A program made the translations under genes and the position numbers. Shown here piece after piece: positions 1 to 64,000 of a DNA stretch of 64,000 nucleotides; position 1 is the stretch's first letter; each line of letters opens with the position of its first letter. The stretch spans positions 21,534,501 through 21,598,500 of the forward strand of contig NC_088113.1 of the NCBI RefSeq assembly GCF_036370855.1. Direction: 5' to 3'. A model generated the notes under the pieces. That model did not search any database, was not told the origin of the DNA, and saw only the letters and a program-made list of their open reading frames with translations. This DNA is from Dromaius novaehollandiae (lineage: Eukaryota; Chordata; Aves; Casuariiformes; Dromaiidae).

Positions 1-37
1 TGTGAAATTGATGCACATGAATTTATACTTATTTCAG

Positions 38-3000
38 GTTATCCAGAATCAAGTTCCGTGAGGAAGCCAAGAGACTGCTCTTCAAGTATGCTGAGGCTGC
101 AAAACGGCTTATTGAATCCAGGTAGGAGTTTTACAGTTCTGTCGCTTTTAAAAAGCAGAAAAAGTTTACAGGAATTTTTAGAAGGGGCTGCTATATCTCC
201 CCTTGTTCAGCACTGGTCATCCTCTTCCTGAGTTAATAAAAGGTTAGGAACATACTGAAGGAAAACAGTAATGCTGGAGGCATCCTTTGGTAATAATTTT
301 ACAGTAAGAGCAAACATTGGGAAACTGAATGTGTAGGCAGACAAGTGAGAATCTGTGAAATACTGGATATGGAGTGCCTTCTTATGTTGTTTGTCCCTGA
401 CATTACAAGGGTGGTTGGGCAGTCAGTGCTGTTAAAGGGCAACCAATTTAAAGTGGAATTTTATTATACCATGTATCATTTTTCTCAAGAGTTCTGCCAC
501 AGGACTGAATTGAGGAAGATAGCCTTGTTTAAACAATACAAAGCTTTTTAACAAGGTAGCTTTCTCAGTCACAAATTCCTAACAGTGGCTGCTTTTGAAA
601 AGGAGAGGCAAGAGCAAAATGGACCATTTCCCTGTTAGATAAATCCTTTATCCGCCTCTCCTGTTGCAGAAAGGACAGCAGCCAGCTACACTGTGTTTCG
701 GAGAGAACATGGCAGTCCCTAGTCACACAAATGTCTGGGAACACTTTCCACAGGAGGCCTGGATGGGAGTGACAGGGTAGGGCCTTGAGGAAGTGTTGGC
801 AGCTGTTTTCCCCCACTAATAGAAAAGTGTTGTGGTGGGATAGAATATATTGCCACACAGCTGTGGGTAACATTTTGCTTCTCCATTGCGTGCAGGAGTG
901 CATCACCAGACAGCAGAAAAGTGGTGAAGTGGAATGTAGAGGATACCTTCAGCTGGCTGCGACGGGACCACTCCGCCTCTAAGGAGGACTACATGGTCTG
1001 TAGCCTTGTTTTTGTGCAGCTGAGTGCAGTGAGCCTAGGAAAGGATGGGGGGCATTTATGGCCAGAAAAAGGTCCTTCTTGAGAAGGCTGTGATTGCTCT
1101 TCTTTGCTCTGTGAAAGGGAAGTGAAGGCTCTGCATACCTCAAGGGAATCTGGTTGTGGGTTGTGTAAGGGATTTTCTGATTCTGCAGGACCGCCTGGAG
1201 CACTTGCGCAAACAGTGTGGGCCCCATGTGTCTGCTGCAGCAAAGGACTCTGTTGAAGGCATCTGCAGTAAGATTTACTACATATCCCTCGAGTACGTCA
1301 AGCGGATCCGGGAGAAGCATCTTGTCATCCTCAAAGAGAACAATATATCTGGTACGCAGTAAACTCTGAAGAGTCATAGGAGTACAGCATGTGACACCAC
1401 TGTAAAGGCAATGCACTCTGGCCTGCCCCCATTCAAATAGAGTTATCTGTTGGGAAGGCTGCTCTGAACCCACAAGGTTGCATTTAATTGAGTCAGAAAT
1501 ATTCAGTCTAGCACAGTTCTTAGCTGGCAGACTCACACAGTGCATTTGCAGTGGGAAGGTCATTTTCCATCAGGTACCATTATCAGCTGTAATATCAAAT
1601 GTCTTAAATGTGTACTTTGTCAGGATTAAGTAGCTTCCTAGGGGCCGAACATACTGAACAGGGCATTAGTTCATTTCCCTGCACTACACTGTCTTGCTCT
1701 GTTTCTGTAGGAATTCCTGGGGACAGCACCACTTCCTTTCCTAATGCCAAGCACTCTGTCCTCCCTATACTCTGCTCTGCCACATTTCTTGGTCTCTGAG
1801 CACCTTCTGCACTCCTGTGCATCCCAGTGGATCACTAAGCACTCTTTTTCCTCTCCTTGCAGAGGATTCATGTTCCTTGAACTCTTCTCTGTGTTCATTC
1901 TTCCCAGTTTATATCCTTCTGCCATACTTCTGCCTCCACCATTCTTTCCCTCTTGGATCCTTGCTTTTGTCAGACAGCTCCCTCCAGATCCCTGTGTCTG
2001 CCTTTTGCTGCTCGCTTTTGCTGCCTGTCTTCCCACCCAACTGTGTCCAAGATTCCTTCCTGCCGATCTTTCCTGTGAGCTCTCTTGTTTCTGCTGAAGT
2101 TGAGCCTAAGCTGCCCTCCGAGATGGGTAACCACAAGGTGGCAGAAAGATTCCTTTTCCTCCTGCACTTCACAGCCTGCGAATGTTTATTGTTCTTTGAA
2201 TTTGGGGCAAACTGAAATAACAACTACCACGAAAGCTATTTACCCATCCGGAACATGGCTCAAGATGCTGAAGGGGTGTCATTTAAAGGCCTGCTGTATT
2301 ACAGATAGAGAAATACTGTGAAATGAATCCCTTCTGCACTCTGGTAGCGGATCGTGGAATTAATTTGGGTGATTGGCTCTGAACCGAGGTAGCTGCTGTA
2401 TGAGGAGACCACCACTGTGTTTTTGCAGGCACTGAGCTGCTTTTCAGCCTTAGCCCTATCACTGCATGTTTTGAGATGGAAGGGGGATCTTGCTTGTATT
2501 GTAATGGGCTGCTTTCTTTTTTTATTTTCCGTAGCTGAGATAGAAGCTCCTGAAGTCCAGGACAGGCTTGTATATTGTTACCCAGTGAGACTGGCCATTC
2601 CCTCTCCACCACTCCCCAGTGTGGAAATGCACATGGAAAATAATGTGGCATGTGTGCGGTACAAGGGGGAAATGGTGAAAGTGAGCCGGAACTACTTCAG
2701 CAAGCTGGTAAGGGCTGACTGCCAGTCCTGCATGACTGCACTGACACAAATGGCTCTTTGATAAGGGGTTTTGTTTCTCTTTTTCCTTTGAGAGAAGGGA
2801 CTGTGGAGTGGGATGGAGTGCTGACCTGGGGGAGGCTGTTAGATACTGCCCTAATAGCAGTGGAAATCAGGACAGCTACTTCCACCTTAGTCAGGGGCAG
2901 GCTTCTGCCGGGAATACTTGAGGTGTCCTGTGTATGCTTTGGTACATACTGTGCTGTAAGAATGGTCATATCCGCAGCAAGGCAGGCCTTGCTGAGGGCC

Positions 3001-6000
3001 ATGCTGAGGTGTTACATCCATTCATTCTGCTAAATAGCTTGCAGTTTGCCCACACAGTAAAAGCAGATGTGCTAGAAACCTTCATGCAGAGCTCCACCTT
3101 CTCCTTTTGTTCATTAGCGTCTCTCCCAATGTCATAATGTGTTTGCATACTGACTGTGCAATAACTGTCTTGTCTTTGTTGATTCTCATTGTTTTTAACG
3201 GCTGGGCTTTCTCTTCCAGTGGCTTCTCTATCGGTACAGTTGCATTGATGACTCTGGCTTTGAAAAGTTTCTGCCCAGGGTTTGGTGCCTTCTCCGTCGA
3301 TATCAGGTACTGGTCTCATCATGGTTGTTACGTATCGGGAAGCTCTAGTAATACTGGGGAACGGAACCTACTGTCAGTGCTCTGAGACACCCAGGATTCT
3401 GGGAGCCTGGTGCAAAATAGGCCTTAAACAAGGTCCATTGTCTGCTCCTGGTGTTTTGAGATGGGATTCCAGTCCGGGGATCAATTGCAATCTTGACAGA
3501 AGACCTCACTGGGGATAAAGATAAACTTTTATGAAAGAAACCTTCCATAGTTTGGATTTGTGGTGTTCTGAGGCTGAACCGAAGGTTCATGGGGAGGTAT
3601 ATGTGAAAGTTGGCAGTTGGTTTGTGGGGCCTGGTTTGGATGAAGTATCTAAAGAGCGTTCTTGGGTACACGCAGGGGACCTACGTGAATTTCAGAAAGG
3701 AAGAGGGGGCCCTGCGTACCTAGAGGAGTGGGTGCATGGACGTGTGGCCCTGGGTCCGTTTTCAGTGAAGGGAGCAGCAGAAACACAGCCGAGTGCAGGC
3801 ATCGCTCACCGGGGTTTGCTCTCCCCAGATGATGTTCGGTGTTGGTCTGTATGAAGGAACTGGCCTGCAGGGGGCACTTCCCGTGCATGTCTTCGAGGCC
3901 CTCCACAAGCTCTTTGGAGTGAGTTTTGAATGCTTTGCCTCGCCCCTGAATTGCTATTTTAAACAGTACTGTTCGGCCTTCTTGGATACAGACGGGTATT
4001 TTGGATCCAGGGGGTGAGTCTTACGTTACGGTGCCCTTGCCATGTATCTGTGTGGGTGCGTGTGCGTGCGATGTAAATGGCTCAGGACAGGCTGACGTGC
4101 CTGTGAGTGCAGAGGTGGTAGCTGGTTGTGTGATGTCCACTCAAAAGGATGCGTACTTTAAGCCTGCTTGAAGGCAATGAGTGGACCCAGATCGTCTATG
4201 AAACAATCAGGAGTGTGCCATTAGTCTACTTAGAGGCGGTCTGATCTTTGATGTGATGCAATTTATAGGTCTGTCAGTGTTTGTCCTTGTTCTGAAGAAA
4301 GGGAGAGCTGGGCCCTCAAGCAGTCAGCTCGAGTCAGCAGTCAACCTTCAGTGACTACAGATGGAGTATGTCCCTGGTGACCAATTGTGCTGTTAGGAAA
4401 TGGCAGGCCCTGTACTGCTGGGAACTCAGGCTTTCTAGGAGTACGACTGTCTTTTCTGAGGATGTGGATGCTTTTTAAGATGTTACTGTTAGAATCCTAG
4501 CTTCTCTGATTGGAATCTTGGCCTTTTTCTTTCAGCCCGTGCCTGGATTTCTTCCCTATAAGTGGCTCTTTTGAGGCAAATCCTCCATTCTGTGAGGAGC
4601 TGATGGATGCCATGGTATCTCATTTTGAGGTATGTTCACTCACCTGTGGTGGTGTTCTGAACGGAGCTGTGCAGTCAGTCCCCTTCTCTCCACTGCTTCT
4701 GCGTCCTTGCAGTAGGGTTGTAATTCAGTAGGCAAAAGACTGTGATTGCTGCTGTACTGTTCTGGAAGCAGAAATGTGTCGGTTTTCATAGAACTCCTTA
4801 GGCATGTCACTGCTCAGCCCAGGCTAAGATGGTTCATCTTCTTGTTGGCTTAGAAACTGCTGGAGAGTTCCAGTGAGCCCCTCTCCTTTATTGTCTTCAT
4901 CCCTGAGTGGAGGGACCCTCCTACACCAGCCCTGACCCGCATGGAACAGAGCAAGTTCAAGCGGCACCAGCTCATCCTGCCAGCCTTTGATCACGAATAC
5001 CGCAGCGGGTCTCAGCACATCTGCAAAAAGTAGGCCTTTCTCTTGAGCTCTGAGCGTACTGGTCCTTTTGGGAATGTGCTTTTGATGAGCTGCACCTTGG
5101 GGAGCCATATGACAGGAGTATCCTATGCCGAGTTGAAATCAATGGGAAGTATAGAACAGACAAGGAAAAACGTCTGTAATCATCCTGGATTTTTAAGACA
5201 AGCATAGAGAGTGTTGTGGATTTCTGTATTTGTTTAGTGACTACTGAGTACTTCACTAATTAAAAAGCTTCGAGTGGTGTATTCCTTGGGTACAAGTCCA
5301 GTTTGAACTGTTTATACTCTGTGGTGCTGTGGTTGTCATCTGTGTTCCTCTGTCAACTCTAATCTGGTGAGCCACTGCCGATAGCAGCTGTTTCCTGGGC
5401 TGCCAAATGCCACAATGCCTCGCCAGTTCTGTGTCACTTAAGAGGAAGTAGAAGCAGGGGGCAGTCGGGGCCTTTGTCCTCTGTAGGGCAAGCTGGCCGT
5501 TGGTCTGCTGAGAGCAACAACTGCTTAAACACCAAGTTCTCTGTACCCGCTTCCCTTTGGCCTGAAACGCATTCCCTTACTGACCCGCCGCGCTTGGAGA
5601 CAGCAATGTCTCTGGTGCGTGTGCTGGTGGAGAGCTGCGTGGCTGGGCAGCATCGGTGCTCCTGTAAAACTTAGCAAGCCACTGTTTTTACTGAGAAATG
5701 CCTGACACTCTGCCCTTCCCCTCATGATTATGAGGAAAACGAACAAAGAATACTTTTCCTAAAAACTACATGCAGGAAGAGATGGGGGAGGTAATAGGAA
5801 GCGTATGTGTGGGTAGCTGTGTGAATCCTTGACGGGTGGGGCACGGGGAGATGCTGAGCGCCTGTCCTCTTCCCTTGCAGAGAGGAGATGTACTACAAGG
5901 CCGTGCACAACACTGCCGTCCTCTTCCTGCAGAACAGTGCAGGTTTTTCCAAGTGGGAGCCTACACCAGAACGGCTGCAGGAGCTTGTCGCAGCCTACAA

Positions 6001-6136
6001 GCATTCAGGCCGGACCCTTAGTTCCTCGAGTTCCTCATCATCGTCCTCGTCCTCGTCCTCATCCTCCTCCACAGCAGACAAGGAGCGGGAGCTGGGCCGA
6101 GAGCAAAGCAGCAGCCGGGAGACTAATCCCAACTAA
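38..6136 (+). CDS. PCIF1: PCIF1 (CAPAM), cap-specific adenosine N6-methyltransferase, 3' nine coding exons (5' part outside window)
   Basis: PCIF1 methylates N6 of the cap-adjacent 2'-O-methyladenosine of mRNA (m6Am) in the nucleus, bound to the phosphorylated RNA polymerase II CTD. The nine exons read as 38-121, 896-995, 1189-1351, 2535-2707, 3220-3306, 3829-4013, 4536-4629, 4854-5029 and 5881-6136. All junctions are GT-AG and the phases stay in frame through the TAA stop. Diagnostic stretches are [38 protein letters not shown] and [15 protein letters not shown]. The last contains the catalytic NPPF motif. The upstream WW domain and N-terminal exons lie outside the window. The C-terminus ends in a run of about 17 serines (6019-6069) and then an acidic/basic tail, as in mammals but with its own repeat length. 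About 438 of roughly 700 codons are present. I see no damage, and identification is essentially certain. Confidence 0.97.
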
Positions 6137-7005
6137 TGCGCAGAGGTGAGAGACAGCAGGGCCGTGCCGGCAGCCCCGAGGGAGGCTCGCCGGGGCAGGT
6201 GGAGAGACTGCTGGCTTCGTAGCACCGGCCTGGGGGACTCTTGCAAAGCAGCTCCGCAGCACCTGCTTTCCTCTGCAAACTTGCACGCGGCCCCCGCGCA
6301 GCGGTGCCGGGGAGCGCCCGCCGCCGGCCGGGAGAGGAGGCCTGGCCGCTGCCCTCGCCGCAGGGCAGAGAAACCAAACGCAGCGTGGCAGGAGGAGCGG
6401 GCGGCCCCTTCGCCACCGGAGCGCGGAGGGAGGGGGCAGCCGGAGCCGGGACGCGGGCACGGGTGGGAGGACGGACGGACGGACAGACAGACGGATGGAG
6501 GGATGGCCAGCGTGACGAGGCGGCGCGTGGCGCCGTGGCTGGAGGGGTCCGGCAGCTGGCCGAAGCCTTGCGTTGGCAGGAGAAGAGCAGGCAGAGCCCG
6601 GGGGCTCCTCCGGCTGGACTGGCACCAGCACAGCTCCGTGTCCATAGTGTAAATAGTTCTGTCCGTGGCGACTGCGCTCCTGGCAGGGTTTGTTTCCATA
6701 GCATCCGTGTTTCTTTTCCACATGTACGAGTCCCGTGTTGGCCGACGCTGTTTACCGTATCGGAGAGGAGCGGAGAAGAGGAGTTTCTTTGGTGTGTAAA
6801 GATGTCTTTGCAGCTGTTTTGTAGTCGTTGTGGTTTTTACGCGGAGCCTCCGGGCTTTATTTAACCTCCTTGGGTTTTGTTTTGTAAGGATTAATTTAAC
6901 ACCGCTAACCATTTTATTACTTTTATCAAGAAGAGCAAAGTCTATTTTTGATTTCCGTTTCCTAGTTCTTAGGAACATTAAAAACCAGCATACAGCTCTG
7001 CCTGG
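6137..7005 (+). other. PCIF1: PCIF1 3' UTR with ATTAAA polyadenylation signal (6977-6982)
   Basis: Sequence after the PCIF1 stop. The first half is GC-rich with a GGAC/GACA short tandem run near 6474-6495, and the second half is AT-rich. The variant polyadenylation signal ATTAAA at 6977-6982 predicts cleavage near 7000. Most of this UTR (6304-7048) is copied in direct orientation at 11894-12642. Confidence 0.75.
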
Positions 7006-7048
7006 TGTCGCTGCCTTTCCTTCGCTGCCCGGCCAAGGGCCTGTGGTC
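6304..7048 (+). repeat. Direct duplication, copy 1 (PCIF1 3' UTR segment)
   Basis: By eye this segment matches 11894-12642 almost base for base in the same orientation, from GTGCCGGGGAGCGCCC to GGGCCTGTGGTC. There are a few substitutions and short indels, for example in the GGAC run. It includes the poly(A) signal. The 4.8 kb between the copies is single-copy in this window. Confidence 0.93.
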
Positions 7049-9700
7049 TCACCTTGAGCTCTCCTCTGTCTCATTCTGGGTGAATGGTAGAAAATGGTCA
7101 TTTTGCAGAACTTGTACTTTGAATCTGTCTAGTATATTGCTTGAATTACAGAAAACTACAAAATGATAGACTTAATTAGGATGTTTAATATCTTATCTAT
7201 AACACTAAGAGTTAAAAGGTACAATGACAAACAAGACAAAGATGCTGGTAATGAAAATAGGGTTAGCTTTTCCAGAATGTTTAAAAAAAGGTAGTAATAA
7301 AAAAAGTGTCAGCGAGGGAAAGATTGTTACTACCAATTTGACTGATTAGAGAATTTTACTAGGCTTTCCTGCATTCAGTTCCTAACACTTGCCTGAGTAG
7401 AGCCATTGTGACATCCAGTCTTGATAAAAGCTGCATTTGTGACATCCAATCTTGATAAAAGCTGCAAGTACTATAGAACCTACCATTTGCCTAGATAAAT
7501 TGTTCTAGTGATTAATTCACTTTGCTCTTGATGTGCAGACTTTCCCCAGCTGAATTTGTCTTGGTTCAGCTTCCAGCCACTGATCTAATTCTGTCTCTGG
7601 CTGTTGGCTTGAAGAATCATCTGCTACCAAGAATCTCTTACATACGTAGGTGCTGTAATGAGGTGAGGGTCGTTCTGGGAGTTCAAATCTCCTGCAATTC
7701 TAAGTGTGGCTTTTCTGGGCTTTGGGAATTTCCACATTTAAACTGTGGAGCTCCTCTCTACCTTTGAACAGGTTGACAGGTTTTGCAGAAGTCAGTCCTC
7801 CCAGTTTGTGTTTTGCTGTCCGAAGGAGAACAATTCCTATATGAGTTAGCTTTACCTGGAAGCCGTATCGTCTTGTAACCTTGTGAGACTGAATTCTGTC
7901 CATATAGGTCTTAGCATAGATCAAATGGATTGCAGAGTTTATTAGTATCACTGATGCTTCCTTAATCTCATTGCTTCTCTGCAGTAACCCAAAACAGGCC
8001 AGGCCCAGCCCCACACTTTGGCTACTCACCTGGTCCCAGTATTTTTGCAGCTCTCTAGGGATGCTTTCACAAGAGACCTTGAAATCATTGGCCTCCTTTA
8101 ATTACATTCTTGGAACAGTCAGTAACTCCAGCAGCAAAAGAAGCCGTTTTTAAAGTGTTTTTTCCCCGTTATTCATTATCTTGAGCCAAGGTAGGCGTTC
8201 TTGAAGTGCAGGTGACCAGAGAGACACTAATTCTGGAAAGTGTCAACAAACTTACTCCTTGGTTTGCCTGTCACTGAAGAATGAGGACTGCTTTGTTTTG
8301 CTCCCTTAGATGATGGGTAATTACCTTGTTAAGTTTGTAATCGCCACATAAGTGATGTCATGACCAAGTAACGCCACACTGCTTGGCTGCCACTCTGGAA
8401 ATACCTCATTTATCCAGACACAGCAAAAAATGCATTTAGAAATGGAGTGTCAGGGTTGAGCCCTGCTGGTTTTAGAGGTGCTGTGACCCTGTGATCTCCA
8501 GCTCCTCCCTTGTCACCTGCGAGGCCTTTTCTCCACACCTCTGATACCTCTTGCAGCTCTTTCTTGAATGGAGCAGGACTTGGAAAAGGGCAGATGAGCC
8601 CTTTGAAGACCTGGCAGAACAGGTCTGGTCTTATAATGAAAAGAACGTGCTAGGACTCACCCCAGGGGCTTGAGCCCTAGGCAGTAAACAGGGTTCTTGC
8701 CCTGGAGGAACAAGGGTATAAAACAACTGCTTGTAGAGGGGCTGGTTTTGGGTGGAGGGAGCCGAGGGGGCTGTTGAATGGCCTAGACATCAGGCAGGTT
8801 TTTGGTTGCAGGACTCAACTACCGTGTTTTTGAGCCAACAGGCAGTGAGACCAGCTAACAGTGAAGTGTTTCAATTCCTGGACACCCTTTATCGACGCTG
8901 GTGCCAAGATTGGACATGGCGTTCCCCGCCAAGGCACTCAGCGGGTGAAGTTCCTGAGATGCCTGCAACTGCGTATGGCCGAGATAAGCCTGTAGATAAG
9001 GGTAGAGCAAAGAGCACATGCCTGTGCGAGGCTGGGCAGAGGAAAGGCCGTGCAGGCAGCCAGCAAAGTGTCGATGTGATAGAGGCTTAAGTTATGGGAA
9101 GGCCCCAGCTGGGAATGGTCAAGAAGAGGTATGAGCGAGACTGGGGAGGACAAGGTGTAACCGCTGGGTCACACTGGTAGTTGGACACTGCCTGCTCCCC
9201 AGCTCTTTCTATTGCAAAGCCTTGGAGTAAGTTCTTAAAAATTCTTGCCCAACTTTGAGCTCTTGAACTAAAATTATCCTCACTAAGCGCTGCCTCAACC
9301 CAAATGGTTTGCTCTTATGAAGACCAAAGCTGACAAACAGCATTGTCTTGCCACAGAAAAGCTCACCAGGAATTAGTAATTCTCCGAGCAATTCGGGGTG
9401 CATGATACATAAGGCAGAGCGCTGCGTGGATAAAAGCTTGTTTTCTTGTTAACCAGCATAGACAAAGTATCCTGTGCAGCGGGGGGGGGTGCCATGAGCA
9501 ACCAAGATGTGACCCTGTCACTGACGGCAGAACTAGAAACCTCTGGCAGGGTCTGGACTTGGTGGGTGAACTCAGGCTTGTTCCCGGGATCCCCTTTGCT
9601 GTACAGTGCCCAGACTGTTTTCCCAGCCAGTGCTGCCATGCGACGGGTGGTCGTGGCCTCTCTCCTGTTCCGTAGTGCAGCAGTAGGGGTGTTTGCCCTG
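7049..9700. other. Intergenic, lower-GC stretch without a recognised gene
   Basis: No conserved coding frame is visible. The stretch is clearly less GC-rich than its surroundings. A 31-bp tandem duplicate (TGTGACATCCARTCTTGATA and following bases) lies at 7407-7435 and 7438-7466. Around 8449-9270 some text resembles a worn interspersed repeat, with a TATAAA at about 8716. I could not match it to a family. Confidence 0.5.
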
Positions 9701-9873
9701 TCCTTGTGGGGGGGGAAATTGGTGCTGTCAGCCTTTCTACAGCCCTGGAAAGCTCGGGAGTGAACTGCTGCCACTGCCCTTCTGGGCTGCCAGAACCACC
9801 TTTGCGAGGACGGGTTTGCAGAGCCCATCTGGCCTGGGCATTTCACCCCGAAGCTGCCCCCCTTCTCTGGGCC

Positions 9874-9981
9874 GTGCAGGAGCCGTCTCTTCCCAGGGCT
9901 GTGCAGGAGCCGTCTCTTCCCAGGGCTGTGCAGGAGCCGTCTCTTCCCAGGGCTGTGCAGGAGCCGTCTCTTCCCAGGGCA
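9874..9981 (+). repeat. 27-bp tandem repeat, four copies
   Basis: Four near-perfect 27-bp units beginning GTGCAGGAGCCGTCTCTTCC, at 9874, 9901, 9928 and 9955, lie upstream of the RNF182-like gene. Because 27 is a multiple of three, the array makes a repetitive open frame that should not be taken for a protein. Confidence 0.95.
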
Positions 9982-9989
9982 GGGCTGAG

Positions 9990-11112
9990 CACGTCTGCCC
10001 AGCAAAGGGGAGAGCGGCTGCCCGTGCCGCAAGGGCCCTGCGGAGCCCGGCTCTGCTGCAGCCCTCTCCCGCGGCTCCAGAGGGTCGCAGGGCCCCGGGA
10101 CCGCTGTCTGCAGACGCCTGGGCAGGGAAGGGGCAGGCTCGGGGGCTGCTCGGAAGCAGAAGAGCCGCAGGACTGCAAGGGAACCGCACCTACCTGCCTC
10201 CCCGCCCTCCCGCTGCAGCCCTGGGCACCCCGCTGTCCCCGTGCTGTGCCCGTCAGCCCAGGCAGGCCTGACCCTGCGCCCGCGCCCAGCCCCGGCTCCG
10301 GAGCCCCAGCATCCTCCTCCTCCTCCCCGTGGCCAGGCCAACGCCGCGTCGGATGCTTGCAGCCTCGGTGCGTCTGGGCTGGCGCTGCAGCGTCGCGGGC
10401 AGCGTGCCCCCCACCTCTCCATGGGGCGCGTGCGGCCCCCCGGCCCCCCGGCTGCCTCCAGCGCCCGCCCAGCGCCTGCGGCCCCGTGGGCGGGGGCCCG
10501 GCCCGGCCCAGCAGGGACTGACCGCCCGCCCGCGGCATCCCACCGAGGAGCCCCGGCATGGACAGCAGGTGGGGGGGCACGGGGCAGTGGGTCGCGAGCC
10601 TCCCCCCCCCGCCCCGGGGGATGTGGGGAGGGAGGGGTGGCTGAAGCGCAGGGGTCCTGCCGCTCCCCCCTTGGCAGAGCGCGGTGTCCGGAGCCAGGCC
10701 CCGTCCTGGGGGTCCTGGGAGGGGACGAGGCTGGAGCACCACCCTGGGCCCCCGCTGCAGCCCGCGATGCCCAGAGGCCCCTGCCCGCAAGCCCCCAGCC
10801 CCGCCGAGCTGGAGGCAGCGCCAGCCCGGGACCCTGCCGGGAAAGGCCCTTCCCTCGTGCCCAGACCCGCCGGCTGCGGAGGGTGGCACATCCCGGCCCC
10901 GGCGGCACCAGCCCCGTGGGCAGCGGGGGCTGCTGCCTGCGCCCGGCGGCACCAGCCCCTCTCCGCGCGGAGCCGGAGGGGCCCGGCCGTGGTCCCTGCC
11001 TGGGGGCACCGGCACCGCGGGGTCCCAGGAACCTGCTTGTGGAGCCGCCGCTCACGAGGGCTTCCCCGTCCCCGTCCCAGCCCGGCCGCCTCGCACGCGC
11101 CCTGCACCGACC
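9990..11112. promoter_or_regulatory. CpG-rich upstream region of the RNF182-like gene
   Basis: Very GC- and CpG-rich sequence leading into the RNF182-like coding exon, so a CpG-island promoter or 5' UTR is likely. I see no TATA box or clear splice acceptor directly before the ATG. RNF182 itself has its whole coding sequence in one exon preceded by non-coding exons. Exact start sites cannot be read from sequence. Confidence 0.45.
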
Positions 11113-11852
11113 ATGACCCACCAGGATGGCGAGCTGGAGAGTTCTCAGCCGCTGGTGTTCGCAGCCCACGAGCTGGAGTGCAAGATCTGCTACCGCCGCT
11201 ACGACGCCCGAGCCCGCAAGCCCAAGCTGCTCAGCTGCGGCCACCGCGCCTGCGCCAGGTGCCTGCGCGGGATGGCGGCGCTGGGGGACGCGTCGCCCCC
11301 CCGGCTCAGCTGCCCCTTCTGCCGCCGGGAGACCCCGGTGCCCGGCGAGGACGTGCGGCGGCTGCGGGACGACGGCGCGGTGCTGGCCCTGCTGACGTGC
11401 CGCGAGCGGGCCCAGCGGCGGGGCGCGGCCCTGTCCCCGGAGGTCGTCCTCTGCCCCGGCGTGCTGGAGCCCCTGGCCGAGCCCCCGCCCGGCTCCGACC
11501 GCCTCGTCGTCACCGTCCTGGAGGTGCCCCAGGACCCGGCCCCGCCGGAGGGGCCGGGCGCGCTGGACCTGCTCCGGCTGTACCGCCCCGCCAGCCCGGG
11601 CGCGCTGCCCTGCCGCGGCCCCAGGCGCGAGTGCCGCTCCCGCACGCGGCAAGCGGTGCCCCGCTTGGTCCTGGGCGCGCTCTGCCTCCGCTACCTCGGC
11701 TCCCTGCCCCGCGGCACCTACCTCTGCTCCCGGAGCGCCAGGGCCTGGGCGTCGCGCTGGTCGGCCTGGTGCCCGCCACCCTCCTCCTCTGCAGCCTCTG
11801 CAGCTGCTGCCAGTGCCTGAGCCGCGAGGCCTGCGCCTTCCCCTCCCCCTGA
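11113..11852 (+). CDS. RNF182-like RING E3 ubiquitin ligase (paralogue of RNF182), one frame shift near its 3' end
   Basis: A single-exon gene that aligns end to end with RNF182, a membrane-anchored RING E3 ubiquitin ligase. The N-terminus ELECKICYRRYDARARKPKL with CGHRACARCL and CPFC gives a C3HC4 RING finger. A mid-protein YRPAS motif is shared with RNF182. Two hydrophobic C-terminal segments follow, the second LGVALVGLVPATLLLCSLC and then CQCL. The frame opened by the ATG at 11113 holds through GTYL (about 11718-11729). The conserved second membrane segment then continues in another frame to the TGA at 11850-11852. One missing base near 11730 (or two extra) restores a 13-residue colinear match to RNF182. 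In the uncorrected frame translation stops at 11820. The cause could be a consensus error in very GC-rich DNA or a real lesion. The 3' UTR would be the duplicated PCIF1 UTR that starts 42 bp after the stop. Confidence 0.85.
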
Positions 11853-11893
11853 GCCCCCCCGGGGCCCCCCCGCTCCCCCCCCCCCGGGTGCCC

Positions 11894-12642
11894 GTGCCGG
11901 GGAGCGCCCGCTGCTGCCGGGAGAGGAGGCCTGGCCGCTGCCCTCGCCGCGGGGCAGAGGAACCAAACGCAGCGTGGCAGGAGGAGCGGGCGGCCCCTTC
12001 GCCACCGGAGCGCGGAGGGAGGGGGCAGCCGGAGCCGGGACGCGGGCACGGGTGGACGGACGGACGGACGGACAGGCAGACAGACGGATGGAGGGATGGC
12101 CAGCGTGACGAGGCGGCGCGTGGCGCCGTGGCTGGAGGGGTCCCGGCAGCTGGCCGAAGCCTTGCGTTGGCAGGAGAAGAGCGGGCAGAGCCCGGGGGCT
12201 CCTCCGGCTGGACTGGCACCAGCACAGCTCCGTGTCCATAGTGTAAATAGTTCTGTCCGTGGCGACTGCGCTCCTGGCAGGGTTTGTTTCCATAGCATCC
12301 GTGTTTCTTTTCCACATGTACGAGTCCCGTGTTGGCCGACGCTGTTTACCGTATCGGAGAGGAGCGGAGAAGAGGAGTTTCTTTCGTGTGTAAAGATGTC
12401 TTTGCAGCTGTTTTGTAGTCGTTGTGGTTTTTACGCGGAGCCTCCGGGCTTTATTTAACCTCCTTGGGTTTTGTTTTGTAAGGATTAATTTAACACCGCT
12501 AACCATTTTATTACTTTTATCAAGAAGAGCAAAGTCTATTTTTGATTTCCGTTTCCTAGTTCTTAGGAACATTAAAAACCAGCATACAGCTCTGCCTGGT
12601 GTCGCTGCCTTTCCTCCGCTGCCCGGCCAAGGGCCTGTGGTC
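11894..12642 (+). repeat. Direct duplication, copy 2 of the PCIF1 3' UTR, now downstream of the RNF182-like gene
   Basis: This is the second copy of 6304-7048, in the same orientation, with a few substitutions and indels. It carries ATTAAA at 12571-12576. It fills the gap between the RNF182-like stop (11852) and the convergent homeobox gene, whose poly(A) signal is at 12781-12786. It could therefore supply the RNF182-like transcript with a 3' end. Confidence 0.93.
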
Positions 12643-12780
12643 CCCCTGCACCCGGCCCGGGTCCGTGGGTCGCTCCGGGGGGGTCGGGGGGGGGGGCAGG
12701 CTCAGCCCTGCGCCCTGGGGAGCCCCAGCATCCCTGCCCCGGCCACGCACGCACACGGAGGCTGGAGACACACAACCACG

Positions 12781-12786
12781 TTTATT
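12781..12786 (-). terminator. AATAAA poly(A) signal of the Iroquois-class gene
   Basis: TTTATT on the plus strand is AATAAA on the minus strand, 37 bases after the homeobox gene stop at 12823. The 3' UTR is therefore very short, with cleavage expected near 12765. Confidence 0.8.
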
Positions 12787-12822
12787 ACCCCCCGCGTCCC
12801 CCTTCCCGCGCGGGGCTGTCCC

Positions 12823-13756
12823 CTACTCCGGCCCCCCTAGGGCCGGCGCCCCGGGGGGGCACCCGTGCTGGGCGGGGGGCGACGCCACCATCTCCGCCAG
12901 GCTCCAGATCTTGGGCTTCTGCGGCCGCTTGTCCTGCCCGGGGCCGGGGCTGCTGCCGGGGCTGCGCTGGCTGCCGTCCCGCCCGGAGCCGGTGCCAGTG
13001 CCGGTGCCGGTGTCGGAGCCGGAGCCGGGGGGGCCGCCCGACGGGGGCCCCTCGCCCTCGCTGTCCTCGCCCTCCGAGGCGCCGCGCGGCCCCCAGCTCG
13101 CCCCGTTCTCCTTCTTGAGGCGCCGGCGGGCGTTGGCGAACCAGGTGGAGACCTGGGCGAGGCTCATGCGGCTGAGCACCGCCAGCATCGCCTTCTCGCC
13201 CTTGCTGGGGTAGGGGTTCCTCGGGTGCCGCCACAGCCAGGCCTTCAGCGCCCCGGTGCTCTCCCGCCCGGCCCCGGCCCCGGCCCTCGCCCGCCCCGGC
13301 TCGGGGGCCGCCAGCCGCCGGCAGCACGGGGGGCACGGCCCGGCACCGGGCAGCAGCACCGGCGGCAGGTCGCGGGCGGCGGAGACCTGCGGGGACGGAG
13401 AGGGCTGGGGCGTCGCGGGGACCGTCCGCCCGCCCGGCGGTGCCGCGGCCGGTGCAAAGGGGCGCCGGGCTCCTCCGACACCGGGGCCGGCGGCTCCCGG
13501 CCCCAATCCCACCCGCTGCCCGGCCCCAGCTCCGGAGGGACCCCCGGCCCCCGCCGTGCCCCGGCCCCTCGCCGCTTACCGAGTGTGCCAGGAGGCTCAG
13601 CGGCGGCGGCAGCAGGTTGTAGCCGGCCAGCACGGGGCAGGGGCAGGGGCAGGGGCAGGGCAGCAGGGCTTGGGGGGGCCCCTGCAGGGACCCCCACGGC
13701 CCCACGCAGCCCCCCGGCTCGCAGCCTGGGTGCCCCTCGCCCTGCGGCGCTGCCAT
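12823..13756 (-). CDS. Orphan Iroquois-class (IRX-like) TALE homeobox transcription factor, two exons, 246 aa
   Basis: Exon 1 is 13756-13580 (59 codons, phase 0, donor GTAAGC). Exon 2 is 13386-12823 after a C-rich CCGTCCCCGCAG acceptor. The protein carries a TALE homeodomain at about residues 92-154: [19 protein letters not shown], where the loop extension ends in PYP, then [17 protein letters not shown]. The motif [11 protein letters not shown] before it, the acidic SEGEDSEGE stretch after it and [14 protein letters not shown] near the C-terminus are hallmarks of the Iroquois family. They exclude MKX and other TALE classes. The protein is about half the usual 400-500 residues of IRX1-6, the family N-terminus is not recognisable, and the N-terminal arm of the homeodomain is altered to GAGAG. 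It should bind DNA in the nucleus as a developmental regulator. It does not lie in an IRX1/2/4 or IRX3/5/6 cluster. A SOWAH-family gene lies just upstream on the same strand. I do not assign a number; a fish irx7-type or other lost paralogue is possible. Confidence 0.9.
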
Positions 13757-13794
13757 GCTGCTGCGAGAGGAGCCGGGGAGCTGCTCCCGGGGCT

Positions 13795-13800
13795 TTTATA
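13795..13800 (-). promoter_or_regulatory. TATA box of the Iroquois-class gene
   Basis: On the minus strand TATAAAAGCC begins at 13800, about 40 bases before the ATG at 13756, which predicts a start near 13770 and a very short 5' UTR. Confidence 0.7.
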
Positions 13801-13840
13801 GCTGTCGGGGGGGGTCGGGGGGAGCGGGGGGGGTCCTGGG

Positions 13841-13850
13841 TGATTGACAG
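13841..13850 (+). promoter_or_regulatory. PBX/HOX-MEIS type site TGATTGACAG upstream of the Iroquois-class gene
   Basis: TGATTGACAG is the composite PBX-MEIS/PREP recognition decamer. It lies about 40 bp upstream of the TATA box, followed by further AT-rich homeodomain-like words (GATTACAGG, TATTAACACC, GTTAATGC) to about 13890, within otherwise GC-rich DNA. This is motif evidence only. Confidence 0.5.
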
Positions 13851-14199
13851 CTGATTACAGGTATTAACACCCTGGCAGAGCAGTTAATGCAGCCGCACTG
13901 ACTCCCTGGGGCAGGGACATTCCCCCCCCCACCTCAACCCCCCCCCCCCATCTGTTTTTGGGTAGGGACTAGCAGGGCACATCCTCTCCCCGTGCTCCCC
14001 CTGTGCCCCCCCCCCCAGACGCCTCCAGGACCCACCTCAGGGCCCCAGCGCTGGAGCCAGGCAGAGCTGCAGGGCACCGGGACCCCCAGGAACCCCCAGC
14101 CCCATGAGCGCCCACGGCCACGGGGACACAGGGACACATTGCACCGGGGATGCAGTGCGCACGGAGACGCGGTGCACGGGGGATGCAGTGCACAAGGGT

Positions 14200-14205
14200 T
14201 TTATT
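14200..14205 (-). terminator. AATAAA poly(A) signal of the SOWAH-like gene
   Basis: TTTATT on the plus strand lies about 98 bases past the SOWAH-like stop codon at 14303-14305. It is roughly 400 bp upstream of the Iroquois-class TATA box, so the two minus-strand genes are almost abutting. Confidence 0.75.
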
Positions 14206-14302
14206 GCGGTGCCACGAGCCGTCGGCGCCCGTCCCACGGCGCCCGGCTGCACACCCTGCCCGGGCGCCCGGTCCTCGCCCGGGGCCGCCGCGGAGCCCAG
14301 GG

Positions 14303-17300
14303 TCAGCGGGAGAACTTGCGCACGGCGCGGCAGGCCGCGGGCGGTGCCAGGTGCTGTGCCGGCGCCCGCTCCTCCTCGGGGCCGGCGAGGTCCTCGGCCG
14401 AGCCCCAGCGCTGCCGAGCCGGGCCGCCCGCCCTGGGCAGCAGCAGGCAGGCCAGACGCCGGCTCCTGCCGCGCGCCGCCGGCACCTCTGCAGCGGGGGC
14501 CCATCAGTGCCGGGCGCGGGGGCTGCTGGCTGCCCCGCTGCCCAAACGCTCCCTGCATCGCCCTGCCGCCACGCACCACCCCCAGCCCTCCACCCCGGCT
14601 CCCCACCGGGCAGACGGGCTCTTACGGGGGGTCTCGGCGGCCCCGTCCTGCGCGGTCGCGGCGCTCAGGTAGTGCCCGGGCAGGCGCCCGCTGTAGTCCC
14701 GCAGGTTCTGCTTGGCCCCTGCCAGGAGACAGAGAGCCCTGAGCCCCCGGGCGGGGATGGGGCTCGGCCCCACGGCGCAGCTCGGCCCCACGGCGCGGCA
14801 GGGCCCGGCAGGTCCTCACCGAAGCGCTCGACGAGCAGCTCCACGATCCGGTGGTGCCCGTGGAGCGCTGCGATGTGCAGCGGGGTGTAGCCCTGGGGGC
14901 ACCGGGCATCAGGAGGGGACAGGGCCGGGCCGTGGCCCCCAGCACCTTCCCCTGCCCGGGGGATGCGGATGGCCCCACATGCAAACGCTCCCCAGCCCCT
15001 CGTCCCAGGGATGCTCCATCCCCAAAACCATCATCCTGGAGAAAGCCCACCCCCAAAACCATCATCCCAGGGATGCCCCATCCTCCAAACCATAGTCCTG
15101 GAGACACCCCATTCCCAAAACCATCGTCCCAGGGATGCTCCATCCCCCAAATCATCATCCCAGAGATGCTCCACCCCCGAAACCACCATCCCAGGGACAC
15201 CCCATCCCTGAAACCCTCATCCCAACGGTGCCCCATCTCCAAAGCCATCATCCCAGGGACGCCCCATCCCCTTCCCAGGGCCCCCCCGTCCTGGGCCGGT
15301 GCTGCATCCACAGCGCGGCAGCGCGTCCGTCTGTCCGTCCGTTCGTACTCACGCCCTGCGTGGGAGGGAGCACAGCGTGTCAGAGCCCAGCTGGGCACCG
15401 TGAGCCCCCCCGGCAGCCGCGGCTGGGGATGCGCAGCGCCAAGCCCCCCCCCCGGTCTGCGCCCGGCCCCGCACGGGACCCGGTGTCCCGAGCTCGTACT
15501 CACGTGCTGGATCCGGGCGCAGGGCGAGGAGAAAACCAGTTAGCACCAGGGCCACTCGCCGCCCCCCGGCAGGGCCCCCCCGGGCCCCCGCACCCCACTC
15601 ACAGCTCTGGTGTTGATGTCGGCCCCGGCGGCCAGGAGCAGCGCGGCCATGTCCTCGCGGCCGTGCTTGGCGGCCCAGTGCAGCGCCGTCTGCGGGGCAG
15701 TGGGGGGGGGGGCACCGCCGTGGGGCAGCAGCGGGGGGGGCAGGGCAGTGGGGCAGTGCGATGGGGGGGCATGGGGACAGGAGGGGCCATGCAATGGGGG
15801 GGGGCATGGGGCAGTGCAATGGGGGGCATGGGGCAGTGAGGTGAGGGGGGCATGGGGCAGTGCGATGGGGGCATGGGGCAGTGAGGTGGGGGGGGCATGG
15901 GGCAGTGCGATGGGGGCATGGGGCAATGGGACTGGGGCAGTGCAGTGGGGGGCATGGGGCAGTGCGATGGGGGCATGGGGCAGTGGGACTGGGGCAGTGC
16001 AGTGGGGGGCATGGGGCAGTGCAATGGGGGGCCCAGGAGGGCACAGGGCAGTGCAATGGGGGGGGCACATGGCAGCAGGATGGGGGGCATGGGGCAGGTG
16101 AGTGTGGGGCACCCCGATCTCCTCCCAGCTCCCCCCAGCCCCACACAGCCCCAGGGTCTCCAGCCAGCCCCACCTGCCCTGGGCTGAAGGGCGATGGGGA
16201 TGTGCTGGGGGGGTCCAGGGCTGAGCACTGGGGGGGGGAGGGGACGGGGTGCTGGGCAGGGCTGGACTTACAAACTGCGCGGCGGCAGGACAGCAGCCGC
16301 AGGGGACGGGGCCAGCGGCGGGCGGAGGGACGTCGGCTAAAACCTTTGCAGGAAACAACCCCCTCCCTCCCCCCCCGGGGCCCTGCTCCATGGGCCCCCC
16401 CCGGCCCCTGGTGCCCCCCATGGCCCCCCAGCCCCCAGCCCCATCGCCTCCCCATGGCTCTGTCACCTCCTGCTACCTCCAGCCCCCTCAGGGCCCTATT
16501 CCCCCCCCATGACCCATTTGCCCCCCCCACGGTCCTGTCCCCTCCCCATAACCCCTCCCCCCCCCACATGGCCCTATTGACCCCGGCCCCCCACGGTCCT
16601 CCCCCCTGCCCAGAGCCCCCATCTCCCCCATAGCCCCTTCCTCCCAATAACCCCCATCCCTCCCCTTGGCCCCTTCCCGCCCCATGGCCCCATCCTGCCC
16701 CATAGCCCCTGTGCCCCCCATAGCCCCAGCCCTTCCATGGCCCCGCTCCCTGCCCCTCTGTTCCCCCCCCCAGGAGCCCCCACTCACCCCCTGAGCACCA
16801 TCGGCAGCACCAGCGCGGCCGGCGGGTCCCCGCGGGAGAGGAGGAGGTCAGAGCCGGGCGGGGGGCAGGATGGGGCGCGGGGGGGGGCAAGACGGGGCAG
16901 GATGGGACGTAGGTGGGGGCAGGACGGGGTGCAGGAGAGGAGAAGGATGGGACGTAGGTGGGGGCAGGACGGGGTCCGGGAGAGGGGCAGGGGGGGCCGT
17001 GGCCATGGCACGGGTGCAGGCCGAGGCGATGCTGTGCGCCGCGGCCATCCCCACCCCCGGGCAGCTCTGCTGCGGGGCCGGGCTCGGCGGGTCCCCAGTG
17101 CCCGCGCGGGGCCGCGGTGCTCCGGGCGCTGCACTCACCGAGGTGAAGTCCTGCAGCGGGCAGGACGTGCAGGTCAGCGCCGGGCGTGGAGCCGACGGCC
17201 CGTCTGGACCCCCCGGAGCGGCACCCCAGTCCCCGCGGCCGAGCGTCCCGGCCCCCGGCCCTCGCTCACCTTCTTGGTGGCCAGGGAGGGCTCCTGCTGC

Positions 17301-18548
17301 AGCAGCTGGCTCAGCACCGGCAGGTCCCCGCTGGCTGCTCCCTGCAGCCACTCCTTCTCCACGGGGTCCAGCTGTGGGACGAGGCCCCTGAGAGCCAGCA
17401 CCCACGAGAGCCAGCACCCACGAGAGCCAGCACCCCGTGAGACCCAGCACCCCGTGAGACCCAGCACCCCATGAGACCCAGCACCCGTGAGACCCAACAC
17501 CCCGTGAGACCCAGCACCCCGTGAGACCCAACATCCCATGAGACCCAGCATCCCGTGAGACCCAGCACCCCGTGAGACCCAGCACCCGTGAGACCCAACA
17601 TCCCATGAGACCCAGCACCCCGTGAGACCCAGCACCCCGTGAGACCCAGCATCCCATGAGACCCAGCACCCCGTGAGACCCAACATCCCATGAGACCCAG
17701 CATCCCATGAGACCCAGCACCCCGTGAGACCCAGCACCCCGTGAGACCCAGCACCCCATGAGACCCAGCATCCCATGAGACCCAACATCCCATGAGACCC
17801 AGCACCCCGTGAGACCCAGCACCCCGTGAGACCCAACATCCCATGAGACCCAGCACCCCGTGAGACCCAGCACCCCATGAGACCCAGCACCCCGTGAGAC
17901 CCAGCATCTGCCCCCGGCACCTGGCCCCAGTGAGACCTGGCCCAGTGAAGCCCAGCAGCAGCCCCTTACGGCACCCGGTCCCCAAGAGACCCAGCATCCC
18001 ACGAGACCTGGCATCCCGTGACACTCAGCATCCGCCCTGGCCCCCGGCCCCCGTGACACCTGGTCCCCCACGAGAGCCGACCCCGTGAGACGCGGCCCAA
18101 TGGAGCCCAGCAGTGGACCCTCGAACACCGGCCCCCCGTGACCCTGGTCCCGGCCCCCCCGAGCCCAGCCCCGCTCCGTCCCACCCCCCACGCGGCGCAG
18201 CCCCACGCACGGCCAGGGGGCTGGAGCCCACGCTGCTGCTCCCGTCCTCGGCGGCCTCCTTGGCTTGCTCGCCGTCCTCCTCGCCCGGCTCCGCTGCCCG
18301 CGGCTTCCCCCCCGGCGCCGGGGGCCCCTCGAGGCAGCCCCAGGCCGCGCGGCTCTGCCCACGCGCGGGGGGAAAAACGCGGCCGAGCACCGTGAGCGGG
18401 TCTGTCCCCGGCTCGGGGACAGGGGACCCCCCGGCCCCCCCCGCGCCCCCGCTCACCGCCGCGCCGAAGTCGGTCACCAGGATCTGCGGCGGGGCCAGCG
18501 CGGGGGGCTCGGCCCCCCCGGGGGGGCCCCGGCGAAGCGCCACGGTGC
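14303..18548 (-). CDS. SOWAH-family ankyrin-repeat gene with introns, 12 recognised exons including four 3-nt microexons (5' end not found)
   Basis: Exons on the minus strand: 18548-18457, 18354-18211, 17371-17270, 17150-17139, 16790-16788, 16274-16272, 15689-15603, 15506-15504, 15355-15353, 14892-14820, 14718-14626 and 14487-14303. Their sum is 800 nt, and the frame closes exactly on TGA with 265 residues visible. The core is the SOWAH ankyrin module: LDPVEKEWLQGAASGD, DFTSGF, TALHWAAKHGRED, NTRAHGGYTPLHIAALHGHH and LRDYSGR, followed by a C-terminal VRKFSR tail. Introns are phase 0 up to the GYTPLH exon and phase 1 after it. Vertebrate SOWAHA-D are intron-less, so this is not one of those retrogenes. 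The first visible exon has a good acceptor (CCTCTGCCCCAG) and needs one upstream base, so at least one 5' exon with the ATG is missing from my model. Introns are swollen by minisatellites. Molecular function of the family is poorly known. Confidence 0.87.
15010..15280 (+). repeat. About 30-bp minisatellite in a SOWAH-like intron
   Basis: Around nine degenerate units of the form CATCCCC(A)AAACCATCATCC plus CAGGGATGC lie between the GGC microexon and the GYTPLH exon. Confidence 0.85.
15353..15355 (-). CDS. SOWAH-like 3-nt microexon GGC (Gly)
   Basis: Minus strand GTGCTCCCTCCCACGCAG, then GGC, then GTGAGTACG. It gives the first glycine of HGGYTPLH, joined to the exon starting GGC-TAC at 14892. 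Acceptor tract and donor are strong. Confidence 0.75.
15504..15506 (-). CDS. SOWAH-like 3-nt microexon CAC (His)
   Basis: Minus strand CGCCCGGATCCAG, then CAC, then GTGAGTACG, preceded by a pyrimidine-rich TTTTCTCCTCGCCC. It gives the histidine in NTRAHGGY; SOWAHA has SHGGY at this place. The donor matches that of the next microexon over GTGAGTACGA. Confidence 0.72.
15740..16100 (+). repeat. G-rich minisatellite (GGGGCATGGGGCAGTG type)
   Basis: Tandem variants of GGGGCATGGGGCAGTGCAAT, with units of about 20-35 bp, fill the intron between the TTT microexon and the TALHW exon. A second, weaker array (GGGACGTAGGTGGGGGCAGG) lies near 16900-16980. The open frames across this array are artefacts of the repeat. 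Confidence 0.85.
16272..16274 (-). CDS. SOWAH-like 3-nt microexon TTT (Phe)
   Basis: Minus strand CTGTCCTGCCGCCGCGCAG, then TTT, then GTAAGTCC. The donor is a perfect GTAAGT. It gives the aromatic residue of the conserved DF-x-S-G-(F/Y)-TALHW motif. Confidence 0.75.
16788..16790 (-). CDS. SOWAH-like 3-nt microexon GGG (Gly)
   Basis: Minus strand GATGGTGCTCAG, then GGG, then GTGAGTGGG. It gives the invariant glycine between DFTS and F-TALHW. The acceptor is the weakest of the four, because its pyrimidine tract lies further upstream. Any position in this G run would give the same codon only if the reading is GGG. Confidence 0.62.
17139..17150 (-). CDS. SOWAH-like 12-nt microexon (Asp-Phe-Thr-Ser)
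   Basis: Minus strand GTCCTGCCCGCTGCAG, then GACTTCACCTCG, then GTGAGTGC. It encodes DFTS, the start of the family motif DF(I/V)(S/T)G(Y/F)TALHW, right after the exon ending ATKK. Confidence 0.85.
17391..17909 (+). repeat. 17-bp minisatellite, about 30 units
   Basis: The unit is GAGACCCAGCACCCCGT with CATCCCAT and CACCCGT variants. It sits in the intron just upstream of the LDPVEKEW exon. Since 17 is not a multiple of three, all three frames read through similarly, which produces long false open frames on the minus strand. Confidence 0.95.
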
Positions 18549-21164
18549 CTGGGGCAGAGGCGGGCGGTGAGGGCGGCTGCGCCGGGGGCCCCGGCGGCTC
18601 CCCCGGGCCGGTGCGGCGGGGATGCCGCGGCCGTATCCGCGCCGAGCAGGGAGCGGGAGCCGGAAACGCCCGCGGCCTCCGCCCGGCCCAGCCCGGCCCG
18701 GGGGTCCGGCGCCCGGGGGCTGCGAGGTCCCCGTGGGTCCCGGGGCACCGCCGTTGGCCCCTCTCCAGCAGCGCCCCGGCCCCGCCGCTGCACCGGGGCC
18801 CGGACGGTGGGGGCTGAGGGACCGGGCCGAGCCCCGGGGCTCAGGGCGGTGGTGGGACCGGCGGCGAGCTGCAGCCCCAGCCCCGGCCCCGTGGGCACCC
18901 GGGCTGCTGCGCCCGGCCCCGTGCGGGCACCACTCACTCTCGCCCGGGGCTCCCACGCGCGGCCTTCCCTGCTCCGCTCTCCGGGCAGCGCCGCAGTCCC
19001 GGGCCAGGAAGCGGTTACCGCCTCCCCGCCTTGGCCATTGTGCAAGAGGCCGCGGAGCCGCAGCCCTGGCGGAGGCCGCAGCTGGATTCCCGTGGCGGGG
19101 GGGGCGCGGGGACGGAGGGGGCCCGGGACGCCCGGTCCCGTCCACGCGGGGCCCAGCGCCGGCCCCGGCCCGCCGGAGCAGAGCGGAGCAGAGCGGAGCA
19201 GAGCCTTCCCCGCGTCCTTGGCGCAGCCGGGAGGGGGCCGCGGCTGGGCAGCTGTGCCCAGCTGTGCCCAGCTGTGCCCCGCGGAGCCGCCCCGCTCGTG
19301 CCCGCTGCGTCTCCCCGCTCAGCCCGGGATTATCCCGCAGGTTGTGTCCGTAATTAAATACCGACTAATAACGCTCTCAGGATATTAAATGTGTAACAAA
19401 CCCGCTTAGCTCTGGCCGGGGATGGGAAGGGGAAGGTCACTGGGGCTAACGGGCCCGGCAGCATCCCCGGGCTCACCGCAGGCCTCCGGCAGCGTCCGGC
19501 GATGGGGGCACGCGGGGAGCAGCGGCGGGGCCGTGCCCGGAGACCCTCGGAGGCTCCTGGGGCTCCTCGGGCCGGTGCCAGGCAGAGGGGTTCGGGAGGC
19601 CCCTGGCCCGGGGGTGGGTGCGCGCAGGGTGGCAGCCCCCCGCTCCCCTCTGCCCCCTCCCAGCCCCATCTCAAGCCCGTCCCCGCTGCTCCCGGACCCG
19701 TCCCCACCTCGGGCCGGTCCCCTGCTCTCCGGCAGCCCCAGGATGCCTGTGCCACCCGGCCGGGAGGGGACGGCCAAGGCGGCCACCCACGGCCCCACGC
19801 CGCACAGCTGTGCCCTAACCTTGTCCCCGCGGGACTCCACCGGCCCTAATCAGCGCCGTGTGCTGCGGCACCGCCGGATCCGCTTTATTAGATAATGGGG
19901 CCGTAATCTAGGAAAGCGCCTATGGATTGCGGCAGCGTGAGCCCTGCGCGGCACAGCTGGACGGGGCAGGGCCACAGCCGGGGCTAAGCACAGGCACAGC
20001 TGGGCACGGACCGAGCCGCGACTGGACACCCAGCCCGACACAGCTGGGCACAGACGGGACCACAGCCAGCCACAGCCAGGGCTGGACGCGGCCATGGGCA
20101 GGACAGGGCCAGGGCCACAGCTGGACGCAGCCACAGCTGGACACGGGCAGACACAGCCATGTCCACGGCAGGACACGGCCGTGGGCAGGACAGACAGGGC
20201 CACGGCTGGACACAACCCCAGCCCTGGGATGAGGCTCTGCACCCATGGGAGGTGTGGGGCTGGGCAGCGCCTCGGCACAGCGTTTGCACCCTGCAGGCCC
20301 CGAACCCCTCCGCGCTGGGCAGGGAGGACGGGGGTCCGGGGGTCCAGGGGTCCGGCCCACCCAGGCCCAGGCACACAGCCCTGCCGCGAGGAAAGGGGCT
20401 GCGGTGCAGCGTCGCCCCTGCCCCCAGCCCCAAGCAGGCCGAGGCAGGGGACAAGGCGGGGGCTCCCTGGGAACCTGGCTCTGCCCCGCAGCCAGGAACG
20501 GAGCAGGGCTGCTGCCGCAGGGCTCCTGCTGCTCCCAGGCTGCTCCCCGCACGAGCCCTGGTGCCGTACCCACCCCTGCAAGAGCTGGGCCAGGAGCTCG
20601 GTGCAGAGCGCAGTGATTGCACCAGGTCAGGTGGGCACCGAGCTCAGGCCTTGCAGAAGCTCTTGCTGAAGTTGGGTGGTTCCAGGCCTTTTCCCCCCTC
20701 TGCACATAATCAGTTTAATGCAAATGCATAGAACTAAAACTCTGAGATTAGCTGTTATAATCACATGTAAATACTTCCAGACAATCCGCTCAGGGAGGGG
20801 CAGCATGTGTAGTTTGGGACAGAGTTACACGGGATTTAGGCTGTTTACCACTCGATTAATTTCATGACTACAGCCCCAAAACCGCCCTTTTACCAGATGC
20901 ACAGCTCACTTCCCCAAGAGTCAAGGTCACCCCAGCAGGAAGAAGCTGATAGCACAGGGCTGCTGCATCTGCCAGCAAAGACCGACGCCATTCTCCCCTG
21001 CGGCCCCAGTTAACAGTGCCTGGGACCCTTCTGCCCCAGCACACGAGGGGATGTGCCACAGCATAGCAGCAACGGTGGTGTTTCCCTTCCCTGCTGGCCC
21101 GGGTACTCAAGAGGACGCCGGTGCAGGATCACAGATCCTCCAGGCAGCGGTAGCAGCCACCACA
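18549..21164. other. SOWAH-like 5' region and intergenic space to ZNF335
   Basis: 18549-19150 is GC-rich and probably holds the missing first exon or promoter of the SOWAH-like gene. 19180-19300 has short tandem words (GAGCGGAGCA; GCTGTGCCCA). AT-rich islands inside the GC-rich background at 19340-19405, 19870-19925 and 20700-20790 look like candidate conserved non-coding elements. 19930-20230 carries degenerate repeats of a GGGCACAGCTGGACACGG type. No coding gene is recognised. Confidence 0.5.
20719..20726 (+). promoter_or_regulatory. POU octamer ATGCAAAT in an AT-rich island
   Basis: A perfect octamer in TTTAATGCAAATGCATAG, in a 90-bp AT-rich island (20700-20790) that also holds GATTAG and ATAATCAC homeodomain-like words. 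Motif evidence only. Confidence 0.35.
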
Positions 21165-21184
21165 GACGCAGGTTTCAATCCCTT

Positions 21185-21190
21185 TTTATT
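21185..21190 (-). terminator. ZNF335: AATAAA poly(A) signal of ZNF335
   Basis: AATAAA on the minus strand lies about 700 bases beyond the ZNF335 stop codon at 21886-21888, which gives a 3' UTR of about 0.7 kb. Confidence 0.8.
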
Positions 21191-21885
21191 CATAAGCATA
21201 TTCAAAGCTTGAGAATGTCAGAATCGAACCCCTCCCATAACCACCTACAAACCAACTCCTTGCAGCAGAGTCCATCCCTCTTCAGAAGAAAAATAGAACA
21301 TCTTCCACCTATGCCTCTTCCTATTTTGGGTTCCTCCAGTCCAAAGCCCCACTGACGCCTGCCTGCAGGCCGGAAAAGCCAAGAAAAGGAAGGCTGCCTT
21401 CGCTCCAGGACCACGCGCCCCACAGCTGAGGAGCACGGAGCGCACGGCTGAGGCTGAACACGTTCCACGTATCACACCGTAGCACAGGGCTGCGCTCGGC
21501 CCCACGGCTCTCACCTCGGATCCTCGCGTGCCAGGCAGACGCTGGTTCGAGTTTGGCCCACACAGACATGATTTGGGAAAAGGGATTTCAGACCATCAAG
21601 TGCAACAGGCACAGAGACCGGCCACATCGGAGGGCTGCCACCGCTCCGCCTGTCTCGGCGCCTTGGCGGGCGAGCTGCCTGTGCCGGGGAGGAGGCGCAG
21701 GACCCCTCGCTGCGCAGCGCAGGCAGAGCAGCGGCACACCCCCGCCGGCGGGCACTCAGGCACGTCCCTTGTAGCCCCAAAGCAATAAGGCAACTGCTGG
21801 CTGCGGAGGCTGCTGCACGGTGCAGCTGCCTTGCTGCAGCACTGATGGCCCAGAACGTCACCGTCGGCCAGGCCTGTCCCCGCTG

Positions 21886-31291
<9,406 letters not shown>

Positions 31292-32110
31292 GCCCGACTC
31301 GCCCGCCGCGGCCTAGGCGCGACCTGCGGGCACGACGCCCCCGCCGTCAGGCCCGCTCCCGCGCCGCCCGCGGCCCGCCGCCGCCCCCCGGGGCCCCCCG
31401 CCACGACCCGGCGCGGCGCGGGGGGCCCTGCCGCGTCCCGGGCGCCCGCCGAGGGGCCCCGCGGGGCGCGGCCGCCGCGACATGCCGCCCCCGGGCCGCC
31501 GCCAGCCGCCCCCCCCCCGCCGCCGCGGGCGCTCCCGGCGCCCCCGTCCCGTCATCCCCCGCGGCGCCGCCCAGCCCCGGCCGCCATCTTGCCGCGGGGT
31601 CCCCCCCGCCGCCTCCGCGCGCGCGCACACGGCGGGGCCGCCCCGGAGCGCCGGCAAGGGCGGCCCCGCCGCGCCGCGCCGCGCCGCCGCGCCCGCCCGC
31701 CCGCTCGCCCCGCGCTCTCACCCGGCCCGCGCCGCGCCCGCCGCGCCGCCGCCACGGCCGGCATCACGGCGGCCGCCACGCACCCCCCCGGCCTCGCCGC
31801 GCAGGGACACGGCCCGCGCGGACCCCGCGCCGGGACTACTTACCGCCGCCCGCACCGCCCCGCTCGCGGCGCTCGCCGCCGCGGGCCGCGCTCCTCGCCG
31901 CCGCCGCCGCCGCCCCTGGGGCTCGAGCGGCGCCGCCCGCCGGCTGCGGGGGGGCGGGGAGGCCTCGCGCCCCCCGCGCGGGACTACTTTCTGCGCGGAG
32001 GGGTCATGGCGGCGCGCCGCGTCCGGGCGGGGCCGAGCGCCCGGGCCCTGCGCGTCGCGGGGTCGCGCCGGGGTTACGCCGGTCACGTGACGGCGGAAGC
32101 GGAAGCGGTC
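31292..32110 (-). promoter_or_regulatory. ZNF335: ZNF335 5' UTR, non-coding exon 1 and CpG-island promoter
   Basis: The ATG exon begins at 31323 after a GTGCCCGCAG acceptor. A matching donor, GCGGGCGGCG/GTAAGTAG, ends a non-coding exon at 31844, leaving a 520-bp intron. Upstream, 32083-32091 is TCACGTGAC (USF/MITF E-box), followed by two GGAAG ETS cores at 32095-32099 and 32101-32105. A YY1-like GCCGCCATCTTG lies at 31580-31591. The whole segment is extremely CpG-rich. There is no TATA box. Confidence 0.65.
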
Positions 32111-35100
32111 CCGGCGGGCCTGCGGCCTCCGTTGCGCCGCGCCTGTCGCGACACCGGTGTCGCGACCCGCCGGCGACACCGCCCGGGGGCTTCGCGGCTC
32201 CCGCGCTGCCGGCGGCAAGGTACCCCGCCTCGGCTGCTGGGCTTTTCCTGCCCCTTCTGCTCCCGGTGCAGCGACGTGCTCGGGGCCGCGGGGCCGCCCC
32301 CGCGCTCTGGCGGTGCCCTCGAGCTCCCTGGCAGCCTCCCGGCCCGGCCGAGTTCGGCCGGACGGGGCCCGGGGCCGAGCCCCGCTGGCTGCAGCCCCAG
32401 ACCCGGCCGGTCGCTGCTTCGCGCTGCTGCCCGTAAGTCTTTAACGAACGCTGGGTCCAGGTGGCTCCTTGCTCTCACCGGAGTCTCAGTTTTCCGGTGT
32501 CTCAGTCCTCCACCGAGACCGTCCCTCTCCCACTTCTGTCCCATTTCTGTTCCTATCCCACTTCTAGCTGGGTTTTTCTGGTGGAAAGGCATCCTTGTTT
32601 TTCCTGTGCTCTCCCACAGTGTGGGACACGTTTGGGCTGGAGCCTGTTGTCTGCGCAGTCCCTGGGGAAGGGACGTTGTGCTCGCTGAGTGACAGGGATT
32701 AAAGCTCCGCGCGCCAGCTGAGGCCCTGGTTCCAGGGCCATTAAGACTGAGTCACCCACAGTACAGCTTCATCTAGACCAGGTGTGGGTGTGCGATCGCA
32801 TTTGTCGCACTGGCCAGAACGCCCGGTACAAAGCTGATGCTGACTTTCTGCCAGCTGCAGAAGGACGGAGAGTATCTCATCTGGCACAAAGTCTGCAGGT
32901 TTGGAGTCAGCCTGCTGTAAATCTGAAGAGATAGGTAGCAGCTGAGTGGGTGTATGCTGGGTCAGCACTTCATGGCGCTTGGCTGTGGCGTTTTTGATCC
33001 CCGATGAGGATCCCAGAAGCTGGATTTATCCTCTCCTTGAAGCTGGTGCTCCTCACTGGGGCAGTGGGACAGATCCCCGAGTGACCCGCGCCTCCCGCCC
33101 TGCGGAGCGCCCGGGCGAGGCTTCCTGGCAGGCGCTGGGTGCCCGGTAGGGGCAGCAGAGGAGCTCCCGCCGTGCCGTCGGCCCAGCGCACTCGCAAGTC
33201 TTCTGGCCCTTTTTCAGGCTAATTAAATACATCCTTGAAAGGTTTATGCCCTCATCTGTCACTGGGCGACCGCACCGCTGAAATTCATCCCGGGCTGGAG
33301 TGAGGCATGAGATAAGGGGCTGGCCGCCGAAGCGCGCTCGCTCCAGTAACGCTGCCTGTGGATGAATCGGGATTCCGGGTTGCTGGGTGCGGCCCGATGC
33401 TGCGCTCGCCATCATTGCCAGAAGCTGAGAGACAGCAAGGTGGTTTTACTTTTTTTCTCCTGTTTCTCTTCATAAAGCAAGCCTGCGTAGCTCTGCAGTT
33501 GCTGTGGGGAAGTGGCCCCTAGCAGGAGGAGTCAGGGGCAATGTGGGGGGCTCCTGCAACCAGCAGCTTCCCTCTGTAATAAGCGTGCCTCTGCATCGGC
33601 TCAGAGGAGCCCAGGGCTGCGTTCCTGACCACCCCCGAGCTGGGCCTGCGTGCAGATTTGGAGTGTCCCTGTGCATCCTCTGCCAAAAGCTCAGTGCTCC
33701 TGGCAGAGGCAGGTGGGTCGGAGGGAGTGCTGTCAGAAGTTGCCTCCCAGGTAGAGGAACCGGGATGAATTTATGTCAGATTAGTGTATCCTCTCTTTTG
33801 CCTTCAGTCAGCTGCTTTTCGAGACGAATGGGGGACTCTTTCTGGTGAATGGTGGTTCCAGGGCAGGAAGAGAGGGAGCAAAGCAGTCAGAGCCCTGGGA
33901 ACCCTAAGGGGTGGTGCAGATCCTCTGGTACAGGTTGTGCTAATGGAAAGCTGCTTAAAGCCTCCCTGTTACTCTGCAAAGATAACCCCTGTCCTCTGGC
34001 TCAAAGGCTTGTATTAGGGAGAACTTCTCTGAGATGGATATTCTGGCTCCCTTTAAAAATGCAGTACACTCACAAAAAACAGTGAGCAAAAAATTTCCAC
34101 ACCAGGCATAGCGTCATTCCTGTGCTCGGCTCTGAAAACATAGCTCCTTTCTGATAACGCTCTGCAATTCTAGCTGCCATTCCTGGAATGATTTGAGGGC
34201 CAAAGAAAATGCCTCACAGCGAGAGGCTTACAGAGTCCAAAAATGGCTGTGACTGGGCACGTGTGTCCAAATACCTTACGAGAGGGAATACCAGGTTAAA
34301 GGCCTTTGGGGAACGAGCTGAGAAGGCAATACGAGCACTTGTGCCTCGAGAGCAAAGCCTTGCAGACTCAAATGGGCTAAGCAGCTCGTTCTTAACAGGA
34401 TGGGTGATGAGCTGCTTTGAAAGGCTGTCCCAGGAGGTGAGGCTGTCCCAGGAGGTGAGGATTTCCCAGCTCAGTGTCTTCCAATCTTCCAGCCTGAATG
34501 TTCTTGGAAGGAGCTACTGCCAAATGAGCTACCCAGACTGGGTGCACTGCTCTGTCTGAGCTAATCTGATCAGTGATCTTGCTCTTACTTGCAACTCTCA
34601 GCTTTGCTGATGTGCCCTGTCCCCGGGCAGTGGTTTGCTGGCTGTGCTGACCCACATCATGGATTGGCAGTGCTACCACAATAGCTTCTCCATGACCTAA
34701 TCACTTCAGTCAGTGTCCCAGAATAGGTGGTGGCTTGTGCTGAGCTCTGTGCCCAGGGCAGTGCCTTTCCAACCTCTTGCAATCCGAGCCTCTGGGCTTT
34801 CGTAGTCAGTGATTTTGTAGCCAGTGGTGTTTGTTCCTCTTACGTTCTTTTTTTTTTTCTTTCTTTTTAAAGAAAACATTGCTAGAGATGTTTGTGTAGC
34901 TGTAGGGCATTAATCCACATCAACCAGGCTTGTATTTATAACCCACCTGGGGAGGGCTGATGCATCAGCACATTTTGTAAAACGTTGAGCAAAACATCCC
35001 TTGCTGCAGGAAATGGTTTTTCTTCACACCAGATTGCTTCACCACTCAGCTCCTTCCCATCAGCAGTGTCTCTTGAAGAACGTGCCCGGGGACACTCCCG

Positions 35101-38100
35101 GGGGATTGCTCCATTGCTCCTTTCTGGGTGGGGGCAAGCTGTGCCTGCCTAATCCTGGGCACCGCTCTGATGCGTCTGCCTCGTGGCCAGGCCTAGCTGG
35201 GCCACAGGCTCTTCTGGAGGGAGCAGCCTTCCTCTGGCGCTAGCTGTGAAGCTGGGATTTTTGCATCCCAGTGTGCTGGGCATGGATGGGAATTTTGTAG
35301 CACAATACCCCGTCTTCTGTGGCTGACAAGGCTGTGGCTGCACTGGTGGTCTCAGAAGTAATGTAACCTCTGGTCTTGGGCAGGGCAGTCTGAGAGGGGG
35401 AGGAGTAGCTCAGAGCTGATCCCCAGGGGCTTGGAAGAGCCCGTGAAGCCCTAGGACAAGGCTGCTTATGTCTTACCAAGGTCCCCTTGGCGGAGGGCAG
35501 CTTGCTGGCCCCAGCTCGGGCTGGAGAGGTGCTGCCCATGGCTGCTGTGAGCCCTCCTCGGGGCGAGGAGACGCGGCCTGGGGCACCTTGGCCAGCTCTG
35601 GGCAGCGTGTGCAGCCTAGGTCCACCTCACTGCCTGCTCTGGTCCTTCCTCCTGTCTGTAGGAGGTAGCCAGGGCATCCTCCGTGTGTCCTGCTCTGCAT
35701 CGTGAGCCCACTGCATGCACCGTCCTCTACGCAACCTGGAATGACGGTGGTGCCAAACTGTGTCGTAAGCGGCCTGTCTGGTTTGTCTTGCCCGTGCCTC
35801 GCTCCTGGGCTTAGGTCAGAGCTGTGGCTGCTGTTCTGCAGAGCTTCAGCACCAACGAAGGCCTTTCCAGGATGTGTTTGGGTGCGCTAAAATGCAAACA
35901 GCAGCAGGCCCTGGCCCTGCCTGGCCCCTCCTCGCGTGCCAGAACTGCTGCTGCTGCTGGCTGTTTTTTTTCCCCCTTTAGAGTGATCCTGTGGCTTCCT
36001 TCCCAGAACCTGAGACCTCGAGAGCCACGGTCCAAGGCCACCGGATTCCATCTTCTCCTGTGCTGCTGATTCATCAGTGCTGGTTAGTTAAAAAAGAGTA
36101 ATCAGCAAATTACTGAAATATAAGTAAAATAAACAAGGTGGGCAGAAGAACTGTGTGTAGCAGGGCCCCAGAGCCCTTAGATCCATGCCCTGCTGCTCCC
36201 GTCCTCTGCGTTCAGCACATCTGCCCAGAGATTTGCCCTGCGGAGCACCCGCGGCTCTTTGGAAGTCGGGGGAGCGGGGGAGCTTGGTACCCCGGAGCTG
36301 TGCTGTGGGGGGGCCCAGGCCCAGAGCCGTGGCCACGGCTGGGTCCTCGGTGGTGGTGGTCGCAGGCTGCGTCTCCGCTCCTGCATGCGCTGTGGCTGTG
36401 AACCTCCCCGCGCAGCGTTCTGGTGTGGCGCGGGTGCTGCTGGCGCTGCCCTTTGGTCCGTCAGCCTGTGTCCGTGCTCTGCCACGTGATGTTTGGGTGC
36501 ATCCGCAGGGGGCTCGGGACCCCGGGTTTGCACCGCTCTGGAAATGGCGTGCAGCTGTCTCGGGCCTTCTCCAGCCCGTCGGTCGTTCCTCTTCCCCCGG
36601 CAGCGCACCTGGGGGTCCCAGGCCGAGGGCACGGGTGGCTCGGTGGCTGCCCTCCTCCCCTGTCCCGTGGCACTCGTCCCCGTATTAGAGATCGGCTCCG
36701 AGGGTCTTGCAGCCCCGCTGGGCAGCTCCTCGGCTCAAGGCCGTGCTGTTTACCTTTCCCAGGGCTGCCGGAGTTTTGTCCATATGCCTGTGTTGATAAC
36801 TGAGCCGGTCGGGATTAATTTGGCAGCTCGCTGCTAGAACAGTTGTCAAATGTTTTCCTTAAATCCAAGTATGTTGCATCTACCATTTTTCCTTCTGCTT
36901 CTTGTAGTTTACAATTAAATAAAACCAGTTTTGTCAGTATTTCACCTTCTATAAACCACCACTGCTACTTACTACTAGAGCTCTTTTATCTTTGACAACC
37001 AGGGTATTAAATGTAACATTGTTCCTTTAAAATGCTGGACATAGCAGGCGAGTTTGCTGTCATTGTCACAATTGCTGCTCTTCCCTTTTTAGAAGACAGC
37101 TGCTGCTCCTGTCTCACCGCCGTGGAACAAAGCGCTGGCCGTGTGCGCTCCTCGTTGACTGATGTGCCCACACAGGAGCCTGCGGCCACCAAGCCCCGTC
37201 TCGCTCTGCTCCCCTCGTCGGCCCTGGCTCCATCACCCCCGCGTTGTCCCGCTGCTGCAGGAGCCTGTCCCGGGGGTGCAGGTGTGCGCGAGTGGCTGAA
37301 GCAGCCCCTTCTGCCTGCCCGGCGGGGAACAGTCTCAGCCTCGCTGTGGCTCGTATCGCTGGTGTTGCAGCTCTGAACTCTGGTTCCCCTTGCGGCAGTC
37401 TCAGCTGGCCTGGTCCAGCAAGCTGCCTCGGAACGGCTATCCCCAGGGAGCTGAAGGAACGACAGGAGTGGGGCGGCTGTCCCGTCCCTGTGCACCTCTT
37501 TCCAAAGCCACAGCTGGTGACACAATCTGTGCTTGCCCTGTGCAGCCTGTTGAGAGCCAGGAGCAGAGGACAGTCCGTAAGCTCTGCACCCTCTTACGCC
37601 AGTCTGAATTCATTGCGTGCTCTGTTCTCATGGTAGGTGGAATTTTTAGTAAAAGAAAAGTTAACCAAAGCCAGAGGCAAAAGCTGAAATGGGACCAGGT
37701 TTAAGGGATAGAAGATGGATTTCCAGCAAAGCAAATCATGAGACACAGTTGTCTCTGAAGTTAGCAAGAGCCTCATGGTGTTTGAAGCTCTCGTACCCTT
37801 GTCCTGTGGCCCTTGGCCTGCCTGGAGCTGCCAGACCCTGCATTCTGGGTCTTCACTGTGCTTCTCCCTCAGATAGGCTGGGCTGGACCGTTTTCCCCCC
37901 AGTTCAAATACACAGGCAATTTCAAAGGTCTCTGCTGGAGGCTGACTCTCTGTTCAAGCTGTTCCTGGATTTCCCACCTTGAGGGCATCCTGGCCGGCAG
38001 CAGTGCGATTTCCCCTCCGTCCGGTCTCGTGGTGCAGATGCCGTGACTCCCGTGGAGCCTGCCGGATCGCAGGTATCGTATCGCACGGTAGGTGCTGCGT

Positions 38101-41100
38101 GGGGCCGGCCGCTTCTGGGCTGTCGCTGGTCCAGCAGCCGCAGCGCTGCCCCCGTGCCCTGGCATGGGATGGGACGCTGCAGGGGCCGGACACCGTGGCC
38201 GTGCGGGGCAGCGCGTGCCGTGGAGCCGTGGCCGCGGGGCTCAGCGCTGCAGCGGGCTTTCTCGCGCCTGGGGCCTCGGGGCCAGCGTGGGGAGGGCAGC
38301 TCCGTAGCTGTGGTGCCCTGGGCAGCCAGGGCACCTGGGGTCCGGGCAGGATGGGGAGCACGTGTGTCCGCATGGAGCGGGAAGTGTGGAGCAGTGTGTG
38401 TTCCCCCCACTCCCACCCCGTTTTTTTTAGCTGGCTAGGAGATTTTCTCCAGCATCCTTGTGGGACCCAAACAGACCAGGGACGGACCCAAACAGACCAG
38501 GGATTCCCAGGGCGTGAAAGGAGGCAGGGGAAGGTGTGGAGGGGGAGGACGTCCCAGCCTGATGCAGGGTGGTGACTGTGCCAACCACCTTGGTGCCTGC
38601 AGCCAGCGTGACGACTTGGGGAATCGGTCATGTGCAATTTATAACTGGGATCGGTGTTGCTGAGTGATGAAATTGCAGCGTTGGTTTCAGTGCCTCTGGG
38701 GTGAGAGTGTATTCACCCAGGCTGTGTCATCTTTCTCCCAGACGAGAGGCAGCAGAGAGCAGCTAACCTGGGCGCTGGGGCTGGGAGCGGGTAGCGCGGA
38801 CGCCGGGCAGGACTCCTGGCCAGGCAAAGGGGTGAGGAGCTCACAAGAGGCTGGTGATGGAGAGGGTGAGGAGTTCCCTGGAAAGGACACGGGATGGGCG
38901 GGATGCTGGAGGCCTCTGGAAAGGGTCCAGGGCAGGGAACCTGGCAGGTGCATCCGGGGAGCGTCGGCAGGAGTGTGCTGTGCCGGGGCCCGAAGCTTAG
39001 CTGGGGAGAGCTGAGCAGAGCTGAGGGGACGCTGAGCACAGCACGGTTTGCAGAGAAGGGTCCTGGGCCCAGCTGGAGGATGTGATCCCAGCCCACGCGG
39101 TGCCGGGTGTCAGGGCAGCAGATACGGGAAGCGTGTGCAGGAATGTTGTTTCTGTCTAGAGCTGTTGAATAAAGAGCAATGGGGCATCCAAGCCTCTGAC
39201 GCAGAGCGGCTCTGTGTGCGTTTGGTCTCGCTCTCGCGCCAAGCATTCCCGTGCCCCGGGACGTCGTACCGTAAAGAGGGCTGGCGCTCGCCGTGGCCAA
39301 CTGGCACGTGGGTGGCAGCTCTGCTCCCCCGGCTGTGCCGGAGTCGAGCGCGGGCTGTGGGGAGCCGGTGGGGCTGAGCCTGGCACGGCAGCCGGGGGCC
39401 GGGGCAGGCCGCGGGAGCAGGGCCGGGGCGGCGGAGCACTGCAGCTCGCGGCCGAGCGAGGCGACGGGGCCTGCCGCTGTGGCTGCTTGGCGCGGCTCAG
39501 GTGCGCGCCCAGGGCACGGCGCGCTGGCCTGTGTCACCGGGGTGCCTGGCTCTGCCGCGGTGGCTTGGCACGGCCCCGCTGCATGATTGGTGCTGCCTGC
39601 CAGCTTGCGAGCGGCTTCCTGCTCTCCGCACACTCTGCTTTTCTGCGGCAACCTGAGCCGCGCTCTCCCCTGACTCCGCGCTGCGTCATCTGCACAAGAT
39701 GCTGACTCCCTCGCCGCCGCTTCCCCTCGCTGCCGCGCTGCTCCGCTGCGCACCTGCCCGGCAGGGCCTGCACCAGGGCCGCGGCTGATGCCCGTCCCGC
39801 GCCTGCGCCCCGACCCCTCCTGCCCCGCGGGTCTCGGGGGGAGCTCGGCTCTCCGGCCCGGCTGGTGAGGCCGCGGGTGTTTGCCTTGCCCACTGCACCC
39901 CTGGGTCTTCTGCCAGGTTTCTCGCCCCGGTGCACCCCTCCTCGCCCTGGCGGTGACGGCAAGCGCCAGCGCCCACAGCCCCCTCCAGCAAGCGCTGGGC
40001 TCTGACGGGACACGCGGCCTCGGGAACGGCTCGGTGCTTTGGGAGGCTCCGGCCAGCACCTGAGCCTCTGTGCTGACCCCGGCTCGCAGCTCCCGGCCGG
40101 GCTGGGGCTGGAGGCCTGCGGCCTCGCGGAGGTGCTGCCCGCATCCTGCCCTTCCTGCCCTCGTCCCGACAGGCCTCGCTCGCAGAGCCGCTGCTGCGGG
40201 GCCGGCCGGCGACACGGGCGTGGGCAGCCGGTGCCAGGCAGGATTCCAGCACCGCTTTCCTGCAGGAGGGTCTTCCCCGCCACCTCCGCCTGCGTGAGGA
40301 AGGCTGCCGTGAGTAAGGACGTGGGAAGCGGCTGCGGTTGGCATGTTCCTTCCCCTTTCGGTGGCAGCGGCGGTGACGGAGAGCCTCGTGGCTGAGGCAG
40401 CCCCTGGGACGAAGGATGTCTGGACGGGTTTTCCATGTCATTCGTCCTCAGAAAGGCTCTGGGTGTAAAGGGCACACGGCTGGGCACGGGGCCTGGATGC
40501 TCCTGGGGTCCCTTGTCAGCAAAAAGCTTCTGTCTGCGCGCCCCGTGGCCCTCTCCCACCTGCTGCACTGCCTACACACACCATCCTCTTCCTCCTCTCC
40601 CAGTGGTGCAAAAAGGGCAGTGGCTGCCCCGGTCTGCCCCGAGCCACCCCCTCCATGCGCCCTCGCAGACCGTCCCGAGTCAGCTGCCCCCGCTGCCCGA
40701 GGGCCTGGGGCTGCCGCGCGAGGGGACCGCGCTGCCCGGGCAGCCGTGCTGGCATCACCGCATCGCGCCTGCCCGTCGCACGCCGCCTGCCCCGGCCCCG
40801 CCGGAGTTCCCCTGCCCGGCTCTGGTGCTCCTGGTGCTCCCAGACGTGGGAGTTTCCTTATCCGGGGCTGCAGCCCTGCCCCTTCTCCCTGCAGAGACTT
40901 CTAGAGTCACCAGAAAAATCCCCCGGTGCCAGTGCCAAAAGGAAGCTGGTTAGCGGGGCTGTGAGTCAGTGGGAGAGGCAGCCCGGGGCGCAGCGCTGCC
41001 GCCGCCGGCTCCAGCCGCTCGCCCTGCCGGTGCTCTGCTCTGCGCTGCCGGCCACGTACCCGCGCGGCGCGCCCAGAGCACCGCGGGGCAGGGCATGCAC

Positions 41101-43860
41101 GGGCCCGCTGGCAGCGGCTGCGCGGGGGCCACGGTGCTCGGCTCCTGCCACCGTCACTCGCTCCGAGCCTCCGCTCCCGTCTGAGCCCCCGTCCCGGCCA
41201 GCGCTGCTGCTGCTCGGGCAGGGTCCTGGCGTGGCTCTGCCCCAAGCGGGGCCGCGAAGCCCCAGCAGCCATCGGCCTGCCCGTGGGCAGTGCCGTGCTG
41301 TGCCATGCTGTGCCACGCGGTGCCATGCTGCACGGCGCAGTGCCAGCGGTGAGCCCAGGCTGAGGGACTGCAGGTCCTGCGTGCACGGGAAACCAGGCGT
41401 GGGGACGACGCAGGAAAGGCCCAGGGATCTGCCGCAGTGCCGGGAAGGCAAGACCAGGGTCGCACCCTTCTGCCTGCGCCCCGGAGCCGGTGTCAGACAC
41501 CCCCCTGTCCGGGCTGGCCTGGGGATGTGCTGCCCAGCGTGCTTCTCCACGCTCACTGCTGAGCGGGACGTGGGGGCTCTGCAGCCCCCCCCGCTCCCAG
41601 CCCTCCCTGGCCTGCACAGCGTCTCCCCGCGGAGCTGCCGCCTCTGGCTCCAGCACCGTGCGCCGAGGGCTGATGTCCCGGCAGACCGGGAGCGGTGGAG
41701 GATGGAGGGTGCCCTGGTCCTCGGCAGAGCCCCCCGGCCCTGGCTGCCGGCTGAGGAGCAGGGACAGTGGCTGCTCTCCGCCCTGCAAAGAGCTGGGCCG
41801 TGCACAGGGCAGGGTCGGGATCCGACCCGCGAGGAGGGGAGGTGGCCATGGGGCAGCCTGGCCGTGGGGCAGCCTGGCCGTGGGGGGCCCCGGCCTGTGC
41901 CCACAGCGGGGGCAGGAGCTCCCTGGCTGCGCTTGTTTGTCAAGAGGGACAGTGGGACAGACGCTGCTCTGTGGAGCAACTTCCTCCGCCGTGCAACTGC
42001 GTGTTGCTCTTGCAGGGCTGTCGGACCGAGTGAGGCAACCGGGCTGATTTCAGAGCCGTTTCCAAAGACGGAAGGCAGCTGCTTCCTCTCCAGCTGCCTG
42101 GTGGTCTCAGCTCTGCCTTGCCAGCTCCCCGGACACCGAGTCACTGCGACGTAGGACACTGTGCCCCCACTGCTCCCTGGCTCCATTGCACACGGCCGGC
42201 TCCGTGCAGGGCCGTGGGTCCCCCGGGGCTGCCCGATGCTGCGGTCCAGCGCTGCGGCAGAGCCCGACCCAGGCTGAGCCTGGCCATGGCTGCGGTCCAG
42301 CTGTGCCCAAGCTGAGCCCGCGCAGCGAGCGGGGACCTGCGTCCCCTGCGGGCAATGCTCCGCTTGGGCTGAGCCCTCCCTCGGGCAGAGGACCGCAGCG
42401 GGGAGCATCGCTCTGCGCCCTGTCCCCATGTTGTGCTGGATCCCCCCGTACCTCGCTCGCCTCCGGCCAGGCCAGGAGCTGTTTGCTCAGCTCAGCGGGA
42501 GCTCTGGGCAGTGCAGAGCGGAGGGGGCGGCTGCAGGGCCGCAGCCTGGGACGGTCTGGGAGCAGGGACCATGGGGCACCAACAGGGACGGGCGGCTGGG
42601 AAACATCGTCCTCCCAGCTCTGGCTGCAGGGGCTCAGCAAGGCCCGAGGGGCCCGGCAAGCCCGGCTTAGCGAGAGCTGCGGGACGGGAGCCCGGCTCGG
42701 GACATCGCCCGGCTGTCACTGGGCTGCTCCAATGCGCCTGTCCTCCCCCGCTGACGTGTCTTTCTCTCCTCTCTGTCGTCTGTTTTCCCTCTCACTCCTT
42801 GCTCCTGTTTGCTTTCCCCTTCCCTGCTCCGGTTCCCACAAGGTCGGCACTTTGGGAGACGCAGGAAAACAGCGTCCCGCGGCCAGCTTTGTGCAGCCCC
42901 GGCGGTGCCGGGCGGGACCTGAGTCAGCAGCGCGGTGCGGGGCCGGCGGGCGGCGAGGACGGGGCGCCTCTGCGTCCCGGGCGGCGGCGGGGGCATCCCC
43001 AGGCGCCGGGCTGCTCCCCGCCGGGCACGAGCCCTGCGTCGGGGCGAGCGTGGGGCCCGTTCCCGGGGCTCCCAGGGCTCTGCCGGGCAGTCGCTGGCAC
43101 ATGGGGACCCCCTCGCCAGGGACCCCCTGCCCCGCTGGGCAGCCGTGGGGGACGTGAGGCCAGACACTGCGTCCCGGTGCGGGGATGAGCTCGTGGCAAG
43201 CCCTGGCCCAGCCTGTGCAGGCTCCTGCGTGCAACAGGCATCAGCCCCGGGCGGGCGGGCTGCAGGTGCTGGGGCTCGGGCAGAGGGTCTCCTGCCAGCG
43301 CTGCCCGCTCAGCCTGGTGCCCCCGGGGGTCCGGCCCAGCTGCGACAGCCGAGAGGCACGAGGACGAGGCCGTGGGGTGCTGAGCGCCCAGCCAGCCCCG
43401 TGGTCTCCGCGGACCCCCGCTGTCCCGGCTCTGACCGTGGCCGTGGGGAATGGCAGGGCTCTGGGGACGGCAGAGCCTGGGGACAGCAGGGCTCGGGGAC
43501 GGCAGGGCGCTGGCCCCACGCAGCCTGCCCGGCGCTGTGCAGCGGGGCTGTGCGATGCCCCGTACAGCCGGATCACGCGGTGCCGGTGAGGCTGGACCGC
43601 GCCGTGCCCCGGCACGTCTGCCCGGTCGCGGAGGCACAGCGGCACGGGCCCCGCGGGCTCTCCCTCTGGCTCCCCAGCACGGCTCCGGCGGCGGGGCTGG
43701 CCCGTCCTCCCTTCCCACGCATCCGTCCTGCGGCTGCGGGCGGCCGGCTGGAACCAAGCGTGTTTAGTAAACAAGGTGATGAAACAGTTAAAGCAGCAAA
43801 CAGGAGCCTGAGTCTGCGTTTCGTCACCGTGGGAAGGGAGCGTGAGTCGTTGGGCCGAGG
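32111..43860. other. Intergenic region between ZNF335 and MMP9
   Basis: Roughly 11.7 kb with no gene I can support. GC rises from left to right. Small features: a doubled 17-bp word (GCTGTCCCAGGAGGTGAG) near 34425-34458, a T-rich tract at 34850-34870, a LINE scrap at 36842-36959 and a doubled GGACCCAAACAGACCAGGGA near 38462-38502. The long open frames at 38.7-43.2 kb are stop-poor GC-rich DNA with no conserved motif. This space may hold MMP9 or ZNF335 regulatory DNA. Confidence 0.5.
36842..36959 (-). mobile_element. Old CR1-like LINE fragment (reverse transcriptase segment)
   Basis: The minus strand reads GFIEGEILTKL, then EAEGKMVDATYLDLRKTFDN, over about 39 open codons. This matches the CR1/L3-type reverse transcriptase stretch built around VD-x-VYLDF-x-KAFDT. 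The fragment is tiny and diverged, without a recognisable 3' end. It is a plain non-LTR LINE remnant. Confidence 0.7.
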
Positions 43861-43870
43861 GGTCTGAGGG

Positions 43871-43900
43871 TGACTCATTGCCCCTGCCACAGCATAAATA
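43871..43900 (+). promoter_or_regulatory. MMP9: MMP9 core promoter: AP-1 site and TATA box
   Basis: TGACTCA at 43871-43877 is a perfect AP-1 site, and ATAAATA at 43894-43900 is the TATA element. A half-matching TGAGTCG lies near 43842. The spacing fits a start near 43925. Mammalian MMP9 is induced through a proximal AP-1 site close to its TATA-like element. Confidence 0.8.
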
Positions 43901-43984
43901 GGAGCCGGGCGCTCGGTGGCACTCAGAGCGGAGCAGCAGGGACCCGGCATGGACGCAGCCTCCCGCCAGCACCAGCACCGCGCC

Positions 43985-47885
<3,901 letters not shown>

Positions 47886-48384
47886 GGACCGCACTGGTGC
47901 CCGGCTCCGGGCCGGCGCGGCGCTCCCTGCCCGCCGCTCCCTTCCCCTCCCGGGCTCTCGGTTCTCACTCTTCGACCCCCCCATGGCCCGGGAGCGCGGG
48001 GGAGCCCATTTATCCCCCCAGCCGTGGGGCGGCCCCAGCCGTGCTCGGGGCTCGCGGTCTCCCGTCGGAAAGGGGCGAGGACTCCGGGGCCGCTCCTCGG
48101 GCGCTCCCCGGCTCCCGGGAGCCCTGGCTGGGGAGCAGGACTCTCGCCGCAGCCCGCACCCGGGCAGCCCCCTGCGAGCGATGGCTCTGCCGCGCAGAGG
48201 CGTTTGCCTGGTGCAAACAGCACAGAGAGCTGTCGTGACTTGGTCTTTCTCCGGAGCCAGTATCGCCGGGTCGGCCCGGGCTCGGCTGGGAGCTGGCGCC
48301 GGGAACGCGGCGCGGGCAGGGATGTGGGGCTCTGCGTCGCTCTCGCCTGCTGCCTGCTCTGCCAACCTCCATCCGCACGTTTTT

Positions 48385-48390
48385 AATAAA
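48385..48390 (+). terminator. MMP9: AATAAA poly(A) signal of MMP9
   Basis: AATAAA about 500 bases after the MMP9 stop, in a clear TTTTTAATAAAGAG context. It predicts a transcript end near 48410. Confidence 0.85.
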
Positions 48391-48410
48391 GAGAATCCTT
48401 TGGAAACAGC

Positions 48411-49693
48411 CTGTGCGTGCTGCTGCCGGCCAGCTGGGGCCACGGTGCCGCGGGCAAGCTGAGGCCGTGGGCCTGGGGCGTCCCTCTGCCGCCGGGCGGG
48501 GTCCCGGCACGGATGGGGGACGAGGGGTCCCGGTGGGGAGGGGGGGGCCGCGGTCTGGCTGACCTCGTACTCCCCACTCTGGGGGGCTCTGGGATCCCCT
48601 GACCCTGCTGGGGAGGGCATCCCCCCATGTCCCTAACGCCCCCGTCACCTGCCCCATCCCCACCCAGCCCCTGCCTCCCTTCGCTCGCCAACATCCCTGC
48701 TGCCCGTCTGCCTCCCGCCCCGCCTGCACGGTGCTCGCCCGAGCGCCCCTGCAGCCCGGCCCCCCCCAGTCCTCCAGCCCCCCGTCCCTGTGCCCCCCTG
48801 CCCTGCCGCACCGGGACCCTGGAGGTGAGATGTGCGGGTTTGTCTCATGTTGGGCACCGCGGCACGGCGGGATGGGCTGGCATGGGCCGGGGCGGGGGGC
48901 ACTGGGCGCACCGGGGGTGTCTGCAGGCACAGGCCGCCCGCGCGGGGCCCTGAGGGGCTGCTCCCCCCGGCTGCGGGCGAGGGGCAGATGAAGGACGGCG
49001 GGAGCAGGGCAGGGTGCTGGGACGCGGCTGCCGCCCGCGAGGCCTGGGCTGCCGGGCCAGGGCTCCGCACCCGGGCTGCACGGGGAGCCGGCAGCTCCCC
49101 CTCCTCCGCCTGCCCCAGCGCCGCGCGGGGCCCGGGGTGCGGCGCGGCCCCCACCCCTCCCGCTGCCCCCGGGCTCCGCCGGCGCCGCCTGCACCTTGCA
49201 CAGCCCCGGCCCGCGGCCCGGCTGCAGCGACGGCAGCGAGTCGGGGGGGCCCGGGGCGGCTGCCCCCCTCCGGGGCCGTCCCGCAGGCACCGGGGCAGCC
49301 CGGCCCGGCCCTGCCCCTGCCCCCGCGCCGCCGCCGGCCCCGGGGTGCCCGCAGGGGCCGCGGCAGGATGGGGCTGTAATTAGAGCTACAATTAGAGCCG
49401 CCGGCGCGGTGCAGGGCGGCGGGCAAAACCCGGCGCGGCGGCCGCGTCCCGTCCCGTCCCGTCCCGTCCGGTCCCGCGGGGGCCGCGCGCCGCCGTCCCG
49501 CCCCGCCCCGCTCCCGCTCCCGCCCCCGCCCCCGCCCCGGCTGCGGGCGGGCTCGGGCGCCCCGGGCGGCGCCAGCGGCGGGCGGGGCGGGAGCGGGGGG
49601 GCGCTAGGACCGCGGCCAGCGCCCGGCGGCGGCGGCGGCACCGGGCGGCGGCGGCACCGGGCGGCGGCGGCACCGGGCGGCGGCGGCGGGGCC
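48411..49693 (+). promoter_or_regulatory. SLC12A5: MMP9-SLC12A5 spacer with the SLC12A5 upstream (KCC2a) promoter
   Basis: The first 0.9 kb has no visible gene. From about 49000 the DNA is a CpG island. A doubled homeodomain-type word, TAATTAGAGC at 49377-49386 and CAATTAGAGC at 49389-49398, stands out. GC boxes (CCCGCCCCC repeats) follow at 49500-49540. The 5' UTR ends in a perfect GGCGGCGGCACCGG-type repeat (about 49625-49690) running into the exon 1a ATG. There is no TATA box. Confidence 0.6.
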
Positions 49694-49796
49694 ATGAGCC
49701 AGCGGTTCACGGTCACGGCGCTGCCCCGCGAGGGCCCGGCGGCGCGGGGGGCGCGGGGGGCGGCGGCCGCCCCCCTGCCCGGCCGCGACGGCAGAG
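49694..49796 (+). CDS. SLC12A5: SLC12A5 exon 1a (start of KCC2a isoform)
   Basis: SLC12A5 is KCC2, the neuronal K-Cl cotransporter that keeps intracellular chloride low for GABA-A inhibition. The exon reads MSQRFTVTALPREGPAARG and on, against MSRRFTVTSLPPAGPARSP in the mammalian KCC2a first exon. It ends in phase 1 at GTGAGCG, the phase expected for the shared exon 2. The second half is alanine/arginine-rich and diverged. The N-terminus of this isoform in mammals carries a SPAK-kinase-type RFTV motif, which is kept here. Exon 2 and the rest lie outside the window. Confidence 0.92.
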
Positions 49797-52700
49797 GTGA
49801 GCGCGGCGCGGGGGGGCCGGGGCAGCGCCGGGGGGCAGCGCCGTGGGACAGCGTCTGCTGGGCAGCGCTGGCTTAGCAGGGCCCATGGGGCAGGGCTGGC
49901 GAGGCTGGGTCCGTGGGGCAGCATCTATAGGGCAGGGGAGGCAGAGCATGGCTGGCTTGGCAGGGTCCGTGGGGCAGCGTCCGTGGGGCAGGGTCTGTGG
50001 GGCAGGGCCGGTGGGGCAGGGCCGGTGGGATGGGACTTGTGGGGCTGGGTCGGTGGGGCTGAGTCCGTGGGGCAGGGCTGGTGGGGCTGGGTGTGTGGGG
50101 CAGGGCTGGCCGGGTGGCCCCGCTCGGTAGCGTCTCCAAGGCCGGCCGTGTCCTGGGCCGTCCCGGAGGCCTCGCGGGCGGCTCGCGGCGCTGGCACCCG
50201 GCTCCCTGCGGCCCCTCTGATGTGGCGGCGCTGGCGGTTTGGAGCAAAAGTTGTTGCTGCGAGAGGAAACTGCAAAAGTCTTGGCGGAGGCGGCAGCGGC
50301 GCCCGGGACCTGGGTCGCGGTGGCGGGGAACAGCCTGGGCGGCAGAAGCTGCCGCTTGCCCCAGGGAGCTGCTGTCTCCGGAGGGGCCGTGTCTCCCGGG
50401 CAGGACGCCGCGACCGGCTGCTCCGGTCCCGTGGGGCCCCGTGGGTCCGAGAGCGCCGGGCGGCCCTGGGGCTGCGGAGCGGCACCCCGCGGGTCTCCCC
50501 TCAGGGCCACCCCCCGGGGACGCCCGAGCCCCGCCGGCAGAGCGGCTGTGCGAGCTGCCCGGCATCACCCCGCAGCCCTCCCTGGCGCCGGCGGAGAGGA
50601 CCGAGGCGGTCGCACAGGCAGCACCGTGGCGGTTGCGCGGTGCAGCGCGCTCAGCCTGCGGCGGGGATCGGCCACGTGCGCCTGTTGCGCCGGCCCCGCT
50701 GCGGGCTGCCGCGGCGGGCTGCAGCCGCTGCTTGGGGCCGCGGCCCAGCTTGCGGGAAGGATGCTGGCAGGCTCGGCGGGCCCGCACGTACCGGCCCTGC
50801 TCCTCCTCCTCCTCCGGCAGCGCTGGCTGCCTCAGGCGGGGGACGGGGGCTGTGGCAGAGCCAGAGCGATGGCGGGGAGAGGGCAGGGTCCGGCCGAGCC
50901 CCCGCGGCGTCGGGGACGTGGGTCCCCCCAGGCAGCCCGGGCGAGCCGCGGTGCTGCGGCTGGGGGATGGCCATCGCCGTGCCCAAGGGACGCGCTGGCG
51001 GGACTGCGCGCTGTCACCAGAGCCGTATCGATCCCAGAAACCCGACTGACGGCGGCTGCGTCTCCGGTCGAAGCTGTGACCTTGTGTCCTTGGAAAGGGC
51101 GCTGGTGGGAGGCGGCGCGCGGCCGGATGGGGACGGTGACGCTCGGCTGGGGCTGGGCTGTCCCCCGGCCAGCGGGCCCCCGCACCCGTTTGCCCTGGGC
51201 TCCTCCCTCCGGGGCCCGTCCTGCCGGCGGGGCGGCGTGGGGCCGGGCCCGGGCCGTGGGGCCGGCGACGGGCTCTGCGTGGGGCTGCTCGTGCGCCGCG
51301 CCGTTCCGGCGAGGATGGGCCTGGCCTGGAGGCTGCTCCCCGCAGCAGAACGGCGTGTGCTGAGCCGGAGCCAGGCAGAGCCGCCAGCCCTCCGGGAGCG
51401 GGTTTATTGGATTGGTGGCTAATCTAATCGCTGGGGAACATGACGGGCCAGGCAGGGAGCACTTCTGAGGCGCGGTGAGAGCCCGAGGGGTGGGGATGCC
51501 CGGGGCCGGGCGGCGGGGGCGGCGCAGCTGTGGGTCAGAGCGCACCAAGCCGTGACCTTGTGCCCTCACCGAGGACGGCCAGCGGCCAGTCCTGGAGCCG
51601 GCGGCCCCGGGCCAGGGCCCTGCAGGCTGGATGGACGGGCCAGCGCGCCGGCGAGCCCCGGGCCGGGTGCACGCCCTGCCTGGGCCGTGGGTGAGCAGGG
51701 GAGCCCCAAGGCTGCCCTGGTTTATGTCCCGTGTTGCATCTGCGGCCCTGCGGGTTTGGCTGGCAGCCTCCCTTGGGGGGCAGATGGACGGGGAGGGTGT
51801 GCTGGGGGGCCGGGGCCTCCCGGGGTCTGCCCACCCTCGTAGGGGCTGGGATGTGGCGGTCCTGTCAGCACAGTGCCGGGGACAACCCGGGTCCCTGGGC
51901 ATGTGCTCGGGTGTCACCCGGCCCTTCCTGGCCCCGCAGTGCAGGGCTGGCAACGCTGCGCAGGTGACAGGGCCACGTGAGAGGCACACGGGGCAGGTCC
52001 TGGGGGTGAGGATGAGGGTCCGGGTCCTTGGCCGCAGGGAGGAAGGCTCCTGCTGGCAGCTGGGCAGTGCTTGCAGTGCTGCAGAGCGCCCCGGGGCAGT
52101 GAAGCCTCCCCAAAAGCTCCCCGTGGCGGGCGCTGGAGCTGGCAGGGGCTGGGGGGGTCCGGGGGGGGCCCACCCTGCCCAAGCGGCACAGCCCCTGTGG
52201 GGGGGCCCACCCTGCCCAAGCAGCACAGCCCTCCTCATGCTGCGGGACCGGGCTCGGATCTCATGGGGCCTCGTTCGCAGACCCCGCGGGGCCTCGCTCC
52301 TGCCCCCTCCCTCAGGCTGGGTGGAAGTGCCTGCTCCGCGTGGCAGCGCGCTGCCCGGGACCGCCCGCGCACGGCCCTGGCTGGGGGGACGTGGTGCGCC
52401 GGGGCCAGGGGTGAGTCCTGCTGCCCAGGCCGCGGTGGCGGGGGGTGGCGCTGGGAGGCAGCAGCAGGCCGCGGTGCACCCGTGCTGCCCATGCTGTCCC
52501 CCGTCATGGTGGCATCTGGGCAGCAAGGCTGGCTGCGTCCCCATGCTCGGGGAGGTCGCTGGCAAAGATCACGCCGAACTCTCCAGCTTTGTGGATAAGG
52601 TTGCCAGGATGCACAGGCGGAAGTGCTGGGGCTGTGGGGCAGCACTGGGCGTGGAGGCGGGGGGGGTTTCGGTGGGGTGGGTGTGCCCCAGGGGCTCTGC

Positions 52701-54548
52701 GCCGGTGAGGATCGCTTCAGGGGTGGTTCAGGCACATGCAGGTGGTGGGGAAGGTCGGTTTGGAGGCTATGGGGCAGTGTGGGCATCTCTGGAGTGGGTG
52801 CTGGGAGAGTTTCTGGGTAGCAGGTGGTCGGGGGTGCCTGTGGGGTGGGGTCTGTGGGGTCTGTGGGGTGTTGGCACAGGGCTGCGCTGGTCCCGGAGGA
52901 GCTGGTGGCCGGGTGCTGCGCAGGGCCATCCCGCTCCGGCCGCATGCGTCCCAGACCAGGCAGCGCCGGGCACCGGCACCGCAGGACAAACCGGCTGCTG
53001 GTGGCTGCAAGCAGCTCCCTGGGTGCCAGGCGCTGTGCAGGACTGGGCCCCAGGGCAGCCGGGCCCTGCCGAGGGGCGGGGTGATGCTGCGGGGAGAGTC
53101 ATGCCGCTGCGATGGGCTGGGATGGAGAACACGTCCCAGGCTCGGTGCGCAAGGGCTCCCAGCCTGCACGCCTGCTCCTGGGCAGCGCGCTGTTGGCCCT
53201 GGCCTTTGCCACGTGCTCGCACCCACCTGGTCCCCAGGCCTCCAGCCCCCTCCCAAGAGCCGTGGGAGCGTTGCCTGCTGACCTGGCTGGCCGTAACGGG
53301 GATGGGCACCCCGGGTATCCCCCCGCTTCGCGGGCAGCCTCCGCTGTCGGGCTGCCCCATGCAGCCAGGACGCCCGAACTTGCCGTTTGGGGTTAACAGG
53401 GAGCGTGCTCCCCAAGCCCGCCAGGCAGGAGGCAGGGACGGGGAGCGTGTGGGGCCTGCCGGGTGCTATGGGGTGTCTGCGGGACCAGGCAGGGTCTGGG
53501 GGGGCAACCGGGGGCTCTGGAGCGTCTGTAGGGCGATGCAGGAGCTGCGGAGCGTCTGTGGGCCGGGGAGGGCACGGGCTGTCTGTGGGGCTGGGAGGGC
53601 CGGGGCTCTGGGGTGCCCGGGGGGCTCGGGGTGCCGGGGGGGGCGGCTCCGGCCCCCGGCCCCGCGGCGGCGCCCTCCTTCCCCGGCAGGGGCCGCTGCC
53701 GGCCCGGCGCGGAGGAGCGGGAGCCCCGCGGCGGCGCCGCTCTGTCAGCCGGGGCGTCCCGGGGCCGGGGGGGGCCGGGGGGGGCCGGGGGGGGCCGCTC
53801 CCGCGCGAGCTCTGCTCCGCCGCCTGGCTGCCCCGGTGCCGCCTCCGCTCCGTCCCCCGGGCCGCTGCGCCGCCGGTTCTGCTCCGGCACCCGGGGCGTT
53901 GCAGTGCCGGGGCGCTCCGGCACCCGTCTGCTCCGTCGTCCGGTGCTGGATCCGCTCTGTCGTCCGGTGCGTTCCAGTGCCAGGTCTGCTCTGTCTCCTG
54001 GCCTGCTCCAGGGTCGGCTCTGCCCCATCACCCGGTCCTCCCTGTCACCTCGTCTGCTCCATCACCCACCCTGTCCCAGTGCTACCTCCACGCTGTCACC
54101 CGGTCAGCTCCACGGCCCGGTTGGCTCTGGTGCCCCAGCCGCACCGGCACCGGCCTGCACCACCACTGGCTCTGCTGCAGCTCCGGGTCTGCTCGTTTGC
54201 GGGAACAGCCTGTTCCTGCAGGCCGCCTCTGGCTGAGACCCTGCACTTGGTGTCTGCCCCGTGGAGATGATGCGGGGGGGCAGCCTTTTCCGTGCCCCAG
54301 GCGGGCACTAAGTACAGCACGCTGTCCCCTTTCCCCCGGTGGTGCCCTGGCTCACTGCCCCCCAACAACCCCATCATTTGCACCAGCCATCCCACTGTTG
54401 CTGTCCACTTCTGCGGGACAAAGCGGTGACCCTGTGCCCTGCTCCGGCATGTCCCCCTGCTCCCATGTCTGCCCGACCCGGGATCCCGCGCTGCCACCAG
54501 TGCAGGCCACCTGCCCTGGCACCAACAAGACAGACCTGTCCTGAGTGG

Positions 54549-54702
54549 GGCGTGCGGAGGCCGGTGACATGATGGCTGGTGTGCCCCAAGCAGGGTGTGC
54601 GGAGGCTGGGGACGTGACGGCTGGTGTGCCCCAAGCAGGGTGTGCGGAGGCTGGGGACGTGACGGCTGGTGTGGCCCAACTGGATGTGCAGAGGCTGGGG
54701 AC
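54549..54702 (+). repeat. About 45-bp tandem repeat, three units
   Basis: Units start near 54549, 54595 and 54640 and read GTGCGGAGGCYGGGGACGTG and following, ending CCCCAAGCAGGGT. A fourth, diverged partial unit follows. Confidence 0.85.
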
Positions 54703-57700
54703 AGGTGCTGTGGGGTGGCCTGGCCCTGAGCGGGCCGTGCAGAGGCCAGAGACATGCCATAGCTCGAGCACCCGACCAGTGCTGCTCACAGCCGATTGCC
54801 CCCTTCACCCTGTCCAGGGAAGGAGTTGGGGCAGGTTCACGCTAGGGCGTTGCTGCGTCGCCCCCTCCCCTCCCCTCTCCTCCTCCTCTCCCTCGGGGAG
54901 GCTGGGGGAGACTCAGATATTCAAAGTGATTCTTAAAATAAACCCGTGAACTAGATTGCAGGCACTGCCTCACTCCAGCATGGACCTGGTTGCTGTGGCA
55001 ACCCCAGACTCCGCTTGGCGGAGACCGGCCGGTGCGCTTGGCTCCAGCACCACATGGAGACCTGCACTGGGGGCGTCTGCACCCCACGGTGGGGCGTCCT
55101 GGGGCCTGAGGCATGGGGCTGGGGCTCTCCCAGGACCTGGGATATGGGGCTGCCCGCCCAAGCATTGCTGTCCATGGGGCTAGACCCCCTGAGACGCATG
55201 TCATGGGGCTGAACCCCCAGGCATTGGTGGCCATGGAGCTGTGGCCCTCTAGGAAGTTTGCCATGGGGCTGGGCCCCTAGTTGTTGCTGGCCATGGGGCT
55301 GGGCTGCTGGCGTTGCTGGGGGTGGGTCTGGGTGCAGGCGTCGCCGGCCGTGGGGCTGCGCCCCTGGATGTGTCGCTGGCCGTGGGGCTGCGCCCCCGGG
55401 TGCGTCGCTGGCCGTGGTGCTCACCGGGACCCCCAGCACACCGGCTGTGGGGCTGGGCCCCGAGAGGCGTCGCTGGCCGTGGTGCTCACCGGGACCCCCA
55501 GCTGCGCGGCCGTGGGGCTGGGCCAGCCACCCCGGTGTTGCTGGCCACGAGGCTGGGCCACCCCGAACTGTGGCCGTGGGACTGGGCCAGGACCCTGGGA
55601 CGCTGGCTGTGGGGTCAGGACAGGCCCCCCAGGCATCCGTGGCCGTGAGGCTGGATCCCCCCCAGGCGCCACCGGCCGTGGGGCTGGGCCAGGCCCTGCA
55701 GGCGTTGGTAGCTGCGGAGGAGCCGGTGGGGCCCAATGGGGTTGGTGGGCCGTGTGGGGCAGGCGCCGAGCTCAGGTGTGCATCGGGCATCCCGAACAGA
55801 GCACAGGCCTTCACCACCGTGTCCTGAGACAGCCGGGCTCCATGGCAATCGCCATGGCAACCAACTGGTTAAGGAGCCTTTCTCATCACCATGGAAACTG
55901 GGCCGGTGTCATCTCCCGCTCTCTGCTCCCTGATGCTCCTGGGACGGCAGAGCCAGCGCTGGCAGGCGACGGGGGCGGGGGTCAGGCACCGCAGGGCCCT
56001 GGGCGCATGCCGGCCACGCGGCCTGCCCGTGGCACCTGCCTCCCCGCCGGGGTGGGGGCCTGCCCCTCTCGCCGGGGCTGCGGACTGTGGGGTGCCTGGC
56101 TGTGGGGGTGGGGGCTGTGGGGGTGTGTTGGATCACAGGCCACGGGGGCACGGGCCCAGGGAGCCGGGGGTTGTGGGAGGGGTGTCACAGGGCAGTGCTG
56201 GAGGAAGGGGTGATGCGGTGTCCAAACCAGGAGCCCAGGGCAGCGTGTGCGTGTGCGTGTGTGTGTGCGTGTGTGTGTGGGGGTGCCGTGGTGGTGGTGG
56301 GCTTGGGGAAGCGTGCAGGGACGTCGTAAACCCTTGCGGCCAGCAGTGCCCTGCCAGCCCGAGGGCCTGGCTTGCGCAGATCGTGTGCAGCACCCCCGTG
56401 CCCGGAGCACCTGAGGCAGTGCATGGACACAAATGTGCGCGAGGGGCAGCCCCACGCGGGAGGCAGGGGCCAGGCCTTCCCTGCCCACTCCCCCCTGAGC
56501 CTCGCAGGCTCCTCCCTCACTTGGAGGCAGCGCAAGGCAGATTTAAGGCAGACTTGCTGTCCTTGGGAGACGTCATTAAAATAGCAAAGCGGGGGGGCTG
56601 CGTTGTGCACAGGCTGGTCATGAGCAGACTGCAGGCATGGGGGTGTGGGACTGCTCCCAGGGACACGGACCGGGAGCAGCCAAAAGCCCCGGCCTACCAC
56701 CCCCAGCACCTTTCTCTGGACTCCCCAGTGCCATCGAACCAGCCCGCAGTGCTGGGCAGCCGGGGCCGATGCTGCACCGCTGGGTGCTCTGGCAAGGTGC
56801 CGGGGGCTGGGGTTGTCACACAGGGTGTAGGGCAGGGGACGAGGGCTGTGCAGGGTGCAGGACCCCCCCGGGCCCACGCTTCGGTCAGCTGTGCTCTGGG
56901 GCAGACCCGTCGTGGAGCAGCCGGCTCCTCAGCCGGTGGCACTGCCGCCCCCGCATCCCTCGCTCAGCTGCGCTCTCCCGGGGCGGGCGGCTGGGGAGCC
57001 AAGCTCCCCTGGGGCTCTGCACTGCCGGCGGCACAGGGCTGCTCCCGAGTGTCTCAGCTCCGCCGCCCGGGGGGGGCACAGCCCCCGCGGGAAGAGGTCA
57101 CTCGCGCGGCCGCTCCCAGCAGGCCACCCGCGTGCCGGGCTGCCCGGCTGCCTGCTGCTGCCGCCCCGGGCAGCTGCCTCGGCCCACGCTCAGCCCCACT
57201 GCCGGTGAGACGTGGGCAGGGCAGCTGGGCCACCACGCCAGCTGTGGGCTGCACGGGGGCTCTCGCCAACGCAGGAGCTCACAGCCCTCCTGCTCTACCC
57301 CGCTGCTGCCCTCCTGCTCTTGGCCCTCTGGTAGCTGGCACCAGCTCCTTGGGGCCCCGTTGCTGTGGTCCCAGCCCCCTGGTACACTGTCCTGCCCTCC
57401 CCCTCCGTGTCCTCTCCCACACCAGGAGCCGGGGGCAGGGCAGGTCCCAGCTGGCACTTGCGTCACCTCCAGACTCCATTTCTGCTCTGGTGGTGGTGGC
57501 AGGACCGTGTCCCGTCTGGAGCCCAGGGCAGGCTGCCTCTGCATTCCTGCAGAGGAACATCCTCGCTGTCTCGCTGTGGTGCTGTGGGTGCCCTCCCGGG
57601 CACAAGCTGCTTCCCAGGCGTGCAGGGTCGGGGCTGCAGGCTGAGCTGGGTGCCCAAGGCTGCCCGCGCAGACCCAGTGCCGAGGGCAGCGGAGCTGTGA

Positions 57701-59520
57701 AGTGGCCAGCCAGCACCTCTAACGAGCTGTGAGGCAGGGGCCACGCGGCTCTTCCCTGGCGGTGGCAGGTGTGAGGTGGGGGGGGCCATGCAGCAGAGCC
57801 TCTCATTACATTTGAGATCAACTGGCTGTCATCCCTGCGCACCTGGCAGAACAGAGCAGCGCGGAGCATGTGGTGGTGTCAGCACCTCCCCTTGCTGCCT
57901 GCGCGGTGCTGCCCTTCCTGGCGGCCCCACGCCCTGCTGAGCCTCCTGCCCAGGCCCCGGGCTGGCTCTGCCCCCAGCCTGCCCCCCACCCCTTGTGGCT
58001 CCCTGGGCCTCTCCCGTCCCAGCCGCTCTTCCTCCTTCCCGGGGCTGCCTGGCCTTGTGCCCTCGAGCCGTTAGCGCTGCGGAGAGCATCCTGCTCAGCG
58101 CTGCCTCTGACACCCTGGTGTGGGGCTGGGCCCTGCTCCCAGGACGGCTGGGCTTCCAGCCTGAGCAGGTGCGGGGCTGGGCGCACTGCACACGGAGCTC
58201 GGGGATCGCTGCGGGCAGCCCTGGAAAGTGCAATGTGCCCAAAGGCATCTCCAGAGCACGGCAGTGCTCACCTCCTGGGAAGGCTGCTGTGGGGCTGGCC
58301 GGAGTCTGCACCGTCGGAAGGTTTCCCAGTGCCTGGAACACGTGTCTCCGTCGTGAGCGGGTTGACTGCTGCTTATGACAGGGCAAAGTTGCAGGTCTGC
58401 AGGTCTGACTGCAGAGACACCTGCCCAGGGAGCTGCTTCAAGGATGCTCCTCCCGGGGGGGCTGGGACTGGCCCTGCGCGGTGCCCGCACGGCAGCTTCC
58501 CCACCGCAGCCTCCCTTGGTGCTGCCCCAAGCGGTCGGTGCAGGCGGTCAGGGACGTGCTGGGCTGGTCTCAGAGGGCCTGGGGTCTGCGGTGGGCATGG
58601 GGCAATTTGCAGCGGTGCGGGAGGCTGTGGCTACGGGTTGCGGCAGTGCAAATGCTGCGGCTGCAGGCTGCGGTGGGTCTGTGCTGTGGTTCCTAGCCAT
58701 CGTCATCACTGGGTGCTGTGTGCACTGGCTCTCCAGAGGCCTTCAGCAGCTCTTCAGGGGCCCCCAGCACAGCTCAGCAGACTGTCCTGGGGCTGTTGTG
58801 GGAGGGACTGGGCAGTGGGGACGGGCACTGCCGGGTTGTGGGCCCAGCCATGCCCGTGCCAGCTCTTGGTCTGGCGGGGGGGCCGTGCAGCGTCGTATCA
58901 GGTTCCTCCCCTCGTGATGCCCGTGCAGCTTGCAGTAAGTGGGGCACTGATGCCATACCTGGCCTGACGCCAGGATCCTGCTTGTGCCCAGGCTTGGGGG
59001 CCACTTGCAGCTGTTCACGAGTCCCTGCGCCTGGGGAAAGCCACCTGCCTCCCTCTGTCCCCTCGGTCCCCTGGCCCTGCCTCCCCTGTCGGCGGCAGCC
59101 TCAGATTGTCAGCCTCCTTCGCCGGCACCCGGGCACTGCTCTGGGCCGTGTTCGGGCCGTCCCAGGCCTCTCTGTGGCCCTGGCTGAGCACAGCGAGCTG
59201 CGGCCCCGTGGCATCCCGGTCCTGGCAGGTTCTCCTCTCCCCGAGCCCCTTGCTGAGGCCCTGTGCAGGGTCTGGTCAGCGCTGTGCTGGGGAGGGGGGT
59301 GTCAGACCTCCTCGGCCTGGCTCTGAGCCCATTCTGTCTGCAGGAGCAACCAAGAGCTGCTGCCGTACTGCCCCCTCGGAGCCAGGGACCCCCCTCTGCT
59401 GTGCCCTGTACCCCCACGCCAGGCCCTGTGCCAGCGGGACCCCGCGCACAGGCCCAGTGAATGTAGTGGGTAGTGTAGCCCCCACGCTCCTGGCAAATCC
59501 CAGCCCCTGAAATGGAGCCA

Positions 59521-59542
59521 TAATCCAGGGATTAGGGGATTA
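59521..59542 (+). promoter_or_regulatory. Cluster of three OTX/CRX/PITX-type (K50) homeodomain sites
   Basis: TAATCC at 59521-59526, GGATTA at 59529-59534 and GGATTA at 59537-59542. These are three bicoid-class cores within 22 bp, in a GC-rich intron of a neuronal gene. Motif evidence only. Confidence 0.45.
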
Positions 59543-61994
59543 GTGGTCTTTCACGTGCTTGCCCCCCCCTCCCCCATCTGTTTTAGCAGGAAAATCCCTC
59601 TTGTGCTGAGCCCACGCTCTGAGGCCTCCTGCGCAAAACCACTGTCTTGGTGCTTGGCACCTGCTGGGGCTGGGTGGCCCCCGCGCAGCCCCCAGCCTGC
59701 TGCCCGTCTGTCCGGCCGCGGCCTCTGCTCGCGGGTGGGCTCTGCTCAGCCCACCAGGTCCCACGTGAGCAGGGAGCAGCGAGGGCAGAGCGTCTCTGCC
59801 CTGCGTCTCGCCTGCGAGCCTGGGCTGCGCAAGCTGCGCCCCTCGGGCTTGCCCTGTCTCCTGGGCCTGGGCCTGGGCCTGGGCCTGGGCCAGCCCCTTG
59901 CTCCAGCGCTGGCTCCTCCTCGGGGTGGAGGGACAGGGCTGCCGCGGAGGCAGGGGACGGAGCTGCCGCGCTGGGCCGGGAGGCACTGGGTGGATGCAGC
60001 CCCTCAGCCTGGGGCTGCCCCGGGTGGAGAGCAGGGGTGGCAGAGGCAAAGCGGAGGCTGGTGGCAGAGGGAGGGCTGAGGCAGCAGTGCTCTGCCCGTG
60101 TCTGGGGTGGCCTCTGCGCTTCCCACCCTGCCAGGAGTGCGGTCCTGTGCTGCAGAGCAGTTTGCAGATGAGCTGGGCCTGTGCCGCTCCCTCAGGTGTG
60201 CAGAGCTCCGGGTGGAGTCGACCCTGCTGGGCAGGCGCGCTGGGGCGAGGGAGCGCTCGGAGCAGGGCGAGGGGAGCGGGCAGCCTCCTGCAGCCCCAGC
60301 CTCAGCAGCACGGCACTGCCCGCACCAGCGTGGAGCTGCCAGAGCCCACGGCGCTCTGGAGATGCAGGGTCCCAGGTCCCAGGTCCCAGGTCCCAGCTCC
60401 GCAGGCACAGCAGGGGCTGCGGGCCACCAGCAGGGCTCACGGAAGGAGGTCGGAGCCCTCCAGGGCAAAGAGCCAAGGCCTGCAAGGTGAAGGCCTGGGA
60501 GCACCAGCGCTGCAGAGCAGCTGGCCCCGTACCAGGAGAAAGTAAACAATTAATTACAGCCGTCAAGAAGTAACTAACGCCAGCGGGCTGTCATGATCTC
60601 AGCCTGCTCCAGAGGAGATGCCGGGAGCTGCAGCCAGCTCTGACTCTGATATCCTCCTGGATTAAGTGGGTGAGAGAAGGGTGTTGGGTGGCTGTGAGAT
60701 GATCTGAAGGTTCAGAGCAGGGTTCCTGTCAGCGGCACCAGTCCTGAAGGTGCCCCTGAGTCTCGCTGCCCTGCTGGTGCTTGGGGAGAGAGGGAAGGAA
60801 GGGGGCACAGCTGGAGGCAGCAGGGACCCGGGCAGAGCTGACTGGGGTGGGATCAGCCCATTCCCAGCCCTTCTCCAGAGTCAACCCCTTGTTGAGGCTC
60901 CGAGAGAGGGGGCTGCCTGCAGGGAGCCCCTGAGGCTCTGCCTGCTGAGGTATTGCTCAAGGAGGCACAACCCCAGGGCTCTTGGGAGGTCTCTCTGGGA
61001 AAGGTTCAGTTCTGAGCTCGCTCCCGTCTCTGAGCAGCCTTCCCTGCTCTGCATAGCTGCTGCAGCCCGGCTGAGGTCAGAGAGATGTCAGCAGTGCCTT
61101 TGCCAGACCCCTGGCCCCGCTCCCGGGCTGTCTGGCCATCCCTCTGTCTGTCTGTGGTGCACCCGGACGACGGCATCGCTCTAGGTAGAGCCGGGGCTGC
61201 TGCGGGCCAGTCCTGCTGTTGGGGCAGGAGGGCTTTGCCCCCCAGTGCCAGCCCGTCCTGCCTGCAGGATGGTCCCCGGAGCAGCTGGCACTGCCCTGCC
61301 CCAGCGTCGCGCAGGAGCTCCCCACTCTTTCCGGCTGCCAGCCTTGAGCCTGGCAGGGGCTGGGGGCTTCGCTGGGGGCAGGGGATTGCCCTGGCCCCGA
61401 GGCCTCACAGGGTCCCTTGGAGACACATCAGTCCCACACTGAAGCAGGGCCTGCGCCACTGCCCCCTTCCCCCCCCCGAGCTGGGGTCCCCTGGTCCCTT
61501 GGGCTCTGTCACAGGCTAATTGAGGGACACGCAGTGGCTGTCCTGCCTGCGCCAGCTGGGAGGGGGGACCTGCAGCCATTGAAGTGCCCTAATTCCTCCC
61601 CCAGCCCTGGCTCAGCGAGGCAGAGCAGCACTGCCCGGGGAGGTGGCGTATGGCTCTGCTACAGCTCCTTCCCCCTCCCTCTCCTCTGCCTTCCACTGCT
61701 TCCCTCCCCAAAAACCCGACAGGGGATAATGCCTCCTGAATACATGATGAAGTGAGTAGTCAGGCTGGGCTCTGCCGCTGCTGCTGGGAGTGAGTGAGTG
61801 TGTGAGTCTGTGCATTGAGGCATCTCTGCACTGCAGCCTCCTCCTACATCCAGCCAGAGAGAAAGAGAAAGGCACGGAGGGAAGGCGGCTTGTTGCAGTA
61901 CGAGGCACTGGCCCCTGCGAAGAAGCAAATCGCTTGCAGCCACCCAAGGAAGGAGCGTAGCAGCCCCTGAGCAAGGAGGCAGGCAGCAGGCGCC

Positions 61995-62046
61995 ATGCTG
62001 AATAACCTGACGGACTGTGAGGATGGTGACGGGGGTGCAAATCAAG
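61995..62046 (+). CDS. SLC12A5: SLC12A5 exon 1b (start of KCC2b isoform)
   Basis: MLNNLTDCEDGDGGANQ then one base of a glycine codon. The mammalian KCC2b exon reads MLNNLTDCEDGDGGANPG, so 16 of 17 residues agree. It ends in phase 1 at GTAAGG, the same phase as exon 1a, so both can join one exon 2. KCC2b is the main neuronal isoform. The 5' UTR upstream (61740-61994) is purine-rich, with no TATA box. Confidence 0.96.
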
Positions 62047-64000
62047 GTAAGGAGAGCAGCCCTTGGAGGGGCAGGGGAGCAGCAGGGCTGGAGGGAGAGC
62101 TGGGGGGCAGGGGGGCAGACCTCCCCCTGCCCGGGCGCGGCAGGATTGGCCCCGCGTGCTGTTCGGATGATCGGCAGAGCCATAGCTGTGGGGATGTGGA
62201 CAGCAATGTCGCGTTCATCGCTGTGCGTGGCAGCAGAGGCAGCCTGCGCTCCATCCAGGCACAGAGAGCTGGAGGTCGTGCACCAGGCGCGGGGAGGGGG
62301 CTGCTGCAGCCTCCGGCCCCCGCAGCCCGGCAGGAGCCCCCGCCACCGCCGCCACCGGCCGCCCCGGGCGGCTGCTGCTGTGCCGAGCCGGGAACGCCGT
62401 GGCGGCGGGGGCCGTGCGGTGCCCGCTGGGGACGCCGGCCCCGCTGTCCCCGCTGTCCCCGCGGGTCTGCGGCATGCGGCGCCGGGGCGGGCGGCCAGCG
62501 CCTCCGCGCCGCTCCCGGTCCCGGTCCCGGTCCCCGCGCTGCTCCCTTCGCCGCGGGTCGCCGCTGCCCCACAGCGCCGGTCCCGCTCTCGGCCTCCGCG
62601 GCCGGGGCTGCGGATAAAGACACCGCGGCGGGGTGCGCCGAGCCCGGCACGGAGCCGCTGCCGGGAAAACCCCTCTCGGGCGGCGGCTGCGGTCCTGCTC
62701 CCGGGGCGCTCCCGGGGGAGCCGCGGGGCTGCCGGCGCTGGGGGCCCGGTGCCCCCCGGGGGCTGCGCAGCGAGGGGCCCCCGCCGTCCGCGCACCGGCC
62801 CGCTCCCGTGCCCGGCCGGGCTGTGCCGGCGCGGGGGCCCCTGCATGAGCCCCCGGCCATCGCCTCCCCCGCCCGGAATACCGATGCCGCCCCCAGCCCC
62901 GGGCATCGCCTCCGCCGCCCCCCAGCGCGGCTGCCGCCCCCGGCCCCGGCCCCCTCCGCCGCCGCCCCCGCTCCGCTCCGCCGGGGGCTCCGCCCGGCCC
63001 GGCCCGGCCCCGCCGCTGTCCGCGGTGCTGAAGCGGCCGCCGGCCCCCGCGCCGCCGCTGGCGGCTGCCGCAGCCGTGCCCGGCCGTCCCGTGTCGCGCC
63101 GTCCCGTGTCGCGCCGTCCCGTGTCGCGCCGGGCCGGGCCGGGCTGCGGGCGCGCCGTCGGGGCGGGCCGTGCTGCAGCCCGGCGCAGTGCAGGCGGACA
63201 GGCCGCTGCGGGCGAGGGGCCGGGGGCTGCAGCCCGGCCGGGGGCAGTGGAGCCGGCAGGCCCTGGCAGCGCTCCGCGGCTGCGGTGCTTTGGTCTAAAC
63301 GCTCCCCGGGGCATCCCCTGACAGCCGAGCTGCTGCTGCGGCTCCTCGGGCCCCTGCAGGGACATGCCCAGCCCCAGGCGCTCGCAAGCTGGGCAAGTGC
63401 AGCATCCTCTTCTGCAGGTGTTTCAGTCAGGCGCAGGAGTGGGATGGAGCCAGGCAAACGCTGTGATGTGCTCGGGGAGACCTTCAGTCTCTCTCTGGCT
63501 CTCCCTCACTCCCCTGCCAGGTCCCCTTGCCATAGCCCCTCGCAGGGTCTGCTGAAAACCCCAGCCAAGAGGGCTGCTGGAGGGGACAGCCAGATCTGGC
63601 ACCTGCGGTAGAAGTCTCTGGCTGCCTGCAGTGGGGTTTTGGGCACAGCCGCTCGCAATGCTTTTGCTGTTCCCTCTGCTCCACCGATCTGACTGTTTAT
63701 TTGCTTGTTTATTCATGGTTCCACTCAAGGTCAGGGTTGGCAGGACTCTTCTGGGGGCACCTTGCCTGGGTGGGGGCGGTGGCACTGACCCGCTGGCAAT
63801 ACCCTTCCCTGGGCTCTGACTTTCTCTCAGTCCCATCCAGCACTAGGATCCATTCTGCTCGTTGCTTTTCCACCGCAGCCGTGCTGGGCTGCATGCAGAC
63901 AGGCATATCTGCCCTGCTGCTTGCAGGCTGCGTTTCTGGGGTCTTCCTGGAAGGTTGGACGTGGTGCCATTACAGACGGAGCACAGCAGTCTTCCCTGGA
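62047..64000 (+). other. SLC12A5: SLC12A5 first shared intron (to window end), CpG-rich then ordinary
   Basis: 62140-63320 is a dense CpG island with a triple GTGTCGCGCCGTCCC repeat at about 63090-63130 and an RE1 element. 63320-64000 is ordinary intron. I see no exon matching the shared KCC2 exon 2 (GNPKESSPF), so it must lie beyond 64000. Confidence 0.7.
63012..63032 (-). promoter_or_regulatory. SLC12A5: RE1/NRSE (REST-binding) silencer element
   Basis: The plus strand GCCGCTGTCCGCGGTGCTGA plus A agrees at 19 of 21 positions with the reverse complement of the canonical RE1 (TTCAGCACCACGGACAGCGC plus C). It lies about 970 bp after exon 1b. A neuron-restrictive silencer in the first intron after exon 1b is known in mammalian KCC2, where REST represses the gene outside neurons. 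Confidence 0.88.

Follow-up and report, generated by a model that had tools for sequence, protein, structure and literature searches.

Genomic context

The window analysed here is a stretch of 64,000 nucleotides from Dromaius novaehollandiae (assembly GCF_036370855.1, NC_088113.1), located on a 22-Mb contig and 0.55 Mb from the contig end. An intron-bearing Sowah gene on the minus strand adjoins an Iroquois-type homeobox gene (12800-13760, minus strand; Homeobox_KN), which lies directly downstream of it, head to tail. Over 60 residues, the homeobox gene is 65-70% identical to three further loci of the genome, which were taken as IRX genes, and its candidate ATG is found about 450 nt past the AATAAA of the Sowah gene. 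Intron-bearing, linked Sowah genes were reportedly found in fishes by Maeso et al. in 2012, the tetrapod copies being intronless and unlinked. A survey from 2009 describes linkage of the ankyrin gene to Irx for most bilaterians but not for vertebrates (PMC2674049). Elsewhere in the window, C2H2 zinc-finger exons are located on the minus strand at 22000-32000, and the plus strand carries, at 44000-48000, a gelatinase-like matrix metalloproteinase (MMP) gene with matches to fibronectin type II, matrixin and hemopexin. The zinc-finger exons possibly belong to ZNF335.

Structure of the Sowah gene

As modelled, the Sowah gene consists of 12 exons, all on the minus strand, that join to 800 nt. Its frame starts at an acceptor (exon A), with a putative 5' end, and is open until a stop ending at 14303, in agreement with the closing 800-nt frame and the phase 0 proposed in the initial annotation. 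All 11 introns are GT-AG, no internal stop occurs in the frame, and an AATAAA at 14205 is located downstream of the last coding exon. The upstream part is formed by exon A (18457-18548, TVALRRG..GAA; an open frame bounded by AG and GT, start putative), exon B (18211-18354, 144 nt, SRAAW..SSPLA) and exon C (17270-17371, 102 nt, LDPVEKEW..ATKK), which resembles the matching stretch of the paralogues. Exon B was placed by the joining of the model; its donor, GTGCGT (18205-18210), is weaker. The ankyrin core is encoded by a 12-nt exon for DFTS (17139-17150; AG-GACTTCACCTCG-GTGAGT), an 87-nt exon from TALHW to NTRA (15603-15689) and a 73-nt exon from GYTPLH to ERFG that ends in phase 1 (14820-14892). 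Both large ankyrin exons were matched by Pfam models in their raw frames, the 87-nt exon by Ank and also in a search of the animal's own genome. The exon beginning AKQNLRDYSG (14626-14718, 93 nt) and the last coding exon with the stop (14303-14487, 185 nt) again come from the joining.

A search for the winged helix of SOWAH proteins gave no Pfam match on the minus strand of 12801-22800, and no winged-helix exon was found in the window. A winged-helix model from three paralogues matched only at E 0.9 or worse, with none of the 8 best matches listed directly upstream of the gene. No start codon was identified for the gene.

Single-codon units in the ankyrin core

Without further exons the core lacks G-F between DFTS and TALHW (gap 1, 17138-15690, 1,449 nt) and H-G between NTRA and GYTPLH (gap 2, 15602-14893, 710 nt); together the gaps measure 2,159 nt. 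Each holds two AG-NNN-GTRAGT units on the minus strand, found where the initial annotation had placed them and in the needed order. In gap 1 these are G1 (16788-16790, GGG for G, donor GTGAGT, pyrimidine tract weak) and F (16272-16274, TTT for F, donor GTAAGT). Gap 2 holds H (15504-15506, CAC for H, donor GTGAGT, a branch-like CTAAC 37 nt upstream) and G2 (15353-15355, GGC for G, donor GTGAGT, CTGAC 28 nt upstream). By splice consensus each unit has the form of a 3-nt microexon, a codon between AG and a GT donor. Position, order, phase, splice consensus and the number of residues that the paralogues call for are read from the sequence; splicing itself we infer.

The whole window contains seven AG-NNN-GTRAGT units on its two strands, four of them inside the two gaps; the other three (4011, 61791 and 61799) are all on the plus strand. 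When the distance between AG and GTRAGT was varied from 0 to 30 nt, no arrangement other than the 3-nt one was found in the gaps. With the donor relaxed to GTRAG or GTRNG the gaps still held only the same four 3-nt units, and with any GT as donor two extra triplets appeared, both in gap 1. The 200 kb lying upstream of the window served as a local control; on their two strands (400 strand-kb) 14 units were counted, or 1 per 29 kb, close to the 1 per 33 kb that the initial annotation had given for chance. Length 3 was the commonest among lengths 0-12 in this control (14; range 4-14), so that the background for length 3 is no lower than for other lengths. From the control and the other three units of the window, 0.07 units are expected in the gaps against 4 observed (P for at least 4 = 9e-7, codon identity not counted). 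Dinucleotide shuffles of the gaps gave means of 0.003 and 0.004 units, and at least two units in either gap were seen in 0 of 20,000 shuffles. With GTRAG as donor, at least two units arose in 4 of 5,000 shuffles of gap 1 and 1 of 5,000 of gap 2, and the needed codons in order were never seen in these 5,000. Gap composition alone gives a chance of 0.116 for G, 0.011 for F and 0.188 for the last G. The four units are very probably genuine single-codon exons.

Other fillings of the gaps were enumerated from AG- and GT-bounded internal exons of 1-6 nt that keep a distance of 30 nt or more from either gap end. Gap 1 offers 14 such candidates and gap 2 offers 5. Only two six-base combinations of one or two exons encode G-F or G-Y in gap 1, and the second of them uses a very poor site (-21 bits); in gap 2 a single six-base combination encodes H, S, Y, G, D, N or K followed by G. 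One credible model per gap is predicted among exons of 1-6 nt with GT donors. Where GC donors were also permitted, gap 1 had four models, all with TTT at 16274-16272, and gap 2 had one. A six-base exon GGGAAG (GK) at 14951 has the right length for gap 2 but was rejected, no paralogue having GK at this place. Extension of the flanking exons to supply the missing residues, inspected by eye, is impossible. In the points tested, the initial reading of the gaps holds at the level of sequence, with the identity of H excepted; the other fillings are far worse or find no match in the paralogues.

Comparison with paralogues and ankyrin structures

The ankyrin core was searched against the Dromaius novaehollandiae genome (1.47 Gb in 271 contigs), which gave 49 matches, four of them spanning the whole core in single frames. 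The four frames are presumably SOWAHA-D. They lie on contigs C15 (535 aa), C1 (519 aa), C11 (471 aa, locus L006) and C4 (815 aa) and are 44-48% identical to the core of the gene described here. All four carry two residues at each gap position, read straight through: SGFT, TGFT, TGFT and SGFT at gap 1, and YGG, SGG, SGG and GCG at gap 2, with one extra residue before gap 2 in the frame on C11. G-F is present in all four and the last G in three, and to this extent the family consensus invoked by the initial annotation stands. The H does not belong to that consensus; its position is occupied by Y, S, S and G, so that H is permitted and not predicted. As read from the alignment, the family bears out G, F and the final G; for H it bears out the position and not the identity. 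SOWAHA-D share the ankyrin core with the present gene but encode it contiguously in one frame, whereas the gene described here has a 12-exon model, six loop residues fewer and no winged helix found. The six residues are those of an ankyrin loop that all four paralogues have and the TALHW..NTRA exon (15689-15603) is without. A search for relatives in viral and prokaryote contigs found none.

Omission of the four residues lowered the tblastn scores of all four paralogues by 12-16 bits (L002 from 115 to 99, L001 from 106 to 91.7, L006 from 102 to 90.1 and L003 from 97.4 to 85.1). Against the PDB, the core gave 469 matches without the four residues and 494 with them. Among the 53 chains common to the best 60 of the 469 and the best 60 of the 494, 51 scored higher with the residues added (median gain 19.6 bits); two designed ankyrin chains scored lower (6mol_A, 241 to 218.8; 6mok_A, 146.2 to 143.2). 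In most of the PDB alignments shown, a two-residue gap stands before GYTPLH without H-G, and the alignment is ungapped there with it. The Pfam Ank score rose from 70.1 to 75.0, Ank_2 was unaffected (66.0 and 65.9), and a weak match to ANK_LRRK2 disappeared once the residues were added. With H-G included, GYTPLH follows GFTALHW at a spacing of 33 residues, which is the usual period of ankyrin repeats. That ankyrin profiles match even without the four residues would be expected if the units were chance sequences or unused and the protein were made without G-F and H-G, but this is very improbable given the shuffle and density tests, the codon match, the paralogues and the 33-residue spacing.

Splice sites

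Donors of the form GTRAGT are found at 6 of 6 sites in the cluster and at 0 of 5 other donors, four of the six having been selected by the GTRAGT rule itself. On a splice-site weight matrix with assumed frequencies, G1 and H have acceptors that rank no higher than the top 17-18% of AGs, and G2 has a donor in the top 12% of GTs; exon C, an ordinary exon, has an acceptor just as weak (17%). No yUnAy branch-like site was found within 60 nt of the acceptors of G1, F or the ordinary TALHW exon. G1 lacks both a branch-like site and a good pyrimidine tract, and the acceptors of the cluster are uneven. H and G2 are each followed by an identical GTGAGTACGA, which might have pointed to duplication; the idea was dropped, as only four letters lie beyond the consensus, too few for the purpose.

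In an exploratory count, three TGC were seen in the 30 nt before each of the acceptors of DFTS (17150), G1 (16790) and F (16274). The same count is reached before 5.4% of the gene's 184 AGs and before none of 7 ordinary acceptors; H and G2 are each preceded by one TGC. A UGC motif is a mark of neural microexons, and the triplets before DFTS, G1 and F could represent it. Many known microexons are skipped or tissue-restricted. A variant of the preferred reading, less likely than not, is that the units are exons but only some of them are included constitutively; others, likeliest G1 or H, would be left out or confined to certain tissues, giving several in-frame protein forms. The weak acceptors of G1 and H, the preservation of frame in every inclusion pattern (16 of 16) and the TGC triplets would be consistent with this. 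If G1 or F were regularly skipped, on the other hand, the repeat should suffer damage, since GF is present in all four paralogues, and H and G2 have only the one TGC each.

Introns and tandem repeats

All four gap introns of more than 300 nt contain tandem arrays of their own, and so does the intron that precedes exon C. The arrays occupy 16855-16991 in the intron from DFTS to G1, 16609-16744 from G1 to F, 15694-16098 from F to TALHW and 15000-15271 from G2 to GYTPLH. In the intron before exon C, a 17-nt unit repeated 31 times (17385-17906) occupies most of the length. The microexons all lie outside the arrays. GC content is 0.74 in gap 1 and 0.69 in gap 2, and a GC-rich region with tandem arrays is a setting in which the assembly might be at fault. 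An artefact of this kind is nevertheless extremely improbable: assembly errors are unlikely to set the needed codons in order between consensus sites, the microexons are outside the arrays, and the segment 15290-15602 of gap 2 has one match in the genome, itself.

GC skew over the three introns of gap 1 is -0.29, +0.48 and -0.44, with a change of sign close to each unit. Change points placed blindly in gap 1 lie 12 and 84 nt upstream of its two units, and as composition boundaries the unit positions are in the top 1.7% of pairs. Composition boundaries in gap 2 gave no support for the units (rank 52%).

Arrays that are local and confined to single introns, stopping at the exons, are shared with the sequence stuttering reported for avian dot chromosomes (PMC12954441). 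That exon edges recur as copies in adjacent introns is reported in that source for a subset of genes only (PMC12954441). At the Sowah locus no exon-edge copy of at least 30 bits was found in the introns, and visible exon stuttering is for this reason not supported as the source of the microexons; the 22-Mb contig is also, by size, not a dot chromosome. The word microexon is absent from that paper, and its intron-length analysis ignored exons shorter than 10 bp (PMC12954441).

The same arrays, together with the winged-helix exon that was not found and the start codon that was not identified, would suit a decaying or silent gene copy whose exons have been fragmented by expanding intron repeats. 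Such a copy is very improbable, for the 800-nt frame is without an internal stop, all junctions are GT-AG and an AATAAA follows, and splice-ready codons in order are unexpected from random breakage. On the reading preferred here, that the units are functional exons, a more general proposal can be made tentatively, and we regard it as rather doubtful: that in GC-rich, repeat-expanding regions of bird genomes conserved exons may be reduced to single codons, each retained by a codon-depositing ratchet site, that this gene has five constitutive microexons (12, 3, 3, 3 and 3 nt), and that the same is hidden in other avian genes that seem to lack residues. In the neighbouring MMP-like gene, positions 10-59, 60-100 and 105-159 of the matrixin profile were matched and 101-104 were not; judged from this coverage, residue loss comparable to that of the Sowah gene is not seen there.

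Predicted splicing

We put at roughly 85% the probability that an intron-bearing Sowah gene lies here beside an Iroquois-type gene and that each of its two ankyrin junctions is completed by two real one-codon exons. As AG and GT are only three bases apart, both splice sites of a unit could hardly be occupied together; U2AF and U1 would hardly both fit on the exon, and exon definition should therefore fail. The difficulty, to which the initial annotation had pointed, is real, and stepwise removal would offer a way round it. The introns between exon C and the GYTPLH exon are short (96-582 nt), and those flanking the units would be subject to intron definition and excised successively. Splicing to the AG of a unit would add one codon to the growing exon and expose the adjoining GTRAGT as the next donor. 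The unit would work like a ratchet point of recursive splicing, except that one codon would stay behind. A missed unit would cost one residue and always keep the frame; that skipping never shifts the frame may be a reason why the structure persists. The strong GTRAGT donors of the cluster would fit stepwise removal, and by analogy a process resembling ratchet points that leave a codon behind is the most likely.

Recursive sites are described as a juxtaposed acceptor and donor used in succession (PMC8605326). The units have three bases between AG and GT where a ratchet point has none, and no AG-GTRAGT without intervening bases was found in the gaps; the likeness is one of working only and not of class membership.

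Comparison with known small exons

Single 3-nt exons are reported in NCAM of the mouse and in troponin T and homothorax of Drosophila (PMC8042270, PMC7392893). They resemble the units of this gene in being one-codon exons between introns; they differ in that one alternatively spliced 3-nt exon per gene is described, whereas four are predicted here, in a folded repeat core. RPS24 has consecutive microexons of 3, 18 and 22 nt (PMC12686416) and shares with the Sowah gene a series of microexons, a 3-nt one included, in a vertebrate gene, but the account gives it only one 3-nt exon, near the C-terminus and alternatively spliced. For APC11 of Arabidopsis, a single-nucleotide exon is reported, with a proposed model of intron definition and recursive splicing (PMC4674806). 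Its splice sites almost touch, as do those of the units, but it is a plant gene with one exon of one nucleotide. Before 2015, according to the same source, the smallest constitutive exon known was 6 nt and the smallest alternative exon 3 nt (PMC4674806). The micro-exon genes of Schistosoma, with exons of 3-81 bp by the abstract and a minimum of 6 bp by the text of the source (PMC10526429), share many tiny, mostly in-frame exons per gene; as described there, they encode secreted parasite proteins from mostly 15-bp exons, whereas here a conserved vertebrate ankyrin core is concerned. Exons of 3 nt are thus already known. No gene with four one-codon exons was found in the open-licence literature, where not every gene treated is searchable, and four in one vertebrate gene are without a report found there.

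Implications

If the reading is true, the smallest coding exons would be unusually dense in this one vertebrate gene. It would provide a natural test case for the spliceosome where splice sites are separated by only three bases, and for intron definition with stepwise removal in a vertebrate. Annotation pipelines and read aligners could, in the same case, drop core residues of avian genes. Independently of this, an intron-bearing Sowah gene adjoins an Iroquois gene in a bird, against the absence of this linkage in vertebrates reported in the earlier survey (PMC2674049).
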